Assembly: GCA_014800945.1 (NCBI GenBank)
Contig: JAAVFD010000022.1
Location: 1 to 64,000 of the forward strand
Length of the DNA stretch: 64,000 nt
Source of the DNA: Barnesiella sp.
GTDB taxonomy: Bacteria > Bacteroidota > Bacteroidia > Bacteroidales > Muribaculaceae
Direction of reading: 5' to 3'
Positions 1-64,000 of this stretch are shown piece by piece. A program made the translations under genes and the position numbers. Numbering within the stretch: the first letter of the stretch is position 1; each line of letters begins with the position of its first letter. The notes under the pieces were generated by a model that searched no databases, had not been told where the DNA came from, and saw only the letters and a list, made by a program, of their open reading frames with translations.

Positions 1-3000
1 ACCTTGCCGGGGAGTTCTTTAGCGGCTTCCTTGAGGATAGCGAGCACAACACCTCCTCCGGGCATCTCGAACGGACCTTTGTAGAGGTTCTTGGGATCAA
101 CGGTGGGTGTAGAGCCGTCGGTGGTGTAGTAGATATCGTAGGTACCGGCAGCAAGAGTATTGTCTTCCGGCTTGATAGTAATCACAGGAACGTCTTCCTC
201 ATTGAACTGGTGGGTGATAACCAGTCTTCCGCTCATGTTGGCAGGATCCTGAGTATCATCACCCTTACCGAGTGTCATATAGATGTGGGTGTGACCGCTC
301 TCCTCGTAACCGGGAGCAACAGAGTAAGCGTGGATGTAGCAGTTTTTGGTAACGGCAAATTCGTGACCGTAAACGTTCCATCTGTCTGCTTTCACTTCTT
401 CGGAATCATCGGTGTCAGTAATCTGATAGTAGATAGTAGCACCTTCTACAGCGGTGAGTCTAACAACGGTGTAGGGATAGAAGGTGACATTGTAGTTGCC
501 GTCAGCCTGAATGCCTGTGTTAGTGGCATTTTTGTCAAATGAAGCTCTTACAGCCACAGAGGTCTTGATTTTCTCAACCTCGGTAGGCCAGAGTTCGATT
601 TCTCCGTCGTCGCCGATCATAGCAAAACCGGTGATGTCGTAGTAAGCGGCAGCGCTCTGGTCTTTATCATCCCAGTTGAATGAAGGCTCGAGAATGTTGT
701 GGTTCACACGGATATCCTTACCCTCACCCTTGTTGGTGGTAAGTTTCCACTGAGTGTCGTGGGTAGAGAGTTCGTCACCCTCGGCATTGAATTCCTCGCC
801 GGTGAGTTTCACGTCCATGATCTTCACATAGCGGCGTGCGTTAGCGGTAGTGATGGTATATACCTCGTCCGGCTCAGCCTCAATCTCATCGATGTTTGCA
901 GGCTTGGAAATCGTAGCACCGAAGAGGTCTTTGTGGTCAGCTTCAACATGACCGCCACGAAGATTACCGTTAATTATATGAGGAGTGATAACCATATCGT
1001 TAACGTAGTCACCTGCGCTGAGGCTGTTGACGATAGCGCGGTTTCCGGTTTCATCCTTAACGGGGAGGTAGTGACCCTGAGTTCCGCGGAGGAAGAAGTA
1101 TTCGCCGCCCTTGGCAACCACCTTGGCAGTAGCGGTGAGGTGGTAAGGAGTGTTCTCCTGCGCCTGGCTGATGAAGTTCATAATATATCTGGTATCCACA
1201 GCTGTGCGGGTGAACAGAGTGTCAGCGAGCTCAGAGTTCGGAGTACCGTTAGAGCGTACATAAGCCTTAACCACGGTGTTGGCATCTATTTCAAACGGAC
1301 CGGTGTATGTGATACGTTTAGAGCTGCTCAGACGAGGATCAGAGCCGTCCTTAGTATAGAGAATAACGGCATTTTCGCTATTCTCGGCGGTTGTTGATTC
1401 AAGAGTAACAGTAGCTTTGGTTACGAAAGTACCATCCTTAGCACCGACACCTGATAGAGTGATACGCGGAGCGCGGGGAGTAGCCACATTGCTGAACGCG
1501 AAGCTTTCGGGCTTCAAAGCGAGCATATATCTTCCGTCCTGTCCTTCAGGTATATCGCCATTGTAGAGCATAACGACACCTTCAAGGTTGAAGAGCGCGT
1601 TTTCAGAATACATGACATCCAGGTCAGGGTTAGCGTCAAATACGCTACCATTGTCCAGAATCGGTTTGCCGGGGATGTTGAGGGTGTAAGTGTAAGAAGT
1701 AGCATCCTGATCATCAACGGGAACATCACGCTGAATACCTGCGCCGTTATTAGCAGTGCGGCTTATAGTCACATTCTTGATGCTGTAGCGGAGCATACGG
1801 TCAGCCTCGGTAAATGCAGGTACATTGTTATCCTGAGCGTTTAATTCGACGGGCTTAACAGTACCGCCTGTCACACCGTCAAGACGGCGGAATGTGCGGA
1901 TAAAGTCGGTAGCGTTAGCAACAAGGTTGCCGAAGCCGGACTGAGTGGGGATAAGAGCGAAGTTTGTGATAATGTCGCCAACCTGAAGCGGAGCTCTGGT
2001 TCCGGTTACGTTATTTCCGTCCTTATCAATAGAAATCACATCCTGATTCCATCCGTTTTCATTGTAGATAAGGATAGAGTTATCGCTGCGGTTCTGCTTG
2101 GCTGCTTCGTCAAGGTCTTTACTTTCATCAGCATCAACATCGTCAAGGAGGTTGCCTTCCTTGTCAGTAGTGCGGATATAGATGTAGTTGGGAGTAATCT
2201 CTCTTACACGTGCATATCCGGTGTACTGGTAGAAAGTATGAGTCTCGTCATCGATGGCAGAATCAAGTGCCGGGAGATTCTCAATCTTGTTGGCAACTTC
2301 CTTGAAGTCAGCGATATTTTCAAAAGTTTTGGCAACGGGAATCTTGTTGAAGCGGACTGTCACAACACCGGAGCGCATAGTTCCGGCAGCGAGACGGGCA
2401 GCGATAGTGCAACCGTTTTCACTTTCGAGCTCATCAGATGTGATTGTAACGGTTTCTCCTTTAAGAGGTTCGATTGATTTAGCGGTATTCCATCGGCTAT
2501 CGTTTTCAGTAACAGCCTCGATGTCGTCGCATAGAATATACTGGAGCTTTGTGCCTTCGGTAATGAGATTATGTTCTACGCCGTCAGCAGTAGTAATGCT
2601 GCTTCTAACAGAGAGTTCGAGCTCGTTGCTGATAACATTCATTTCAATGAGCTGATCAGGAATTGCCTCGTCATTGATGGGGTTTGGCGCACGGAGCAGC
2701 GGAGCGGCAACGTAAGCGCGGGGCAGAATAACGGGAGCACCGTCAGCATAGCCTACATAGCCGGCAATGCGGTACTGAACGCCATCAATGAGTTGTTTTT
2801 CAAAATCATCAACAGACTGACCTGTCTCGATTCGCTGATAGAGTTTGACGGTATTATTGTCGTTGTCATAGAAAGTTTTTTCATCATCGTTCCAGCGGAG
2901 CGGACCGAAGTACATCAGCTTGGAGTAGTCGGTAATTTGGGGCACTCTCTGAACGAACTCAGGCTCGTAAGCAGGATAGTCTGCCGGTGCATCATACGGC

Positions 3001-5495
3001 TCGCTGATAAGAGGAGTGTAATCAATGGTGCCATTGGTTAGGAACAGCTCAGGCATCTCCTTGTTTTTGCGGAGCACGCCGGTGAGACCGTCAATCAGCT
3101 GATAGCCTTTGTATGCCTCATCGTATTTCTGAACGTCTTCTCCCTCAACGTGAACACGGAGCACATTACCGCTTTTATCGGCAACGAACATCAGATAAAC
3201 GTTACCGGTGTTATCATCGCTGAGCGGGAAGAAACCTACAACGCGTAGCGGCTCGGTGATGGTGACTATTGAAGCTGCGTCAGGCACACCATCAAGGAGA
3301 GCCTTGTAAGCTACATTGTTAAGCGGAGTGGTTTCAATTTTGCTGAAGTCGCGGCGAGAAACCTCGCACTCTGAACCTGAAACATATTCGCGAACAAAGA
3401 GACGTCCGGTGGCATTGATTGGCAGCTTATTGTCTGCAGGCCATTCTTTCCAATCGGTATCCTTTTCCTCAGGGCTCTGAGGCCAAATGTTGTTGGTAAC
3501 AGGTATGAACTGATACTGAACAGTGCCCTTATTATCTGCCATAGATGTCATCTTCACTTTGACATCATTGGTGATAAAGCCTACAGCGTCACCGGCAAGA
3601 GTAAGAGTGCTCTGACCATCAACCGTATTTACAAGCGGCGCCTGCACAAGCTGCACACCACCGCCACCTGCCATTTCAGGGTCGCGATATTCAACAAAGA
3701 TGGTTTCAGTTTTAGTTAAAGTAGCGGTACCTATACCATCATGTAAAAGGAAGTTAACAATAATCTTTTTCCCATGCATCATATCTGATTCTGTCGGTTT
3801 GACTTCCATAAATGCATACTCATCACCAAATTGGAATAGTTTATCGGCATTGGCGGTTGTTGTAGTGGTTTTTACAAAAGTCGTTGCAGTACCTGGCGCA
3901 GTACCGTTAGTGGTGAAGCGAATGAATCTTGCCCAAGGAATATTATTTTTTACGGGAATTTTAATCATTCCATCAACAAGACTGCTTTTATCATAATATA
4001 ATGTTTTGGCGTTTTCATTATATTCACACCCCTCAGGTAAATTATCAGTTGCAATCTCCGGAATCGCTACGTTGTTGTACGTTCCTCCACCGGTAGCAGC
4101 ATCCATATTTCGATCCAATTTTAACACGAGGGTTTTCCCTGTTCCAGCGGAATTCCATGGACGGAAAGTCTGATATCGGATTCTAGCGGAAGCAGTTGTG
4201 CTTTCTTGAGAGGATATTGAAATAGCGGCGTCGGACTGATAAGAAGGCATCAAACAAGCTTGAGTACCAGTCATAAAAAGGCCGTATGTATTAGAGTTTA
4301 CTTTGCTTGCTCCACTAGCGTCTAAATAATTCTGCATAAGATTTGTATGGGGAAAACAATCGGTAGCGGCGGTAGCACCCCAGTTGAAAGTAGAAGTTGT
4401 GGAACTTCTGAACGCTCTATTTTTTGTTCCGCCTGAGTCTAAAAATGAGAAGCTAGCAGCCATGGTAGTTCCGGTTGCAGTCGCGGAATTGGCGGCATAT
4501 CTTGTCCAAATTGTAGAGGCGTTGCCGTAAATAGGTGCACTTATAAATAATTTGTCATTGGCAAGTATATAGAGTTCAATATATTCGCCCTCGGGAAAAG
4601 CCGTTGCATTAGTAGCTGTTACCAATTTTACAGTGTAAGAACCAAAAGATGCTTTATGCTCAGTGTCACCGCAGGCGGCACTATTAACTTGGATTTTTTC
4701 ACCGTTAATAATAAGATAGGGGATGTCTTGAGGGGTTCCGATGTTGTCAACAGGAGTCCAATCACATTCTGTATAAGCAAAAGCCCATACTTTAGAACCT
4801 AAATTAATCTTAAAATCTTTTTCAAAACCATCTTTAGGAGTAATAGTAATTATGTTACCGTTTTGACTTAAAGTAACCTGTTCCTGATTCCAGTCAGTCA
4901 TAGCCTGAGCTGCTGTACCGTAAGTAAATCCCCCGGCAGTGCAATCAGGATTTAATGTAATGCTTACGGAATGAATAGTGCCTCCGAGAGTGCGGAAACG
5001 CACAGTGGATCCATCCGGTATCATTACATTGGCTCTATTAGCTGTGTTGGCTGCACCACTGGCTATAGATACGCCATTATAAGGTTTTTTCACTTCAAAC
5101 AGCATCTGAATCATGTCCTGTCCGTCTGAAGTTGAGTATTGAGCATTTGTGGCTGTTTGCTGAAGCCCTAAGAGGTAGCCGTTTATAGGTGTAGGTGTTC
5201 CGCTTTTAGGAATAGGAGTAGTAGAGGTATATGCGTTACTGAAGTAACAACCGAAGCCATCGTTATTAGATAATACCATTCCACCTTCGTTGTGTTTGCC
5301 GCCAGCACTATTACTACTGGCGGGAGTAGAGTTGGCGTAATTATTGCCAGATACAGTTATACTACTGTTTCCAAGATTACGTATAGTACCGGTTGGGGAA
5401 AGACCCGAAATAGGGGATGTAATTCGATCCCCGGCTTTGGCGCGTGGTGGCGCAAAGAGGAGGATTGCCATTAGTAATAGCAAAATCTTTTTCAT
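1..5495 (-). CDS. Giant secreted protein with chitobiase C-terminal-like modules (3' end outside window)
   Basis: The reverse frame starting at the ATG ending at 5495 appears open to the window edge, giving at least 1831 residues; its C-terminus is not visible. It opens with a classical signal peptide (MKK, a leucine-rich core, then PPRAKA), so it is exported. The first 900 residues are Ser/Thr/Asn-rich and look like beta-sandwich surface modules. At least two segments match the chitobiase/beta-hexosaminidase C-terminal module: YTKDGSDP at about residue 1380 and YYTTDGSTP at about 1790, each followed by a GPFE-type turn. A third, weaker copy begins near 1685. Such modules are common in large Bacteroidales surface proteins and usually bind or space domains. 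No catalytic domain was recognised, so function is unknown. Any anchoring or type IX sorting domain would lie beyond position 1. Confidence 0.8.
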   Translation of the reverse strand, partial: MKKILLLLMAILLFAPPRAKAGDRITSPISGLSPTGTIRNLGNSSITVSGNNYANSTPASSNSAGGKHNEGGMVLSNNDGFGCYFSNAYTSTTPIPKSGTPTPINGYLLGLQQTATNAQYSTSDGQDMIQMLFEVKKPYNGVSIASGAANTANRANVMIPDGSTVRFRTLGGTIHSVSITLNPDCTAGGFTYGTAAQAMTDWNQEQVTLSQNGNIITITPKDGFEKDFKINLGSKVWAFAYTECDWTPVDNIGTPQDIPYLIINGEKIQVNSAACGDTEHKASFGSYTVKLVTATNATAFPEGEYIELYILANDKLFISAPIYGNASTIWTRYAANSATATGTTMAASFSFLDSGGTKNRAFRSSTTSTFNWGATAATDCFPHTNLMQNYLDASGASKVNSNTYGLFMTGTQACLMPSYQSDAAISISSQESTTASARIRYQTFRPWNSAGTGKTLVLKLDRNMDAATGGGTYNNVAIPEIATDNLPEGCEYNENAKTLYYDKSSLVDGMIKIPVKNNIPWARFIRFTTNGTAPGTATTFVKTTTTTANADKLFQFGDEYAFMEVKPTESDMMHGKKIIVNFLLHDGIGTATLTKTETIFVEYRDPEMAGGGGVQLVQAPLVNTVDGQSTLTLAGDAVGFITNDVKVKMTSMADNKGTVQYQFIPVTNNIWPQSPEEKDTDWKEWPADNKLPINATGRLFVREYVSGSECEVSRRDFSKIETTPLNNVAYKALLDGVPDAASIVTITEPLRVVGFFPLSDDNTGNVYLMFVADKSGNVLRVHVEGEDVQKYDEAYKGYQLIDGLTGVLRKNKEMPELFLTNGTIDYTPLISEPYDAPADYPAYEPEFVQRVPQITDYSKLMYFGPLRWNDDEKTFYDNDNNTVKLYQRIETGQSVDDFEKQLIDGVQYRIAGYVGYADGAPVILPRAYVAAPLLRAPNPINDEAIPDQLIEMNVISNELELSVRSSITTADGVEHNLITEGTKLQYILCDDIEAVTENDSRWNTAKSIEPLKGETVTITSDELESENGCTIAARLAAGTMRSGVVTVRFNKIPVAKTFENIADFKEVANKIENLPALDSAIDDETHTFYQYTGYARVREITPNYIYIRTTDKEGNLLDDVDADESKDLDEAAKQNRSDNSILIYNENGWNQDVISIDKDGNNVTGTRAPLQVGDIITNFALIPTQSGFGNLVANATDFIRTFRRLDGVTGGTVKPVELNAQDNNVPAFTEADRMLRYSIKNVTISRTANNGAGIQRDVPVDDQDATSYTYTLNIPGKPILDNGSVFDANPDLDVMYSENALFNLEGVVMLYNGDIPEGQDGRYMLALKPESFAFSNVATPRAPRITLSGVGAKDGTFVTKATVTLESTTAENSENAVILYTKDGSDPRLSSSKRITYTGPFEIDANTVVKAYVRSNGTPNSELADTLFTRTAVDTRYIMNFISQAQENTPYHLTATAKVVAKGGEYFFLRGTQGHYLPVKDETGNRAIVNSLSAGDYVNDMVITPHIINGNLRGGHVEADHKDLFGATISKPANIDEIEAEPDEVYTITTANARRYVKIMDVKLTGEEFNAEGDELSTHDTQWKLTTNKGEGKDIRVNHNILEPSFNWDDKDQSAAAYYDITGFAMIGDDGEIELWPTEVEKIKTSVAVRASFDKNATNTGIQADGNYNVTFYPYTVVRLTAVEGATIYYQITDTDDSEEVKADRWNVYGHEFAVTKNCYIHAYSVAPGYEESGHTHIYMTLGKGDDTQDPANMSGRLVITHQFNEEDVPVITIKPEDNTLAAGTYDIYYTTDGSTPTVDPKNLYKGPFEMPGGGVVLAILKEAAKELPGK

Positions 5496-5865
5496 AATAA
5501 ATAAAGCTTAAATAATTGATGTTTATGTAATAATTAATTGATATATATAGTTAGCGGGTAAATTCTTAGTCGGGAGGATGAGAGGGTGAGGGATGAAGAA
5601 AGTCGCCCATAGCGGATGCGCTACGGCGTACGGCGTTGATATCTGACTGTATAATTGATGTAATGATATTCACAGAACCCTGTATAATATTAATACGATT
5701 CCGATTATATTTAGTGCAAAATTAGTGATTTTATTGTGTGCGGTCACGCAATGCAAGGTTAATTAACATGAATTAACGGTGAGGGCTCGGAAATATCGGA
5801 ATTTTCGGAAAATTCGGAAAATTCCGAGGGTTCCGAGGGGGCGGAGGGGTCAGTAGGTCGGGGCA
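5496..5865. other. Intergenic region with promoter and GGAAAATTC repeats
   Basis: 370 bases without a supported gene. The right part (about 5788-5840) holds a run of related short repeats (CGGAATTTTCGG, CGGAAAATTC twice, TTCCGAGGG twice) that can fold with GAATTTT against AAAATTC. It lies just downstream of the U32 gene and may end that transcript, although no clear T-tract follows on the minus strand. The left part is the unusually long 5' leader, about 215 bases, of the giant secreted protein. Confidence 0.5.
5717..5724 (-). promoter_or_regulatory. -7 box TAATTTTG for the giant secreted protein
   Basis: Reverse-strand TAATTTTG fits the Bacteroidetes -7 consensus TAnnTTTG. A TTG lies about 24 bases upstream, a little farther than the usual 19-21. 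It is about 220 bases from the start codon, the only such box seen in this gap, and would give a long untranslated leader. Confidence 0.5.
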
Positions 5866-7107
5866 TCAGGCGGTGGGGAGCCAGAGGTAGAGGCGGTCGG
5901 AGGGGCGGACTTTTGCGGGGACGGGAATGGATATGTGTTGTCCTTTTGTGGCGGTCTGCACCGGTTTGAGGTCGAGGCGTATCTCCGAGACGGTGGTTAT
6001 GATAGCTCCGGTTGTTGGTCCGGCGATGATGATTTCGTCGCCTACGCTCAGTGTGCCGTCCTCAATGAGGAATTCGGCGACTCCGAGTCGGGAGAAGTAT
6101 TTTACGGCTTTGGCGGTGTATTTCTTGACTCTGGTAGCAGAAGAGCCGTACTTAGCGCTCCATTCGCCGAGTCTCTGCCCGAGGTAGTAGCCGTTCCAGT
6201 AGCCTCGGTTGAAGATTTTGGCAAGGTCAGCCTCAAGTGATTCAAGCAGTTCGGGCGTGAATGAGCCGTCACAGATGGCTCTGAGTGCGGTGTCGTATGC
6301 TTTAACGGCGGTGTAAACGTACTCCGGTCCTCTTGCTCTGCCCTCGATTTTGAATACGGTAACTCCGGCATCGACCATCTTGTTGAGGAAATGGATGGTT
6401 TTTAGGTCCTTAGGGGACATGATGTATTTGTTCTCCACTTCGAGCTGCTCTCCGGTGTCCTTATCGGTAACGGTGTAAGCCCGCCGGCAAATCTGGGCGC
6501 ATGCACCACGGTTTGCGCTCGAATTGAGCTCGTGCAGGCTGAGGTAGCATTTACCGGACACAGCCATGCATAGTGCTCCGTGGCAAAACATCTCGATTTT
6601 GAGGGGCTTGCCTGCGGGTCCGAGAATCGGCTCGGTAGCGATGGCAGTGGAAATAGCCTTGACCTGGTCGAGGTTCAGCTCGCGGGCGAGCACGATGGTG
6701 TCCGCCCACTGCGAGTAGTATCTTGCGGCGGCAGTGTTGGATATGTTGCACTGAGTTGAAATGTGCACTTCAATGCCGCGATCGCGCGCAGCGGTAATCG
6801 CCGCGATGTCTGAGGCGATGACTGCCGACACTCCCGCCTCTGCAGCGGCGGTGAGTGTAGAAAGCAGTGCGGGCATATCCTCATCGTAGATAATGGTGTT
6901 GACGGTGAGGTATGTCTTGACTCCGGCTTGGTTGCAGGTGTCGATAATGTTCCGAAGATCGGTAAGGGTGAAGTTAGCCGAAGAGCGGTTGCGCATATTC
7001 AGTCCCTGAACTCCGAAGTATATAGCATCCGCTCCGGCTTCGATAGCCGCATGCAATGCTTCGAAGCTTCCGACGGGTGCCATTATTTCAAATTGTGAAC
7101 GATTCAT
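5866..7107 (-). CDS. U32 family peptidase / TrhP-like tRNA hydroxylation protein
   Basis: A 413-residue protein of the peptidase U32 family. The N-terminal half has the family's barrel-like start (APVGSFEALHAAIEAGADAI). The U32 signature EMFCHGALCMAVSGKCYLS lies at about residues 171-189, followed by more cysteines (GACAQICR) of the kind that coordinate an iron-sulphur cluster. The C-terminal 80 residues look like the beta-barrel found in this family. Bacterial members of this length (TrhP/YegQ type) take part in prephenate-dependent hydroxylation of tRNA uridine 34; that role is inferred from the family. The gene begins 21 bases after the stop of the last gene of the phage-like cassette, in the same direction, so the two may be co-transcribed. 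That is odd for a housekeeping gene. Confidence 0.85.
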   Translation of the reverse strand: MNRSQFEIMAPVGSFEALHAAIEAGADAIYFGVQGLNMRNRSSANFTLTDLRNIIDTCNQAGVKTYLTVNTIIYDEDMPALLSTLTAAAEAGVSAVIASDIAAITAARDRGIEVHISTQCNISNTAAARYYSQWADTIVLARELNLDQVKAISTAIATEPILGPAGKPLKIEMFCHGALCMAVSGKCYLSLHELNSSANRGACAQICRRAYTVTDKDTGEQLEVENKYIMSPKDLKTIHFLNKMVDAGVTVFKIEGRARGPEYVYTAVKAYDTALRAICDGSFTPELLESLEADLAKIFNRGYWNGYYLGQRLGEWSAKYGSSATRVKKYTAKAVKYFSRLGVAEFLIEDGTLSVGDEIIIAGPTTGAIITTVSEIRLDLKPVQTATKGQHISIPVPAKVRPSDRLYLWLPTA

Positions 7108-7128
7108 GTGTGGGTGGGTTGAGTATTT

Positions 7129-7581
7129 TCAGCACAAAAGTAGTGAAAAAAGCGGAATGAGCGCGAAAGGGTGAGGTGTGATTCTGGGTAGGTTGGTTCT
7201 GATGGCGGATACGAAGCGGCCCATGAGGCTGAGCGTGGAGTGTGCCGCATCAAGGAGCGACTCGGCGTATGGCGGCTCAAGGGTGAACACCGCCTCGGCG
7301 AGAATCCTCAGGGCTACAACTCTTTGCAGGGCAGCCTCCACGGCGGCTACCGGTGCAGCGGGGGCGAGGCGAAGGGTCAGCTGCACGGTAGAGCCTGTGT
7401 GGGTAGCTGTTGCATCGAGCGAAAGGGCGAGTGAGTCAATCTCGTCATGGATGAGCTGATTGAGCGCCTCGGCGGAGTCGGTGGTGAGGAGCGTGGGTGT
7501 GGTAGCCGGGTCGATGTGGTGTAGCGCCGAGCGGGCGTAAATGTCGGCGGTTATAGCCGGTATTGATAGTGTGATTGTCAT
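7129..7581 (-). CDS. Hypothetical protein, last gene of capsid-portal cassette
   Basis: A 150-residue protein, rich in Ala, Leu and Thr, that I cannot assign to a family. The start chosen is the ATG ending at 7581 (MTITLSIPAI). The frame is also open further upstream to 7647, but that stretch only translates a 9-bp tandem repeat into a monotonous LKTLKT peptide and is probably leader. The middle is predicted to be helical (EALNQLIHDEI, then VEAALQRVVALRILAEAVF). It follows the portal-like gene and precedes the U32 gene. By position it could be a head-completion or neck protein, but nothing in the sequence proves this. Confidence 0.6.
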   Translation of the reverse strand: MTITLSIPAITADIYARSALHHIDPATTPTLLTTDSAEALNQLIHDEIDSLALSLDATATHTGSTVQLTLRLAPAAPVAAVEAALQRVVALRILAEAVFTLEPPYAESLLDAAHSTLSLMGRFVSAIRTNLPRITPHPFALIPLFSLLLC

Positions 7582-7590
7582 AGCTATTTT

Positions 7591-7631
7591 TAGGGTCGTT
7601 AGGGTCTTTAGGGTCTTTAGGGTCTTTAGGG
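7591..7631. repeat. 9-bp tandem repeat TAGGGTCTT, about 4.5 copies
   Basis: Four units plus five bases of TAGGGTC(T/G)T lie between the portal-like gene and the start of the 150-residue gene, about 10 bases from that ATG. A related partial copy (TTAGGGTCTTTAGGGGG) lies at 9631-9647, in the gap between the capsid-like and connector-like genes. Because the unit is 9 bp, copy-number change would not shift frame but would alter the leader length. Confidence 0.8.
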
Positions 7632-7659
7632 AAACTAATCGTCTCAAAGACTCCCCGCG

Positions 7660-9060
7660 TCAGGCGGGGAGGAGGTTGTTGCGGGCTTCGATGAAGGAGG
7701 AGAATGCTCCGAAAATGTCGGCGAGTGCTGCACGCGAATTTTCGCGGAGCATATCGTAGAGCGATGCCGAGCCGTTAGCCGCCACAGACTCTCCCGACAG
7801 TACGGGCGAAACACCCGAAATCTGGTTCATGAGGTCGAGCTGTGTCGCGAGCAGCCTGTGAGCGTCTGCCGTAGCACCCGAAGTGGTGATCTGTGTGGGC
7901 ATATCATTAGTCCGGGTGGAAGATTTGAAGGGGATAACTCCCCGGCAGTCGCTCCAGAGGTCAGCCACCTCCGGCCAAGAGTATCCTGTGGGTTTTCTAT
8001 CCTCTGGAAAGAGTAGCACACCCTTGGCGCTTGAGTGCATGATCGAGTCGATGAGGGTAATCATGCGGTTGACATATTTCTGCTGGTCGATAATGTCCTC
8101 GATGAAAGGATGCACCTTTCCGTCGGTGAGCGGGTAGAACTTCACGGCAAACGGGTGCATACCGTGGGAGAAAGGGGAGTAGTACTCGTCCAGCAGAGAG
8201 CCGTCAGCCGCGAGCCAGCGGCATTTCCATCGCACGGTGTGGAAATCGACATAGGTGAGTTTTTGCGGCAGCTCCCTGCGGCTGTTGATTCTGATGAGGT
8301 CCGGCTCGTTGCGCTTGTGAGTGAGGAAAAACCGCCCTGCAACGGGGTCGAATCCCTTTACCGCCCTAAGGCTTTCGAGAGTCCATAGCTCAATGACCCT
8401 GTGCTTTCCCCTTGCCGGGGTGAAAAACGGGTCGAAATCTTTATCGGCGAATGACAGTGGCATAGCATCAGCGGGTGTAAAACGCTCGGGATTCCGGCGC
8501 ACTTGATCGTTATTCATACTGAACCGGCTGTGGAGCTCCGCAGTGCTCATGTCGTGAATCATTCCTATAAGCTCGATGTCGAGCCCTCTCGGGTCACTGA
8601 ATTTGTTGACGAAAAACCTGTCAGGCGACACATTATCCACCCACACTCCGCACCCGGCGGGTCGCCTTTCCGGCACGACCCTCTGGATAGCGCATCCTGA
8701 GATGAGAAACTCCTCGAAAGCACGCGAATCAAGTTCGGTGATGTTGTTCAGCCGCAGGATGTCTCTCACCCGTCGGTTGAACGACTTCGGGTGCTCGGTC
8801 CTGAAAACCCCGACCACTGTTTTGACCACCCGTCGGATGAGATTGTTTGTGAGCGGTCTGGCGCCCGAACGGCACGCCCACTGCATATCTGTGAGCAGTT
8901 CTCCGGAGGGGGTCAGTGAAATGTCAGACCACTGGTCGCCGTAGGTGAATCGCATGAACCTCTGTCTGTCGGCCCTGAGCTGCGCCCACTGCTTCCAGGC
9001 ATCGAAAGCGAGGTTGAGGTAAAGGGAATTGTCTTCGGATGTGTGAGTGTCGGTATTCAT
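7660..9060 (-). CDS. Phage portal-like protein
   Basis: A 466-residue protein with the layout of P22/podovirus-type portal proteins. The N-terminus has a YGDQW block and RPLTNNLIRRVVKTVVGVF, the usual start of the portal stem or wing region. Further on come VDNVSPDRFFVNKF, a YSPFSHGMHPFAVKFYP block and IDQQKYVNRMITLIDSIM followed by SSAKGVLLFPE, which resemble the clip and core blocks of this family. The C-terminal helix region contains SGVSPVLSGES and a Ser/Ala-rich end. In phages the dodecameric portal is the DNA channel of the capsid vertex. The start overlaps the stop of the connector-like gene by four bases (ATGA). No terminase is nearby. The assignment rests on pattern resemblance, not a search. 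Confidence 0.65.
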   Translation of the reverse strand: MNTDTHTSEDNSLYLNLAFDAWKQWAQLRADRQRFMRFTYGDQWSDISLTPSGELLTDMQWACRSGARPLTNNLIRRVVKTVVGVFRTEHPKSFNRRVRDILRLNNITELDSRAFEEFLISGCAIQRVVPERRPAGCGVWVDNVSPDRFFVNKFSDPRGLDIELIGMIHDMSTAELHSRFSMNNDQVRRNPERFTPADAMPLSFADKDFDPFFTPARGKHRVIELWTLESLRAVKGFDPVAGRFFLTHKRNEPDLIRINSRRELPQKLTYVDFHTVRWKCRWLAADGSLLDEYYSPFSHGMHPFAVKFYPLTDGKVHPFIEDIIDQQKYVNRMITLIDSIMHSSAKGVLLFPEDRKPTGYSWPEVADLWSDCRGVIPFKSSTRTNDMPTQITTSGATADAHRLLATQLDLMNQISGVSPVLSGESVAANGSASLYDMLRENSRAALADIFGAFSSFIEARNNLLPA

Positions 9061-9620
9061 AGTGTGTTGGCTTTATTAAGGTTAGATAAAAGGTTGGTGT
9101 CTGCCATAGCAGCAAGCATAGGGGGTGTGAGGAGGAAGGTGTCGGCTGCCGGTGCGGGTACTCCGATGAGCGATTCAAGAGCTGCGTCGGTACCCGGCGC
9201 CGGGTAGAGGGCAATTGAACCGTCAGGCATCTCCATAGCCACAGGGGAAGCGGCGGTGGCGGCAGTGAAGGGATTGTGCTGTCGCAGCGTGAGCTCCGGC
9301 GACTGCGGCACTACTTCAGCGGGTGCACTCCACTGAGCGAGCTTGACAGATACGGGACGGAGACATTGCGGCGGCACAGCGACGGTGAGGCATCCGGTAG
9401 GGGAGAGTGAGAGGAGAGCCTTGCCGGCGAACTCATCCAGCGGCAACTGCTGCGGCGGGAGGGTGGAGAGGAGGGTGGAGTACCGGCAGCCGATCTCCAG
9501 GGCGAGTAGGCTATCGAGCTGCGGTGTGGCAAGCGCGGCAAGCGGGGAGAGGGGCTCCCACCCGTGGAGCAATTTCCAGCGGGCGAGGAGTTCTTGTAGA
9601 GAAAGGGTTGTGTAGTTCAT
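9057..9620 (-). CDS. Putative head-tail connector-like protein
   Basis: A 187-residue protein between the capsid-like and portal-like genes, sharing a four-base ATGA overlap with the portal-like gene. It begins LSLQELLARWKLLHGW, then helical segments, a beta-rich centre (CLTVAVPPQCLRPVSVKLAQW), and ends with an AMEMPDGSIALYPAPG turn and a helix (PPMLAAMADTNLL). Its size, place and alternating helix/beta pattern would suit a connector or adaptor protein, but I do not recognise a named family. GC and proline content are high compared with the flanking housekeeping genes. Confidence 0.5.
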   Translation of the reverse strand: MNYTTLSLQELLARWKLLHGWEPLSPLAALATPQLDSLLALEIGCRYSTLLSTLPPQQLPLDEFAGKALLSLSPTGCLTVAVPPQCLRPVSVKLAQWSAPAEVVPQSPELTLRQHNPFTAATAASPVAMEMPDGSIALYPAPGTDAALESLIGVPAPAADTFLLTPPMLAAMADTNLLSNLNKANTL

Positions 9621-9669
9621 AGTCGGTTTTTTAGGGTCTTTAGGGGGTTATTAGATAAAGGTAAAAGGA

Positions 9670-10938
9670 TTAGTCGCGGAAGATGATGCGGGTGTGTGCC
9701 TTCGGATTTCTGAGCACCAGGCAACTCGCCTCGGTGATGACAACTGCCTCGGTGTTTCGTGTGCCCACCATCTTCATGTCGATTTTGTCAGCCTTCATGG
9801 GCTGCTGGACGTACTTGGTGAGGTATTCCGGGTCGATAATCAGCCCGTCCCGCGAGTGTCCGCACTGGTCGAAAACCTCAGAGAAGATGACGAGCAGAGT
9901 GCCGAACTTGCTGTGGATTTCGTTGAAGTCGATGCCCCAGTATGTTACCTTGTCCTTAGCGGCGATGACTCTCTGCGCATCAAGGTTGCTGAGGTCGGCA
10001 ATGAGCTGCGAGCCGGCAAAGAGAATCTTTTTGCTTGATCCGGCAGACTCTCCGGTAAATGCCTTTCGCATAATTTCTGTGAGTTTTGCATGATTGAGCT
10101 CTCCTTCTTTGTAGTTGACCGCACCGCCCGCCTGACTCCATATTCCTCCCGTAAACATGATTTCATCGCCTCTCTCACCCTGCATGATGCGCGCCTTGCT
10201 GCCAAAAATAAAGCTCTTTTCCATGCACATTCTCATGTCGGTAATCGCCACTTCCTCCTGGTCTGAGAATGTCCATCCCACCTCCTTGGCGCTCTGCCTC
10301 ATGATGTGGCTCTGCTCGACCTGTGCCTTGAAAATCTGGCAAAAATTGGTGCTCTTTTTCGGCAGCGCCTCAAACTGCGGTGTGAGCACATCAAGCTCTC
10401 CGGCTGCTCTTGCCATTCTTACCATCTGTGTGTTCGGCACCATACCCTTGATTGCGCCTTCGTCATCAGAGTTGATGGCAATAGCCTTGATATGATTTTT
10501 GTCGATGATTTCGAGCACATAAAGCATGAGCCCTGTCGGCGCCGGCATATTCTCTCCCTTGGTACCGTTGACCTCCGGAATCAGGATGGTGTCTGACACA
10601 GAGAATACATTGCTGTCAGTAGTGGTGATTGTGTAAATCTCCTTGTCCCCGATATGCTTTGTGCCGGTAGGCTCCGGTACGTCTGACATTTTTGTAACGG
10701 ATTTCTTGGTGTCCACGCTGTAGTATTCCACCACCATGCTCTTGCATTTACGCGCTCCTATGGTGCGTGAAATCTGATCGACCGGTGTAGCCATTGGCTT
10801 TAGTCTGATAACCCTCTCGTCCACCTCATTTTTTATGAGCCCCGGGGCAATCTGATTTGCAACAGTGGTTGTGATGGGACCGTCTGTAACGTGTTCCCCT
10901 CCGGCAAAGCCGGTAGTGATTTTAACTTCGTTTTCCAT
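9670..10938 (-). CDS. Phage major capsid protein-like (SU10/DUF5309 type)
   Basis: A 422-residue protein resembling SU10-type major capsid proteins (DUF5309 family). Supporting blocks: an N-terminal extension with NEVDERVIRLKPMATPVDQI, a central helix-rich stretch with EQSHIMRQSAKEVGW, a loop MFTGGIWSQAGGAVNY, then ILFAGSQLIADL, the sheet FNEIHSKFGTLLVIFSEVF, and a C-terminal strand set TEAVVITEASCLVLRNPKAHTRIIF. The pattern of a FG-linked beta strand followed by a late E-x-S-C-L-V-L-R-N-P segment is typical of HK97-fold capsid C-termini. It has no obvious delta domain or protease gene nearby. It is second in a five-gene run driven by a promoter at 11198-11230. Capsid function is inferred; a domesticated shell role is possible. 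Confidence 0.65.
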   Translation of the reverse strand: MENEVKITTGFAGGEHVTDGPITTTVANQIAPGLIKNEVDERVIRLKPMATPVDQISRTIGARKCKSMVVEYYSVDTKKSVTKMSDVPEPTGTKHIGDKEIYTITTTDSNVFSVSDTILIPEVNGTKGENMPAPTGLMLYVLEIIDKNHIKAIAINSDDEGAIKGMVPNTQMVRMARAAGELDVLTPQFEALPKKSTNFCQIFKAQVEQSHIMRQSAKEVGWTFSDQEEVAITDMRMCMEKSFIFGSKARIMQGERGDEIMFTGGIWSQAGGAVNYKEGELNHAKLTEIMRKAFTGESAGSSKKILFAGSQLIADLSNLDAQRVIAAKDKVTYWGIDFNEIHSKFGTLLVIFSEVFDQCGHSRDGLIIDPEYLTKYVQQPMKADKIDMKMVGTRNTEAVVITEASCLVLRNPKAHTRIIFRD

Positions 10939-10979
10939 AAGTCGGTTGATTAAGTAGGTTAGTTAATTGGTTAGTTTTT

Positions 10980-11162
10980 TTAGTCATCCCAGAAGTCAGG
11001 CTTGATGCACCTGATGGTGTCGGCTCCCGATGACATATCGGTTTCTTGCGGAAGTTTCTCAGCAGGAGCCCACACTCCCCTTGTGGTGAGAATCTTATCT
11101 TTTGCCGCCTGATTGAATGCCTCAGTGCCCGGCTTTGGGATTTCGTTATTAGTGCCTTCCAT
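10980..11162 (-). CDS. Small hypothetical protein, first gene of capsid-portal cassette
   Basis: A 60-residue acidic protein (MEGTNNEIPKPG...FWDD). The ATG ending at 11162 is chosen because the only good promoter, with its -7 box at 11198-11205, lies between it and the upstream in-frame ATGs, which would therefore not be transcribed. It holds a short KAAKD-like helical segment (AFNQAAKDKIL) and ends in KPDFWDD. No family was recognised. It precedes the capsid-like gene by 41 bases, so a scaffold, capsid-stabilising or cargo-tag role is possible but unproven. Confidence 0.6.
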   Translation of the reverse strand: MEGTNNEIPKPGTEAFNQAAKDKILTTRGVWAPAEKLPQETDMSSGADTIRCIKPDFWDD

Positions 11163-11197
11163 AGTAAAAAATATGTGTGTGTTGTCTTTCGACATTG

Positions 11198-11229
11198 CAA
11201 AGGTACGGTATAATATGGCTAAATACCAA
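11198..11229 (-). promoter_or_regulatory. Promoter of the capsid-portal cassette
   Basis: Reverse-strand TACCTTTG (11198-11205) matches TAnnTTTG exactly, with a TTG at 11227-11229 spaced 21 bp upstream. It sits 36 bases before the start of the 60-residue gene and shows that the cassette has an intact host-type promoter. Confidence 0.75.
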
Positions 11230-11326
11230 ATAATTTTGCAACTTTTTTTGAAGAAAAAATGTAACAAGCTGATAATGAGGGGTACTTAGGGAGCCGGAAT
11301 CTTACGAAATGTTGGAGGGTAGAGTT

Positions 11327-11366
11327 GAAAAACAGAGGAGGCCGCGTCGGTGATGACGCAGCCTCC
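11327..11366 (-). terminator. Rho-independent terminator after rpmA
   Basis: Inverted repeat GGAGGC-GCGTC against GACGC-GCCTCC (11337-11366), followed on the minus strand by a T-rich tract. It lies 24 bases beyond the rpmA stop and separates the ribosomal genes from the phage-like cassette. Confidence 0.75.
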
Positions 11367-11389
11367 GGATGTGTTTGCAAATACGTGGT

Positions 11390-11650
11390 TTACGCTTCTG
11401 CAGGAGCAACGTTGATGAAACGTCTGCCGTTTTTACCGGTAGAGAAAACAACTACTCCGTCAATAAGAGCGTAAATTGTGTGGTCTTTACCCATTCCGAC
11501 ATTCTGACCGGGATGGTGAACTGTGCCACGCTGGCGTTTGATGATGTTGCCTGCTTTGGCGCTCTGACCACCAAAAATCTTAACACCGAGTCGTTTGCTT
11601 TCAGACTCGCGGCCGTTCTTAGAACTACCTACACCTTTTTTATGTGCCAT
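11390..11650 (-). CDS. rpmA: 50S ribosomal protein L27
   Basis: An 86-residue L27, full length for bacteria. It starts [24 protein letters not shown], the conserved N-terminal arm that reaches the peptidyl-transferase centre, and contains the family block [23 protein letters not shown]. It starts with MAHKKG and lacks the cleavable leader seen in Firmicutes. It is co-transcribed downstream of rplU with a 20-base gap, the normal bacterial pairing. Confidence 0.97.
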
Positions 11651-11670
11651 TTTTTTAAGATTTTAGAGGA

Positions 11671-11991
11671 TTAAGCAACAACTTCTTTGATTAACACCTT
11701 AGAGAAGAACTGGCGGTGTCCGTTTTTACGGCGATAGCCTTTGCGACGTTTTTTCTTGAAAACGATCACTTTGTCTCCTTTGACGAGCGGTGTGAGCACT
11801 TCACAAACCACTTTGGCGCCTTCTACAGTGGGAGCACCCACCTTTACAGCTCCGTCAACATCAGAAAGAAGCACACGGTCAAATTCAACCTTGTCTCCCT
11901 CCTTGGCGTTTTCACCAAGGTAATGAACATACAGGAACTTGTTCGGCTCAGCCTTAAACTGCTGTCCCTGGATTTCTACAATTGCGTACAT
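11671..11991 (-). CDS. rplU: 50S ribosomal protein L21
   Basis: A 106-residue L21. It begins [22 protein letters not shown] and ends with the basic RNA-binding block [16 protein letters not shown], both family hallmarks. L21 binds 23S rRNA early in large-subunit assembly. It is the first gene of the rplU-rpmA operon. Its upstream leader (about 11992-12100) contains GC-rich complementary stretches (CAGGGCTCCGG and CCGCCCTCG on the minus strand) that could form an autoregulatory leader, although this is only suggestive. Confidence 0.97.
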
Positions 11992-12146
11992 CCTGTTAAA
12001 AAGATTTTACGTTAATTCCCGAGGGCGGCATTTCCAATCGTCGGAATCGCACTTAACCGGAGCCCTGCGAGCAAAATTCGGCTGCGAAATTAATAAAAAA
12101 CCTTGAATGAGGCAAATATTACCGAGAATATTTGCAAAGATTTTAT

Positions 12147-12154
12147 TAACTTTG
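12147..12154 (+). promoter_or_regulatory. -7 box TAACTTTG for nrnA
   Basis: Exact TAnnTTTG match 27 bases before the nrnA start codon. A TTTG lies 12 bases upstream of it, closer than usual. Confidence 0.6.
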
Positions 12155-12180
12155 CGGCAATGTAATCACGAGATACCAGA

Positions 12181-13230
12181 ATGACTATCACCAAAAGCAT
12201 AAGCGAGGAAAAGGTAGCGGCAGTCAAGCAGATGATAGAGGCGAGCCGCAAGATTGTGATAACGTGTCACAAAACACCCGACGGCGACGCGTTGGGTTCG
12301 AGTCTCGGTCTTGCTGCCGTTCTTGCCGGCGATAACAAGCAAGTGCAAGTGATTACTCCGGACACCCCTCCGAAATTGCTTAAATTTCTGCCTGGAGCGG
12401 AGAATATAGTTATAGCGAGCAGGTATCATGAGCGCGCCAAGCATCTGCTTGACAATGCCGACCTGGTGTTTTGCATGGACTATAACGCCCCGATGCGCAT
12501 AGACCGGCTTGAGCCTATGCTCATGGAGAGCGGTGCGCCCCGTATAATGATAGATCATCATCTTGACCCCGAGGATTTTACCGATGTGGCTATAAGTAGC
12601 CCGGAAGAATCGAGCACCTGCGCTCTGCTCTACCGCCTGCTCTATCAGATGGGGTGGTCGGGTAAGATTCATGCAGACGCTGCAACCTGCATCTACACCG
12701 GAATGCTTACCGATACGGGCAATTTTTCATACAACTCCAATAATCCCGATCTATACCTTATAATAGCTCGTCTGCTCACCACCGGCATCAACAAGGACGA
12801 GATTTACAACACCGTGTGGAATACCAACAGCGTAAACCGATTGCGCATCTGCGGCTATGCGATTTATAAGCGGATGATGCTTCTGCGCGATTACTCGCTG
12901 GCGCTGATAACCCTGAACCGGAGCGAGCTCAGGGAGTTTGACTATGTTAAAGGCGATACTGAAGGACTTGTGAACAAGCCGCTGAGTATTCCCGGGATAG
13001 TGTGGAGCGTGTTTATCAGGGAAGATGAGGATGATTTTGTGAAAGTGTCGATGCGGAGCACCGGCGATTTTCACGTCAACACCATCTGCGAGAAGCTATA
13101 TGGTGGCGGCGGACACTGCAATGCCGCAGGCGGTGAGTATCACGGCTCGATAAAGGCGGCGGTGGAAAAACTGTTCGGCTACCTGCCGGAAATAAGCGCC
13201 GAGCTGGAAAAAGCAAAAGAAAAAGATTAA
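12181..13230 (+). CDS. nrnA: DHH-family oligoribonuclease / pAp phosphatase (NrnA-like)
   Basis: A 349-residue DHH-DHHA1 phosphoesterase. Metal-binding motifs are visible: CHKTPDGDALGSS near residue 29, CMDYNAP near 96, the defining IDHHLDP near 123, and LTDTGNFSYNS near 180. The DHHA1 nucleotide-binding motif GGGGHCNAAGG lies near 308. Members degrade short RNA oligomers to mononucleotides and dephosphorylate pAp, joining RNA turnover with sulphur metabolism. Length matches the family. It has its own promoter and is followed after 22 bases by a lipoprotein gene, so it probably heads the operon running toward glmM. Confidence 0.92.
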   Translation: MTITKSISEEKVAAVKQMIEASRKIVITCHKTPDGDALGSSLGLAAVLAGDNKQVQVITPDTPPKLLKFLPGAENIVIASRYHERAKHLLDNADLVFCMDYNAPMRIDRLEPMLMESGAPRIMIDHHLDPEDFTDVAISSPEESSTCALLYRLLYQMGWSGKIHADAATCIYTGMLTDTGNFSYNSNNPDLYLIIARLLTTGINKDEIYNTVWNTNSVNRLRICGYAIYKRMMLLRDYSLALITLNRSELREFDYVKGDTEGLVNKPLSIPGIVWSVFIREDEDDFVKVSMRSTGDFHVNTICEKLYGGGGHCNAAGGEYHGSIKAAVEKLFGYLPEISAELEKAKEKD

Positions 13231-13252
13231 AAACCACACCTATATTATATAT

Positions 13253-13828
13253 ATGAAGATTAGAATCAAAAGTAAGCTTATGGCAATAGCTGCAATTGTG
13301 GCTTGCGTGTCAATTCAGTCGTGCAGCGACAAAAAAAGCTATGCAGAGCTGCTTGAGGATGAGAATAAGGCAGTGAATGTGTTTCTTTCCGACCACAAGG
13401 TGGTTGGTTCATTGCCCGCCGACAATAAATTTGAAACAGGCGATAATGCCCCATACTATCAGATAGACAAGGAAGGAAACCTTTACATGCAGGTTATCAG
13501 CATCGGTGACGGTGAGATGGCAACCGACAACCAGATTGTTTATTTCCGATTCAAAAGAGCCAATCTGGCTTACTACGGCAATGGCGCCGAGCTTGAATGG
13601 GAGGGCAACAGCGACAATATTGAATATGGCGACCAGTCGTTTCGCTTCAACAACACCTCTCTTGAATCATCATATCAGTGGGGCACCGGAGTGCAGACAC
13701 CGCTTGAGTATCTGCCGCTCAACAGCCATGTGCGCCTCGTGGTGAAGTCACAGCTCGGCTGGACAAGCGAGATTGCCTACGTTGTGCCGTTCCTATATGA
13801 TATACGTTATTTCCCCGCAAAAATCTAA
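13253..13828 (+). CDS. DUF4827-type lipoprotein (FKBP-like)
   Basis: A 191-residue lipoprotein. The signal peptide ends in a lipobox with Cys24 (SIQSC), followed by SDKKSYAELL. The rest matches the DUF4827 family found in Bacteroidales: a region resembling an FKBP-type fold with a PYYQIDKEGNLYMQV block and a terminal LPLNSHVRLVVKSQLGW segment that recalls peptidyl-prolyl isomerase C-termini. Whether it has isomerase activity is unknown. It lies between nrnA and glmM with short gaps (22 and 11 bases), so it is in the same transcript, and would be anchored at a membrane facing the periplasm. Confidence 0.8.
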   Translation: MKIRIKSKLMAIAAIVACVSIQSCSDKKSYAELLEDENKAVNVFLSDHKVVGSLPADNKFETGDNAPYYQIDKEGNLYMQVISIGDGEMATDNQIVYFRFKRANLAYYGNGAELEWEGNSDNIEYGDQSFRFNNTSLESSYQWGTGVQTPLEYLPLNSHVRLVVKSQLGWTSEIAYVVPFLYDIRYFPAKI

Positions 13829-13839
13829 CCAATCAAGAT

Positions 13840-15228
13840 ATGTCTTTAATAAAATCAATTTCAGGAATCCGCGGAACTATCGGCGGAGCCCCCGGTGAAG
13901 GTCTTTCACCCCTTGATATAGTAAAATTCACAGCCGCTTACGCAACATTTATCCGCAAGAACACAACCAAGACAAGCAATGTGATTGTGGTTGGCCGCGA
14001 TGCGCGCCTCAGCGGTGAGATGGTGAGCGGTATTGTTGTTTCTACCCTTTGCGGAATGGGTTTTGATGTGGTGAACATTGGACTGGCATCAACACCCACA
14101 ACTGAAATTGCTGTGACAGCGGAAAACGCCTGCGGAGGTATTATTATAACCGCCAGCCATAACCCTGTGCAGTGGAACGCTCTGAAGTTGCTCAACGAAA
14201 ACGGCGAATTTCTCAATGATGCCCAGGGTAAGGAGGTACTCGCTATCGCTGCTGACGATGCCTACACCTTCGCTCCGGTGATGGAACTCGGACACGAACA
14301 GATAAACACTACATACAACCGCCGCCATATTGACTCGGTGCTCGCTCTTGACCTCGTAGATGTCAAGGCTATTGCTGAAGCCAACTTTACAGTTGCCGTA
14401 GATGCGGTGAACTCTGTCGGTGGTGTTGTCATTCCCCAGCTCCTCAAAGCGCTCGGCGTTAAGAATGTTATTGAACTCAACTGCGAGGCTACCGGCAAAT
14501 TTGCTCACACTCCGGAGCCTATCCCAGAAAACCTGACCCAGATTTCCGACCTCATGAAGAAAGGCGGCGCAGATGTGGGCTTTGTGGTTGACCCTGATGT
14601 TGACCGTCTCGCTATCGTTATGGAAAACGGTGAGATGTTTGTGGAGGAATACACCCTCGTTGCTATCGCTGACTATGTGCTCTCACAAACACCCGGTTCA
14701 ACTGTCAGCAATCTCAGCTCTTCGCGCGCCCTCCGCGATGTTACCGAGCGTCACGGCTGCTCATACAGCGCAAGTGCGGTAGGTGAGGTGAATGTCACCA
14801 CAAAAATGAAGGAAACCGGTGCGGTTATCGGCGGTGAAGGCAACGGTGGAGTGATTTATCCCGCCAGCCACTATGGCAGAGATGCCCTTGTTGGTGTTGC
14901 TCTCTTCCTCACTCTCCTTGCCAAGAGCGGCAAGAAAGTGAGCGAACTGAAAAAGACATACCCCGCTTATGCAATAGCAAAAAATAAGATTGAACTCACA
15001 CCTGAGATTGATGTTGACGCTATTCTCGCTGAGGTCAAGAAAAAATATTCAAACGAAACCATCACCGATATCGATGGCGTCAAAATTGATTTTGCGGATT
15101 CATGGGTGCACCTCCGCAAGAGCAATACCGAGCCGATTATCCGTATCTACTCGGAGGCATCCACTATGGAGGCTGCCGATGAACTCGCCCGCCAGATTAA
15201 GGGTGTAATCGCCTCGATGACTGCGTGA
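13840..15228 (+). CDS. glmM: Phosphoglucosamine mutase
   Basis: A 462-residue alpha-D-phosphohexomutase. The phosphoserine loop is TASHNP at about residues 104-109, the Mg2+ site DPDVDRL near 251, the sugar-binding GEGNGG near 329 and the phosphate-binding RKSNTEP near 425. All four domains are present and the length fits the Bacteroidetes GlmM-type enzymes. The reaction converts glucosamine-6-phosphate to glucosamine-1-phosphate for UDP-GlcNAc, peptidoglycan and LPS. The N-terminal block SGIRGTIGG favours GlmM over phosphomannomutase. The stop overlaps the start of the following NlpC/P60 gene, which fits a cell-wall cluster. Confidence 0.88.
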   Translation: MSLIKSISGIRGTIGGAPGEGLSPLDIVKFTAAYATFIRKNTTKTSNVIVVGRDARLSGEMVSGIVVSTLCGMGFDVVNIGLASTPTTEIAVTAENACGGIIITASHNPVQWNALKLLNENGEFLNDAQGKEVLAIAADDAYTFAPVMELGHEQINTTYNRRHIDSVLALDLVDVKAIAEANFTVAVDAVNSVGGVVIPQLLKALGVKNVIELNCEATGKFAHTPEPIPENLTQISDLMKKGGADVGFVVDPDVDRLAIVMENGEMFVEEYTLVAIADYVLSQTPGSTVSNLSSSRALRDVTERHGCSYSASAVGEVNVTTKMKETGAVIGGEGNGGVIYPASHYGRDALVGVALFLTLLAKSGKKVSELKKTYPAYAIAKNKIELTPEIDVDAILAEVKKKYSNETITDIDGVKIDFADSWVHLRKSNTEPIIRIYSEASTMEAADELARQIKGVIASMTA

Positions 15229-16175
15229 AGAATTTTGTAATAGCACTATTGGCATCACTGCTGCTTGTGCCGGCGATACCGGCACAGGCGGCAGTGCCCG
15301 CTTTTGCAGGGAAGGATATGGCTTTTGTGGCTATACCTGTGGCGCATCTCAGGGCTGAGCCGGCTCACTCGTCGGAGATGGTGAGTCAGGCGCTGCTCGG
15401 CACACCGGTGTGTGTAACGGATACCATTGGCGAATGGCTCGCGGTTACACTTCCCGATAACTATACCGGCTATATCAACACTTCCTCGCTCGTCGCAGCA
15501 TCGCAGCAGGATTTTGCCGAATGGAAAGCATCGCCGAGGGTGCTGGTAACAGTGCCTTCCACAGTAGATGTTCTTGATGATACGATCCGCGGTAAGAAAC
15601 TGACATACCTGATGAATGGAACGGTAGTCAGAGGTGATGCATCTCCGGGGAGTGGCTATTTTTCAATAATCCTGCCGGGCGGTGTTGCCGGATTTATTCC
15701 GGCTGATGCCGCAGAGAGGTTCGGGGAATCTTTTTCGCAATATACCGACACAAACTTGGTCTTAGCCACAGCATCGCTTGCAATTGGAGCACCCTATCTG
15801 TGGGGAGGAACAACCCTTCTTGCTCCCGATTGCTCCGGATTGGTCAGGAGAGCTTACTTTGCGGCAGGACTGCTGCTGCCGCGCGATGCATCGCAGCAGG
15901 CACTGGTTGGCATACAGATTCCTCTTGAGCGTCAGGATTTGTGGAAAAGGGGAGACCTTCTCTTTTTTACAAATGACTCCGGAAAAATCACCCATGTGGC
16001 TATTTACGACCGGAATGGACGCTACATCCATTCCTCTGGCAAAGTTTTCAACGCATCCGTCAACCCTGAGGATGCTCTGTTTATTCCACGAAAAGTAGCC
16101 CTTGTTGTTCGTGTTGCCGGTTGCGAGGATACTCCCGGAATTGTTCGTCTCACATCTCATCCCTGGTATTTTTGA
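15225..16175 (+). CDS. Secreted NlpC/P60 endopeptidase with SH3 domains
   Basis: A 316-residue exported protein. A signal peptide (MKNFVIALLASLLLVPAIPAQA) is followed by two bacterial SH3-like segments (about residues 35-85 and 100-160). The C-terminal NlpC/P60 domain carries the catalytic Cys in PDCSGLVRR near 202, a His in ITHVAIY near 255 and a second His in YIHSSG near 268. Such enzymes cut the gamma-D-Glu-diaminopimelate bond of peptidoglycan stem peptides. The start codon overlaps the glmM stop by four bases, so it is translationally coupled to amino-sugar synthesis. Confidence 0.9.
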   Translation: MKNFVIALLASLLLVPAIPAQAAVPAFAGKDMAFVAIPVAHLRAEPAHSSEMVSQALLGTPVCVTDTIGEWLAVTLPDNYTGYINTSSLVAASQQDFAEWKASPRVLVTVPSTVDVLDDTIRGKKLTYLMNGTVVRGDASPGSGYFSIILPGGVAGFIPADAAERFGESFSQYTDTNLVLATASLAIGAPYLWGGTTLLAPDCSGLVRRAYFAAGLLLPRDASQQALVGIQIPLERQDLWKRGDLLFFTNDSGKITHVAIYDRNGRYIHSSGKVFNASVNPEDALFIPRKVALVVRVAGCEDTPGIVRLTSHPWYF

Positions 16176-16781
16176 ATGAAAAGTAAGTTATCGGTGCTGC
16201 TCATTGCGTTTGTCGTGGGGCTGACAGCATTTGCTCAAACGACTGAAAAACCGCATGCAAAAAGATATTATCTTGATGATGTGGCGCAGTTTGTGCCGAC
16301 AGTGGCTAATTTCGCATTGAGTGTGTGTGGAGTGAAACCTAAGCATGACTGGCGAGACCGAATTGCACTCACAGCAACATCCATGATTATATGTGAAGGC
16401 GTTACTTACACCCTTAAACATACTATCCACTCAACCCGTCCGGACGGCACTGACAATCATTCTTTCCCTTCAGGCCATGCAGCGCGTGCCTTTCGTGGTG
16501 CGGAAATTCTCCGCGCGGAATACGGCTGGGGATGGGGCGCCGGAGGATATGCGGTGGCTGTTGGGGTTGGAGCCCTACGCATTCATCACCACCGTCACCG
16601 TTTTGGCGATGTGGCTGCCGGTGCGGCTATAGGCTTCCTTAGCGCAAGAGCGGCATATCTGCTGCTGCCTTTTGAAAGAAAACTTTTCGGCTGGAACCGG
16701 TCGGAAGTCACCGCAGTTGCTGCTCCGGCATGGTCACCTGAAACCCGCACATTTTCTCTTGCTGCCTCAATCACCTTCTGA
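16176..16781 (+). CDS. PAP2-family phosphatase
   Basis: A 201-residue protein with signal peptide and the three phosphatase motifs of the PAP2 superfamily: KHTIHSTRP near residue 80, PSGH near 97 and RIHHHRHRFGD near 134. The last is a variant of SR-x5-H-x3-D that keeps Arg, His and Asp. Members remove phosphate from lipid pyrophosphates or phosphatidic acid. It starts directly after the NlpC/P60 stop with no gap. It could recycle undecaprenyl pyrophosphate or trim lipid A; the substrate cannot be told from sequence. Confidence 0.85.
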   Translation: MKSKLSVLLIAFVVGLTAFAQTTEKPHAKRYYLDDVAQFVPTVANFALSVCGVKPKHDWRDRIALTATSMIICEGVTYTLKHTIHSTRPDGTDNHSFPSGHAARAFRGAEILRAEYGWGWGAGGYAVAVGVGALRIHHHRHRFGDVAAGAAIGFLSARAAYLLLPFERKLFGWNRSEVTAVAAPAWSPETRTFSLAASITF

Positions 16782-16794
16782 AAAAATACTAAGA

Positions 16795-17043
16795 ATGAAT
16801 CAAGATGAAATCAAAAAGCTTTACAACGCTCCGGCAAATTTAAGATTAAAGCACATAGCTCTGTGCGTTATCGGAGCAGCTATTGTTATCATGATCAGTT
16901 TGGTATTCCTTGTGGATAAGGTGTCTTGGAGGGTATTATACATCTTGCGTGGGGCTGTCGGAGTATTGGCAATAGCATTTGTCATTATAGTGGCGGTTCT
17001 TGTTTATCGGGTGAACAGATCATATATTTCGGGGGAGAAATAA
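16795..17043 (+). CDS. Small two-helix membrane protein
   Basis: An 82-residue protein starting MNQDEIKKLYNAPANLRLKH. Two hydrophobic segments (ALCVIGAAIVIMISLVFLV and a second centred on GAVGVLAIAFVIIVAVLVY) predict two transmembrane helices with a short loop and a charged end (SYISGEK). It begins 13 bases after the PAP2 stop and is the last gene before the rplM promoter. No family was recognised. The frame is open further upstream inside the PAP2 gene, but this ATG gives a sensible cytoplasmic N-terminus. Confidence 0.65.
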   Translation: MNQDEIKKLYNAPANLRLKHIALCVIGAAIVIMISLVFLVDKVSWRVLYILRGAVGVLAIAFVIIVAVLVYRVNRSYISGEK

Positions 17044-17075
17044 TCCGGTTAAAAATAAAAATGGTGGGCGGGCTA

Positions 17076-17106
17076 TTGCGTAAATAACCAAAAATCACTA
17101 CCTTTG
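17076..17106 (+). promoter_or_regulatory. Promoter of the rplM-rpsI operon
   Basis: TTG at 17076-17078, a 20-base spacer, then TACCTTTG at 17099-17106: a near-ideal Bacteroidetes promoter. The resulting leader is about 105 bases. Confidence 0.8.
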
Positions 17107-17148
17107 CAGCCGATTATGCCCGAAAAATAATCAGCGGAGCATCTGCGG

Positions 17149-17171
17149 CGCAGTCATTGGCCTGTACTGCG
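17149..17171 (+). promoter_or_regulatory. Possible L13 leader hairpin
   Basis: CGCAGT and ACTGCG pair perfectly around an 11-base loop within the rplM leader. Ribosomal protein leaders often bind their own product; here this is only suggested by position. Confidence 0.35.
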
Positions 17172-17217
17172 GCGTTTGTGTGTTCTAATTAAAAACTTAT
17201 TAATTAACTATTTAAAA

Positions 17218-17697
17218 GTGGATACTTTAAGCTACAGAACTGAAACTCCCAACGCTAAGAGCGTTGAGCATGAGTGGGTGGTTATCGATGCCACCGACCA
17301 GGTTCTTGGTCGTCTTTGCGCTAAAGTCGCCAAGATTCTTCGTGGCAAGTACAAACCTTGCTATTCGCCCAACATTGAGTGTGGCGACAATGTCATCATC
17401 ATTAATGCCGATAAGGTACTCCTCACCGGTAAAAAAATGACTGACCGTATTTATCTTTCTTATACCGGATACCCCGGTGGACAGCGTCAGACCACTCCCG
17501 AAGTGCTGATGAAAAAAGCACAGAACAAGCATCTCAAACCCGGCTACAACCCCTTGTTCATCAAAGTGATGAAAGGCATGCTTCCCAAAAACCGCCTCGG
17601 TCGCCGAATCATTGAGAATATGCATGTGTACAATGGTCCGGAGCATCCCCACGAAGCTCAGAACCCCAAAGTTATCGACATTAATAAACTTAAATAA
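17218..17697 (+). CDS. rplM: 50S ribosomal protein L13
   Basis: A 159-residue L13. The start is taken as GTG at 17218, giving (M)DTLSYRTETP, which matches the N-terminus known from Bacteroides L13. The frame stays open 14 codons upstream to an ATG, but that peptide (CVLIKNLLINYLK) is unlike L13. Family blocks seen: EWVVIDATDQVLGRL, YTGYPGG, and MLPKNRLGR. It is the first gene of the conserved rplM-rpsI pair, with rpsB and tsf close behind. Confidence 0.95.
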   Translation: MDTLSYRTETPNAKSVEHEWVVIDATDQVLGRLCAKVAKILRGKYKPCYSPNIECGDNVIIINADKVLLTGKKMTDRIYLSYTGYPGGQRQTTPEVLMKKAQNKHLKPGYNPLFIKVMKGMLPKNRLGRRIIENMHVYNGPEHPHEAQNPKVIDINKLK

Positions 17698-17706
17698 GCC
17701 TACAGA

Positions 17707-18093
17707 ATGGAAACAGTAAATGCAGTAGGTCGCCGCAAAGCAGCTGTGGCTCGCGTAATCCTCAAGGAAGGCAACGGCACCATCACTATCAACCGTCGTC
17801 CGCTCGAGGTTTATTTCCCCTCTTCTATCCTTCAGTACATCGTTAAGCAGCCACTCAGTCTTCTTGACGTTGCTGAAAAGTATGATGTTAACGTTAACCT
17901 TGACGGTGGCGGTTACAAAGGACAGGCTGAAGCGCTTCGTCTCGCTATCGCTCGAGCACTCGTTAAAGTTAACCCCGAAGACAAGAGCGCTCTCCGCAAG
18001 GAAGGCTTCATGACACGTGACCCCCGCTCTGTTGAGCGTAAAAAGCCCGGTCAGCCCAAAGCCCGCAAGCGCTTCCAGTTCTCAAAACGTTAA
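17707..18093 (+). CDS. rpsI: 30S ribosomal protein S9
   Basis: A 128-residue S9 starting METVNAVGRRKAAVARVIL and ending in the basic tail KPGQPKARKRFQFSKR, whose last Lys-Arg reaches the P-site tRNA. The GGGYKGQAEALRLAIARAL block is typical. It lies nine bases after rplM, as in nearly all bacteria. Confidence 0.97.
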   Translation: METVNAVGRRKAAVARVILKEGNGTITINRRPLEVYFPSSILQYIVKQPLSLLDVAEKYDVNVNLDGGGYKGQAEALRLAIARALVKVNPEDKSALRKEGFMTRDPRSVERKKPGQPKARKRFQFSKR

Positions 18094-18209
18094 TATCCCG
18101 GCTGCTTGACCATATAAAAGCAAAGTGTTTAGAATCTAAATCACCCAGATGGATTGTTCCCTACTGTGTGGTTGAATTCAAAAGAATGTAAACAATCAAT
18201 TACAAAAAA

Positions 18210-19046
18210 ATGTCAACACCTAATTTTGACCAACTTTTAGAAGCAGGTTGCCATTTCGGTCACCTCAAAAGAAAATGGAACCCTGCTATGGCGCCCTACA
18301 TCTTCATGGAGCGCAATGGTATCCACATCATAGACCTCTACAAAACAGCTGCTAAGCTGGATGAGGCTGCTAACGCACTCAAGAGCATTGCCAAGAGCGG
18401 CAAGAAAGTGCTCTTCGTTGCTACAAAAAAACAGGCCAAACAAGTTGTTGCCGACAAAGCTCAGGCTATTGGTATGCCTTATGTTATTGAGCGTTGGCCC
18501 GGCGGCATGCTTACTAACTTCCCCACCATCCGTAAGGCTGTCAAGAAAATGACTGCTATTGACAAGATGACTAAGGACGGTACTTTCGACAACCTCTCTA
18601 AGCGTGAAAAACTCCAGATTACACGTCAGAGAGCAAAACTCGAAAAAACACTCGGCTCTATCGCTGACCTTAACCGACTTCCTTCTGCTCTTTTCGTAGT
18701 GGACGTTCTTAAGGAGCGCATCGCTGTTGCTGAGGCTAACAGACTCGGTATCCCCGTATTCGCTATGGTGGACACCAACTCTGATCCCAGTGATATCGAC
18801 TTCGTTATCCCTGCTAACGATGACGCATCTAAGAGCATCGAGCTTATCCTCGACACTGTTTGCGGTGCTATGGCAGAAGGTATCGAAGAGCGTAAGGTTG
18901 AGAAAGTTGACACTCAGGCTGCCGGTGAAAACGGCGAAGGTGCTCCCCGTAAAGAGCGTCGTCGCGTAAGCCGTGGTGCTAAAACTGAAGAGGCTCCTGC
19001 CGCTGAAGAAGCTCCCGCTGCTGAAGAGGCTCCCGCCGCTGAGTAA
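18210..19046 (+). CDS. rpsB: 30S ribosomal protein S2
   Basis: A 278-residue S2. Core motifs include LLEAGCHFGHLKRKWNP at the start, RWPGGMLTNF near residue 95 and DTNSDPSDIDFVIPANDD near 190. Beyond the usual end there is a charged extension (RKERRRVSRGAK) and then a repetitive tail of EEAPAA units, encoded by an 18-bp direct repeat. It is followed by tsf after 47 bases, the standard rpsB-tsf order. The 116-base gap after rpsI holds no clear terminator, so read-through from the rplM promoter is likely. Confidence 0.97.
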   Translation: MSTPNFDQLLEAGCHFGHLKRKWNPAMAPYIFMERNGIHIIDLYKTAAKLDEAANALKSIAKSGKKVLFVATKKQAKQVVADKAQAIGMPYVIERWPGGMLTNFPTIRKAVKKMTAIDKMTKDGTFDNLSKREKLQITRQRAKLEKTLGSIADLNRLPSALFVVDVLKERIAVAEANRLGIPVFAMVDTNSDPSDIDFVIPANDDASKSIELILDTVCGAMAEGIEERKVEKVDTQAAGENGEGAPRKERRRVSRGAKTEEAPAAEEAPAAEEAPAAE

Positions 19047-19093
19047 TGACACTCACACCATTTTTATTATTAACGACTTAAATATTACTTAAT

Positions 19094-20086
19094 ATGGCAG
19101 TAACAATGGCAGAAATCACCAAGCTGCGCCACCTTACCAGCGCCGGCTTGATGGACTGCAAAAAGGCACTCGCTGAAACCAACGGAGATATTGAGGCTGC
19201 TGTTGAAATTCTCCGCAAAAAAGGTCAGGCTGTTGCCGCTAAGCGTGAGGACAGGCAGGCTGCGGAAGGTTGCGTACTCTCTAAAAATGAGGGTAACTTC
19301 GCTGCTGTGGTGGCACTCAACTGCGAAACTGACTTCGTTGCTAAAAACGCAGGTTTCGTTGACCTCACCAAGAAAATCCTTGACGCAGCTATGGCTAACA
19401 AGGTTAAGAGCCTCGATGACCTCAAGGCTATCTCTATAAACGGTCAGACAATTCAGGATCTCGTTGTGGAAGAGTCTGGTAAAACAGGCGAAAAAATGGA
19501 AATCAGCGCTTACGAGTGGATTGAGGCTCCCTCTACCACTTCTTACAACCACCAGGGCAACAAGCTCGCTACTATCGTGGGCTTCAACCAGGAGGGCGTT
19601 GACTACCAGGTAGGTCGTGACGTTGCTATGCAGGTTGCATCTATGAACCCTGTTGCAGTTTCTATTGACACAGTTCCGGCTGCTGTGGTTGAGAGCGAAA
19701 GAAATGTCGCTATTGAAAAAACCAAAGAAGAGCAGATCAGAAAAGCTGTTGAGGCTGCACTCAAAAAAGCAGGTCTCAACCCCAACCACTTCGACTCTGA
19801 GGATCATATTGAAAGCAATATGTCCAAAGGATGGATTACTCCCGAAGAGGCTGAAAAAGGTCGCGCTATCATGAAAGAAGCTGCTGCTGCTAAGGCTGCA
19901 AACCTTCCACAGCAGATGATTGAGCAGATTGCAAACGGTCGTGTTAACAAGTTCTACAAAGAGTCTGTACTCATGGAGCAGGAATTTGTTAAGGATGCTA
20001 CCCTTACAATCGGCAAATATCTTGAATCAACCGCAAAAGGACTTGCTGTTGTTGATTTCAAGCGCGTTAATCTCAATCAGGATTAA
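19094..20086 (+). CDS. tsf: Elongation factor Ts
   Basis: A 330-residue EF-Ts, the nucleotide-exchange factor for EF-Tu. The N-terminal UBA-like domain reads ITKLRHLTSAGLMDCKKALAET, followed by the conserved NCETDFVAKN loop near residue 75 that inserts next to the EF-Tu Mg2+ site. The C-terminal portion has LMEQEFVKDATLTIG. The ATG at 19094 is used (MAVTMAEI); a second ATG four codons later is possible. It ends the rplM-rpsI-rpsB-tsf cluster and is followed by a strong terminator. Confidence 0.97.
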   Translation: MAVTMAEITKLRHLTSAGLMDCKKALAETNGDIEAAVEILRKKGQAVAAKREDRQAAEGCVLSKNEGNFAAVVALNCETDFVAKNAGFVDLTKKILDAAMANKVKSLDDLKAISINGQTIQDLVVEESGKTGEKMEISAYEWIEAPSTTSYNHQGNKLATIVGFNQEGVDYQVGRDVAMQVASMNPVAVSIDTVPAAVVESERNVAIEKTKEEQIRKAVEAALKKAGLNPNHFDSEDHIESNMSKGWITPEEAEKGRAIMKEAAAAKAANLPQQMIEQIANGRVNKFYKESVLMEQEFVKDATLTIGKYLESTAKGLAVVDFKRVNLNQD

Positions 20087-20116
20087 TTTAGATTAATTCT
20101 TTATAATACCTTCGGA

Positions 20117-20150
20117 GACTGTTCCATGTGAAATGGAGCAGTCTTTTTTT
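20117..20150 (+). terminator. Rho-independent terminator after tsf
   Basis: Stem GACTGTTCCAT / ATGGAGCAGTC with a GTGA-type loop, followed by seven T residues. It lies about 30 bases after the tsf stop. Confidence 0.9.
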
Positions 20151-20205
20151 ATTTGGTGATTGGTTTATATTGAGATTTCACTTTCGCTAATTATTGAATC
20201 TTACT

Positions 20206-20213
20206 TACCTTTG
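20206..20213 (+). promoter_or_regulatory. -7 box TACCTTTG directly before the RecD-like gene
   Basis: Exact TAnnTTTG match ending only four bases before the ATG at 20218, so the transcript should start at or just before the start codon (leaderless or nearly so). Confidence 0.7.
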
Positions 20214-20217
20214 CACT

Positions 20218-21624
20218 ATGGACACACTCGAATTTGCCGAAAGAATATATCTGAATCTGCCATATCAGCCGAATGACCAGCAGGTGGAACTGATTGCTGC
20301 ACTTGCACGCTTCTGCTCTGTTGACACTCCAAGCGATTCATCGTTCTTGCTCCAGGGATATGCCGGTACTGGTAAAACATCCGTTACCGGAGCACTCGTA
20401 AAAGCACTCAGAGAGTGTAACATCCCGGTGGTTCTGCTCGCACCCACAGGAAGGGCTGCCAAAGTGTTCGCTGCTTTTTCACGCTACCCGGCTTCTACAA
20501 TCCACAGGCGAATATATCGGCAGGCAAATCCCGCCAATATCTTTGAATTCGGTTCCGTTGCCGAGAATACACTCACCGATGCCGTTTTTATTGTTGATGA
20601 GGCATCGATGATAGGAGCCGGAACTGATGGTTCCGACAATCTGCTTGAAGACCTTATCCACTATGTGTATTCCGGAGTCAACTGTCGGCTCATTCTGCTT
20701 GGAGACACAGCGCAGCTTCCTCCGGTAGGCGCTACTGAATCGCCGGCAATGAATGTTTCGGTGCTGAAATCTTTCGGATTGAGAGTCTCTAAAGCCGTGA
20801 TGACGGAAGTAGTGCGCCAGGGTAGCAGATCGGGAATCCTCTATAATGCAACATGGCTCAGAAAAGCAATGCTCCTCAAAGAGTTGCCTGAACCGCAGCT
20901 GCGAATCAAAGGCTTTGACGATGTGAAAGTTGTGCCGGGAGAAGAACTGCCTGATTTGATCGAATCAGCATATACAGACCCGGGCATTGAAAACACCATT
21001 CTTATAACTCGCTCAAACAAAAGAGCAACGGCATTTAATCTCGCTATCAGAGCGAATATTCTCGGACGTGAGGAAGAATTATGTGTGGGAGAGAGACTGC
21101 TCGTGGCGAAAAACAATTATTTGTGGAGTGCGAAAGTCAAGGGGCTTGACTTTATTGCAAACGGTGATATAGCTGTTATAAGCCATATTTACTCAACTGA
21201 AACCAAGTACGGACTCCGCTTTGCTGATGTGAGGATTACCCTGCCGGACAGAGATATTGACGTGGACTGCAAAATAATGCTCGACTCACTGACATCTGAA
21301 ACTCCGGCGCTTGCCCCGGATAAAGCCGCAGCATTATATCAGGCGGTACTCACCGACCCGGAAATTTTCACTTACGATACACCCATGCCGGTGAGAATGA
21401 AAATACTCAAACGGGACCCCTATTTCAATGCACTTCAGGTAAAGTACGCCTACGCTGTCACCTGTCACAAAGCACAGGGCGGACAGTGGCACTCGGTATT
21501 TGTAGATATGGGATATATTGCCCCCGAAGCAAGGGGTATTGACTTTTATCGATGGCTATACACAGCAATCACCCGAGCTACAGACACCCTCTACTTCGCC
21601 AACCCCGACCTCAAAATTTTATGA
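20218..21624 (+). CDS. RecD-like ATP-dependent DNA helicase
   Basis: A 468-residue superfamily 1B helicase. Walker A is GYAGTGKT at about residues 46-53, Walker B IVDEAS near 125, and the C-terminal UvrD/RecD motif AVTCHKAQGGQW near 412 precedes YTAITRATDTLYF (motif VI). Short RecD-like helicases of this size are common in Bacteroidetes and lack the long N-terminal domain of RecD2; the cellular role is uncertain. The start at 20218 (MDTLEFAERIYLNLPYQPN) is chosen because the promoter box ends four bases before it. The in-frame extension upstream would lie in the promoter itself. Confidence 0.85.
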   Translation: MDTLEFAERIYLNLPYQPNDQQVELIAALARFCSVDTPSDSSFLLQGYAGTGKTSVTGALVKALRECNIPVVLLAPTGRAAKVFAAFSRYPASTIHRRIYRQANPANIFEFGSVAENTLTDAVFIVDEASMIGAGTDGSDNLLEDLIHYVYSGVNCRLILLGDTAQLPPVGATESPAMNVSVLKSFGLRVSKAVMTEVVRQGSRSGILYNATWLRKAMLLKELPEPQLRIKGFDDVKVVPGEELPDLIESAYTDPGIENTILITRSNKRATAFNLAIRANILGREEELCVGERLLVAKNNYLWSAKVKGLDFIANGDIAVISHIYSTETKYGLRFADVRITLPDRDIDVDCKIMLDSLTSETPALAPDKAAALYQAVLTDPEIFTYDTPMPVRMKILKRDPYFNALQVKYAYAVTCHKAQGGQWHSVFVDMGYIAPEARGIDFYRWLYTAITRATDTLYFANPDLKIL

Positions 21625-21631
21625 TTTTCTT

Positions 21632-21662
21632 AAATCTTATAAGTTTTATAAATCTTATAAGA
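21632..21662. repeat. AT-rich ATCTTATAAG repeats, first cluster
   Basis: AAATCTTATAAGT and AAATCTTATAAG separated by TTTAT. The same motif recurs at 22269-22315 and 30171-30196. This copy and the second bracket the four-helix-bundle gene. Confidence 0.7.
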
Positions 21663-21663
21663 A

Positions 21664-22209
21664 TCAATATCCTCGTGATTCCTTGCGAGCCTTTGTCATA
21701 TTTTCTTTTAACCCTCCGGAAGATAAAAACTCGGTTTCTAATTTCTTAAGAACTTTAGTGAGCATGGAGTCAAGTTGCCTAATCTGAGTGATCATGATAT
21801 TGGCTACTGTTTCATCAGAGCGAGCTCTACATTTTTCCACAAACACTGACGGATCTTCTATTCTAATACAGAATCTCCTGGTTCTGGCAGTCCGCTCGTC
21901 ATTGGGTGACCATGTCTGCAATCTATGCTGGCGTAAGAAATCGCCATAATCTTCAAGTAGTTCTCTGAGTGACCCTCTTGCTATACCCAGCAACTTGATG
22001 CAAATTTCAGAGGATATCGTTCCATCAACAACTCCTTCCACAATATTCTGTTTACATGAGCGAGCAGCTTGCCTCATCTGGTCAACCGTGCGTGAATCAC
22101 GAGGCAGAGCCCTCAGGGTAAACAGCTCGGTGACATCGCATATAATCACGGACTTCTTGTACACATTCCAGTTGGAATAATCACCGGCTATTTTCAGAAA
22201 GGAATTCAT
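21664..22209 (-). CDS. Four-helix-bundle 'suffix' domain protein
   Basis: A 181-residue protein of the four-helix-bundle family related to the 23S rRNA intervening-sequence protein (S23) and diversity-generating-retroelement Avd proteins, in the version with a C-terminal suffix. Typical family blocks: MRQAARSCKQNIVEG in helix 2 and GIARGSLRELLEDYGDFL in helix 3, then the extended CRARSDETVANIMITQIRQLDSMLTKVLKKLE. No reverse transcriptase or variable repeat is nearby, so there is no retroelement here. The function of stand-alone members is unknown. It is flanked on both sides by ATCTTATAAG repeats and is opposite in direction to both neighbours. Confidence 0.85.
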   Translation of the reverse strand: MNSFLKIAGDYSNWNVYKKSVIICDVTELFTLRALPRDSRTVDQMRQAARSCKQNIVEGVVDGTISSEICIKLLGIARGSLRELLEDYGDFLRQHRLQTWSPNDERTARTRRFCIRIEDPSVFVEKCRARSDETVANIMITQIRQLDSMLTKVLKKLETEFLSSGGLKENMTKARKESRGY

Positions 22210-22268
22210 TTGCTAATTCTCTCTATGGATTTTAAGTTACAAAGATACTGGATGTTTAGTAATTATCT

Positions 22269-22315
22269 AAATCTATATAGTTTATAAATCTTATAAATCA
22301 CATAAGATTTAAGAT
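22269..22315. repeat. AT-rich ATCTTATAAG repeats, second cluster
   Basis: Contains TATAGTTTATAAATCTTATAA and CATAAGATTTAAGA, related to the cluster at 21632-21662 on the other side of the four-helix gene. Confidence 0.6.
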
Positions 22316-22327
22316 GATGCTGTAATA

Positions 22328-22359
22328 TTTGCGTGATAGTGAAATTATTACTACTTTTG
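22328..22359 (+). promoter_or_regulatory. Promoter of rpsA
   Basis: TTTG at 22328-22331, about 20 bases, then TACTTTTG at 22352-22359. This leaves a 70-base leader before rpsA. Confidence 0.75.
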
Positions 22360-22432
22360 CACCGCAATAAGTACAAACAATATAAAGTCTAACTTATTAA
22401 GTAAAACAAAACTTTTATTATTAACCACTTAA

Positions 22433-24214
22433 ATGACTGAAAAAGTAAACATCAGCCCGGTTGAAGATTTCGACTGGGATGCCTACGAAAAAGGCGACAC
22501 CAAGCGCGACAAATCTCGCGAAGAACTCACCAAAACCTATGACGAATCTCTTAACACCGTCAAGGATAAAGAGGTGATTGAAGGCACAATCATTGCTCTT
22601 AACAAGCGCGAAGCCGTTGTTAACATCGGCTATAAGAGCGATGGTATCATCCCCATGAACGAATTCCGCTACAATCCCGACCTTAAGGTGGGTGACACTG
22701 TAGAAGTTTTCATTGAAAACCAGGAAGACAAGAAAGGTCAGCTTATACTTTCTCACCGCAAAGCTCGTGCTGCTCGCTCATGGGAGCGCATCAACGAAGC
22801 TCTTGAAAACGACGAAATTATCAAGGGCTACATCAAATGCCGCACTAAGGGCGGTATGATTGTGGACGTATTCGGTATCGAGGCATTCCTTCCCGGATCT
22901 CAAATCGACGTTCGTCCTATCCGTGACTACGATATCTTTGTTGGCAAGACCATGGAATTCAAGGTTGTTAAAATCAACCAGGAATTCAAAAACGTTGTTG
23001 TTTCTCACAAAGCTCTCATCGAAGCTGAGCTCGAACAGCAGAAGCGCGACATCATCGCCAAGCTCGAAAAAGGACAGGTTCTTGAAGGAACTGTTAAGAA
23101 TATCACCAGCTACGGTGTATTCATCGACCTCGGAGGCGTTGACGGTCTTATCCACATCACCGACCTCTCTTGGGGCCGCGTAAATCACCCCGAAGAAGTT
23201 GTTCAGCTTGACCAGAAGCTCAACGTTGTTATTCTCGACTTTGATGACGAGAAGAAGCGTATTGCCCTCGGTCTCAAGCAGCTCCTTCCCCATCCTTGGG
23301 ATGCTCTCGACTCTGAGCTCAAGGTTGGCGACAAGGTAAAAGGCAAAGTGGTTGTGATGACTGACTACGGCGCATTTGTTGAAATCGCTCCCGGTGTTGA
23401 AGGTCTCATCCACGTTAGCGAAATGTCTTGGAGCCAGCACCTCCGCAGCGCTCAGGACTTCATGAAAGTTGGAGACGAAGTTGAAGCTGTTGTGCTCAAC
23501 CTCGACCGTGACGACCGTAAGATGAGCCTCGGTATCAAACAGCTCAAAAACGATCCTTGGGAAAATATCGAAACCAAATATCCTCTTGGCAGCAAGCACA
23601 CTGCTAAAGTGCGCAACTTCACTAACTTCGGAGTATTCGTTGAAATAGAAGAAGGTGTTGACGGTCTTATCCACATCAGCGACCTCAGCTGGACCAAGAA
23701 GGTTAAACACCCCAGCGAATTCACACAGATTGGTTCTGAAATCGACGTGCAGGTGCTTGAAATCGACAAAGAGCAGCGTCGTCTCTCTCTCGGCCACAAG
23801 CAGCTCGAAGAGAACCCCTGGGATGTATTTGAAACAGTGTTCACTGTAGGTTCTGTTCACGAAGGCACAATCACAGAAATGGTTGAAAAGGGTGCAGTTA
23901 TCGCACTTCCCTACGGTGTTGAAGGCTTCGCTACTCCCAAGCACCTCGTTAAAGAGGACGGAACTCAGGCACAGGTTGACGAAAAACTCAACTTCAAAGT
24001 TATTGAGTTCAACAAGGACAGCAAGCGTATCATCGTTAGCCACAGCCGCATTTTCGAAGATGAAGCTAAGGCTGAACAGAAAGAAACACGCAAAGCTAAA
24101 CGTGCTACCAAGCGCGCTGAGGAAACACCCGCTCTCACAACTCCTCTTGAGAAAACAACTCTCGGTGACCTCGACGCTCTCGCACAGCTCAAAGAAAAAC
24201 TCTCCGGCGAATAA
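22433..24214 (+). CDS. rpsA: 30S ribosomal protein S1
   Basis: A 593-residue S1 with about six tandem S1 RNA-binding domains. Recognisable repeats include GIIPMNEF, EAFLPGSQ, and several copies of YGVFIDLGGVDGLIHITDLSW-like cores (near residues 220, 305, 395), each ending in KRIALGLKQL-type strands. The C-terminal tail is charged (EQKETRKAKRATKR). S1 recruits mRNA to the 30S subunit. In Bacteroidetes, where Shine-Dalgarno sites are weak, it is thought to matter greatly for initiation. It is monocistronic, between its own promoter and a terminator. Confidence 0.95.
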   Translation: MTEKVNISPVEDFDWDAYEKGDTKRDKSREELTKTYDESLNTVKDKEVIEGTIIALNKREAVVNIGYKSDGIIPMNEFRYNPDLKVGDTVEVFIENQEDKKGQLILSHRKARAARSWERINEALENDEIIKGYIKCRTKGGMIVDVFGIEAFLPGSQIDVRPIRDYDIFVGKTMEFKVVKINQEFKNVVVSHKALIEAELEQQKRDIIAKLEKGQVLEGTVKNITSYGVFIDLGGVDGLIHITDLSWGRVNHPEEVVQLDQKLNVVILDFDDEKKRIALGLKQLLPHPWDALDSELKVGDKVKGKVVVMTDYGAFVEIAPGVEGLIHVSEMSWSQHLRSAQDFMKVGDEVEAVVLNLDRDDRKMSLGIKQLKNDPWENIETKYPLGSKHTAKVRNFTNFGVFVEIEEGVDGLIHISDLSWTKKVKHPSEFTQIGSEIDVQVLEIDKEQRRLSLGHKQLEENPWDVFETVFTVGSVHEGTITEMVEKGAVIALPYGVEGFATPKHLVKEDGTQAQVDEKLNFKVIEFNKDSKRIIVSHSRIFEDEAKAEQKETRKAKRATKRAEETPALTTPLEKTTLGDLDALAQLKEKLSGE

Positions 24215-24238
24215 TATCGCGCAAGAGTTATCATACTA

Positions 24239-24279
24239 AAATCGGGCAGTTCCATTAGGAGCTGCCCGATTTGTTTTTT
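24239..24279 (+). terminator. Rho-independent terminator after rpsA
   Basis: Stem ATCGGGCAG / CTGCCCGAT followed by TTGTTTTTT. Confidence 0.9.
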
Positions 24280-24333
24280 GACGGTTTTTAATGCAATAAT
24301 CTGTTAGCGGGCAAGTCGCTGCTGCACACGGTA

Positions 24334-24840
24334 TCAGCGGGCAAGGTGAGCCGGACGCAGAATATAGGGGAGCGGAGCGCGGAGACTTATTGAGGTGTCA
24401 CTTTTAACCCTCTCCAAGCCTTTCTCAGCTTCAGCGGCTGTAGCGCAGCTCTCGGCTATAACATAATAGCCGGCATCGCGGGTGGTTACTATACACGCTT
24501 TTTCGTAGCCCGATGCTATAAGGCGTTGTCTCATCTGCCTTGCGTTGAAGATTTGGCGGAAACGACCTACCACCACATTGTATTTCTGAATATCATCGCG
24601 GGTTACTCCGCCGTCGGTGATAAATCCGATCGGCTCGGTGTGCATCATCAGCTTTATGCCGTCAACAATTGATTCTTTCGGGTCTGCAAATGTTTGCAGT
24701 TTGGCTGTGGCACCGTCATCCTCTGCGCGCTGCTGTTTCTCTTTGGCAATCTCGTATGCCGCTCTGTAGTTTGCCTCCGTGGTCTTGCACCCGGTCAGGG
24801 CAACAGCCGCTATTGCGGCAACAAAAAGTATTTTCTTCAT
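24334..24840 (-). CDS. SPOR-domain lipoprotein
   Basis: A 168-residue lipoprotein. The signal peptide ends in a lipobox with Cys18 (LTGCKTT). After a charged helical linker (YEIAKEKQQRAEDD), the C-terminal half looks like a SPOR peptidoglycan-binding domain: YNVVVGRFRQIFNARQMRQRLIASGY then ACIVTTRDAGYYVIAESC. SPOR domains bind denuded glycan at division sites. Its start overlaps the stop of the YfcE-type gene by four bases, so the two are translationally coupled, although a functional link is not obvious. Confidence 0.8.
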   Translation of the reverse strand: MKKILFVAAIAAVALTGCKTTEANYRAAYEIAKEKQQRAEDDGATAKLQTFADPKESIVDGIKLMMHTEPIGFITDGGVTRDDIQKYNVVVGRFRQIFNARQMRQRLIASGYEKACIVTTRDAGYYVIAESCATAAEAEKGLERVKSDTSISLRAPLPYILRPAHLAR

Positions 24841-25343
24841 TGTTCTATCTGTTTTCCAAGGGTTATAACATCCAAATCACATATTTTGCCGTTGTCAAGA
24901 GTGAGTTTTATCAGGGTGCGCACTCTCTGCCAGCCTTGATGACCTGCGGCACCGGGATTAACGTGAAGCAACCCGAGCTCATGGTCCGGTATCACTTTGA
25001 GAATGTGGGAATGACCATCCACCATAAGTCTGATATTATGCTCTTTGAGTATCTTTTTGACACCGGGAGAGTATTTTCCGGGATACCCGGCTATGTGGGT
25101 GAGCCAGACTCTCACTTTCTCAACCTCAAATTCAAGCACCTCGGCACATTCGCGGCGCACCTGACCGTGATCGACATTTCCGCAGACGGCTCTGACCACA
25201 GGAGCTACACCCCTGAGTTTTTCAAGTACGGAGATGTCGCCTATGTCTCCTGCGTGCCATATTTCATCGCAATCTGCGAAGTGGCGGGCAAATCGCTCAT
25301 CCCAGCAGGAATGTGTATCGCTTAGTATTCCTATCCGTTTCAT
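24837..25343 (-). CDS. YfcE/MJ0936-family metallophosphoesterase
   Basis: A 168-residue calcineurin-like phosphoesterase. Metal ligands are visible: GILSDTHS at the N-terminus, HAGDIGD near residue 32, GNVDH near 56, GYPG near 84 and DGHSHI near 112. The length fits the YfcE-type phosphodiesterases, whose natural substrates are largely unknown. It lies downstream of maeB in the same direction with a 118-base gap that contains a hairpin. Confidence 0.88.
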   Translation of the reverse strand: MKRIGILSDTHSCWDERFARHFADCDEIWHAGDIGDISVLEKLRGVAPVVRAVCGNVDHGQVRRECAEVLEFEVEKVRVWLTHIAGYPGKYSPGVKKILKEHNIRLMVDGHSHILKVIPDHELGLLHVNPGAAGHQGWQRVRTLIKLTLDNGKICDLDVITLGKQIEQ

Positions 25344-25360
25344 GACTTACTTATATAAGG

Positions 25361-25392
25361 TTGTGGCGCCCGCGCTGTTGCGGGTGCCACAA
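25361..25392 (-). terminator. Hairpin downstream of maeB
   Basis: TTGTGGC-CCCGC pairs with GCGGG-GCCACAA with single mismatches. No T-tract follows on the minus strand, so it may be an attenuating or processing hairpin rather than a full terminator. Confidence 0.5.
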
Positions 25393-25461
25393 TCCTGAAG
25401 TCGTTGACTAAATGAGTTCCAATATTCACAATGTAGCAGAACCTGCCGGGAGTCAGGGCGG

Positions 25462-27753
25462 TTATTTGTCCTCAGTGCCTCCGGTTTGTGCCAGTACGGC
25501 AGCGTCAAGGCTCGCAATAGCAGCGATATTGACAATATCACGCACCGGAGAGAATACGCTTGCAAAGTGAACAGGCTTGTTAAGACCCATCTGTATAGGA
25601 CCTACTGCATCGCCGAGTCCCATTTCAAGCATGACTCTGTAGGCAGTGCTTGCGCTGGCAAGATTCGGGAAAATAAGAGCGTTCACATCCTTGCCTTTTA
25701 GCTTGGTGAATGGGAACACCTTGTCGCGGAGCTCGGCATTGAGAGCATAGTTAATGGTCATTTCACCGTCAATAGCGAGGTCGGGATAAAGCTCCTGCAT
25801 ATTTTTGACGGCATCGGCAACCTTTCCGCACTCTTTGTCTGCCGCTGCGCCGAAGTTAGCGTAGGACACCATTGCCATCACAGGAGTTTCTGCGAAATAT
25901 TCTACTGCGTTTCTGGTTAGGCGCGCGATATCGGTGAGAGTTTCCGAATCAGGATTCTTGTTCACCTGAGTGTCGGCAATAAAGAATGTGCCTTTCTTGG
26001 TGGTGATTACGTGGAGAGTTGCGAAATGGTTGTAGCTCGGACGGATACCGACCACCTCTTCGGCTATGTTGCCGATACCGTGGGCACCGGAATAAGTGCC
26101 GCCGAGGAATGCGTCTGCATCTCCTTCCTCAACCATCATCATGCCGAAGTAGTTGCGGTCAAACATTTTCTCCTGAGCCTCAGGCAATGTCACTCCCTGA
26201 CGCTGACGCTTGTTGGCGAGACGCTCGGCATACTTGCGGCGGCGCTGTGCCTCACGGTCGTGGCGCAGGTTGATGATTTCTATGCCGTCAAGGCTGAGAC
26301 CAAGGCGATCGGCACGTTTCTGAATCATCTCCTCGTTGCCGAGAAGCACCGGGATATAAACGCCCTCTTTGGCACCCATGACGGCTGCACGTAGCATATT
26401 GTCGGTATTCGCTTCGCCAAACACCACCTTTTTGGGATGCTCTTTTGCTTTGTCATATATGCGGCGGAGGAATTTCTTGTCATAACCCATGAGTTTGCGC
26501 AGTTTCTCCTCGTAGGCATCCCAGTCGGTGATAGGACGTTTCGCCACCCCGCTCTCCATAGCTCCGCGGGCAACCGCCGGAGCAACCCATGTGAGCAATC
26601 TCGGGTCAAGAGGCTTCGGCAGAATGTAATCGCGGCCAAATTCAAGCTTATCCATATTGTAAGCCGCATTAACCACCGGGGGCACCGGTTCTTTGGCGAG
26701 CTGCGCAATAGCTCTGACAGCGGCAAGCTTCATCTCCTCATTGATAGTGGTAGCTCCGGAGTCAAGGGCACCACGGAATATGTAAGGGAAACCGAGCACA
26801 TTATTAATCTGGTTGGGATAATCGCTTCTGCCTGTTGCAAAAATGAGGTCGGGGCGTGAAGCCATCGCCTTGTCATACGATATTTCCGGGTCAGGATTAG
26901 CGAGAGCAAACACAATGGGTTTATCTGCCATCGACTGCACCATCTCTGTTGTAACCACATCCTTGACCGAAAGCCCGAGGAACACATCAGCATCCTTCAT
27001 AGCCTCTGCAAGGGTAGTTATGTTGCGGGTTGTGGCAAACTCTTTTTTCTGCGGGTTCAGATCGGTGCGGGCTGTGCTGAGCACACCTTTGCTGTCGCAC
27101 ATCACCACATTCTCTTTCTTGACACCGAGGGCAATATAGAGTTTGGTGCAAGACACCGCCGCCGCTCCGGCACCGTTAACCACCAGTTTTATCTCATCTA
27201 TCTTCTTGCCCTGGATTTCGAGCGCGTTGAGAAGCCCGGCGGCAGAGATAATAGCTGTGCCGTGCTGGTCATCGTGCATCACCGGTATGTCGCACTCCTC
27301 TTTGAGGCGTGTTTCTATTTCAAAGCACTCCGGAGCCTTGATATCCTCAAGGTTGATACCGCCGAAAGTGGGGGAGATAGCCTTTACAATCTGAATAAAT
27401 TTTTCGGGATCCTTTTCGTTAACCTCAATGTCAAAACAGTCAATGCCGGCAAAAATCTTGAAAAGCAGAGCTTTACCCTCCATAACCGGCTTACCTGCCA
27501 TTGCGCCTATGTCGCCGAGACCAAGCACCGCGGTGCCGTTTGAAATCACAGCCACAAGGTTGCCCTTGTTTGTGTATTCATACACATCTGCCGGGTTAGC
27601 CTCAATCTCTTTACAAGGAAAAGCCACCCCCGGAGAATAGGCAAGTGCTAAATCGCCTTGAGTGGAATAGGGCACGGTAGGAACCACTTCTATTTTGCCC
27701 GGTTTGCCCTGACGATGATATTCCAGGGCAGCATCTTTAGTTACTGTTGACAT
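25462..27753 (-). CDS. maeB: NADP-dependent malic enzyme (malic-PTA fusion)
   Basis: A 763-residue multidomain malic enzyme. The N-terminal malic domain shows [12 protein letters not shown] near residue 38, [18 protein letters not shown] near 77, and the NAD(P)-binding fold with [11 protein letters not shown] near 192. From about residue 430 there is a phosphotransacetylase-like domain ([15 protein letters not shown] and a C-terminal [14 protein letters not shown]). This fused architecture is the usual MaeB type, in which the PTA-like part is thought to be regulatory rather than catalytic. It converts malate to pyruvate and CO2, producing NADPH. A promoter lies about 100 bases upstream. Confidence 0.93.
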
Positions 27754-28072
27754 TATAATGCGATTAAAATTGAAAACATGATAGTCAAAATGTATAACGC
27801 ATTTCAGGCATCAAAAGATTAGCGCGCGGTGAAATTGAAATACATAATCGCAAAAGTAATAAAAAGCACAATAATCCCACCCCCTACCTCCAATTATTTT
27901 TAGAGCCGGCTCTCTAACAAATGTTGGGGAACGGGGTCTTAATCTCAGAATTTATTCTTAGCTTTGTGTTTAGCATCAAAATAGTGTAACCCGACTTGCG
28001 TGATATCGATGTCAAGGACTTGATTGTAAGTGATAAAACAAGTCACAGCTAACGCTCAAACAAGCTACAAAC
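27754..28072. other. Divergent intergenic region between maeB and the DUF1016 pseudogene
   Basis: 319 bases with no supported gene. It contains the maeB promoter, a perfect 12-bp palindrome AGAGCCGGCTCT at 27902-27913, and a forward -7 box TAGCTTTG at 27959-27966 that would serve the pseudogene. Confidence 0.6.
27851..27858 (-). promoter_or_regulatory. -7 box TACTTTTG for maeB
   Basis: Exact TAnnTTTG match on the minus strand, about 97 bases before the maeB start. Confidence 0.65.
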
Positions 28073-28717
28073 ATGAAGCCGAATAAAATTGACATAGTGT
28101 CAGATTCAACTATGAATACCCTGTATAAAAGGGCATCCTCTGTCATCGAACAGGCTCGTGAAACCGCCTATAGGCAGGTCAACGAGGCGTTAGTGAAACG
28201 TAATTGGGATCTTGGAAAACTCATCGCTGAAGAGGAACTCAACGGACAGAATCGAGCTACCTACGGAGCTTCGATTATAAAAGACCTTTCCAAACGTCTT
28301 ACCGCTGCTTACGGCAAAGGATTTACCAAAAGCTATCTATATAGTTACGTTCTGTTCTACAAGACACATCTGACAATTTTCCAATCACCGATTGGAAAAT
28401 CAGCTAAGCTACTGTCTTGGACGCATTACTATATTCTCACCCAAGAGCTTAACGATGAAGCCCGTAAATGGTACGAAAGAGAAGCAACCCAAATATAAAG
28501 CCTTGCGGCTGAACTCGCTGAAAAGCTTACGGCAGAGCAGGAGGAATATCTTGAAGGAATTCTGAATTACGTCTGTGAGAACGGAGACATTCAGGTTGAT
28601 GTATTGCTCACCGAGTCACCCTTTGACGAAACGGATGAAGAAAGTGTTTTCCCCGGCAAATTCCAAAAGGCTGGTGAATTTGTAACTCTCTTGCAAAAAT
28701 CAATCACTGCGGCATAA
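28073..28717 (+). pseudogene. DUF1016 (YhcG-like) head joined to HsdR-like tail, with in-frame stop
   Basis: Residues 1-141 match the N-terminal domain of DUF1016/YhcG nucleases: NEALVKRNWDLGKLIAEEE, YGASIIKDLSKRLTAAYGKGF, LLSWTHYYILTQEL and WYEREA. Exactly where the family would continue toward its PD-(D/E)XK nuclease domain there is a TAA at 28496-28498. The same frame then stays open for 72 codons to 28717, reading LAEKLTAEQEEYLEGILNYV and ending LLQKSI, which resembles the extreme C-terminus of type I restriction HsdR subunits. The simplest reading is a deletion that fused the start of a YhcG gene to the end of hsdR in a former type I restriction locus, where such genes often sit together. 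A truncated protein could still be made. Confidence 0.7.
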
Positions 28718-28820
28718 ATAATGACAGATTAAATTCATTTAAGATGAGTCAATCGGAGTTCAGGAGTGGGTATTGGATTTATTATGGGGGAAATTTGGTG
28801 AATTTTTCGGTATATATTGC

Positions 28821-28828
28821 TAACTTTG
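28821..28828 (+). promoter_or_regulatory. -7 box TAACTTTG for ilvA
   Basis: Exact TAnnTTTG match, 61 bases before the ilvA start codon. Confidence 0.65.
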
Positions 28829-28889
28829 CGTGTGATGTCGGTTGTGTCGGCACCGGAATAAATAAATTACCAATTAATCAGTAAGTTAC

Positions 28890-30092
28890 ATGGCAAAATT
28901 GGATATAGCGGATGTGTTTAATGCCGCTAAAGTGCTCAACGATGTGGCGCGCCATCCGCGCCTTATAGGTCCTACAAAAATAAATCCGGAAGCGCAGGTT
29001 TATCTTAAGCCGGAGAATCTTCAGCACACCGGAGCGTTCAAGCTTCGTGGCGCTTACTATAAAATATCTCAGCTCACTCCGGAGGAGAAGGCTAAGGGTG
29101 TGATTGCCTGCTCTGCGGGAAACCATGCTCAGGGTGTAGCTCTCAGCGCTACTGCCAACGGTATCAAGTCGCTGATTTGTCTTCCTGCCGGTGCTCCTAT
29201 CTCTAAGGTAGAGGCAACCAAGGCTCTCGGTGCCGAGGTGTGCATGGTGCCGGGTGTTTATGACGATGCCTACGCTAAGGCTGTCGAGCTCCAGAAAGAG
29301 CATGGCTACACATTTGTTCATCCGTTCAATGATCCTCTTGTAATTGCCGGTCAGGGAACTATCGGTCTTGAGATTGTGGAGGAGATGCCGGATGTTGACG
29401 CGGTTGTTGTGCCTATTGGTGGCGGCGGACTTATTGCCGGCGTTGCATTTGCGGTTAAGACTCTCAATCCGAATGCAAAGGTGTATGGCGTTCAGGCAGA
29501 GGGTGCTCCCTCAATGGCTAAGAGCCTCAAGGATAATGAAAGGGTGCATCTTGACAGTGTGAGCACCATTGCAGACGGTATTGCTGTGAAGGAGCCGGGA
29601 GACCTTACTTATGAGCTCTGCAAGGAGTACGTTGATGAGGTGGTTACTGTTAATGATGACGAAATAGCAGCTGCAATTCTCAAGCTTATCGAGCAGCAGA
29701 AGCTTGTTGCCGAGGGTGCCGGAGCGGTGTCTGTTGCAGCGGTTATGTTTAACAAGCTTCCTATCAAGGGCAAGAAGGTTGTGTGTGTTGTCAGCGGCGG
29801 TAATATCGATGTTACAAGTCTTAACCGTGTGATAACCCGCGGACTTGTTAAGAGCGGTCGTGACTGCACAATTGGTATTAATCTGAGTGATAAGCCGGGA
29901 CAGTTGTCTAAGGTGTGCAGTGTGCTGGGTGATCTCGGTGCTAATATCCTTAGCGTACAGCATGAGCGCAACTCCACCAATACCCAGATAAACGGTTGCA
30001 CTCTGCGAGTGGAGATGGAAACCCGCAACCACAATCACATCAATGAGATTAAGAAAGGTCTCACAGATGCAGGTTTTGAGGTTGTAAGCTAA
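28890..30092 (+). CDS. ilvA: Threonine ammonia-lyase
   Basis: A 400-residue fold-type II PLP enzyme. The Schiff-base lysine lies in GAFKLRGAYYK near residue 51, the phosphate-binding loop GGGGLIAGV near 176, and CSAGNHAQGVA near 72 holds the substrate-loop Ser/Asn. A C-terminal ACT-like regulatory domain spans about 325-400 (GINLSDKPGQLSKVCSVLGDLGANILSV). It deaminates threonine to 2-oxobutyrate, the first step of isoleucine synthesis. The single ACT domain matches the short IlvA type, which may lack classic isoleucine inhibition. It is monocistronic, with its own promoter and terminator, and no ilv genes adjoin. Confidence 0.93.
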   Translation: MAKLDIADVFNAAKVLNDVARHPRLIGPTKINPEAQVYLKPENLQHTGAFKLRGAYYKISQLTPEEKAKGVIACSAGNHAQGVALSATANGIKSLICLPAGAPISKVEATKALGAEVCMVPGVYDDAYAKAVELQKEHGYTFVHPFNDPLVIAGQGTIGLEIVEEMPDVDAVVVPIGGGGLIAGVAFAVKTLNPNAKVYGVQAEGAPSMAKSLKDNERVHLDSVSTIADGIAVKEPGDLTYELCKEYVDEVVTVNDDEIAAAILKLIEQQKLVAEGAGAVSVAAVMFNKLPIKGKKVVCVVSGGNIDVTSLNRVITRGLVKSGRDCTIGINLSDKPGQLSKVCSVLGDLGANILSVQHERNSTNTQINGCTLRVEMETRNHNHINEIKKGLTDAGFEVVS

Positions 30093-30116
30093 TAAAGTTT
30101 GCTAAAATAAAAAGCT

Positions 30117-30149
30117 CAGACCCGGTTGCCGTCAACGCAGCCGGGTCTG
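30117..30149 (+). terminator. Hairpin terminator after ilvA
   Basis: CAGACCCGG pairs perfectly with CCGGGTCTG around a 15-base loop, 24 bases after the ilvA stop. The T-tract is short. Confidence 0.7.
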
Positions 30150-30170
30150 CTTGCTATTAACGCCCCGCAG

Positions 30171-30196
30171 GTATAAGTCTTATAAATCTTATAAGG
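30171..30196. repeat. AT-rich ATCTTATAAG repeats, third cluster
   Basis: TATAAGTCTTATAAATCTTATAAG-type repeat, the same motif as around the four-helix gene. Confidence 0.6.
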
Positions 30197-30224
30197 TGCG
30201 GGAATTCAGCTATTTACAAAAATT

Positions 30225-30272
30225 TTTCTTTGTAAAGAAAAAAAATCGGCAAAATCTTTCTTTGTAAAGAAA
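30225..30272. promoter_or_regulatory. Twin palindromes TTTCTTTGTAAAGAAA
   Basis: Two identical 16-bp copies of TTTCTTTGTAAAGAAA, at 30225-30240 and 30257-30272. The arms TTTCTT/AAGAAA are perfect inverted repeats. The centres are 32 bp apart, three helical turns, as expected for cooperative binding of a dimeric regulator. They lie about 70-115 bases upstream of the -7 box of the YjbR gene. Confidence 0.65.
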
Positions 30273-30339
30273 ATGCTATATAATTGACTGATATACAGGG
30301 TGTAATATTTTCGTTGCTTTTTATTTGCCGGTTATTTAG

Positions 30340-30347
30340 TAAATTTG
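30340..30347 (+). promoter_or_regulatory. -7 box TAAATTTG for the YjbR gene
   Basis: Matches TAnnTTTG, 30 bases upstream of the ATG at 30378; no -33 element at ideal spacing. Confidence 0.5.
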
Positions 30348-30377
30348 TCAGGGTTAGTTATTAATAACTGAGGTATT

Positions 30378-30743
30378 ATGAATGTAGAAACAATCAGAGA
30401 GTACTGCCTGTCGCTGCCTTTGGTAACCGAGGATATGGCATTTGGAGAGGATCATCTTCTATTCAGGGTTTGCAATAAGATTTTCGCTTGTATCGGTTTG
30501 ATGCACTCCGACTATTTTGTGGTTAAAACAGACCCGGATTACGCGATAGATCTGCGAGACCGTTACAGTGAAATAACTCCTGCTTGGCATTGGAACAAGA
30601 AGTACTGGAATCAGTTGAGTCTGGAAGGGTATCTTACCGATGATTTGATAAAGTCTCTGATTCGCCACAGTTATGCCGAGGTTGTGAAAAAACTGCCTTT
30701 GCGAATAAAGAAAGAGTTTCCTCAGATATTGGAAATTCAGTAG
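30378..30743 (+). CDS. MmcQ/YjbR family protein
   Basis: A 121-residue protein of the MmcQ/YjbR family. It begins MNVETIREYCLSLPLVTEDMAFGEDHLLFRV, with the family's FG-x-x-x-x-x-F-R-V block, continues KIFACIGL and ends TPAWHWNKKYWN...LIRHSYAEVVKKLP, which is the conserved YjbR C-terminal pattern. The fold resembles a double-wing DNA-binding domain but the function is not settled. The gene has its own promoter and, further upstream, two 16-bp palindromes that could be operators for it or for another regulator. Confidence 0.88.
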   Translation: MNVETIREYCLSLPLVTEDMAFGEDHLLFRVCNKIFACIGLMHSDYFVVKTDPDYAIDLRDRYSEITPAWHWNKKYWNQLSLEGYLTDDLIKSLIRHSYAEVVKKLPLRIKKEFPQILEIQ

Positions 30744-30751
30744 GGAAAAAG

Positions 30752-30759
30752 TAACTTTG
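30752..30759 (+). promoter_or_regulatory. -7 box TAACTTTG for the secreted phosphoesterase
   Basis: Exact TAnnTTTG match 27 bases before the ATG at 30787. Confidence 0.6.
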
Positions 30760-30786
30760 GGGTATATAACGTTAAACTAATATTCC

Positions 30787-31776
30787 ATGAACAAGCATAT
30801 CGGTATTATGAAATCATTCATCAAGATTGTGATTCTTTGTTGTGCCTTCACAGTAATGGCTCAGACTCCGGATAAGGGGATAAAATTTGGTATAGTGGCT
30901 GATATTCATCACGATATCATGCACGATGCTCCCGAGCGTTTGGCTGATTTTCTTGATGCCGCTAAGAGTAATGATGTTGATTTTATTATAGACTTGGGCG
31001 ATTTCTGTTTTGTGAAAGAGGAAAACCGCAATATGGTGAATTTATGGAACAGTTTTGCCGGTGATAAATATCATGTTCTTGGAAATCATGATATGGATAA
31101 TTGCACCAAGGAGGAGTATATGGATTTTTTAGGAATTCCCTCCCGCTATTATTCATTTGACAAAGGTGATTTCCATTTTATTGTGCTGGATGCCAATAAC
31201 CTGTACTCCGACGGTGTTTTTACTCCTTATGCCCACGGCAATTTCTATGTCGATATGTCCAAGCGTGAGTTTATTGATGACAAACAGATTGAGTGGCTGA
31301 AGAATGATTTGAAAAACACCGATAAGAGGTGCATAATTTTCTCGCATCAGTGTCTGGAGAACTCGGTCGGCAATCGCGAGACTGTCCGCAAAATATTTGA
31401 GGATGAAAATGAAAGAGCCGGTTTCAAAAAGGTTGTAGCCGCTTTTTCAGGTCATGATCATACTAATTATGAGAAGGTTATAAACGGGATTGTTTATGTG
31501 CAGATAAACAGTGCCTCAAACCAATGGGTTGGAGACGAGTACGAGTGTGACAGCCGTTTCTCGCCGGAAATTTATGCACGCCGTCCCTCGCTCAAAAAGG
31601 TAGTACCCTGGAAAGATAGCCTGTACGCGATAGTGACGATGGATAATTCGGGGTTTGATCTAAAGGGTAAAGCGAGTGAGTTCATAGCTCCCACACCTGA
31701 GGATTTGAAAATTCCTGCCGACTTCTTCCCATATCCGCTTGTGCCTTATATTAAGGATTTCAAATACAGCTTCTGA
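30787..31776 (+). CDS. Secreted calcineurin-like metallophosphoesterase
   Basis: A 329-residue exported protein (322 if the second ATG at 30808 is used, which gives a cleaner signal peptide ending VMAQ). Metal-binding motifs follow in order: GIVADIHHD, IIDLGDF, LGNHDMDN, IIFSHQC and FSGHDHTNY. This is the full set for a binuclear calcineurin-like phosphoesterase. The family includes purple-acid-like phosphatases and cyclic nucleotide phosphodiesterases; the substrate is unknown. It lies 43 bases after the YjbR gene but has its own promoter box. Confidence 0.87.
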   Translation: MNKHIGIMKSFIKIVILCCAFTVMAQTPDKGIKFGIVADIHHDIMHDAPERLADFLDAAKSNDVDFIIDLGDFCFVKEENRNMVNLWNSFAGDKYHVLGNHDMDNCTKEEYMDFLGIPSRYYSFDKGDFHFIVLDANNLYSDGVFTPYAHGNFYVDMSKREFIDDKQIEWLKNDLKNTDKRCIIFSHQCLENSVGNRETVRKIFEDENERAGFKKVVAAFSGHDHTNYEKVINGIVYVQINSASNQWVGDEYECDSRFSPEIYARRPSLKKVVPWKDSLYAIVTMDNSGFDLKGKASEFIAPTPEDLKIPADFFPYPLVPYIKDFKYSF

Positions 31777-31783
31777 TTATAGT

Positions 31784-34441
31784 TCAGCGCCTGATGGCTC
31801 TGATAACCTCTCCTGTCCAGAGAACCAGCGATGTGGTGGAAATAATTATCAGCCAATCGGTTAACCGCAGAGGCACAACCGAGAAAAACTCACCTCCGGC
31901 TGTAACAATCACTATCTGACCGATAAATATTATCAATGCAATCAGAATAAAACCGTTGCAGCCTTTCAGGTTAAGCGCAGATGTACCGCTGTTGAAAGCG
32001 CGGGCATTGAACATATTCCAGAACTGAAGGAATACGAAGAAAGTGAAGAATACCGACAATTCGTAAGGTGATAGTCCGGAGTCTTCACCGAAAGGCACTC
32101 GTCCTATCTGGGTCAGTGAGCTGATTTCCGTATGGTCAAGATAGTAAAGAAATCCGAGCAGGATTGCAAAGAAAAGCCCACCGGTATAAAAAATGAAGTG
32201 TCTCATTTTCTTGCTTATAATAAAAGCGTTGCGTGCCCTCGGATTTTCAAGCATCACTTCCGGGCTCGGAGGCAATGATGCGAGTGCCATAGCCGCAAAA
32301 GTGTCCATAATCAGGTTAACCCACAGCATCTGGGTGACGGTGAGTGGTGACTGCATACCCATGAATGCGCCACAAAGCACAATCAGGCAGGCGGCTACGT
32401 TAACTGTCATCTGAAACAGGATGAACCGCTGGATATTGATATATAATGAGCGACCCCACATTACCGCATGGCCGATTGATGAGAACGAGTTATCAATGAT
32501 GGTAATATCAGACGCTTCTTTGGCAACAGATGTGCCATCGCCCATTGATAACCCAACATGTGCGGCTTTCAGTGCCGGCGCATCGTTTGTTCCATCTCCG
32601 GTCACGGCTACAATCTCATTATTATCGCGCAATGCCTCTACAAGGCGTTTCTTATCCATCGGTCTTGCCCTGGCAATGATTTTCAAATCCTCCGCTTTGG
32701 TCCGGAGTTCGTCATCAGTCATAGCTGCTACTTCCGCCCCTGTGATTATATTCTTATCACTGTCTGTCCGGTCGTTCCATAGCCCTATCTCTCTGCCAAT
32801 CTCTTTAGCTGTAGCAGGGGTGTCTCCGGTAACTATTTTTATATTTATTCCTGCGGCTGAAACGGTTGCCACAGCATCCGGCACATCCCTGCGAACGGGA
32901 TCGGAAATGGCGGCTATTCCGGCAAAAATGAGATTGTCGGCGGTAACAATATTGTTATCTATGCCGGTTTCCCCCTCATTCAGTATGCAATAGGCAAATC
33001 CGAGAGTGCGCATAGCTTTGTCCTGATAGCCTTTCAGCGTTGAATCAATCTCAGCTTTGCTAATATCGGAGCCATTCCGGCATAAATCAAAAATTATTTC
33101 GGGCGCACCTTTAACATACAAAATTCTCTTGCCATCTTGCTTTTCAATTACGCTCGCCATATATTTACGCTCAGTGCTGAACGGTAGCTCTGCCACTTTT
33201 ACAGCACTATCTCTTAGCGCATTATAGTCTGTGCCTTTGCTGTCAAGCCACATCAGCAGGGCTCCTTCGGTAGGATTGCCGAGCACCTGCACTGTTCCGT
33301 CCGCCTGCTTTCCGAGCATTGCGGTTGAATTTACGGCAATACCCTCGTATATAAGGGGCATTTTGTCCTGAGGCACAAGGAAAAAAGTATCAGCAACCGT
33401 CATTCTGTTTTGGGTCAGGGTGCCGGTTTTGTCTGTGCATATCACAGTTGTGGCGCCCATGGTTTCGCAGGCATGCATCTTGCGGACCAGATTGTGGGTT
33501 CTTAACATTCTGCGCATTGAGTATGCCAGTGAAAGGGTTATCGCCATAGGCAGTCCCTCAGGCACGGCAACCGCAATGAGAGCTACGGCAATCATTATGG
33601 TTTGCAAAAGGTATGTTGTGAGGCTGACAAAATCGTAACTCGTGCTGTCGGTGAAATACACAATGAGTCTGCCTATTATAATCACTGCCGCGATGCCGTA
33701 TGCCACACGGGATATCAGTTTGCCGAGGTTTTCAAGCTGTTCGTCGAGCGGGGTCTTTACTCCGTCATCAATCTGAGCCGCCTCAAAAACTTTACCGTTT
33801 TCGGTTTGGTCGCCTACAGCGAGTACTCGCATCACTCCATGACCTTCCATAACTTTAGTGCCACGCAAAAGATGATTCGAGGGGAATGTGGCTTCAGGAT
33901 CAAACTGCTCCTGGTCAACTGATTTGTTGCATATCGGTTCGCCCGTGAGGGTGGATTCGTCAACACTCAGGCTCACAGCCTCAAGCAGTTCTCCATCAGC
34001 AGGAACCTCCTGTCCTGTGCTGATAATCACGATGTCGCCCACGACTATGTCGCGCCTCGGCACTTCCGTTACTGCACCGTTGCGATAAACCGTCACCGGC
34101 TCGTCATCATTAACCTTGTTGAGGATTTCAAACTCTTTTGAAGCCTTCTCCTCAAAGAAGAAAGAAAGCCCAGTGGCAAGGCAGATTGCGGCAAATATTC
34201 CTAACGGTTCAAAAAACACATTGAGCCCCTGATGCAGTCCGAGATATTCGTAAAATGAAATTGCAACAGACGCGATTCCGGCAATAAGCAAGATGATTAT
34301 CAGAGGGTCGGAAAATTTGTTGAGGAATAGTTTCCAAAGAGGAGTTTTTGCCGGTGGAGTGAGTAGGTTGACTCCGTGGCTGTTACGGCTGGAAATGACC
34401 TCGTTGTCGGTGAGACCGGTATATTTGGATTGTGTTGACAT
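31784..34441 (-). CDS. Calcium-transporting P-type ATPase (P2B-like)
   Basis: An 885-residue P2-type ATPase. Actuator-domain LTGEP lies near residue 167, the ion-binding PEGLPMAITLSLAYSM of TM4 near 298, the phosphorylation motif CTDKTGTLTQN near 337 and the hinge GDGTNDAPALK near 610. Ten transmembrane segments can be traced, with cation-transporter N- and C-terminal domains. PEGLP and the WVNLIMDTFAAMALAS segment of TM6 favour Ca2+ of the plasma-membrane (PMCA) type. It would export Ca2+ from the cytoplasm. Its own promoter lies about 50 bases upstream. Confidence 0.93.
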   Translation of the reverse strand: MSTQSKYTGLTDNEVISSRNSHGVNLLTPPAKTPLWKLFLNKFSDPLIIILLIAGIASVAISFYEYLGLHQGLNVFFEPLGIFAAICLATGLSFFFEEKASKEFEILNKVNDDEPVTVYRNGAVTEVPRRDIVVGDIVIISTGQEVPADGELLEAVSLSVDESTLTGEPICNKSVDQEQFDPEATFPSNHLLRGTKVMEGHGVMRVLAVGDQTENGKVFEAAQIDDGVKTPLDEQLENLGKLISRVAYGIAAVIIIGRLIVYFTDSTSYDFVSLTTYLLQTIMIAVALIAVAVPEGLPMAITLSLAYSMRRMLRTHNLVRKMHACETMGATTVICTDKTGTLTQNRMTVADTFFLVPQDKMPLIYEGIAVNSTAMLGKQADGTVQVLGNPTEGALLMWLDSKGTDYNALRDSAVKVAELPFSTERKYMASVIEKQDGKRILYVKGAPEIIFDLCRNGSDISKAEIDSTLKGYQDKAMRTLGFAYCILNEGETGIDNNIVTADNLIFAGIAAISDPVRRDVPDAVATVSAAGINIKIVTGDTPATAKEIGREIGLWNDRTDSDKNIITGAEVAAMTDDELRTKAEDLKIIARARPMDKKRLVEALRDNNEIVAVTGDGTNDAPALKAAHVGLSMGDGTSVAKEASDITIIDNSFSSIGHAVMWGRSLYINIQRFILFQMTVNVAACLIVLCGAFMGMQSPLTVTQMLWVNLIMDTFAAMALASLPPSPEVMLENPRARNAFIISKKMRHFIFYTGGLFFAILLGFLYYLDHTEISSLTQIGRVPFGEDSGLSPYELSVFFTFFVFLQFWNMFNARAFNSGTSALNLKGCNGFILIALIIFIGQIVIVTAGGEFFSVVPLRLTDWLIIISTTSLVLWTGEVIRAIRR

Positions 34442-34489
34442 ATTTTACTAAGTATTGAAACCACACTTACTTATAACATCAAAGCGGTG

Positions 34490-34497
34490 CAAAAGTA
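34490..34497 (-). promoter_or_regulatory. -7 box TACTTTTG for the P-type ATPase gene
   Basis: Exact TAnnTTTG match on the minus strand, about 49 bases before the start codon, immediately after the upstream gene's terminator. Confidence 0.65.
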
Positions 34498-34500
34498 CAC

Positions 34501-34534
34501 AAAAAAAGACGATGTGTCATTACGATACATCGTC
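34501..34534 (-). terminator. Rho-independent terminator after the SGNH gene
   Basis: GACGATGT pairs with ACATCGTC (34508-34534), followed on the minus strand by seven T residues. Confidence 0.85.
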
Positions 34535-34562
34535 TCTGTGCCATATTTGATATTTTTACGGG

Positions 34563-35900
34563 TCAGGGTTGTACCGCCCGAATTTTTGAGTAGGAGTCCT
34601 CGATACACTTTGGGCAACGCGCTTTTGAGCCCGGAATCTTAGGCGCGAGCGTGCGGGCAACCACTCCGTAGCCTCGTCCCATAAGGAAGTTATTTTCAAT
34701 AAAATCCGGATTAGCGGCATTGTCCCTGCCGATGAGGGGAGTGTAGATGTCAATAAAGCCGATGTTGTCATCTTCTGATGCGAGTCCGGCAAGCTGAATA
34801 TTGAAGGGGAGTGTCAGGGAGTCGTTCAACTCCGCCTCATTTCTGGGAATCAGTGCCATGATTTCAATTCGTGTGGAGTCCGCCGGTGCAAATTCCCTTA
34901 TTTTCGCAATCAGCTGTTTGTAGTTGTCAATTATAGCCGGGATATCCGCATCTTTTGCATAAAGCGGTGCTACACCGGTGTAAAGAAGTATTTCTGACGG
35001 AATCTCCTTGTTGCCGTTGGCGGTGAGTATGGGTTCCACAGCCTTGATCCATGCGTTGATGGATATTCCGCCGTATCCCCAGTTGGTACCGCGATTTTTA
35101 ACGTTAGGGTTAGCGAGAAGCTCGTGCCATTCTCCACCGTGAATCATCTCATCGCCGATAATGAGAATGTCGCCGGACTTAACCGGATATGCTCCGAAAT
35201 ATGTGAATCTCATGCCGAAGGAACTGTCATTGTAGCCGCAGTTGGTTTCCTCCATGTCGGGAGTATAGATAGATTTTAATCCGGTGTATGGGGCAAGTTT
35301 GTCAAGCCAAATTCTGTAGCCCTTAAAATTCAGGTGCAGGTTGTCATAGCTAAGCTCCTTGGTGAGGATTCCCTGCATATCATCGAATAGATTGATGAAT
35401 GTTGCACCCTGTGCCTCAACAAGCTGCTTAATCTTTGCATTGGTGGTGGCTATTATCTCAGGAGTGCGCTTACCGTTGTTGCTTGGCAGTATTGACTGTA
35501 CATAAACCTCGGTGGCGGGAGAACCCTGCTTGATGAGACGCGTCAGCTCCGATATTCTTGCAGCAATGCTATCCGGCTGCTTGAGATTCTCGTAAGCTAA
35601 ATCGTTAGTGCCGATGCCGATGAACACTTTAGCCGGCTTGAGGGAGATAACCGATCCGACGTTATCAATGAGTTCCGGTGTGGTAGCCCCTGAGTTACCC
35701 CTGTTAAGAACCTTCTGCTCAGAGCCGAGAGCCTCCCACCATTCATGCATATTGGTGATTGAATTGCCGAAAAACACAATTGCACTATCCTGAACCGGTA
35801 ATGCCTTGAACTGGTCAAACCGGTGATGCCGGAAAGGGGTGATTGCAAAAAGCGAAACAGCAAAAAGTGCTGCGGCGAGTGAAAATAAATTACGTTTCAT
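34563..35900 (-). CDS. Secreted tandem SGNH/GDSL esterase, second domain degenerate
   Basis: A 445-residue exported protein. The start is the ATG ending at 35900 (MKRNLFSLAAALFAVSLF), a clear signal peptide; an in-frame ATG 13 codons upstream spoils it. The first SGNH domain is complete: the Ser block FGNSIT near residue 45, NRGNSGATT (Gly), GTNDLA near 96 (Asn) and DNLHLNFKGY near 186 (Asp/His). Residues 235-445 look like a second copy (ILIIGDEMIHGG, NRGTNWGYGG, LLYTGVAP) in which the catalytic Ser and GTND are lost. It may deacetylate glycans. A terminator follows and a promoter precedes, so it is monocistronic. Confidence 0.82.
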   Translation of the reverse strand: MKRNLFSLAAALFAVSLFAITPFRHHRFDQFKALPVQDSAIVFFGNSITNMHEWWEALGSEQKVLNRGNSGATTPELIDNVGSVISLKPAKVFIGIGTNDLAYENLKQPDSIAARISELTRLIKQGSPATEVYVQSILPSNNGKRTPEIIATTNAKIKQLVEAQGATFINLFDDMQGILTKELSYDNLHLNFKGYRIWLDKLAPYTGLKSIYTPDMEETNCGYNDSSFGMRFTYFGAYPVKSGDILIIGDEMIHGGEWHELLANPNVKNRGTNWGYGGISINAWIKAVEPILTANGNKEIPSEILLYTGVAPLYAKDADIPAIIDNYKQLIAKIREFAPADSTRIEIMALIPRNEAELNDSLTLPFNIQLAGLASEDDNIGFIDIYTPLIGRDNAANPDFIENNFLMGRGYGVVARTLAPKIPGSKARCPKCIEDSYSKIRAVQP

Positions 35901-35947
35901 AATAATAAAAATAAGGTGTGGGCGATATAAACACCGCAAATCACAAG

Positions 35948-35955
35948 CAAATATA
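35948..35955 (-). promoter_or_regulatory. -7 box TATATTTG for the SGNH gene
   Basis: Matches TAnnTTTG on the minus strand, about 48 bases before the start. Confidence 0.5.
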
Positions 35956-35993
35956 TCACTTATTTAATTAATTACCACCATTCAATCATAATA

Positions 35994-36171
35994 TTGCGCA
36001 AAACCAAAGTGAAAGAACAGATAAAGGTTATTCGTTGCAGCATCATCCAAGAGCTATCCTGTTTATAAATCGTGGCGTTGCGCATAACTGCTATTGGTTG
36101 CGCAATCAGTAGAATATTACTAACTTTGCAAAATAAACGAGTATTACTAACGCATCAAACAATAGTGATGC
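35994..36171 (+). promoter_or_regulatory. fic promoter with TTGCGCA motifs and leader inverted repeat
   Basis: TTGCGCA occurs at 35994-36000, 36078-36084 and 36098-36104; the first and third extend to the palindrome TTGCGCAA. The third supplies the -33 TTG (36098-36100), followed after 20 bp by the -7 box TAACTTTG (36121-36128). In the leader, GCATCA/TGATGC (36152-36171) form an inverted repeat, and CGAGTATTACTA / CGAGTATCAGTA are direct repeats. This looks like repressor-controlled expression, perhaps by the winged-helix domain of the Fic protein itself. Confidence 0.6.
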
Positions 36172-36229
36172 AAGCAAAACAAATAAGAGTAATGCAATCT
36201 CAATAAAAACGAGTATCAGTAGCATAGAT

Positions 36230-37765
36230 ATGGCATCAATCGAACAACTCATGGCCGAATCATTGGAGCGACTACATGATTTGCAGAAACAGAATCCCAA
36301 TCTTGTATTAAAAGGTACGGAGCAATTATCTCGCGTACATCTTAAAAGGTTATTGGATAATGGGTGGCTGACAGAGGTGATGAAAGGTTGGTATATTCCT
36401 TCCCGACCGGGAAGTGAGGGAGATACTACTGTCTGGTACACCTCATACTGGCACTTCGTCAAAGCATATCTTCAATCTCGTTTTGGCGATGATTGGATTA
36501 TCATGCCGGACCAGTCCCTTGATATTATTTCAGGAAAGACGACAGTGCCGGAACAGTTAATCATCAAGTCGCCTAAAGCAGGTAATACAATAGTTAATTT
36601 ACCATTCGGACATACAATTCTCCCTCTACGGGGTGAGTTACCGAATGATAAATATATCGAACCTCTGTATGGGTTGAATTTGTATTCATTAGAGAATGCA
36701 CTGATTTCAGCCTCACCTATATATTATGAACGGGAGGAGATGTCTGCGAGAATTTGTCTGTCGATGATAAAGGATTCTACCGAAATGCAAAGATTATTAG
36801 TAGAACCCGGAGCAACTACCAGAGCTGGTAGATTGGCGGGCGCATTTAGAAACAATGGTCAAAGCAGTATCGCGGATGATATTCTTAAAGTGATGCGCGA
36901 GTTCGGATATAGAGTAACAGAATCAGATCCGTTTATCACTGCTCCCAAAGTTACATTCCGCATGGAAACTTCACCCTATACTGCAAGAATCAGGCAAATG
37001 TGGAGTAATATGCGAGAACAGGTAATTGCTAACTTTCCAATCCAACCGTCAGCAATCGATGACATTGATTCTTACATTGCCAATGTAGATGAAAAATACA
37101 TTGACGATGCTTACCATTCACTGTCTATTGAGGGCTATCAAGTTTCCAAGCAGCTGATTGATAAAGTCCGTTCAGGAAACTGGAAACCTGATGACGATGA
37201 TAAGGAACACAAACGTGCTCTTGTAGCTCGTGGCTATTATCAAGCCTTCAATTCAGTAAAAGATTCCATTATCAAAATACTGAAAGGTGAAAACTCCGGT
37301 GAGGTGGTTGAAGATGACCATACTACGTGGTATCGACAGATGTGGATGCCATTTGTTACCGCAGGTATTCTGAAACCCTCTGATCTCATAGGCTATCGTA
37401 GAAGTCAGGTATATATAAGGGGTTCTAAGCATATTCCACTTAATCCGGAGGCAGTATCGGATGCTATGACTGTACTTTTTGAGCTATTAAAGTCAGAAAC
37501 CGATGCCCGTGTAAGAGCGGTTCTCGGACACTTCATATTTGTGTTTATACATCCTTATATGGACGGTAATGGGCGAATGGCACGTTTCCTATTAAATACT
37601 ATGCTTGCATCCGGAGGATATGCCTGGACCATTGTTCCTCTTAATAAGCGCGAGGAATATATGAAGGCTCTGGAGAAAGCCAGTGTATATGGAGATATAA
37701 CAGACTTCACACGGATAATAGCGGAACTTGTAAACGATCAAAATAGACCGGAAAACAAGGAATGA
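36230..37765 (+). CDS. Fic-family AMP transferase with AbiEi-like N-terminal winged helix
   Basis: A 511-residue protein. Residues 20-65 (LKGTEQLSRVHLKRLLDNGWLTEVMKGWYI) look like the winged-helix head of AbiEi-type antitoxins. Residues 75-265 form a region like the AbiEi family's C-terminal part. A Fic domain then follows, with the inhibitory-helix motif SLSIEG near residue 297, fitting the S/T-x-x-x-E-G/N rule for class II self-inhibited Fic proteins, and the catalytic HPYMDGNGR near 441. Fic enzymes transfer AMP to protein hydroxyls. The fusion suggests a self-regulating toxin-like unit that binds DNA through its N-terminus. It is more AT-rich than the neighbouring housekeeping genes, suggesting transfer. 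Confidence 0.85.
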   Translation: MASIEQLMAESLERLHDLQKQNPNLVLKGTEQLSRVHLKRLLDNGWLTEVMKGWYIPSRPGSEGDTTVWYTSYWHFVKAYLQSRFGDDWIIMPDQSLDIISGKTTVPEQLIIKSPKAGNTIVNLPFGHTILPLRGELPNDKYIEPLYGLNLYSLENALISASPIYYEREEMSARICLSMIKDSTEMQRLLVEPGATTRAGRLAGAFRNNGQSSIADDILKVMREFGYRVTESDPFITAPKVTFRMETSPYTARIRQMWSNMREQVIANFPIQPSAIDDIDSYIANVDEKYIDDAYHSLSIEGYQVSKQLIDKVRSGNWKPDDDDKEHKRALVARGYYQAFNSVKDSIIKILKGENSGEVVEDDHTTWYRQMWMPFVTAGILKPSDLIGYRRSQVYIRGSKHIPLNPEAVSDAMTVLFELLKSETDARVRAVLGHFIFVFIHPYMDGNGRMARFLLNTMLASGGYAWTIVPLNKREEYMKALEKASVYGDITDFTRIIAELVNDQNRPENKE

Positions 37766-37836
37766 CAAAAATAGGGGTCTTGGTAAAAATTATATATAAT
37801 TCTAAGCGGGGCATACAGGTGACCGTGACAAAACTG

Positions 37837-37875
37837 AATAGGCTGTATCAAAATTCAATTTTGATACAGCCTATT
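37837..37875. terminator. Perfect hairpin between convergent fic and tRNA-Arg
   Basis: AATAGGCTGTATCAAAAT pairs perfectly with its complement around a TCA loop (18-bp stem). It can serve both strands. A closely related hairpin lies at 60905-60941. Confidence 0.75.
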
Positions 37876-37881
37876 GGTGTG

Positions 37882-37955
37882 TGATCCGGATGCGACTCGA
37901 ACGCATGACCGTCTGCTTAGAAGGCAGATGCTCTATCCAGCTGAGCTACCGGACC
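37882..37955 (-). tRNA. tRNA-Arg(TCT)
   Basis: A complete 74-base cloverleaf. Acceptor GGTCCGG/CCGGATC, D arm GCTC/GAGC, anticodon stem TCTGC/GCAGA with loop CTTCTAA (anticodon TCT), T arm ATGCG/CGCAT with loop TTCGAGT, discriminator A. CCA is not encoded. A promoter box TATCTTTG lies about 36 bases upstream. Confidence 0.95.
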
Positions 37956-37990
37956 GGTTGTATTTGCCGTCATTTTTTTATTTGACGCTG

Positions 37991-37998
37991 CAAAGATA
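37991..37998 (-). promoter_or_regulatory. -7 box TATCTTTG for tRNA-Arg(TCT)
   Basis: Exact TAnnTTTG match on the minus strand between dapA and the tRNA. Confidence 0.6.
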
Positions 37999-38008
37999 CA
38001 AAATATTT

Positions 38009-38893
38009 TTAATTTAGCGAATCAAGAACTTGCCTGATTTTTTCGTAGGTGGTTATTCTGGTGGGAACGAGGGGTAAACGGAGCTCATTTTCTATATATC
38101 CCATAGCGTGGAGAAGACATTTTACTCCTGCGGGGTTGCCATCAACAAAGAGTAGGCTGAAGAGGTCGGTAAACCGATGGTGAATTGCTCTTGCGGCATC
38201 GTATTCGCCATCGAGCGCGAGGCGCACCATTCTGGAAAATTCTTTAGGGAATGCGTTTCCGATTACAGAAATCACTCCGGCGGCTCCGAGTGTTATGAGT
38301 GGGAATGTGATTCCGTCATCACCGGAAATAACGAGGAAGTCGGGGTGTTTGTGCTTGATGATGTCATCCATCTGGCTGATGTTGCCGCTGGCTTCCTTGA
38401 TGCCGATGATGTTAGGGTGCTCAGCAGCAAGGCGTAATGTGGTTTCGGCGGTCATGTTCACTCCTGTGCGTCCCGGCACATTATATAATATGATGGGGAG
38501 GGGGGATGCTTTTGCTATTGCGGAGTAGTGCTGGTAAATGCCTTCCTGAGAGGGTTTGTTGTAATATGGTACCACTGACAGGACTGCGCCGAAGTCGTTG
38601 GTGTCGATATTTTTGACTTCTTCCACCACAGCGGCTGTGTTATTACCTCCGCAGCCGATTACGAGTGGCACTCTGCCGGCTACTCTGTCGGCTACAAACC
38701 GTTTGACATCTGCTTTTTCTGTTGCGCTCAGTGCGGGTGTTTCGGCGGTGGTGCCAAGCACAACGAGATAGTCGGCACCGCTTTTTATCTGATATTCTAT
38801 CAGTTTTGCAAGTGCGTCGTAATCAATTGATTTATCTGCTTTAAATGGTGTGATAAGTGCCACACCCATTCCTCTGAGGTCAAATCTTGCCAT
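38009..38893 (-). CDS. dapA: 4-hydroxy-tetrahydrodipicolinate synthase
   Basis: A 294-residue class I aldolase-fold enzyme. The Schiff-base lysine is in IIGIKEASGN near residue 164, the catalytic Tyr in ILYNVPGRTG near 136, and the substrate-binding TTAETPAL block near 47. The start is the ATG ending at 38893 (MARFDLRGMGVALITPF); the -7 box at 38918-38925 would allow an upstream in-frame ATG only without a leader. It condenses pyruvate and aspartate semialdehyde for lysine and diaminopimelate synthesis. It is monocistronic. Confidence 0.94.
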   Translation of the reverse strand: MARFDLRGMGVALITPFKADKSIDYDALAKLIEYQIKSGADYLVVLGTTAETPALSATEKADVKRFVADRVAGRVPLVIGCGGNNTAAVVEEVKNIDTNDFGAVLSVVPYYNKPSQEGIYQHYSAIAKASPLPIILYNVPGRTGVNMTAETTLRLAAEHPNIIGIKEASGNISQMDDIIKHKHPDFLVISGDDGITFPLITLGAAGVISVIGNAFPKEFSRMVRLALDGEYDAARAIHHRFTDLFSLLFVDGNPAGVKCLLHAMGYIENELRLPLVPTRITTYEKIRQVLDSLN

Positions 38894-38917
38894 ATATCCG
38901 TGTGGATGATTGTTGCG

Positions 38918-38925
38918 CAAATTTA
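38918..38925 (-). promoter_or_regulatory. -7 box TAAATTTG for dapA
   Basis: Exact TAnnTTTG match on the minus strand, about 25 bases before the chosen start. Confidence 0.6.
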
Positions 38926-39065
38926 GCTAAAAAATCAGTAGGTAGAGTAATATGTGTATAAAAATTGTGTGTTGTTGTTAGTGCAATGTGATTTGTTTAA
39001 TCAAACTTTACCGGTGGAGGATTGTTAGAATAGTAAAGGAAATAATAATTAAAAGACTTGAAATT

Positions 39066-39380
39066 ATGAGTGAATTCAGTGAAATTATCAAAGAATCAAA
39101 ACCCACTTTGGTGGATTTTTTTGCAACTTGGTGCGGACCTTGTAAAATGCAGGCTCCGATTCTTGAGGAGGTCAAGGGTAAGCTTGGCGATAGCGTGAAC
39201 ATTCTTAAGATAGATGTTGACCGTAATCCTGAGCTTTCGGCAGAGTACAGTATCCGTTCTGTGCCGACACTTATTCTTTTTAAGGATGGTGAGGCTGTTT
39301 GGCGCGGTTACGGTCTTCATCAGGCAGATATGCTTGAGGCTAAGCTGCGCGAGCATATTCCCACAAAGTCAGATGAGTGA
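39066..39380 (+). CDS. trxA: Thioredoxin
   Basis: A 104-residue thioredoxin with the redox site WCGPC at residues 22-26, the cis-proline segment SVPTLILFKDGE near 70 and no signal peptide, so it is cytoplasmic. The start at 39066 (MSEFSEIIKESKPTLVDFF) gives the normal family length; the upstream in-frame extension is basic and unlike thioredoxin. It faces the transporter gene across a bidirectional terminator. Confidence 0.93.
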   Translation: MSEFSEIIKESKPTLVDFFATWCGPCKMQAPILEEVKGKLGDSVNILKIDVDRNPELSAEYSIRSVPTLILFKDGEAVWRGYGLHQADMLEAKLREHIPTKSDE

Positions 39381-39394
39381 ATTAGTCATTAGTC

Positions 39395-39442
39395 AAAAAA
39401 CCAACACCGGGTTTGCATTGGCAAGCCCGGTGTTGGTTTTTT
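39395..39442. terminator. Bidirectional terminator between trxA and the transporter gene
   Basis: A-tract, then AACACCGGGTTTGC / GCAAGCCCGGTGTT around a four-base loop, then a T-tract; it works on both strands. Confidence 0.92.
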
Positions 39443-39460
39443 ATGATAATAGTGATAGTT

Positions 39461-41116
39461 CTACATTAGGCAGAGTATGAGTCCTTGTGCGGCAACCACA
39501 CGGAGGAACATTGTGAGGGGATAAACGGTAGAGTAGGCTACCGCGGGGGCATCGCTGCCAGTGCTTCCGTTTGCATAGGCGAGTGCCGGTGGGTCGGTGT
39601 ATCCGCCGGAGAACAGACCCATGATTGTAAGGAAGTTTATTTTATAAATGCCACGTGCAATGCAACCTACAATAGCGAGGGGAACAAAAGTGATGATGAA
39701 GCCCCAGATAACCCACCACATACCGGTGGTGTTGAACACGGTTGAGGCGAATCCGGCTCCGGAGGAGATGCCTACTGATGCAAGGAAGAGGCAGATGCCG
39801 AGTTCACGCATCAGGAGTGATGCGCTTGAAGATGTGTAGGTGATGAGCTTGAACTTGTAGCCGAAGCGGCTGAGGAGGATTGCAACAACCAGCGGGCCGC
39901 CTGCAAGTCCGAGTTTCATTCCGAAGCCCACATTGATAGAGCCTACGATAATACCGAACAGAATACCAACGAATATGGTGATAAGGTTCGGCTCATTGAG
40001 ACGTTTCAAAGAGTTTCCGAGCTTTTCGCCAAGGCGGGAAATGTCATTAAGGTCACCAACAACAGTGATGCGGTCGCCAAGCTGAAGTCGAAGTCCGGGA
40101 GAGGCGAGAAGATCCACTCCGGAACGGTTTACTCTGGTGGCATTCACCTTGTATGCTGTGTGCAGACGGAGTGAGCCGAGAGCAACTCCGTTGTATTCGC
40201 TTTTAGTGATGACGATGCGGCGGGACACAACCTCCTGCTGAGCGGCTTCCCAGTCCATATCTACCTGAGGGCCGACAACGGTTTCAAATCGCGCAACATC
40301 CTGAGTGGCTATCACAACATAGATTTTGTCGCCGGTGTGAACCTGGGTGGATGAAACGGGAATAACCACTTTGCCATCTTCGCCGATAAGACGGGAGATG
40401 ACGAAGTCGCACTGTATGATATCGTGAATCTGACGTAGAGACTTACCGTTGATAAGCGGGTTTGTCACCTCGATAGATATGATATCGGGTTTGTGCTGAG
40501 AGTTTTCGTTCTGTGTTTCCAAATCTTTGATTTCCTGATCGGTTTTCACTCTGAATACACCTTTGATAAGGAACATTGCTCCGATGATGCCGCACACGCC
40601 GAGGGGATAAGCAGCCGCATAGCCCATAGACATTGTGTTGATAGCGTCGGGATTGCCGGCAGCCTGTTGGGCAGCCGCGAGTCCCGGAGTGTTGGTGACA
40701 GCTCCGCTCATCACGCCTACCAGAGCGGCAATGTCTGTTTTGCCGTCAATGAAATATATTGCAAGAACAATAGCAACGTTGAGTGCAATTCCAAGCACAG
40801 CGAGACCGTTAAGCCTCATGCCGCCCTTCTTGAACGAGCTGAAGAAACCGGGACCTACCTGAAGTCCGATTGAGAAAATAAACAGAATGAGACCGAACTC
40901 ACGGATGAAGTGGAGCACTTCTCCATCGACGATATAGCCGAAATGTCCCATAAGAATGCCGACAAACAGCACAAAGGTAACTCCGAGGCTCACGCCGGCA
41001 ATTTTCATTTTGCCGAGATATACACCCAGGGCAATCACAAAAGAGTAGAGTGCCAGAGTGCTCGCAAGGCTGGTGTTTCCAGGACCGATAATGTTGGTCA
41101 ACCACGTAAAGTCCAT
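39461..41116 (-). CDS. AspT/YidE-type transporter with two RCK_C domains
   Basis: A 551-residue membrane protein of the putative transporter family with the AspT/YidE/YbjL duplication. Five to six hydrophobic helices (LYSFVIALGVYLG, LILFIFSIGLQVGPGFF) lead to two TrkA C-terminal-like domains (about residues 205-370) and a second set of helices, with FSGGYTDPPALAYA near the end mirroring MSGAVTNTPGLAAA in the first half. The start is the ATG ending at 41116; the promoter box at 41168-41175 rules out the longer in-frame start. The transported substrate is unknown; AspT exchanges aspartate and alanine. Confidence 0.87.
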   Translation of the reverse strand: MDFTWLTNIIGPGNTSLASTLALYSFVIALGVYLGKMKIAGVSLGVTFVLFVGILMGHFGYIVDGEVLHFIREFGLILFIFSIGLQVGPGFFSSFKKGGMRLNGLAVLGIALNVAIVLAIYFIDGKTDIAALVGVMSGAVTNTPGLAAAQQAAGNPDAINTMSMGYAAAYPLGVCGIIGAMFLIKGVFRVKTDQEIKDLETQNENSQHKPDIISIEVTNPLINGKSLRQIHDIIQCDFVISRLIGEDGKVVIPVSSTQVHTGDKIYVVIATQDVARFETVVGPQVDMDWEAAQQEVVSRRIVITKSEYNGVALGSLRLHTAYKVNATRVNRSGVDLLASPGLRLQLGDRITVVGDLNDISRLGEKLGNSLKRLNEPNLITIFVGILFGIIVGSINVGFGMKLGLAGGPLVVAILLSRFGYKFKLITYTSSSASLLMRELGICLFLASVGISSGAGFASTVFNTTGMWWVIWGFIITFVPLAIVGCIARGIYKINFLTIMGLFSGGYTDPPALAYANGSTGSDAPAVAYSTVYPLTMFLRVVAAQGLILCLM

Positions 41117-41167
41117 ATATGCAAGTATATAATGTTGAAAATAATTCGGTTTTAGTAAAAACGACTG

Positions 41168-41175
41168 CAAATTTA
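41168..41175 (-). promoter_or_regulatory. -7 box TAAATTTG for the transporter gene
   Basis: Exact TAnnTTTG match on the minus strand; it gives a leader of about 45 bases to the ATG ending at 41116. Confidence 0.65.
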
Positions 41176-41233
41176 CGCTTTTTCCGTGAGATTTTATGCA
41201 CAAAGTCAAAAGGCGCCTGAAAAATTTATTTAT

Positions 41234-41264
41234 TGCATATATTAGGTGTTATTCGTAACTTTGT
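41234..41264 (+). promoter_or_regulatory. Promoter of pheT
   Basis: TTG at 41234-41236, a 20-base spacer, and TAACTTTG at 41257-41264; the ATG follows 27 bases later. Confidence 0.75.
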
Positions 41265-41291
41265 CCCCATTATTGAGAAAAATTTCAGTGC

Positions 41292-43757
41292 ATGAATATT
41301 TCATATAATTGGCTTAAGCAGTATATCGACTTTAATCTCACTCCTTCCGAGCTTGCAGATGCTCTCACATCTATCGGTCTTGAAACCGGTTCGGTTGAGG
41401 AAGTGGAGTCTATTCGCGGTGGACTCAAGGGTTTGGTTACAGGCAAGGTTCTCACTTGTGTTGAGCATCCGGATAGTGACCATCTCCACATTACAACCGT
41501 TGACCTTGGCGATGGTGTTCCGGTTCAGATAGTGTGCGGTGCGCCTAATGTTGCCGCAGGGCAGAGTGTGATTGTTGCCACCGTAGGAACCATCCTTTAT
41601 GATGGTGATAGAGAGTTTCAGATAAAGAAGTCCAAGATTCGTGGTGTTGAATCGTTCGGAATGATTTGTGCCGAAGATGAAATAGGCGTAGGAAGCTCAC
41701 ATGACGGCATTATCGTCTTGGATCCGTCGGTTAAGCCCGGTATTCCGGCGGCTGAATTTTACGGACTCACCGGTGACTACCTTCTGGAGGTTGATTTGAC
41801 ACCCAACAGGGTGGATGCGGCGAGCCATTACGGAGTGGCGCGTGATTTGAGCGCATGGCTGAGCCGTCATGCCAATCCTTCGGCAGTGAAAAAGCCTGAG
41901 CCTGTTGATTTCAAGGTCGGTTCCGCCACAGGAGGAATTACGGTAGAAGTGGCAGACAGTAAAGCCTGCCCCCGCTACAGCGGCATCACCATCCGTGGTG
42001 TTAAGGTTGCCGAGAGTCCCAAATGGCTGCGTGATTACCTATCGGTTATCGGTCAGCGTCCCATTAATAATATTGTAGATATCACCAATTTTATACTGCA
42101 CGGTATCGGTCAGCCGCTTCACTGCTTTGATTTGGCTAAGGTAGAGGGCGAAAAGATTGTTGTGCGCACATGCCCTGAGGGCACTAAGTTCACTACTCTT
42201 GACGGAGTGGAGCGCACTCTTGACTCCCGTGACCTGATGATTTGCAATGCACGTGAGCCTATGTGTATTGCCGGTGTGTTCGGGGGTCTTGACTCCGGTG
42301 TCAAGGACACAACCACCGATATTTTTATCGAGAGTGCATATTTCAATCCCACCTTTGTTCGCAAGACAGCACGCCGCCACGGATTGTCAACCGACTCCTC
42401 TTTCCGTTACGAGCGTGGTACCGATCCGAATGCAACCCTCTGGGCAGCAAAGCTTGCAGCCGTGATGGTGCAGCAGCTTGCCGGCGGAGAGATTTGCGGT
42501 GAGCCGGTTGATATTTATCCCGAAAAGATTGAGCCGTATAAGGTAGAGTTTGACTATGACTATGCCCGCCGTCTCATAGGCAAGGACATCGAGCGTGAGG
42601 TTATGGACTCCATAATCAAGTCGCTTGAAATAGAGATAGCCCACAGTGATGAGAAATCCTCAAGCCTGCTGGTGCCCACATATCGAGTGGATGTGCGCCG
42701 CCCGTGTGATGTGGTTGAGGATATCCTGAGGATATATGGATATAATAATGTGGAGACCGGTACAGCCGTCCGTTCTGCATTGTCATCAAAAAGTAAGGCG
42801 GATGTTGACAATACTCTGCGTAATATTATAAGTGAGCAACTCACAGCAACCGGATTCAACGAGATTCTCAATAACTCTCTCACAGCAGAGAGCTATTATG
42901 CGGACCTCAGCGAATATCCCCTCGACAGCTGTGTGCGTCTTCTGAATCCATTGAGCGGTGACCTGGCTGTGATGCGCCGCACATTGCTTTTTGGCGGACT
43001 GGAGTCACTTGCCCACAATATAAACCGCAAGCAGAGCGATTTGCTGATGTATGAGTTCGGCAACGTTTACACCCGTAATCCGCAGGCGGAGAGCACAGCG
43101 GAAAATCCGCTTGCACCTTACAGCGAGGGTTCCCGTCTCGGAATATGGCTCACCGGAGCGCTGCGCCCCGGCAACTGGGCACGTCCGCAGGCTGATGCTA
43201 CTTTCTTTGATTTGAAAGCTACTGTAGCAAACATATTTGCACGTCTCGGCATATCGGAGCGTGAAATCAAATTGTCAAAGGGCTCGAATGAGTTGTTTGA
43301 TGCCTGCATATCCATTTCCACAAGGAGCGGCAAAACCCTCGGAGTGATGGGAATAGTCGCAAAGAAACAGCTCGCCAAGTGTGAGGTGCGCCAGCAGGTG
43401 GTATTCGCCGAGCTCGATTGGGCTGCGCTCGTAAGCCTTGTTGCCAAAAGGAGCCCTCTATATTCGCCGCTGCCACGCACTCAGCCTGTGCGCCGCGACC
43501 TTGCGCTCCTTATTGATAAAGGTGTGACTATGGAGCAGATTGAGGCGGTGATTCGTGAGAGCGAACGCAAGCTTCTTAGAGGAATCGAGTTGTTTGATGT
43601 CTATGAAGGCAAGAACCTACCCGAGGGCAAAAAGAGCTATGCAGTGGCTATATCTCTGCAGGATAACGAGAATACCCTCACCGATAAGCAGATTGAAAAT
43701 GTGATGGAAAAGGTTACAGCCAATCTTGCTAAGAAACTCGGGGCATCGCTCAGATAA
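41292..43757 (+). CDS. pheT: Phenylalanyl-tRNA synthetase beta subunit
   Basis: An 821-residue PheT. In order: an N-terminal segment MNISYNWLKQYIDF, a tRNA-binding EMAP-like domain (VLTCVEHPDSDHLHITTVD), the B3/B4 editing region (YSGITIRGVKV, NIVDITNFILHGIGQPLHCFD), a B5 domain (near 420-490), the inactive catalytic core (LNPLSGDLAVMRRTLLFGGL) and a C-terminal ferredoxin-fold anticodon-binding domain (YSPLPRTQPVRRDLALLID). It charges tRNA-Phe together with PheS, which is not in this window. It is followed by the YebC gene after 39 bases. Confidence 0.96.
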   Translation: MNISYNWLKQYIDFNLTPSELADALTSIGLETGSVEEVESIRGGLKGLVTGKVLTCVEHPDSDHLHITTVDLGDGVPVQIVCGAPNVAAGQSVIVATVGTILYDGDREFQIKKSKIRGVESFGMICAEDEIGVGSSHDGIIVLDPSVKPGIPAAEFYGLTGDYLLEVDLTPNRVDAASHYGVARDLSAWLSRHANPSAVKKPEPVDFKVGSATGGITVEVADSKACPRYSGITIRGVKVAESPKWLRDYLSVIGQRPINNIVDITNFILHGIGQPLHCFDLAKVEGEKIVVRTCPEGTKFTTLDGVERTLDSRDLMICNAREPMCIAGVFGGLDSGVKDTTTDIFIESAYFNPTFVRKTARRHGLSTDSSFRYERGTDPNATLWAAKLAAVMVQQLAGGEICGEPVDIYPEKIEPYKVEFDYDYARRLIGKDIEREVMDSIIKSLEIEIAHSDEKSSSLLVPTYRVDVRRPCDVVEDILRIYGYNNVETGTAVRSALSSKSKADVDNTLRNIISEQLTATGFNEILNNSLTAESYYADLSEYPLDSCVRLLNPLSGDLAVMRRTLLFGGLESLAHNINRKQSDLLMYEFGNVYTRNPQAESTAENPLAPYSEGSRLGIWLTGALRPGNWARPQADATFFDLKATVANIFARLGISEREIKLSKGSNELFDACISISTRSGKTLGVMGIVAKKQLAKCEVRQQVVFAELDWAALVSLVAKRSPLYSPLPRTQPVRRDLALLIDKGVTMEQIEAVIRESERKLLRGIELFDVYEGKNLPEGKKSYAVAISLQDNENTLTDKQIENVMEKVTANLAKKLGASLR

Positions 43758-43796
43758 AATGAAAAAACAAAAGAAACTATAAAAAAAAATACCGAA

Positions 43797-44516
43797 ATGG
43801 GAAGAGCTTTTGAATATCGTAAAGCAAGAAAACTAAAACGCTGGGGCAATATGTCCCGTACTTTCACTCGTATTGGTAAGGAAATCACCATCGCGGCTAA
43901 GGCAGGCGGACCGGATCCCGACACCAACCCGCGCCTGCGTGTGCTGATGCAGAATGCAAAGGCAGCCAATATGCCTAAAGATACTGTTGAAAGAGCTATT
44001 AAAAAAGCTACCGAAAAAGATAGCAGCGATTACAAGGAAATTGTGTATGAAGGATATGGACCCTTCGGAATTGCAATCGTTGTTGAGGCGGCAACTGATA
44101 ACAATACCCGCACTGTGGCAAACGTGCGCTCCTATTTCAACCGCTACGGAGGTAGCCTCGGAACTCAGGGCAGCCTTTCATTCATGTTTGATCACAAGAG
44201 TGTCTTCAAAATCAAACCCAAAGAGGGCGTTGACCTTGAAGAGCTTGAGCTTGAGTTGATAGACTACGGTGTTGATGAGCTGGAGGCTGACGAGGAGGAA
44301 ATTGACATCTACGGAGCTTTCGAAGAGTTTGCCAATATCCAGAAGTATCTTGAAGAGAACGGTTTTGAGATTATCAGCGCTGAATTTGAAAGAATACCCA
44401 CCGACCTCAAGGAGGTGACTGAGGAGCAGCGTGCCACACTTGACAAACTTCTTGAAAAATTCGAGGAGGACGATGATGTGCAGAACGTGTTCCACAACAT
44501 GAAGGAATCTGACTGA
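43797..44516 (+). CDS. YebC/PmpR-family protein
   Basis: A 239-residue YebC/PmpR protein. The family start is altered slightly (MGRAFEYRKARKLKRWGNMSRTFTRIGKEI), then NPRLRVLMQNAKAANMPKDTVERAIKKA, YEGYGPFGIAIVVEAATDN and RSYFNRYGGSLGTQGSLSFMF. Proteins of this type are transcriptional regulators or, by later work on some members, help ribosomes pass polyproline stretches. Which role applies here is unknown. It forms an operon with pheT. Confidence 0.93.
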   Translation: MGRAFEYRKARKLKRWGNMSRTFTRIGKEITIAAKAGGPDPDTNPRLRVLMQNAKAANMPKDTVERAIKKATEKDSSDYKEIVYEGYGPFGIAIVVEAATDNNTRTVANVRSYFNRYGGSLGTQGSLSFMFDHKSVFKIKPKEGVDLEELELELIDYGVDELEADEEEIDIYGAFEEFANIQKYLEENGFEIISAEFERIPTDLKEVTEEQRATLDKLLEKFEEDDDVQNVFHNMKESD

Positions 44517-44545
44517 TTTCAAAAGCGCATAATAAAAAAATTAAG

Positions 44546-44598
44546 TTGCAGTTGCGGCGGAATGATTTTTCCGGCAGGCAACTGCAATTTGTTTTTTG
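44546..44598 (+). terminator. Rho-independent terminator after the YebC gene
   Basis: TTGCAGTTGC pairs with GCAACTGCAA, followed by TTTGTTTTTT. Confidence 0.88.
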
Positions 44599-44627
44599 AT
44601 AGGGTCTGAACCGTCAAATTTTTTTAT

Positions 44628-44635
44628 TACCTTTG
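44628..44635 (+). promoter_or_regulatory. -7 box TACCTTTG for the topoisomerase gene
   Basis: Exact TAnnTTTG match, 66 bases before the ATG. Confidence 0.65.
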
Positions 44636-44701
44636 CACATAGCCCGATAGCAGGGGCAAACCCCGGATAAGTTTTACTAAACCGCCAAAAAAAACTGTAA
44701 G

Positions 44702-47410
44702 ATGAGCGACGACGAGATGGAGATGGATCAGGATTATACTCCTGATGAAGAAATTGAGGATAGTGCTGAAGCCGTTGAGGGTGGCTTTGGCTCTATGCTT
44801 GTTGATTTGAATGATGATAATGTAAGGCATCAGCTCAGAGGTATGTTTCAGAGCTGGTATCTGGATTATGCGTCATACACTATTCTTGATCGAGCAATTC
44901 CTAATGCGGATGACGGTTTGAAGCCTGTGCAGAGGCGCCTGCTGCACACAATGAAAAAGCTTGATGACGAGCGCTTTATCAAGGTGGCTAATATTGTGGG
45001 AGCCACAATGGCATATCACCCTCACGGTGACCAGTCAATTTATGGCGCTCTTGTTCAGCTCGGTCAGAAAGGCTTGCTGGTGGAGACTCAGGGAAACTGG
45101 GGTAATGTGCTCACCGGGGCGAGTGCTGCTGCGGGACGTTATATTGAGGCACGACTGAGCGAATTTGCAAGCGATGTGCTTTTTAATGCAAAAGTCACCC
45201 AGTGGACACCCAGTTATGACGGTCGAAGCAAGGAGCCGGTGACGTTGCCTACTAAATTTCCTCTGCTGCTGGCTCAGGGAGTAGGCGGCATTGCGGCGGG
45301 TCTGTCAAGTCTGATTCTCCCCCACAACTTTAATGAAATCATAGATGCAGCGGTCGCTTATCTCAAAGGGGAGGAATTTGTGCTGTATCCTGATTTTTCA
45401 ACCGGCGGCATGATAGATGTGAGCCGGTATAATGACGGAGCACGCGGCGGCAGAGTGAGAGTGCGCGCAAAAATTGACAAGATAGACAACCGCACTCTGG
45501 CAATTACCGAATTGCCTTATGGAATTACCAGCGGAAAACTTATCGAGAGTATCCTGAAGGCTAACGAGAAGGGTAAGATAAAAATTCGTCAGGTAGATGA
45601 CAATACTTCGGCAACGGCTCTGGTAATGGTGTATCTGCAGCCGGGTGTGTCAAGCGACAAAACTATTGACGCGCTATATGCCTTTACCGATTGTGAACTA
45701 TCCGTATCGCCCAACTGCTGCGTGATTTATGATGATAAGCCGCATTTTCTCGGAGTGAGTGATGTGCTCCGCAGAAATGTGGATCGCACACGTGATATCC
45801 TTAAGGCTGAACTGGAAATAGAACTTGGTGAGACTAAAGAGAAACTTCACTATCTCACTCTTGAGCGCATATTTATTGAGGAGCGCATATATAAGGATAA
45901 AGAGTATGAGGAGAGTACCAGCAAGGCTATTGCTATTGCACATCTCGGTAAGAGAATAAATGAATTTGCGGACCGACTCATCCGTGAGGTGACAGAAGAA
46001 GACCTGCTGAAACTCCTCGATATCAAAATGGGTAGGATTCCCCGTTTTGACTCAAAGCAGGCGGATGAGGCAATTGCTGCTCTTAACAGCAAAATTGAAG
46101 ATATCAATTCCAAGCTTGCAAAACTCACCGCCTATACCATTAAATGGTTTCAGAAGCTCAAGGATAAGTACGGAGAGGATTATCCGCGCATGACTCAGCT
46201 CAGAAACTTTGAAACCATTGCTGCGGCAAGAGTTGCCGAAGCTAATCAGAAATTGTATGTCAACCGCAAGGAGGGATTTATCGGCACTTCACTGAAGGGC
46301 GAGGATATCGAATGTATCGGAAACTGCTCTGAGCTCGATGATGTGATTATTTTCTTTACAAACGGTAAGTACAAGGTGATTCGTGTGCAGGATAAAGTTT
46401 TTGTCGGAGATGATAAGATTCAGCACGTTGCCGTGTTCAAAGATAAGGATGAGCGCACCACTTATAATGTTATTTATCAGGACGGCAAGGGCGGAATCCA
46501 TTACATGAAGAGATTTCATGTCACCGGTGTGACAAGGGATAAGATTTACGATGTTACACAGGGTAAGCCGGACAGCAAAATAAAGTATTTCTCCGCAAAC
46601 CCCAACGGTGAGGCTGAGATTGTGCGCGTCACGCTTAAACCGAAACCGAAACTCAAAACCCTTCAGCTTGATATTGACTTCGCTGACCTTAAGCCAAGAG
46701 GCAAGGCAGCGATGGGAAATATAGTCACTAAGAACGAGGTGCATTCTATACGCCTTAAGGAAGCGGGACAGAGTACTCTCGGAGGACGTAAGGTGTGGTT
46801 TGACCCGGATGTCCTTCGCCTGAATTATGAGGGTAGGGGCAACTATCTTGGAGAATTCAATGCCAACGACCAAGTGCTTGTTGTGCTGAAAAACGGCGAG
46901 TACTACACATCATCTTTCGACAGTACCAATCACTATGAGGACAATATCTGCGTGATTGAGCTCTTCAAACCGGAGAAAGTGTGGAGTGTGGTGCTTTACG
47001 ATGCCTCTCAGGGCTTTTATTACCTGAAACGCTTCAACTTTGAAAGCTCTCCCAAAAAACAACGCTTTATTGGAGAAAATCCAAAATCAAGGCTCGTTGC
47101 AGTGAGTGGAGAACCCGGAGCGAGATTTGAAGTGACATTCGGTGGAGTGGATGAGGTGCGTGGCTCGGCTATTGTTGAGGCAATGGATTTTATCGGTGTT
47201 AAATCGCTTAGAGCTAAGGGTAAAAGAATCACCGCGTGGAATGTTGCTAAGATTGAGGAGATAGAGCCTGTTGCAGTTGAGGAGGAAATTGTTCAGGAAG
47301 AGACCGCTCAGCCGGATGATGAGGCGGATGCAGCGAAGGAGAGTATAATTGAGGAACGCTCTGATGATGAGGTGCGTGACGAACTTACCGGACAGCAAAG
47401 AATATTCTGA
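44702..47410 (+). CDS. parC: DNA topoisomerase IV subunit A
   Basis: A 902-residue type IIA topoisomerase subunit A. After an acidic N-terminus (MSDDEMEMDQDYTPDEE), the winged-helix core has AIPNADDGLKPVQRRLL, the quinolone-region HPHGDQSIYGAL near residue 105 and the DNA-linking Tyr in GRYIEARLS near 146. The C-terminal beta-pinwheel region (about 530-840) lacks a clear GyrA box, favouring ParC over GyrA. A Glu/Asp-rich tail ends the protein. ParC with ParE decatenates chromosomes; parE is not in this window. It heads a run with the DUF3316 and S41 genes, which start at its stop. Confidence 0.88.
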   Translation: MSDDEMEMDQDYTPDEEIEDSAEAVEGGFGSMLVDLNDDNVRHQLRGMFQSWYLDYASYTILDRAIPNADDGLKPVQRRLLHTMKKLDDERFIKVANIVGATMAYHPHGDQSIYGALVQLGQKGLLVETQGNWGNVLTGASAAAGRYIEARLSEFASDVLFNAKVTQWTPSYDGRSKEPVTLPTKFPLLLAQGVGGIAAGLSSLILPHNFNEIIDAAVAYLKGEEFVLYPDFSTGGMIDVSRYNDGARGGRVRVRAKIDKIDNRTLAITELPYGITSGKLIESILKANEKGKIKIRQVDDNTSATALVMVYLQPGVSSDKTIDALYAFTDCELSVSPNCCVIYDDKPHFLGVSDVLRRNVDRTRDILKAELEIELGETKEKLHYLTLERIFIEERIYKDKEYEESTSKAIAIAHLGKRINEFADRLIREVTEEDLLKLLDIKMGRIPRFDSKQADEAIAALNSKIEDINSKLAKLTAYTIKWFQKLKDKYGEDYPRMTQLRNFETIAAARVAEANQKLYVNRKEGFIGTSLKGEDIECIGNCSELDDVIIFFTNGKYKVIRVQDKVFVGDDKIQHVAVFKDKDERTTYNVIYQDGKGGIHYMKRFHVTGVTRDKIYDVTQGKPDSKIKYFSANPNGEAEIVRVTLKPKPKLKTLQLDIDFADLKPRGKAAMGNIVTKNEVHSIRLKEAGQSTLGGRKVWFDPDVLRLNYEGRGNYLGEFNANDQVLVVLKNGEYYTSSFDSTNHYEDNICVIELFKPEKVWSVVLYDASQGFYYLKRFNFESSPKKQRFIGENPKSRLVAVSGEPGARFEVTFGGVDEVRGSAIVEAMDFIGVKSLRAKGKRITAWNVAKIEEIEPVAVEEEIVQEETAQPDDEADAAKESIIEERSDDEVRDELTGQQRIF

Positions 47411-48265
47411 ATGAAAAAAATATTACTGACAGTTATATTGGTATTTCTCGCTGCAGTAGTGGTATCGGCGCAGAATCGTGAATATTCTGCCCGACCTGTA
47501 ACATCTTCTTATACTGTTGGAGTAGGAAGCTCTCATATAGCCGACACTTATCTGTCGCAAATCAAATACAATGGATGGAGCACCTCCTTGCGCTATGACA
47601 GATGGCAGGCTATGAAAGTTGACCCATTGAGCTGGGTGATGAATCTTTCATTAGGGGTAGATGTTGAGAGGGCAGTCAACGATGTTGGTAACTCCGCTAT
47701 CTGGTATGCCGGAATTAATGCATCATGGAGCCCAATGCGCTCCTGGTGCGTGGCTAAAGGGTTGAAACTCGGAGTCGGACCGGCGGTGAATTTGGATCTC
47801 GGATGCCTATATCTGAATCGCAATAGCAATAACCCGGCATCGGCTAAGGCGGCATTCACTGTCGGAGCCACCGGTTTTGTAGCTTACAATGTGTCTATTG
47901 GCAGGTTGCCGGTAACATTCTTATGGCAACCGTCGCTGCCTGTTGCGGGAGCATTCTTCTCACCTGAATATGGTGAATTATATTACGAAATTTATCTGGG
48001 GAATCACTCGGGGCTCGCTCATTTCGCTTGGTGGGGAAACTATTTTAGCCTTAATAACACGGTGACCGCAGATTTGCATTTTGGAGCTACAGCTCTTAAA
48101 ATCGGCTATAGGGGTGGAATCCTTTCCACCAAGGCGAATCATATTGTGTCAAACCACTTCACTCATCAGTTTATATTCGGTATCTCAGGCGAATGGCTGT
48201 CGATTAACCCGCGCAAAGCGCCGTCACCGAGAGCTAAATTATATCACGCGCTGTATGAATATTAA
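47411..48265 (+). CDS. DUF3316-family secreted protein
   Basis: A 284-residue protein with a signal peptide (MKKILLTVILVFLAAVVVSAQ). The remainder is a series of amphipathic beta strands (SLRYDRWQAM, ALKIGYRGGIL, HQFIFGISGEWL) as in small outer-membrane barrels, and matches the Bacteroidales DUF3316 family. It starts immediately after the parC stop and overlaps the S41 peptidase start. The function of the family is unknown; an outer-membrane location is inferred. Confidence 0.8.
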   Translation: MKKILLTVILVFLAAVVVSAQNREYSARPVTSSYTVGVGSSHIADTYLSQIKYNGWSTSLRYDRWQAMKVDPLSWVMNLSLGVDVERAVNDVGNSAIWYAGINASWSPMRSWCVAKGLKLGVGPAVNLDLGCLYLNRNSNNPASAKAAFTVGATGFVAYNVSIGRLPVTFLWQPSLPVAGAFFSPEYGELYYEIYLGNHSGLAHFAWWGNYFSLNNTVTADLHFGATALKIGYRGGILSTKANHIVSNHFTHQFIFGISGEWLSINPRKAPSPRAKLYHALYEY

Positions 48266-49301
48266 GAATATGTTCTCTAAAATAAATATAGGAGTCAATC
48301 TGATTCTTTGGGCAGGACTGTTTTGTTTCACCTCATGTCACAGCATTGATGAGCCGGAAAACACTACAACCGGAAATTTCGATATGCTGTGGACGATACT
48401 TGATGAGCACTATTGTTTCTTTGAATATAAAGATATCGATTGGGATGAAATTAAGATAAAGTATCGTACCCAGGCGCAGAATGCAACCAGCAGCAAGCAG
48501 CTGTTCAGAATAATGGCTGCGATGCTTGATGAGCTTAAGGATGGTCATGTTAACCTGTCAGCCCCTTTTGAATCATCGTATTACCGCGCTTGGTGGAGCG
48601 ATTTCCCGCAGAACTATAATGAAAGGCTTGTGCAGGAAAAGTATATGTTTTTCCATTATTCCCAGTTAGGACCCGTCTCCTACTACTTGCTACCGTCAAA
48701 TGTGGGTTATCTTAGGATTCCGACCTTTGATGTGGGACTGGGCGACGGCAATATAGATTATATTCTGGCGGCATTCCAAATAGCTTCCGCGCTTATCATT
48801 GATATCCGTGACAATGGAGGTGGCAGTATGACTGTTGCCGATGACTGGATTTCACATTTTATAGGTTATGAGATATGCACCGGATATATATCACATAAAA
48901 CAGGACCGGGGCACAATGATTTCTCTGAACCTTATGAGATGAGGGTGAAACCGGTGACTGTAGGGCACTGGATATGGGGTAAACCGGTGGTGGTGCTTAC
49001 TAACCGCTCCACATTCTCGGCTGCAAATTATTTTGCTACTGTCATGAAGTCACTGCCTAACGTCACTCTTGTTGGAGCAAAAACCGGGGGAGGAGCCGGT
49101 ATGCCGTTCTCCGCTGAGTTGCCATGTGGCTGGGGGGTTAGATTTTCTGCCGTTCCCATATATGCTCCGGACAGCACATTGACGGAATTCGGGGTGGATC
49201 CATCACCGGGGTGTGCGGTTGATATGTCACCGGCGGATGAACTTGCCGGAAAAGACACAATGCTTGATTTTGCTATCTCTCTCCTTACCACTCCCAAGTG
49301 A
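48255..49301 (+). CDS. S41-family peptidase lipoprotein
   Basis: A 348-residue exported protein. The ATG at 48255 overlaps the preceding gene by 11 bases; a second ATG at 48270 is equally possible. The signal peptide ends in a lipobox FTSC (Cys28). A helical lid (TGNFDMLWTILDEHYCFFEYKDIDW) is followed by the S41 catalytic domain: DIRDNGGGS near residue 184, the nucleophile Ser in STFSAANYFA near 253 and KTGGGAG near 274. It resembles tricorn/C-terminal processing proteases without an evident PDZ domain. It is probably anchored at the outer membrane; substrates are unknown. Confidence 0.85.
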   Translation: MNIKNMFSKINIGVNLILWAGLFCFTSCHSIDEPENTTTGNFDMLWTILDEHYCFFEYKDIDWDEIKIKYRTQAQNATSSKQLFRIMAAMLDELKDGHVNLSAPFESSYYRAWWSDFPQNYNERLVQEKYMFFHYSQLGPVSYYLLPSNVGYLRIPTFDVGLGDGNIDYILAAFQIASALIIDIRDNGGGSMTVADDWISHFIGYEICTGYISHKTGPGHNDFSEPYEMRVKPVTVGHWIWGKPVVVLTNRSTFSAANYFATVMKSLPNVTLVGAKTGGGAGMPFSAELPCGWGVRFSAVPIYAPDSTLTEFGVDPSPGCAVDMSPADELAGKDTMLDFAISLLTTPK

Positions 49302-49340
49302 ATTGACTGCGGCTTGTTGAGTTAAAATGATGATAAAGAC

Positions 49341-49371
49341 TTGACAAGCGGTTTTTAATGTTGTATCTTTG
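49341..49371 (+). promoter_or_regulatory. Promoter of the ftsX operon
   Basis: TTG at 49341-49343, exactly 20 bases, then TATCTTTG at 49364-49371. The ATG lies nine bases after the box, so the leader is very short or absent. Confidence 0.75.
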
Positions 49372-49379
49372 CACCTCAC

Positions 49380-50258
49380 ATGAAGAAAAAAAAGAAACAT
49401 TCCCTGCCGCTTCTGGGCTCTAAATTCACAGCCACTGTCAGTGTTGCTCTCGTGCTTTTTGTGCTCGGAATCCTTGCCTTGATAGGCATTGCAGCTAAAA
49501 ATACGGCGGATGATATCCGCTCGCATCTCGGATTTGTTGTGATTTTGAATGAAAACGTGACGGATGCCGACATCAATGCTCTCAAAGCCAAGTGGGAGTC
49601 GGAGCCTTATGTGTCTGAATATACCTTCTCAACAGCTGAGCAGGTACTTGATAAATGGAATGAAACTATGGCGGCTGAAGGGGATAGCTTGACCCAATTG
49701 CTCGGAGTCAATCCTTTTTATCCCGAATTTGAAATAGCGGTTAAAAGTGAGTTTGCCGATATTGACAGCCTCGAAAAAATTGTGAAACCTTTGCGAGGGC
49801 TCTCTGTGGTCGATGATATCAGAATGCACAATGATATGGTGCAGTCGATCAATGCCACTGTGCATTCGTTGACGGTTATCCTTTCCGCAGTGGCGCTGGC
49901 TCTCCTGATTATTTCGTTTGCGCTTATAAACAATACGGTAAGGCTGACTGTGTTCGCCCGTAGATTCTCGATTCACACGATGAAACTCGTCGGAGCTACA
50001 GCGGCTTTTATCCGCAGGCCGTTTTTGCTCGGCAATATGTTGCAGGGACTTGTCGCGGCTTTTGTTGCCGGAATTGCACTTGCCGGCACCCTTTACTATG
50101 TAGGCACCATTGAACCACAGGTTTCCGTGCTGATTGAATGGAAGGAGGCGCTATATGTTTTCGCTGCCCTTTTTGTGGTGGGAATACTGATATGCACTCT
50201 CAGCGCACTATTATCCACCAACCGTTATTTGCGGCTTGGATATGATGATATGTTCTAA
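49380..50258 (+). CDS. ftsX: Cell-division protein FtsX
   Basis: A 292-residue FtsX. A short basic N-terminus (MKKKKKHSLPLLGSKFTATVSVALVLFVLGILALIGIAA) leads to TM1, an extracytoplasmic domain with LKAKWESEPYVSEYTFSTAEQVLDKW, and three C-terminal TM helices around VFARRFSIHTMKLVGATAAFIRRPFL, the coupling helix to FtsE. With FtsE (not in window) it activates peptidoglycan hydrolases at the division site. It begins an operon with DUF3098, uppP, truB and queA, the standard Bacteroidetes order. Confidence 0.92.
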   Translation: MKKKKKHSLPLLGSKFTATVSVALVLFVLGILALIGIAAKNTADDIRSHLGFVVILNENVTDADINALKAKWESEPYVSEYTFSTAEQVLDKWNETMAAEGDSLTQLLGVNPFYPEFEIAVKSEFADIDSLEKIVKPLRGLSVVDDIRMHNDMVQSINATVHSLTVILSAVALALLIISFALINNTVRLTVFARRFSIHTMKLVGATAAFIRRPFLLGNMLQGLVAAFVAGIALAGTLYYVGTIEPQVSVLIEWKEALYVFAALFVVGILICTLSALLSTNRYLRLGYDDMF

Positions 50259-50283
50259 TAGATTTATTTATCTTCTTTTTATT

Positions 50284-50574
50284 ATGGCAAATAATAATAC
50301 CGCACAGAATAATATAGAGTCACGCCTTGACACTGAGTCTCAACAGCAGCAGCCGTTGCAGCGTATCAATTTTATACTCATGGCGATTGCCGGATTCATG
50401 ATTGTGGTCGGATTTCTTCTCATGACAGGAGCACCCGCAACAGCAGAAGAGTTCAACCCCGATATTTTCAGTACCCGTCGAATTGTTGTCGGTCCTACGG
50501 TTACATTCCTCGGATTCGTTTTTATGGCAGTGGCTATTGCTTGGAATTCTAAGTCGGAAAAAGAAAACGACTGA
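50284..50574 (+). CDS. DUF3098 membrane protein
   Basis: A 96-residue protein with two transmembrane helices (NFILMAIAGFMIVVGFLLMTG and IVVGPTVTFLGFVFMAVAIAW) and the DUF3098 block EEFNPDIFSTRRIVVGP. It starts at the ATG at 50284, 25 bases after ftsX; the frame upstream overlaps ftsX. DUF3098 proteins are found next to ftsX and uppP throughout Bacteroidetes and are probably linked to envelope synthesis, but their role is unknown. Confidence 0.88.
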   Translation: MANNNTAQNNIESRLDTESQQQQPLQRINFILMAIAGFMIVVGFLLMTGAPATAEEFNPDIFSTRRIVVGPTVTFLGFVFMAVAIAWNSKSEKEND

Positions 50575-50576
50575 TT

Positions 50577-51416
50577 ATGAGTTGGATTGACGCCCTTATT
50601 ATGGGCATTGTGCAAGGGCTTGCGGAATACCTGCCCATCAGTTCCAGCGGACATCTGGAAATTTGTCGTGATATTCTCGGGCTCAAATTGAATGGAGCGG
50701 AAGCTCTTGAATTTGATGTGGTGCTCCATGTAGCTACTGTGCTCAGCACTATTGTAGTGCTGTGGAAAGAGTTTATGCCTCTGTGCGTTAGTTTCTTTAC
50801 ATTACGCTTTGACAATAGATTCACCTACGTGTGCAAGATATTGGTGTCATGTATCCCAGTTGCAATTGTTGGGCTTTGTTTCAAGGATGTTGTTGAAAGT
50901 TTCTTTGGCAACGGTCTCACGGTTGTGGGCATTTGCCTTATTATAACAGCGGCTCTACTGTCATTCGCTTACTTCTTCCGCACCCGGGGCGAGATTGATG
51001 CGCCGGTAAAACAGATATCCGATGAGCAGGCGGATAAATCTATCACATGGCCAGATGCAATAATTATGGGTATAGCTCAGGCTATAGCAGTACTGCCGGG
51101 ACTCAGCCGAAGCGGTTCAACTATTGCCACCGGCATCTCTCTGGGCGCCAATAGGGCGGCTGTGGCTCGCTTCTCGTTTTTTATGGTGATAATACCAATT
51201 CTTGGTGAGGCGCTTCTCGGACTTAAGGATATATTGGCGGGAGAAAGCGCTACCGCCGGAACAATCGGGGCTATACCGCTCACAGTTGGATTCATTGCCT
51301 CTTTTGTGGTTGGATGCGCGGCCTGCAAGTGGATGATTGAAATCGTCAAGAAGGGCAAACTCGTCTGGTTTGCGCTTTACTGTCTCGCAGCCGGTCTGCT
51401 TTGTATCCTCTGGTAA
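50577..51416 (+). CDS. uppP: Undecaprenyl-diphosphatase
   Basis: A 279-residue polytopic membrane protein with the two conserved BacA motifs: EYLPISSSGHLE near residue 17 and LPGLSRSGSTIATGI near 173. It removes a phosphate from undecaprenyl pyrophosphate so the carrier lipid can be reused for peptidoglycan and O-antigen. It starts two bases after the DUF3098 stop. Confidence 0.94.
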   Translation: MSWIDALIMGIVQGLAEYLPISSSGHLEICRDILGLKLNGAEALEFDVVLHVATVLSTIVVLWKEFMPLCVSFFTLRFDNRFTYVCKILVSCIPVAIVGLCFKDVVESFFGNGLTVVGICLIITAALLSFAYFFRTRGEIDAPVKQISDEQADKSITWPDAIIMGIAQAIAVLPGLSRSGSTIATGISLGANRAAVARFSFFMVIIPILGEALLGLKDILAGESATAGTIGAIPLTVGFIASFVVGCAACKWMIEIVKKGKLVWFALYCLAAGLLCILW

Positions 51417-51426
51417 TGCAATTGTA

Positions 51427-52182
51427 ATGGATTTTATCTCAGGAGAGAAAATATATATTGACAAACCGCTTGGCTGGACATCTTTTGATGTTGTCAAGCG
51501 TATTCGTGGTGCGATATTGCGACGCCTCAGAATTAAGAAAATCAAAGTGGGGCACGCAGGCACTCTTGACCCGCTTGCTACCGGAGTGATGGTTCTTGTT
51601 ACCGGTAAGGCTACATCGCTGGTAGATTCTCTTCAGGCTCAGGTTAAGGAATATGTAGCGACTATTGCTCTCGGCGCAACTACACCTTCGTTTGACCTTG
51701 AAACCGAAATTGACGCAACTTATCCTACCGACCATATAACCCGCGAGGCTGTGGAAGAAATTCTGCCACGGTTTATTGGGCGCATTGAGCAGGTGCCTCC
51801 GGCATTCTCTGCTTGCAAGGTAGATGGTAAACGTGCTTACCACATGGCTCGTAAAGGCAAAGAGGTGGAGCTTAAGCCAAAAGTACTCGTTATTGACGAG
51901 ATTGAGCTGCTTGAGTTCTCACCCACATCAATTACTCTACGGATTGTGTGCAGCAAAGGCACATATATAAGGGCTTTGGCAAGAGACATCGGTGAGGCGC
52001 TCAACTCCGGAGGACATCTCACTGCTCTCAGGCGTACTCGTTCAGGCGAGGTGGCGCAAAGTGACTGTCTGTCGGTGGAGCAGGCAATTGAACTCATTCG
52101 CCTCACAGATATTACATTTCCGGAAGGCTACCCGATGCCATCCTCATTTAATCAGATTCAAGAAACAACTACAAATAACTAA
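51427..52182 (+). CDS. truB: tRNA pseudouridine(55) synthase
   Basis: A 251-residue TruB. The start is the ATG at 51427 ([24 protein letters not shown]), where the family normally begins. The catalytic Asp lies in [11 protein letters not shown] near residue 48; also seen are [19 protein letters not shown] and [15 protein letters not shown]. It forms the universal pseudouridine 55 in the T loop of tRNAs. Its TAA overlaps the queA ATG by one base. Confidence 0.95.
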
Positions 52183-53231
52183 TGAAACTTTCGCAGTTTA
52201 AATTCAAGCTCCCCGAAGAGCTTATCGCTCTCCATCCCGCAGAGCAGCGCGACGAATGCCGCATGATGGTGCTTCATCGTGCCTCAGGTGAAATAGAACA
52301 CCGTGTTTTCAAAGATATTATCAACTATTTTGTTGACGGAGATATTTTTGTGTTTAACGATACCAAAGTATTCCCTGCAAGACTTTTTGGCAACAAGGAG
52401 AAAACAGGAGCACGTATTGAGGTTTTCCTGCTACGTGAACTCAATGCTGAAAGCAAGCTCTGGGATGTGCTTGTTGAGCCGGCAAGAAAAATTCGTATCG
52501 GCAATAAACTATATTTCGGCGAGGACGAAAGCATGGTGGCGGAAGTGATTGACAATACTACTTCTCGCGGCAGAACGCTCCGTTTCCTATATGATGGTGA
52601 CCATGATGAGTTCAAAAAGGCTCTATTCAGCCTTGGGCAGACTCCTCTGCCGGCATATATCAAGCGCGATCCTATTCCCGAAGATGAAGAGCGGTATCAA
52701 ACCATATATGCTGAGCGAGAAGGTGCTGTTGTTGCGCCGGCTGCCGGTATGCACTTTAGCCGTGAATTGCTCAAACGCATGGAAATAAAGGGTATCCATC
52801 AGGCATTCCTTACTGTGCACAGCGGGCTCGGCAATTTCCGCGAAATTGATGTGGAGGATCTTACCAAGCATCGCATGGACTCAGAGCAGATGGAGGTTAC
52901 TCAGGCTCTTGTAGATATGGTTAACGGTGTGAAGGATGAAAACCACAGAGTCTGTGCGGTGGGCACATCTGTTCTCCGGGGAATCGCCAGTGCGGTGAGC
53001 ATGGGAGGACACATGAAAACATATACCGGATGGACAAACAAGTTTATCTTCCCCCCTTATGACTTCACTGTTACAGACGCACTTGTAACCAATTTCCACA
53101 TGCCATACTCCGTAATGCTCATGATGACAACGGCATTCGGAGGCTATGACCTTGTGATGAAAGCATACGAAGAAGCGATTAAAGAAAAATACAGTTTTGG
53201 AGCCTACGGCGATGCCATGCTCATTCTTTGA
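52182..53231 (+). CDS. queA: S-adenosylmethionine:tRNA ribosyltransferase-isomerase
   Basis: A 349-residue QueA. Family motifs: [20 protein letters not shown] at the start, [15 protein letters not shown] near 55, PLPAYIKR near 160, and APAAGMHFS near 190. It builds epoxyqueuosine at the wobble position of GUN tRNAs. The start overlaps the truB stop, so the two tRNA-modification genes are translationally coupled. Confidence 0.95.
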
Positions 53232-53233
53232 TT

Positions 53234-53833
53234 GTGGACACAATTAGCGAATATCGTACTCTCGCAGCCCCTTCCGAGGCTGTTTTCAGAGAGAAAATGA
53301 GTAAATTTATAGCTTTTGCCTCACCGGTGCAAACCGCTGACGAGGCAAAAGCTTTTGTTTCACGCATTGCCAACGAGTACCACGACGCACGCCATGTGTG
53401 CTGGGCATATCAGTTGGGAGCCGATGGAAAGGAATACCAGAGCAATGACAACGGAGAGCCAAGCGGAACTGCAGGCAAACCGATTCTCGGGCAAATCCGC
53501 TCTGCTGAGATAACCAATACTGTTATTGCAGTGGTAAGATACTTCGGAGGTATAAAACTCGGCACCTCCGGACTCATAGCAGCCTATCGCGAAGCCGCAC
53601 GGCTTGCCATTGAAGCAGGGGAGATAATAACCATGTACGAGCAGCGGCAAATAGAAATAACTTTTGCTTATCAGGCAATGAACGATGTGATGCGCATTGT
53701 AAAAGCATCCGAAGCAAAAATCCTCTCACAGCAATTTGATAACACCTGCCGCCTGACAATGAGCATCCGCAGTGACCATGCTGACAACTTGTCAACACGC
53801 CTCGCCGCCGTTGATTCCCTTTCCATCCACTGA
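53234..53833 (+). CDS. YigZ/IMPACT-family protein
   Basis: A 199-residue protein of the YigZ/IMPACT (UPF0029) family. The GTG at 53234 (MDTISEYRTLAAPSEAVFREKMSKFIAFA) is preferred; a TTG two codons upstream overlaps the queA stop. Family blocks: DARHVCWAYQLGADG, SNDNGEPSGTAGKPIL and VVRYFGGIKLGTSGLI. The C-terminal ferredoxin-like domain is present. The function of bacterial members is unclear; the fold suggests nucleic acid binding. It is the last gene of the ftsX-queA run. Confidence 0.9.
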   Translation: MDTISEYRTLAAPSEAVFREKMSKFIAFASPVQTADEAKAFVSRIANEYHDARHVCWAYQLGADGKEYQSNDNGEPSGTAGKPILGQIRSAEITNTVIAVVRYFGGIKLGTSGLIAAYREAARLAIEAGEIITMYEQRQIEITFAYQAMNDVMRIVKASEAKILSQQFDNTCRLTMSIRSDHADNLSTRLAAVDSLSIH

Positions 53834-53953
53834 TTTCGCAACAAAAGAAGCTACCGGAAATCAACTCGGCAGCGCATGACCCGACCCCACCGCACCGACT
53901 GCGGACGCCGCCAATTCTGCCCCGATCCAATATAATAGCCTTGGACTTCGAGA

Positions 53954-56900
53954 TTATTCCGTGTATTGGTTCAATAATGACTCCAATTCTGTCTCAATAA
54001 CCTCCTGGTTAAATTGGTTTTCGCTATATACATAAAACCAGTAATGATTTTTATTTGAATACGATTTAACAGTGTTCGGTTGATGTATTGAAACCGATTT
54101 TTTCGTATTTTCGCCCGGAAGTAACCTTAATCCTATTTCAACCTTATGGTGATTGTCGATAGTAAAAGCAATCCCGAAATTTTTTCTAATTACCTCAATA
54201 CTTACCCAGTTATAGGTAGTTATTTTAGTAATCGCTGTTTCTACATCAGTTTTAAGATCACTATCAAAACCCACGATTACCGGATTCTCTCCAAGAGAAT
54301 CAATGAAATTAAAAATCCGGGATAGATATTGAGACTTCAAGGTTTCTGAATATTCTACAAGCTTATCCAATTTTTTCGTTAGAGTTTCTTTGGTCTCATC
54401 TTCAGCCACTCCTATATAGGTGACGTTTTCTATATTGTCATATAGTTTATTGTCCTGTGAACCCATTAATCGAATGGTATGATCTTGATTATAATATCTG
54501 AATTTTTGGGTTCTGTATTTAAAGTTTATTTCAACCCCTACAAGATATGCATCTTCCTTAAACCAATCATCTATTTCAGGCATAAACGGTTCTTCTTTAA
54601 GGAATTTTTCCAAATTGATATATATCTTGTCGTCAAGTGAGAAACAACGAGTTGCAAAATGCCAACTTTGTGTAGATGTCTTTGTTAAAACACATGTGTA
54701 CAATCCATGAGCACCCCTCCAATTGTTGATGATATAATAATCACGATGGCGAGGAGCTAATGCAATAAGTTGTTGCTGTAATGTTGTGAGAGGTTCTGTT
54801 ACCGTACTTTGCTTAAAGAATAATGTCAACTTATCATTAATCTTGCTATAAAGGAATATATCTCTCAGATTATTATCTTTGTTGTTTACATAATACTTAT
54901 GGAACACATCTTTTAGTTCATCATCTGAAAGATATTCCATAAGGTGTTCGACCGTATGACGATTGTCCTCATTAACGGGAATAAGATCACAAAGATTGTT
55001 TACTTTGGCTTCAAAATCTGCCCAAATATCATTCTGCGTATTGTTGAATAGGAAACGAATAGTTCCATGGAAAAACGAATGTTTTTCTGCCGTTTTTACT
55101 GCGGATAATAATCTTTCGTTTTTTTCAATCGTAGCTTTGGTTCGCTCTTCTTTGAACTGATCGGTTCCGGAAAATTGTTTGGAATCTTCTGATTGCAGAA
55201 CCATGAAGATATCGTCGAGCGCACCTTTAAGTGCCATTTTATCAAACAGGTGGCACGCACGATAAAAACTTTGAAAATCTTCAACATCATTCGCTGAAAT
55301 ATTCCAAACAAAACGCATCCATTCTGTGTAATTGTCCTTGTTGATTGCACCTGAATTGCATTTTGATTTCTGAAAGTAAAGAGTTGCCCCATACATAGCA
55401 GCTCTTTGAGAATAGTTTTGGTCCAAAATCGCTGACCCCGAATATTCCCAATATGGTGTAATATTAAATTTGTTCTCTATGCCTTCGAAAATAGCAATTA
55501 GATAATCAAATGTATAATGTACTCCAAGAATTTTAAAGGCTTCTATGAATGGTTTTGTGGATATGTATTCATTTCTTTTGGTCTTTTCTGCAATGCTCCA
55601 TAGATCTAAAACACATGTTAATCGGTTATATAAATCTGAATTTTCTTTGTATTCATTAATGGATTGCTTATCAAGCGAGCTTAAATCACACAAACTGGTA
55701 TCATCGCATAACTTAACAAAAAGGAGATTTGCTATAATGCGTAATATCCGTGAATCCGGTATTCTTGTGGGACATATCTCCTTCCAGAACATATCCTGCC
55801 AGATAGAGTCAATTTTATTTTTCCAAATTTTAGGAACATTCTTACCGAACTCTTTTTCAATCGCCGCCTTTAAGTTTTCGAATTGAGTCAACTCTTTACC
55901 TCGGGTATTCATTTTTAGATAAATTTCATCACTTTTAAATGATAGTCCGAGGTCGAAATAAGAAAAATGAATTTTTTCTATATCCGGGAATACCCCTTTT
56001 TTACTATACATCTTGTGAATTTCATCAAGCATTCTCAATATAGAGTCTACTGTCGGGTCATTTAACCAATATGGTTGAAACCAAGTGGAAGCAATGATCG
56101 ACTCTTTTGGTGAGCGTTCAGGGAAATCATACCATTCGTTATTTACGACATCTACGCAAAAATCAGAAGCCGCTTTTCTCGTTTCATAGATGAATTTTAC
56201 TTTGGAAGCGTTTCCGTTTATCTTATCTCTATATAATGAAAGTAGGTAAAGGGTGGTAAGTCGCTGCTGCCCATCTATTGGAATGAATACTCGGACATCT
56301 TTATTGTCTTCAGTAATTTCTTGTCGAATTTCTTCTGATCCGAAAACAATTTGAAAATCCAATCCGAAATTATCCATTCCGAAAATATCGTCCAATAGCT
56401 TTTCCCGAACAATAGCTGCCCGAGGGTCTTCGCTTTCTTTCCTCCCTTGTGCATAGTCACGTTGAATTTTAGGGATTATAATAAAATCGGTTCTGTCTGT
56501 TAGTGCTGAATAAGTCAACTTGTCCCAAGATTGTTTTTCAACATCTTCTTCGGAAGTTATTTCGCTACCTGACGTGGAGTTAAATACGGGCGTATTAGAT
56601 TCCTGAATTCTAATAGACGCTGTTTCTTTCAAATCCTTGGCATTGTTAAGATATTCATTTTCCAAAATATCTTTAATCTTGTGAAGATATGCCTCACGAT
56701 CATAGTCGCTCCAGTAGTTATTCTTTTTATCTTTAATTTCCTTCTCTTGATTTTCTCGGGTGGTGTAGCCTTTGGTGAAAATCATTAACGATGATGGTGG
56801 CAGATAAAATCCTTGACTTTGTTTCAAAATTACACAGTCGCGCTTTTCATCATAGTTTTTGTTTCCGATACTTTTATTTATGTGGTCGGTCAAAAATGTA

Positions 56901-58441
56901 AGATTAGAAATCTCCATTATTGAATCTGTTAAAACAGCTACATAAGGGTCAATTTTATTTTTTAATCTTTCATCGTCTATATCGCGAAGTTTGGCTCCAA
57001 TTGGCGGTAAATATGCCTCATCTACTGACGGGAAAGCCATAGCAGAACTTCTAACCGGGTTTTGGGGAGATATATGTTCAATATTCCACTCACAATTATG
57101 GAAATCACTAAAAGCGAATTTGGATATAGTTCTTTTATGATCTTTCCCTTCAGGACTTTCCAAGTTAAGGGTTAGTACATTTATTAACAACAGGAGATTC
57201 CATGCCCTTTCTTTATTCTCATCAAACCTAAAGTTTTTTTTTAGATAGGCGATAAAATCCTCTTCTCTATGTTCTTTTAATTTATCATCATACCAGCTTA
57301 TTGTTTCAAGACATCTATATAACAGATAGTTGCGGAATTCATCGATGGTCTTACATTTAAGATAAGCCTCGTATATAACTTTAATGGAACGATTATTCTT
57401 TGCACGGAGAAATCCTATCAGGTTATATATTTCCGGGTTGTTATACCATCCTTCGAGTGTATGAAAAATGTCCATCACTTGTTCCCAAGTTTTAGAAGCA
57501 GATTTTAGGGAGTCGATTTTGTCCCGAAAGAATAAGTAATTTCTCAAATCTTGACCTTCATACAAGCGATTATCATCTAACTCTTGCATTAAGTTAAATA
57601 TAAAGCTTATACATGAGGTAGGTTTCTCTCCTCTTTCATTCAGAAAATACCAGAAATCATCTCGCCGTAACTGGCGTTCAACCATGTCGAATTCCTCAGC
57701 GATTAATTCTTGTCTAAGTTGGTTACCTCCATTTTGGACGCCATACGAGCTGAGAAACAAGGCTTTTATAAGCTCTGCATTAGTGAGCGGTATTTTTCCG
57801 CTATTTAAGTTTTGAAAGGCCTTAATTTCTTCTTCTATTCCTTTTACTTCATGCCAAATTACGCATATATCTTTAAATAAATGCTTGGAGACAACATCTA
57901 TATTGTCCTTAAGCCAATTGTTAATGAAAAGCCAACTTGCTAAAAGGTGGAATGACTCTACATTGTTATTCCCTTCAGTCTTAGAGAATACGTGAAATTG
58001 ACGTTCCACATATTCATTCCATTTCTGAATAGCTTTCTTATTTATATTGTTTTTTAACAGAAGATCTCCTTTATATGGCTCAAAATCACCGAAACCTATG
58101 TTTGAAATTTTACTCAATTTGTCATTACGCTCATATCTTAGGCGAAATGTTTCCCTATTATTTTCCTTATTATCAAGACATAACAACAGTATCCAAATTG
58201 TGGTTAATCTTTGTTGACCGTCTATAACTCTATAGGCTTTATTTTCTTCTCTTACCACAAGCGGCTGCAGACAATAATACCCACCATTATTACTTGACTC
58301 AGCAAATTCTTTCAAGTCATTCAGTAGATCTTCAATCTGAGCACGTGTCCATCTGTACCCACGTTGATAGGTGGGAATCATAAAGTTTTCTCCGAATAAA
58401 TCGGATATGGGTATAATATTATTGTTTTTATGATTAGACAT
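53954..58441 (-). CDS. Double DUF262 (GmrS/ParB-like) giant protein, putative defence nuclease
   Basis: A 1495-residue protein built from two DUF262 modules. Module 1: DLFGENFMIPTYQRGYRWTRAQIEDLL then IDGQQRLTT at residues 73-81, followed near 454 by a DUF1524-like HNH motif (EHISPQNP). Module 2 begins near 645 (FIIIPKIQRDYAQGRKESED) with its own IDGQQRLTTLYLLSL near 720, an EWMRFVWNI block near 1040 and a C-terminal region of about 300 residues with no family I recognise. DGQQR marks the nucleotide-binding ParB/sulfiredoxin-like site of GmrSD-type, modification-dependent restriction enzymes. The gene is AT-rich relative to its surroundings, and follows an Xre regulator in the same direction. 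It is probably an anti-phage protein; the exact activity is unknown. Confidence 0.8.
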   Translation of the reverse strand: MSNHKNNNIIPISDLFGENFMIPTYQRGYRWTRAQIEDLLNDLKEFAESSNNGGYYCLQPLVVREENKAYRVIDGQQRLTTIWILLLCLDNKENNRETFRLRYERNDKLSKISNIGFGDFEPYKGDLLLKNNINKKAIQKWNEYVERQFHVFSKTEGNNNVESFHLLASWLFINNWLKDNIDVVSKHLFKDICVIWHEVKGIEEEIKAFQNLNSGKIPLTNAELIKALFLSSYGVQNGGNQLRQELIAEEFDMVERQLRRDDFWYFLNERGEKPTSCISFIFNLMQELDDNRLYEGQDLRNYLFFRDKIDSLKSASKTWEQVMDIFHTLEGWYNNPEIYNLIGFLRAKNNRSIKVIYEAYLKCKTIDEFRNYLLYRCLETISWYDDKLKEHREEDFIAYLKKNFRFDENKERAWNLLLLINVLTLNLESPEGKDHKRTISKFAFSDFHNCEWNIEHISPQNPVRSSAMAFPSVDEAYLPPIGAKLRDIDDERLKNKIDPYVAVLTDSIMEISNLTFLTDHINKSIGNKNYDEKRDCVILKQSQGFYLPPSSLMIFTKGYTTRENQEKEIKDKKNNYWSDYDREAYLHKIKDILENEYLNNAKDLKETASIRIQESNTPVFNSTSGSEITSEEDVEKQSWDKLTYSALTDRTDFIIIPKIQRDYAQGRKESEDPRAAIVREKLLDDIFGMDNFGLDFQIVFGSEEIRQEITEDNKDVRVFIPIDGQQRLTTLYLLSLYRDKINGNASKVKFIYETRKAASDFCVDVVNNEWYDFPERSPKESIIASTWFQPYWLNDPTVDSILRMLDEIHKMYSKKGVFPDIEKIHFSYFDLGLSFKSDEIYLKMNTRGKELTQFENLKAAIEKEFGKNVPKIWKNKIDSIWQDMFWKEICPTRIPDSRILRIIANLLFVKLCDDTSLCDLSSLDKQSINEYKENSDLYNRLTCVLDLWSIAEKTKRNEYISTKPFIEAFKILGVHYTFDYLIAIFEGIENKFNITPYWEYSGSAILDQNYSQRAAMYGATLYFQKSKCNSGAINKDNYTEWMRFVWNISANDVEDFQSFYRACHLFDKMALKGALDDIFMVLQSEDSKQFSGTDQFKEERTKATIEKNERLLSAVKTAEKHSFFHGTIRFLFNNTQNDIWADFEAKVNNLCDLIPVNEDNRHTVEHLMEYLSDDELKDVFHKYYVNNKDNNLRDIFLYSKINDKLTLFFKQSTVTEPLTTLQQQLIALAPRHRDYYIINNWRGAHGLYTCVLTKTSTQSWHFATRCFSLDDKIYINLEKFLKEEPFMPEIDDWFKEDAYLVGVEINFKYRTQKFRYYNQDHTIRLMGSQDNKLYDNIENVTYIGVAEDETKETLTKKLDKLVEYSETLKSQYLSRIFNFIDSLGENPVIVGFDSDLKTDVETAITKITTYNWVSIEVIRKNFGIAFTIDNHHKVEIGLRLLPGENTKKSVSIHQPNTVKSYSNKNHYWFYVYSENQFNQEVIETELESLLNQYTE

Positions 58442-58532
58442 GGTAAAAAGGCTGCTGATTAGAATTTAATTATAAGTTATAGATATATTAAAGGAGTGTC
58501 CTAACGATGAATATCCATTCACTTTTTTGTCT

Positions 58533-58733
58533 TTATTTACTGCTTTGAATCAAATCCCTAATATCAACATCTAATAATTCTGCAATTTTGCCGAGTGTTG
58601 GTAGGTCGGGCTGAATCTTATTGGTACACCATTTTGATATGGTTGTGGGGTTCTTCTCCAATTCTTCAGCCAGCCATTTACTGGTCTTTTTTCTTTCGCA
58701 CAAAACTACTTTGAGGCGATTTAAGTCTTTCAT
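58533..58733 (-). CDS. Xre-type HTH regulator
   Basis: A 66-residue Cro/C1-type helix-turn-helix protein: RKKTSKWLAEELEKNPTTISKWCTNKIQPDLPTLGKIAELLDV, with recognition helix TTISKWC. It lies 91 bases upstream of the double-DUF262 gene, same strand. A long inverted repeat overlaps its own promoter (58737-58765), so it likely represses itself and, through read-through, the downstream gene. Confidence 0.88.
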   Translation of the reverse strand: MKDLNRLKVVLCERKKTSKWLAEELEKNPTTISKWCTNKIQPDLPTLGKIAELLDVDIRDLIQSSK

Positions 58734-58736
58734 CTC

Positions 58737-58765
58737 ATCAAATTTGAATTTGGCGCAAATTTGAT
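58737..58765 (-). promoter_or_regulatory. Inverted-repeat operator over the xre promoter
   Basis: ATCAAATTTG (58737-58746) and CAAATTTGAT (58756-58765) are perfect inverted arms with a nine-base spacer, lying four bases upstream of the xre ATG. The distal arm supplies a -7-like CAAATTTG, and a TTTG is found about 19 bases further upstream. Confidence 0.7.
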
Positions 58766-58860
58766 GAAATTTTCTAATACTACAAAGTCCTTATTCATAT
58801 ATTCAGAAAATATTTTTTGAAGTTTTTTCTTGCTACGCAATAGGCTGCATCCTGCCTATC

Positions 58861-58868
58861 TAACTTTG
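58861..58868 (+). promoter_or_regulatory. -7 box TAACTTTG for the tRNA cluster
   Basis: Exact TAnnTTTG match 17 bases before tRNA-Ser. Upstream, ATAGGC/GCCTAT form a small inverted repeat and GCTACGCA lies 21 bases before the box. Confidence 0.65.
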
Positions 58869-58885
58869 CAGTGTCAAACAAAAAA

Positions 58886-58974
58886 GGAAGTATGGGTGAG
58901 CGGTCGAAACCAGCCCTCTGCTAAGGGGCCGAGCCTCACAAAAGGCTCCGAAAGTTCGAATCTTTCTGCTTCCG
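58886..58974 (+). tRNA. tRNA-Ser(GCT)
   Basis: An 89-base class II tRNA. Acceptor GGAAGTA/TGCTTCC, anticodon stem GCCCT/GGGGC with loop CTGCTAA (anticodon GCT), long variable stem GAGCCT/AGGCTC, T loop TTCGAAT, discriminator G. CCA is not fully encoded. Confidence 0.95.
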
Positions 58975-58982
58975 CAAAATAC

Positions 58983-59088
58983 TGGGGTGTCGCATAGCGG
59001 CTATTGCAGGAGACTGGAGCTCCTTGAGCCGAATGGCGAAAAAATCTCCCGTCTTCGGACATCGTAGGTTCGCGTCCTACCGCCCCAA
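58983..59088 (+). tRNA. tRNA-like gene with about 24 extra bases in the anticodon loop
   Basis: Acceptor TGGGGTG pairs with CGCCCCA (7 bp), followed by U8. The D loop contains AGCGGCTA. The anticodon stem is GGAGA/TCTCC, a short variable stem GTC-TTCG-GAC is present, and the T stem is GTAGG/CCTAC. The loop between GGAGA and TCTCC begins CT and ends AA as it should, but is 31 rather than 7 bases and includes a small hairpin GCC-GAAT-GGC. The T loop reads TTCGCGT, with C where A58 is normally invariant. Isotype cannot be assigned: GGA (Ser) or AAA (Phe) are options. An alternative anticodon stem AGGAG/CTCCT would give TGG but lacks U33. It may be an unusual functional tRNA, an intron-like insertion, or a degenerate copy. 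Confidence 0.55.
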
Positions 59089-59097
59089 CAAATATAT

Positions 59098-59171
59098 GCT
59101 TCCGTAGCTCAGTGGATTAGAGCGTCACGCTACGAACGTGAGGGTCGCAGGTTCGATTCCTGCCGGAAGTA
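59098..59171 (+). tRNA. tRNA-Arg(ACG)
   Basis: A 74-base cloverleaf: acceptor GCTTCCG/CGGAAGT, D arm GCTC/GAGC, anticodon stem TCACG/CGTGA with loop CTACGAA (anticodon ACG, read as ICG after deamination), T loop TTCGATT, discriminator A. Confidence 0.95.
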
Positions 59172-59183
59172 CCGAAATGAAAA

Positions 59184-59232
59184 AAGGCTTTGACAATATG
59201 CCGAATGGCGGTTATGTCAAAGCCTTCTTTTT
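59184..59232. terminator. Bidirectional terminator between tRNA-Arg and the WYL-type gene
   Basis: AAGGCTTTGACA pairs perfectly with TGTCAAAGCCTT, flanked by an A-tract and a T-tract. It ends both the tRNA transcript and the converging regulator gene. Confidence 0.88.
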
Positions 59233-59647
59233 ATGCGTCTTCAAGTAGAAGTTCAAGTTTATGTTTTACCTTTGATAAGACATCACCGAGTTCATTGGCT
59301 GGCATTACTGTCTCAAATTGTCTCAACTTGTCGATTGCGTCTGAAATGAGGTCACACATATTTGAGTCCAACGGTGAATTTGATATAGAGTAGTCCTCAT
59401 CAGCGTATCTGTAAAACTTACCTTCGTAAACCTCAATCGGTGCTTCGTAGCCGAGTTTATCAGACCGCATTACTTGTATGTCGGCCTGAACAGTCCTTAC
59501 TGAAACACCCCTGGTTATTCCTTCCATATGGTACAAGGAGTCGGAACAAGCCTCGACGAGATCATCCAGAGTCCACCGCCTGTACTTGTTCCTCAGGCAC
59601 CGGTCTATGGTTTTGTATCTTATTAGTGCATTTTTGTTTACTGGCAT
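59231..59647 (-). CDS. Truncated WYL-type transcriptional regulator (N-terminal part)
   Basis: A 138-residue protein matching only the N-terminal DNA-binding part of WYL-domain regulators: NALIRYKTIDRCLRNKYRRWTLDDLVEACSD is the winged helix, and GVSVRTVQADIQVMRSDKLGYEAPIEVYEGKFYRYAD the second half. The WYL ligand-binding domain (about 200 residues more) is missing. The protein ends in a helix (LRQFETVMPANELGDVLSKVKHKLELLLEDA) and a strong terminator overlaps the stop, so the short form looks settled rather than freshly broken. It is near the rtcB-prfH module; WYL-type regulators often control defence and repair genes. Confidence 0.75.
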   Translation of the reverse strand: MPVNKNALIRYKTIDRCLRNKYRRWTLDDLVEACSDSLYHMEGITRGVSVRTVQADIQVMRSDKLGYEAPIEVYEGKFYRYADEDYSISNSPLDSNMCDLISDAIDKLRQFETVMPANELGDVLSKVKHKLELLLEDA

Positions 59648-59732
59648 GGCTGCGATAATAGTCTTCTTTGTTCATGATTGTATTGTTTTTGGGTGCCATG
59701 CCGTGACAATAGGATAAGCCATAACAAGGCAC

Positions 59733-59766
59733 AAAAAAGTCGGAAAGCGTTGTGGACCTTCCGACT
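59733..59766 (-). terminator. Rho-independent terminator after the 50-residue gene
   Basis: AGTCGGAA pairs with TTCCGACT around a 12-base loop. On the minus strand it is followed by six T residues. Confidence 0.82.
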
Positions 59767-59798
59767 GTTTTATCCTGATTGTCTGTGGTAAAGTTATT

Positions 59799-59951
59799 TC
59801 AACTCATACAGACCGCATTGGTATATCGTCGGAGCAATCCACATGGCACACTTCGGTAGCCTCTATACCTGATGCTATAGAGACTGCAGTCGAAGTTGCG
59901 ATAGCTACGGCGAAGCATTGTGGACGATATGTTGAGTTGTGTTGTCTGCAT
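59799..59951 (-). CDS. Small 50-residue basic protein with own promoter and terminator
   Basis: A 50-residue peptide starting MQTTQLNISSTMLRRSYR and rich in Arg and Tyr (YSIRYRGYRS). A good ribosome-binding sequence (AAAAAGGAAACA before the ATG) lies within a transcript bounded by a TAACTTTG box 35 bases upstream and a strong terminator 33 bases downstream of the stop. This set of signals supports a real gene or a small RNA. No family was recognised. A longer ORF in another frame (TTG start at 60040) has no such signals. Confidence 0.45.
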   Translation of the reverse strand: MQTTQLNISSTMLRRSYRNFDCSLYSIRYRGYRSVPCGLLRRYTNAVCMS

Positions 59952-59985
59952 TGTTTCCTTTTTAGTATGCGCTCGAAAGCGAGTA

Positions 59986-59993
59986 CAAAGTTA
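59986..59993 (-). promoter_or_regulatory. -7 box TAACTTTG for the 50-residue gene
   Basis: Exact TAnnTTTG match on the minus strand, 35 bases before the ATG. Confidence 0.6.
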
Positions 59994-60069
59994 CTTGATT
60001 TTCTAGGTATAACCAAGCGGCATTTAGTCGGTGACAGCAAATAGCCAAATGGGTTTCGGACGCCGGGTG

Positions 60070-60107
60070 CAAAGATATAGCCCTGCTACGCAATGTATCT
60101 GCGTAGC
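60070..60107 (-). promoter_or_regulatory. Reverse promoter with overlapping inverted repeat GCTACGCA
   Basis: The -7 box TATCTTTG at 60070-60077 is preceded on the minus strand by GCTACGCA (60107-60100) and its inverted copy TGCGTAGC (60092-60085). The outer arm is 22 bases upstream of the box, over the -33 position. Confidence 0.5.
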
Positions 60108-60271
60108 GGGACTAAATTTGTTATTTACTCATTACCGAATAAAGGATAACCACTTGACCGGCGCCGGACTTTATTCATGTCAATACGTTATTTGTCATGA
60201 ACGTTACAGCTATCTTATAACTTACCCGGGGAAGTGGAAATTTCTAAATAAATCAGGTGGGTTGGAAAAAC

Positions 60272-60787
60272 TTAGCAGATGCCGACCGCTTCCTGCATTA
60301 TTCGTTTGGCGCGGGCCTCTACCATTGAGTTCCAGAGGCGTGAATCCTGAAGTTTTGCCATAGGGATATACTGCTGGAAGCGAGAGAAAAACTTCATAGG
60401 TTTTTCGATGTTCCAATTCGTGATGACTTCGCTCCAGTCTGCTTTGTCAGCGAACTTTTCCAGAAGAGGCCAGTTGTTGTAGAAGCAGTCTCGATTTGAG
60501 ATTGCCTTCCAGTCCCAGCGGTTGGCAAACTTATGGAGAGTAATTTCGTTAATGATGTGGTCCGGACAATACTGAGAAAAGTCGCTCCAGTTAAGTCTGC
60601 CGGCGAACTTGTTGATGCCGTCGAGAGTCCAGATGATGTTGCGGTTTTCGCTAATCTCGTCCCAGTCAAGCTTGTCGGCGTACTTGTCAATAATGTCCAT
60701 ACTCAGAGATTCATTTTCAGAAATCTCCTTCCATGCCTCTGTTTCGAGGACTGAGTTGAGAAAGTCGTTGTTTGTAATAGTTTCCAT
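60272..60787 (-). CDS. Protein of tandem DW-type repeats
   Basis: A 171-residue protein composed of about five 25-residue repeats with the core (L/R)(D/N)W-x-x-(I/F)S, tryptophans at residues 19, 42, 67, 93 and 118, each followed by a helix such as IIDKYADKL or LLEKFADKA. Repeats of this sort occur in hypothetical proteins of Bacteroidetes and some large DNA viruses; I do not know a function. They probably form a helical solenoid for protein binding. It has its own promoter about 30 bases upstream and follows the AAA+ gene in the same direction, so a role as an adaptor for that module is possible. Confidence 0.7.
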   Translation of the reverse strand: METITNNDFLNSVLETEAWKEISENESLSMDIIDKYADKLDWDEISENRNIIWTLDGINKFAGRLNWSDFSQYCPDHIINEITLHKFANRWDWKAISNRDCFYNNWPLLEKFADKADWSEVITNWNIEKPMKFFSRFQQYIPMAKLQDSRLWNSMVEARAKRIMQEAVGIC

Positions 60788-60816
60788 TGTTTTCGTTGTT
60801 TATATTGTTTACGATG

Positions 60817-60824
60817 CAAAGGTA
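60817..60824 (-). promoter_or_regulatory. -7 box TACCTTTG for the DW-repeat gene
   Basis: Exact TAnnTTTG match on the minus strand, 29 bases before the start codon. Confidence 0.65.
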
Positions 60825-60904
60825 GGAGGGAGGTGTATTAAAGTGCGGTACAGAATATAAAATTTTTATTATAAAAGTAATCTCGGTGACTTATTTAGTT
60901 GGAT

Positions 60905-60941
60905 AGGCTGTGTCCAAAAAATGCGTTTTGAAACACAGCCT
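60905..60941. terminator. AGGCTGTGT hairpin after the AAA+ gene
   Basis: AGGCTGTGT pairs with ACACAGCCT, with inner CAAAA/TTTTG pairing. It is a close relative of the hairpin at 37837-37875. Confidence 0.65.
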
Positions 60942-60968
60942 CTCCTTCCAGTGCGTGATGTCAGAGCA

Positions 60969-62654
60969 TTAGAATCCGATTTTTTGATAATTGCGCGAAA
61001 TCCTCTCTTGGCGGCAGGTGGTCATTAGCTCATCAATATTGATGCTTTCATCTCCGGTGAGTATAGCGTTTACTGAGTGCTTCCGGACAATATTCTCAAT
61101 TTCACCTCCCGATAGGTCAAAACCGTTAGCCAATATTTTAGCATCTTGTTCCGTGAGCCCTTTCAGCATGGCTTTCCATATTTCCGCCCTTGCTGTTAAT
61201 GTTGGCTTGTCAAATCTGATTTTGTAGAGGAATCTACGCTCAAATGCCTTGTCAAGATTTGTGGTGAGGTTTGTTGTAGCAATCATAATTCCTTCGAGGG
61301 TTTCCATTTCCTGAAGGATGATGTTTTGAATAGAGTTTTCCATCTTATCGACAGCTCTTGCGGCTCCTTCCATTCTGACACCTAACACGGCGTCGGCTTC
61401 GTTAAACAGCAATATAGGCGCGAGTTTGGATTTCTTGCAAATATTTCTGTAGCGGTCAAAGAGGGCTTTGATGTTTTTCTCGCTTTCTCCAACCCAGCAA
61501 CTCTTGATTTTGTCAACATCCACTCTCATGATATCGCGGCCTGTCTGACGTGCAATCTGATACACGGTCTCTGTTTTGCCAGTGCCCGGAGCACCGTAAA
61601 AAATGCAGCAGAATCCGGGTCTCATTCCGGCGGAGCGCAGTCTGGATTGTACATCATCAAAGCGCTTTTCAGAAAGGATTGATGATAGCTCGGAAATCTG
61701 ACCCTGCTCCGAATCATTATAAATCAATTTCTTTTCGGCAAGTGTGTCAGCTTTTATAAGGCTTTTGTCAGATGCACCAATGTTGCTGATATTTAGTTCG
61801 CCAAGCAGTTCATCCTTAGTCTTTTCAGTGAGTTTGAACGCATCGCTGCGTGCCATGCCATCTTCATTGACATTCTCGATAAGTCCCTTTTCAAAGAGTT
61901 CGGAGTCTCTGTTTCTAAGTTCACGCTTGACATAGCCGGGTATGTCTTCATTATCATAAATGTCGTCGATATCGTGAAATCCGATATTGTCATCGTTGTC
62001 TTCAACAAACAGGTGAGCCATGAAAACCAGCAACAGGGTATCTTCCTTGGAAAGATTATAGCATCTCAAGGCTTTTGCAAATGTCGAGTCTTTTATTTCC
62101 TCAAGCATTTCTAAAGTGGTATTTACCAGAGATTCATAGGTTTGCTCGCCATTATCCTTCTCATTCATGAGCCTGTCAAATTTGTCGAAGAAAGTCATAG
62201 TGTCAATAATCGGTTCCTCAACATGAACATAGGGCAGGTTTGTGCGCAATGCTTTCAAAACGGTGTCCGGTACCCTGTAACTTATAGATCTTCTACGGTA
62301 TGAAGATCTGATGTAATGACTTTTCTCAAGTACATCAATTTCATCTGAGAGGCGAAGAATCCTTGTGGTGCGACAACCGATGTAGCGTGCTATTTCAGAA
62401 GGTGTTATACAACTGTCATCGCTGCGGTCAACAAAAATAGAAAGCAAAACGGTCTGCATGGGGCTGAGTTTGAGTTTCTTAGACGCATATTTGATGTGAG
62501 TTGAGGCATTGTCAAAGAACTCTTTGTTCAAATTAGAGTCTTCTGCGAGTTCAACGATATACTCAAATGCTTCAAGAATACTCTTAGGCTTGGCGTTTTT
62601 AGCTGCATCTAATTTTTTCGAGTTGTCTTTTTTAGGTAGTTCCAATTGTCTCAT
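60969..62654 (-). CDS. AAA+ ATPase with N-terminal winged-helix region
   Basis: A 561-residue protein. Residues 50-150 look like a helical/winged-helix region (SPMQTVLLSIFVDRSDDSCITPSEIARYIGC). The C-terminal AAA+ domain of FtsH/CDC48 type has Walker A GAPGTGKT near 356, Walker B LLFNEADAVLG near 412 in which the first acidic residue is Asn, sensor 1 ATTNLTTN near 450 and an Arg finger FERRFLYK near 462. Such ATPases remodel or unfold protein complexes. It lies next to prfH and rtcB, same strand, but with its own promoter under an inverted repeat, so it probably belongs to the RNA-repair module without being strictly co-transcribed. Confidence 0.85.
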   Translation of the reverse strand: MRQLELPKKDNSKKLDAAKNAKPKSILEAFEYIVELAEDSNLNKEFFDNASTHIKYASKKLKLSPMQTVLLSIFVDRSDDSCITPSEIARYIGCRTTRILRLSDEIDVLEKSHYIRSSYRRRSISYRVPDTVLKALRTNLPYVHVEEPIIDTMTFFDKFDRLMNEKDNGEQTYESLVNTTLEMLEEIKDSTFAKALRCYNLSKEDTLLLVFMAHLFVEDNDDNIGFHDIDDIYDNEDIPGYVKRELRNRDSELFEKGLIENVNEDGMARSDAFKLTEKTKDELLGELNISNIGASDKSLIKADTLAEKKLIYNDSEQGQISELSSILSEKRFDDVQSRLRSAGMRPGFCCIFYGAPGTGKTETVYQIARQTGRDIMRVDVDKIKSCWVGESEKNIKALFDRYRNICKKSKLAPILLFNEADAVLGVRMEGAARAVDKMENSIQNIILQEMETLEGIMIATTNLTTNLDKAFERRFLYKIRFDKPTLTARAEIWKAMLKGLTEQDAKILANGFDLSGGEIENIVRKHSVNAILTGDESINIDELMTTCRQERISRNYQKIGF

Positions 62655-62679
62655 AGTTTGCTAATTTTTATTGACGACA

Positions 62680-62717
62680 CAAAGTTATGGTTGACCTGTA
62701 CCATTTATCGGTACAGG
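62680..62717 (-). promoter_or_regulatory. AAA+ gene promoter with inverted repeat CCTGTACC/GGTACAGG
   Basis: -7 box TAACTTTG at 62680-62687. Immediately upstream, CCTGTACC and GGTACAGG (62695-62717) are perfect inverted arms with a seven-base spacer over the -33 position, as expected for a repressor or activator site. Confidence 0.65.
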
Positions 62718-62726
62718 ATTATTTTT

Positions 62727-63332
62727 TTATAATGGTCCGGTGAATTTTTTTATCGGGTTCCCTCTTTCCAGTGAGTCGTGGCTATTCCAGCGGTGTGTGT
62801 TAAACTCAGCCAAAACAGTTTCATTCTGCCGGAGTAATTTAAGTTTGAGTCTCTGATAGGCAATAGATTTATTCTGGGTCTGAGAGCGTTCGTCTGAGCA
62901 TTTCACAGCAATGCCGGAAGGTAAATGTATGGCTCTAACGGCAGTCTCTACTTTATTGACATTCTGTCCGCCTTTTCCTCCAGACCTACAGGTTTCGTAA
63001 GCAATGTCTGATTCATCAATCTGAGGAAGTTCCACCTCATCGAAGAAATTGATGCCGACAAACCAGTTGTTGCGTCTGTGATTTGGACGGTAGGGGTTTC
63101 TGGTAGAACGCCACAGCACTGTTCCGCTCCACTCTCTTGTCGCAGCAGGTGAAATAAGAGCGTCAGTTGCGAAGGTCATGGACATATAGCAATCTCTCAC
63201 CCTGTTGTGAGGTTCGCAGTCGGTAAGTTGGAGCGAAGGTATGGCTTTTTGCAGCTCACGCGCAACAAGTGTCACCGCTCTGGCACATTCTACCGGACCG
63301 CGTCCGGCTGTAATCTGTATATATTTCTTCAT
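62727..63332 (-). CDS. prfH: Peptide chain release factor H
   Basis: A 201-residue class I release-factor relative that lacks the codon-reading domain. The catalytic GGQ lies at residues 121-123 ([12 protein letters not shown]), followed by [24 protein letters not shown]. The N-terminus ([20 protein letters not shown]) is specific to PrfH. PrfH frees peptides from ribosomes whose 16S rRNA decoding centre has been cut, working with the ligase RtcB that reseals the RNA. Its ATG overlaps the rtcB stop by four bases, the usual coupling of this pair. Confidence 0.93.
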
Positions 63333-64000
63333 TCTTCTTTGTCTTTAATGTTTAGTCTGGGTTTAATGAAGGATATAATTTCTACCGTAGGTTTGATAAG
63401 TTCGAGTATCTCATCGGTTGGCTTATATGCCATGGGAGATTCGTCTATAGTGCCCATGCATACTGATGTGGAGTATATACCGGTCATTGATTTTTCGTAA
63501 TCGTTGAGAGTGAGTTGTTTTCTTGCCTGGGCGCGGCTCATTATGCGTCCAGCACCATGCGGCGCAGTGTTCAGCCATAGTGGATTTCCTTTACCGGTGC
63601 AGATAGCTATTCCGTCACGCATATTGAATGGTATTGCAACCTTTTTGCCTTCGGACGCGTCTATGGCCCCTTTGCGTAGCATAGGCATTTCACCGGAAAT
63701 GTCTATATAATTATGTGTGGTGAAGATGGACTCACTGCATTTCGCCTTGCACAGCTTCCGGAATATGGTGAATATACGGTCACGAATAATAATGTGGTTA
63801 TACAGAGCGTATGCATGGGCTATAACCATATCAGACAGGTATCCTTTGAGCGAGTCTCCCCACAGATAGCCGACGTGATTTGCCCGCTTGGGATTTTGCG
63901 CTATGTTGTGCCAGTGGCCGGCGACTTTTACACCAAGATTTCTCGACCCGCAATGGATTGTCAGCCAGTACTCTGACTGGTGGCAGGAAGCCGCCCCTCC
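63329..64000 (-). CDS. rtcB: RNA ligase RtcB (5' end outside window)
   Basis: The C-terminal part of RtcB, at least 223 residues; the frame is open through the window edge. Visible motifs: HCGSRNLG near the edge (metal-binding His), and [15 protein letters not shown], whose His is the residue that takes GMP in the family. RtcB joins 2',3'-cyclic phosphate or 3'-phosphate ends to 5'-OH ends using GTP and Mn2+. Coupling with prfH marks it as the version specialised for repairing damaged rRNA. Its promoter lies beyond the window. Confidence 0.93.

Follow-up and report, generated by a model that had tools for sequence, protein, structure and literature searches.

The window analysed here, a stretch of 64,000 nucleotides from a contig of Barnesiella sp., raises the question of why genes for a viral capsid and portal stand, with three further genes, among the core genes of a member of the Muribaculaceae, which are common gut bacteria. 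The original prediction, made from this stretch, had described them as an isolated cassette with one promoter and no terminase, selected for a shell plus portal, and had offered a gene transfer agent (GTA), the parts supply of a satellite or a nanocompartment as possible uses. Considering the gene set, the homology of capsid, portal and terminase, and the conservation, dispersal and grouping by host that the sequences establish, we think it likely that the cassette belongs to a domesticated, dispersed, gene-transfer-agent-like system, which derives from a domesticated tailed phage. The cassette would be the head module of this system, and the remaining virion genes would lie elsewhere on the chromosome, the terminase and the gene t1 being on another contig in this genome.

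In the ORF reading of the window, the cassette spans 11162 to 7129 of the minus strand with all five frames open (Table 1), and the start of the portal gene overlaps the stop of the connector-like gene as ATGA; the five intact collinear genes and the coupling of these two were thus described correctly. So were the housekeeping flanks, which are U32 and DHH genes by Pfam and rpmA and rplU by reading. The GC content is 0.547 in the cassette, 0.55 in the neighbouring U32 gene and 0.463 in the window, and no integrase or lysis gene was seen on reading of the window's ORF list. The shared promoter is retained by its place and not by its pattern. The match to TTTG-N21-TACCTTTG, which we take to be the consensus of the Bacteroidetes-type promoter, stands about 35 bases 5' of the first gene, g1, and since the pattern was found 2 times in the window against 1.49 expected and so is not rarer than chance there, it is the position that argues for a promoter. 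A similar match lies 5' of t1 in the same genome (L142:13058-13089).

Table 1. Features of the cassette in the window, with the basis of each assignment.
Feature	Positions	Strand	Remarks
g1, 60 aa	10980..11162	-	short member of the c3 family; position of the phage gp10 gene
major capsid protein, SU10 type, 422 aa	9670..10938	-	Pfam, PHROGs, PDB profile
connector-like protein, 187 aa	9057..9620	-	SU10_adaptor 0.053, phage relatives, ATGA overlap
portal, P22 type, 466 aa	7660..9060	-	Pfam, PHROGs, PDB profile
c4, 150 aa	7129..7581	-	c4 profile; in relatives mostly paired with c6
Bacteroidetes-type promoter match	11198..11230	-	TTTG-N21-TACCTTTG, 5' of the operon
portal-c4 junction	7582..7659	-	CCCTAAAGA-type tandem repeat; site of c6 in same-genus relatives

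The viral identities given to the proteins stand for the capsid and the portal, and the profile matches make both firm. The capsid protein matches SU10_MCP of Pfam (6e-51) and PHROG_26635 (3e-73), and the profile of its family finds the capsid of VP1 in PDB 9in6 (2.4e-12). The portal protein matches P22_portal of Pfam (3.1e-13) and PHROG_156 (1e-34), and its family profile finds the portal of PDB 8jov (3.3e-5). The portal of the window covers positions 6-430 of the 594 of the P22 profile, without the C-terminal part, and that of a sister family covers 5-579; the length is 430-493 aa in 14 aligned rows of the family versus 621-714 aa in seven genomes of the sister families. The connector label for the 187-aa protein did not hold in the same way and is not firm, as its match to SU10_adaptor has a value of 0.053 only, which is under the cut-off of the profile, and neither PHROGs nor the PDB profiles gave a match. 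Its family profile, in which the row of the window is included, matches the proteins at the same position in two Bacteroides phages (3e-9 and 4e-5), which belong to PHROG_22135, proteins of unknown function. The first protein, g1, matches the c3 profile, also built with the window row included, at 2e-9 and has the FWD-type C-terminal ending that is common to the c3 family. The phage protein gp10 belongs to PHROG_22323, of unknown function, and the m2 profile ties it to some c3 proteins but not to g1. We treat g1 as a candidate scaffold and use the labels of g1, the connector-like protein and c4 as provisional ones.

The profiles of terminase, t1 and c6 matched nothing in the window's first 20 kb, so the claim that there is no terminase applies to the neighbourhood; it does not apply to the genome, which carries the terminase as an open frame of 613 aa on a separate contig (L142:9129-10970, minus strand, the same as C21:26128-27969). 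The lead to the host terminase was a protein of phage BS-TP4 that is annotated as 'tail spike' and is a terminase. Two stops reported by the terminase search both lie 5' of the terminase start. The host protein matches T4 gp17 at 5.9e-17, in an alignment of the profile that takes in the ATPase part as well as the C-terminal HDD, and KARQWGxST, HxxE, ESTAxG, D428, E486 and D580-D581 are kept in all 14 aligned terminases (13 from hosts and one from a phage); the Walker name for the motif and the assignment of D428 and E486 as nuclease residues are our assumptions. Directly upstream of the terminase, on the same strand, lies t1 (683 aa). It is present within the stretch at 16 of 21 distinct terminase loci, directly upstream in 14 (L035 and L146 have an identical terminase and were entered once), and it adjoins the terminase in 40 of the best 80 of 491 loci of relatives, 51 of which have 3 kb of upstream sequence present. 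The t1 profile finds gp26 of BS-TP4 (4e-15) and one prophage-like copy (4e-19), and the t1 of a sister family matches PHROG_32516, the family of gp26, at 1.6e-72; the family's own t1 could not be named by Pfam, PHROGs or NCBIfam. We call it a putative virion-type protein. The c6 profile finds the phage protein gp9 (1e-9), whose gene is two genes from the terminase, and one c6 matches PHROG_27246, the family of gp9, at 7e-8; from its place, c6 is a candidate small terminase subunit. For t1 and c6 the PDB profiles yielded no useful match, and PADLOC gave no match for the six proteins submitted. In the window genome's assembly, which is 82% complete, the profile search did not find c6, and its own copy of the system may thus be impaired.

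Selection was rightly suspected, but its object is not a shell plus portal alone, because other parts of the genome carry a conserved terminase and t1. The same terminase bears on a use of the capsid without DNA, as a protein shell or otherwise, with the portal and terminase given another task. The shortened portal and the lack of c6 in the window genome would suit it, but the catalytic residues of the terminase are kept and the terminase is spread as widely as the capsid, and we regard such a use as quite improbable. An encapsulin-type nanocompartment consists of an HK97-type shell and has neither portal nor packaging motor; here the portal gene is adjacent and the terminase is conserved, so this candidate was rejected.

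The capsid gene occurs once in the window genome; of 198 family genomes 179 have it (131 of the 140 good ones), mostly as one copy, and the cassette is thus not a peculiarity of one strain beside a full prophage, an outcome that would have spoken against the original prediction. Comparable numbers were obtained for the terminase (181/198; 133/140 good genomes), the portal (186/198; 134/140) and t1 (177/198; 132/140), followed by c6 (162/198; 116/140) and c4 (124/198; 88/140). Capsid and terminase occur together in 169 of the 198 genomes, the capsid alone in 10, the terminase alone in 12 and neither in 7. No capsid match was obtained in 19 of the 198, and seven genomes of the genus g30 gave weak matches only (E from 1.2e-5 to 4.6e-12), with strong ones in other g30 genomes. 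In the order, 22 of 295 genomes have the capsid: 4 in the family, 17 in six other families (f22, f28, f60, f68, f88 and f109, among the matches listed, which cover 42 of the 295 genomes) and one, divergent, in f20; the 253 unlisted negatives may include further members of the six families. In the phylum, 4 of 395 genomes matched, namely the window genome and three weak matches. Among 34 chosen genomes of the order, the terminase is present in 18/18 with the capsid versus 0/16 without it; the portal is present in 17 of the 18 capsid genomes and absent from all 7 capsid-negative controls. Over 34 chosen capsid genomes the portal was found in 33, G460 being without it, and a locus of Coprobacter sp. 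(L239) has terminase, portal and t1.

This distribution also concerns the idea that the genes supply parts to a helper-dependent phage satellite. Phage satellites of the PICI or P4 type are mobile islands with an integrase. Head genes without a visible replicon could be read in this way, but the set has its own terminase and portal, the single copies are clade-wide, a pattern that argues against satellite-type mobility, and no integrase was seen on reading of the window's ORF list, which makes a satellite extremely unlikely. An intact prophage was considered as well and rejected, as the terminase is on another contig and missing from the window's first 20 kb, and integrase and replication genes were not seen in the same reading.

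The arrangement of the genes differs between lineages. In 9 of 12 same-genus loci examined, the order is c3, capsid, connector-like gene, portal, c6 and c4; in G171 the c6-c4 pair is on the opposite side, and two further same-genus contigs are short or have c6 elsewhere. In Heminiphilus faecis AM35 (L187), t1, terminase, c6 and c4 form one group. In the window, c6 is missing between the portal and c4, and the tandem repeat listed in Table 1 is found there. The synteny with U32 and rpmA that had been proposed as a check was recovered in part: in G074, of the same genus, the cassette is followed by a U32 gene as it is in the window, and 3 of 20 other neighbourhoods of the family have one within 20 kb, but most flanks differ. 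In the same 20 neighbourhoods the portal accompanies the capsid in 15 and the terminase is in the stretch in 3. The capsid operon of the sister families consists of a gp10-type gene, the capsid, a gp12-type gene, the connector-like gene and a tail-like gene, and a fumarase-family gene is near it in 12 of 17 sister loci from five of the six families (by Pfam for one), where the prophage-like L255, L257 and L260 are left out of the 17. In one f88 genome, a holin and an M15 peptidase follow the capsid operon (Pfam). The profiles of the sister-family tail-like, holin and M15 proteins (m1N, m8 and m9) matched nothing in the window or in the neighbourhoods of 20 capsid and 20 terminase genes. In seven sister-family genomes the portal is apart from the capsid and, in 5 of the 7, divergent from t1; the terminase is mostly elsewhere again, and in G264 it is within 3 kb of the portal. 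Portal and c6 occupy further sites of the chromosome in other lineages. The genes are spread over 0.24-2.65 Mb of one contig in 5 of 6 genomes versus 64-68 kb for related phages; G057, with a contig of 3.3 Mb, would have an arc of about 0.65 Mb if the circle is closed, and in G092 the genes span 47 kb when the capsid is left out. L051, which is filed as a viral contig, has all of t1, terminase, c3, capsid, connector-like gene, portal and c6 within 9.4 kb. Because the genes are dispersed, prophage finders can miss such a system.

The dN/dS check was carried out among relatives only, with no pair from the window genome, and the listed values, at a dS of 0.05-1.5, range from 0.02 to 0.26. They are 0.02-0.13 for the capsid and 0.03-0.18 for portal and terminase, among the pairs listed (at most 14 per gene, of 25 for the capsid, 17 for the portal and 40 for the terminase, some of them being the same gene entered twice), 0.10-0.24 for the connector-like gene (3 pairs), 0.05-0.19 for t1 (3 pairs) and 0.26 for c6 (1 pair). 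Purifying selection thus acts on these genes in the relatives. Furthermore, a tree of 55 capsids has 29 host rows with 15 genus or family labels, for which 14 changes, the minimum possible, are needed, and the groups of a PGM tree resemble those of the capsid tree. The raw distances agree less well: capsid versus PGM gave a rho of 0.19 (p 0.056, n=28), and 0.06 within the family (p 0.35, n=16), and capsid versus terminase 0.10 (p 0.29, n=16); terminase versus PGM, with 0.59 (p 0.001, n=16), is the sole clear correlation. When phages are included, the host/phage label needs 4 changes versus 1. Among the host rows are L051, L053 and L054, which are host-type loci, and the phage-type L055, and L255 and L260 stand beside host rows with weak support. 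The simplest reading of the trees is one capture followed by inheritance, and there may have been several. We therefore word it as a capture, once or a few times, that would have taken place in an ancestor of the Muribaculaceae and the six other families, with inheritance by the hosts from then on.

These data also weigh on the view that the genes are remains of prophages of one successful lineage, repeatedly gained and now decaying. True prophage-like copies do exist (L255, L257 and L260), host and phage labels are not cleanly separate in the tree and the raw distances agree poorly, as such a history would allow. Against it, the copies are mostly single and open in 179 of 198 genomes, dN/dS is low, the tree groups by genus and family, the fumarase site is common to five families, and the genes are dispersed and not contiguous, so that we hold this origin to be very improbable. 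The assertion that the cassette is no decaying prophage but domesticated and kept by selection is borne out by the low dN/dS in relatives and by the number of genomes with the capsid. Of the three uses offered, the nanocompartment and the satellite fit less well, because the terminase retains its catalytic residues and the groups of the capsid tree follow host genus and family, and the GTA comes closest to the reading that we prefer.

The nearest named phages are the temperate Bacteroides phages BS-TP4 (PQ571277), BF1-TP2 (PQ571263) and BKO1-TP3 (PQ571269), all with 34-36% identity in the capsid and 32% in the portal to the window. BS-TP4 and BF1-TP2 also have relatives of the terminase, the connector-like protein, gp10 and c6, with a relative of t1 in BS-TP4; they differ in that their genes are contiguous, that an integrase or tyrosine recombinase is annotated and that their portals are longer (622 and 657 aa). 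The phage-type contig closest to the host sets is L055 of IMG/VR (27.5 kb), with a capsid 46% identical to that of the window. It shares with the sister families the order scaffold-type gene, capsid, gp12-type gene, connector-like gene and m1, and its c6 adjoins the terminase, whereas its genes are contiguous and accompanied by matches to phage lysozyme and tail fibre.

Three of the six GTA features listed in the excerpts of PMC9662315 were found here. Proteins derived from tailed phages are present (capsid, portal and terminase by Pfam, PHROGs and PDB profiles), the genes are endogenised at several loci (two contigs here and several sites in relatives), and inheritance is mostly vertical according to the capsid and PGM trees, to which the weak correlations of the raw capsid distances are contrary. 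The list further names mostly random host DNA as the cargo, delivery of this DNA to other cells, and a head too small for the whole gene set; on the last of these bear the spread of 0.24-2.65 Mb in five of six genomes, the 64-68 kb of related phages and the 47 kb of G092. With three of six, we do not file the system as a GTA, but it would work most like one. Its particles would probably be virus-like and filled with the bacterium's own DNA. In the mechanism that we propose, the capsid, with the scaffold, would assemble a head on the portal, the terminase, guided by c6, would pump in any host DNA that it meets, the connector-like protein and t1 would seal the head and make a short tail, and lysis would release the particles, which might carry host DNA to kin. 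According to the excerpts of PMC7947584, the random packaging of RcGTA might go back to an altered small subunit together with a headful terminase that has been modified.

A killer particle like PBSX, that is, a domesticated phage that packages host DNA or none and binds and kills competitors in place of passing genes to them, could be made by an identical gene set. PBSX packages random host DNA without transfer, as stated in the excerpts of PMC7667829 and PMC12946183, and a variable tail-like protein follows the capsid operon in the sister families; but the constraint on terminase and portal is strong and no tail fibre was found in the family by the profiles used, and we consider a killer particle unlikely.

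The gene-transfer-agent-like reading is best compared with two known systems. RcGTA and the Rhodogtaviriformidae likewise have phage-derived particle genes at several host loci and mostly vertical inheritance (excerpts of PMC9662315), but the set of the window has SU10- and P22-type parts from a lineage of temperate phages of Bacteroidales, in another phylum. The FpGTA of Faecalibacterium, by the excerpts of PMC12946183, is also from a gut host, near-ubiquitous in its genus, podovirus-like and encoded in two operons, but the host is Gram-positive and terminase, portal and capsid share one operon; its particles and packaged host DNA have been demonstrated, whereas for the system of the window particles, packaging and transfer are predicted. 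The same excerpts report that Bacteroides shows lateral transduction and that packaging of a GTA-like kind occurs in Ruminococcaceae and Oscillospiraceae. In open-licence papers of PMC, as far as their excerpts go and with preprints outside the scope, no account of such a system in these bacteria was found.

If the gene-transfer-agent-like reading is true, nearly the whole family would have kept, and six others would share, a permanent means of exchanging DNA in the gut, and GTAs would gain a further, separate origin and a case in which the capsid is far from the terminase. In particle data from the mouse gut, 46 contigs are reported to have patterns of potential generalised transduction or of a GTA (excerpts of PMC7667829), and it is speculation that the system of the window may bear on them. 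We assume, with somewhat less confidence than for the system as such but still as the rather probable case, that it is an independently evolved, working GTA of the Bacteroidota, which would predate the split of the seven Bacteroidales families, occur in almost all genomes of the Muribaculaceae, have its parts separated and regrouped along the chromosome and serve as a steady exchange route among gut Bacteroidales. The regrouping named here is that the portal, shortened, adjoins the connector gene and that t1 adjoins the terminase.

The same phage lineage also occurs as prophage-like copies at three loci, L255 (contig G331:C32), L260 (G427:C10) and L257 (G216:C81), and in the genomes G331 and G427 the domesticated set is present in addition to the prophage-like copy (L255 and L260, respectively). 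In the related temperate Bacteroides phages BS-TP4 (PQ571277; L131:20340-22436) and BF1-TP2 (PQ571263; L133:20118-22145), the terminase is annotated in the records as a tail spike protein.

Among the matches listed, Muribaculaceae-type terminase loci are found in three MAG records titled Pseudoflavonifractor (L180), Lachnospiraceae (L203) and Clostridiales (L209), titles that are probably wrong. Two short IMG/VR contigs, L051 and L053, are classed as viral, yet they resemble Muribaculaceae host-type loci. A third, the 10.1-kb L054, has two inverted arms bearing the same genes, a layout that is probably an assembly artefact.

Within the cassette, CCCTAAAGA-type repeats lie before two of the genes, and five overlapping matches are present in the window sequence versus none in shuffles. 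The large protein at the window edge is incomplete, being interrupted by the contig end.

Repeats in the cassette and the protein at the window edge
Feature	Window position	Strand	Remark
CCCTAAAGA-type repeat	7589-7633		immediately before the c4 gene (150-residue protein)
CCCTAAAGA-type repeat	9630-9647		immediately before the connector-like gene
Chitobiase C-terminal and Fn3-associated domain protein, start portion	3-5495	minus	at least 1831 residues
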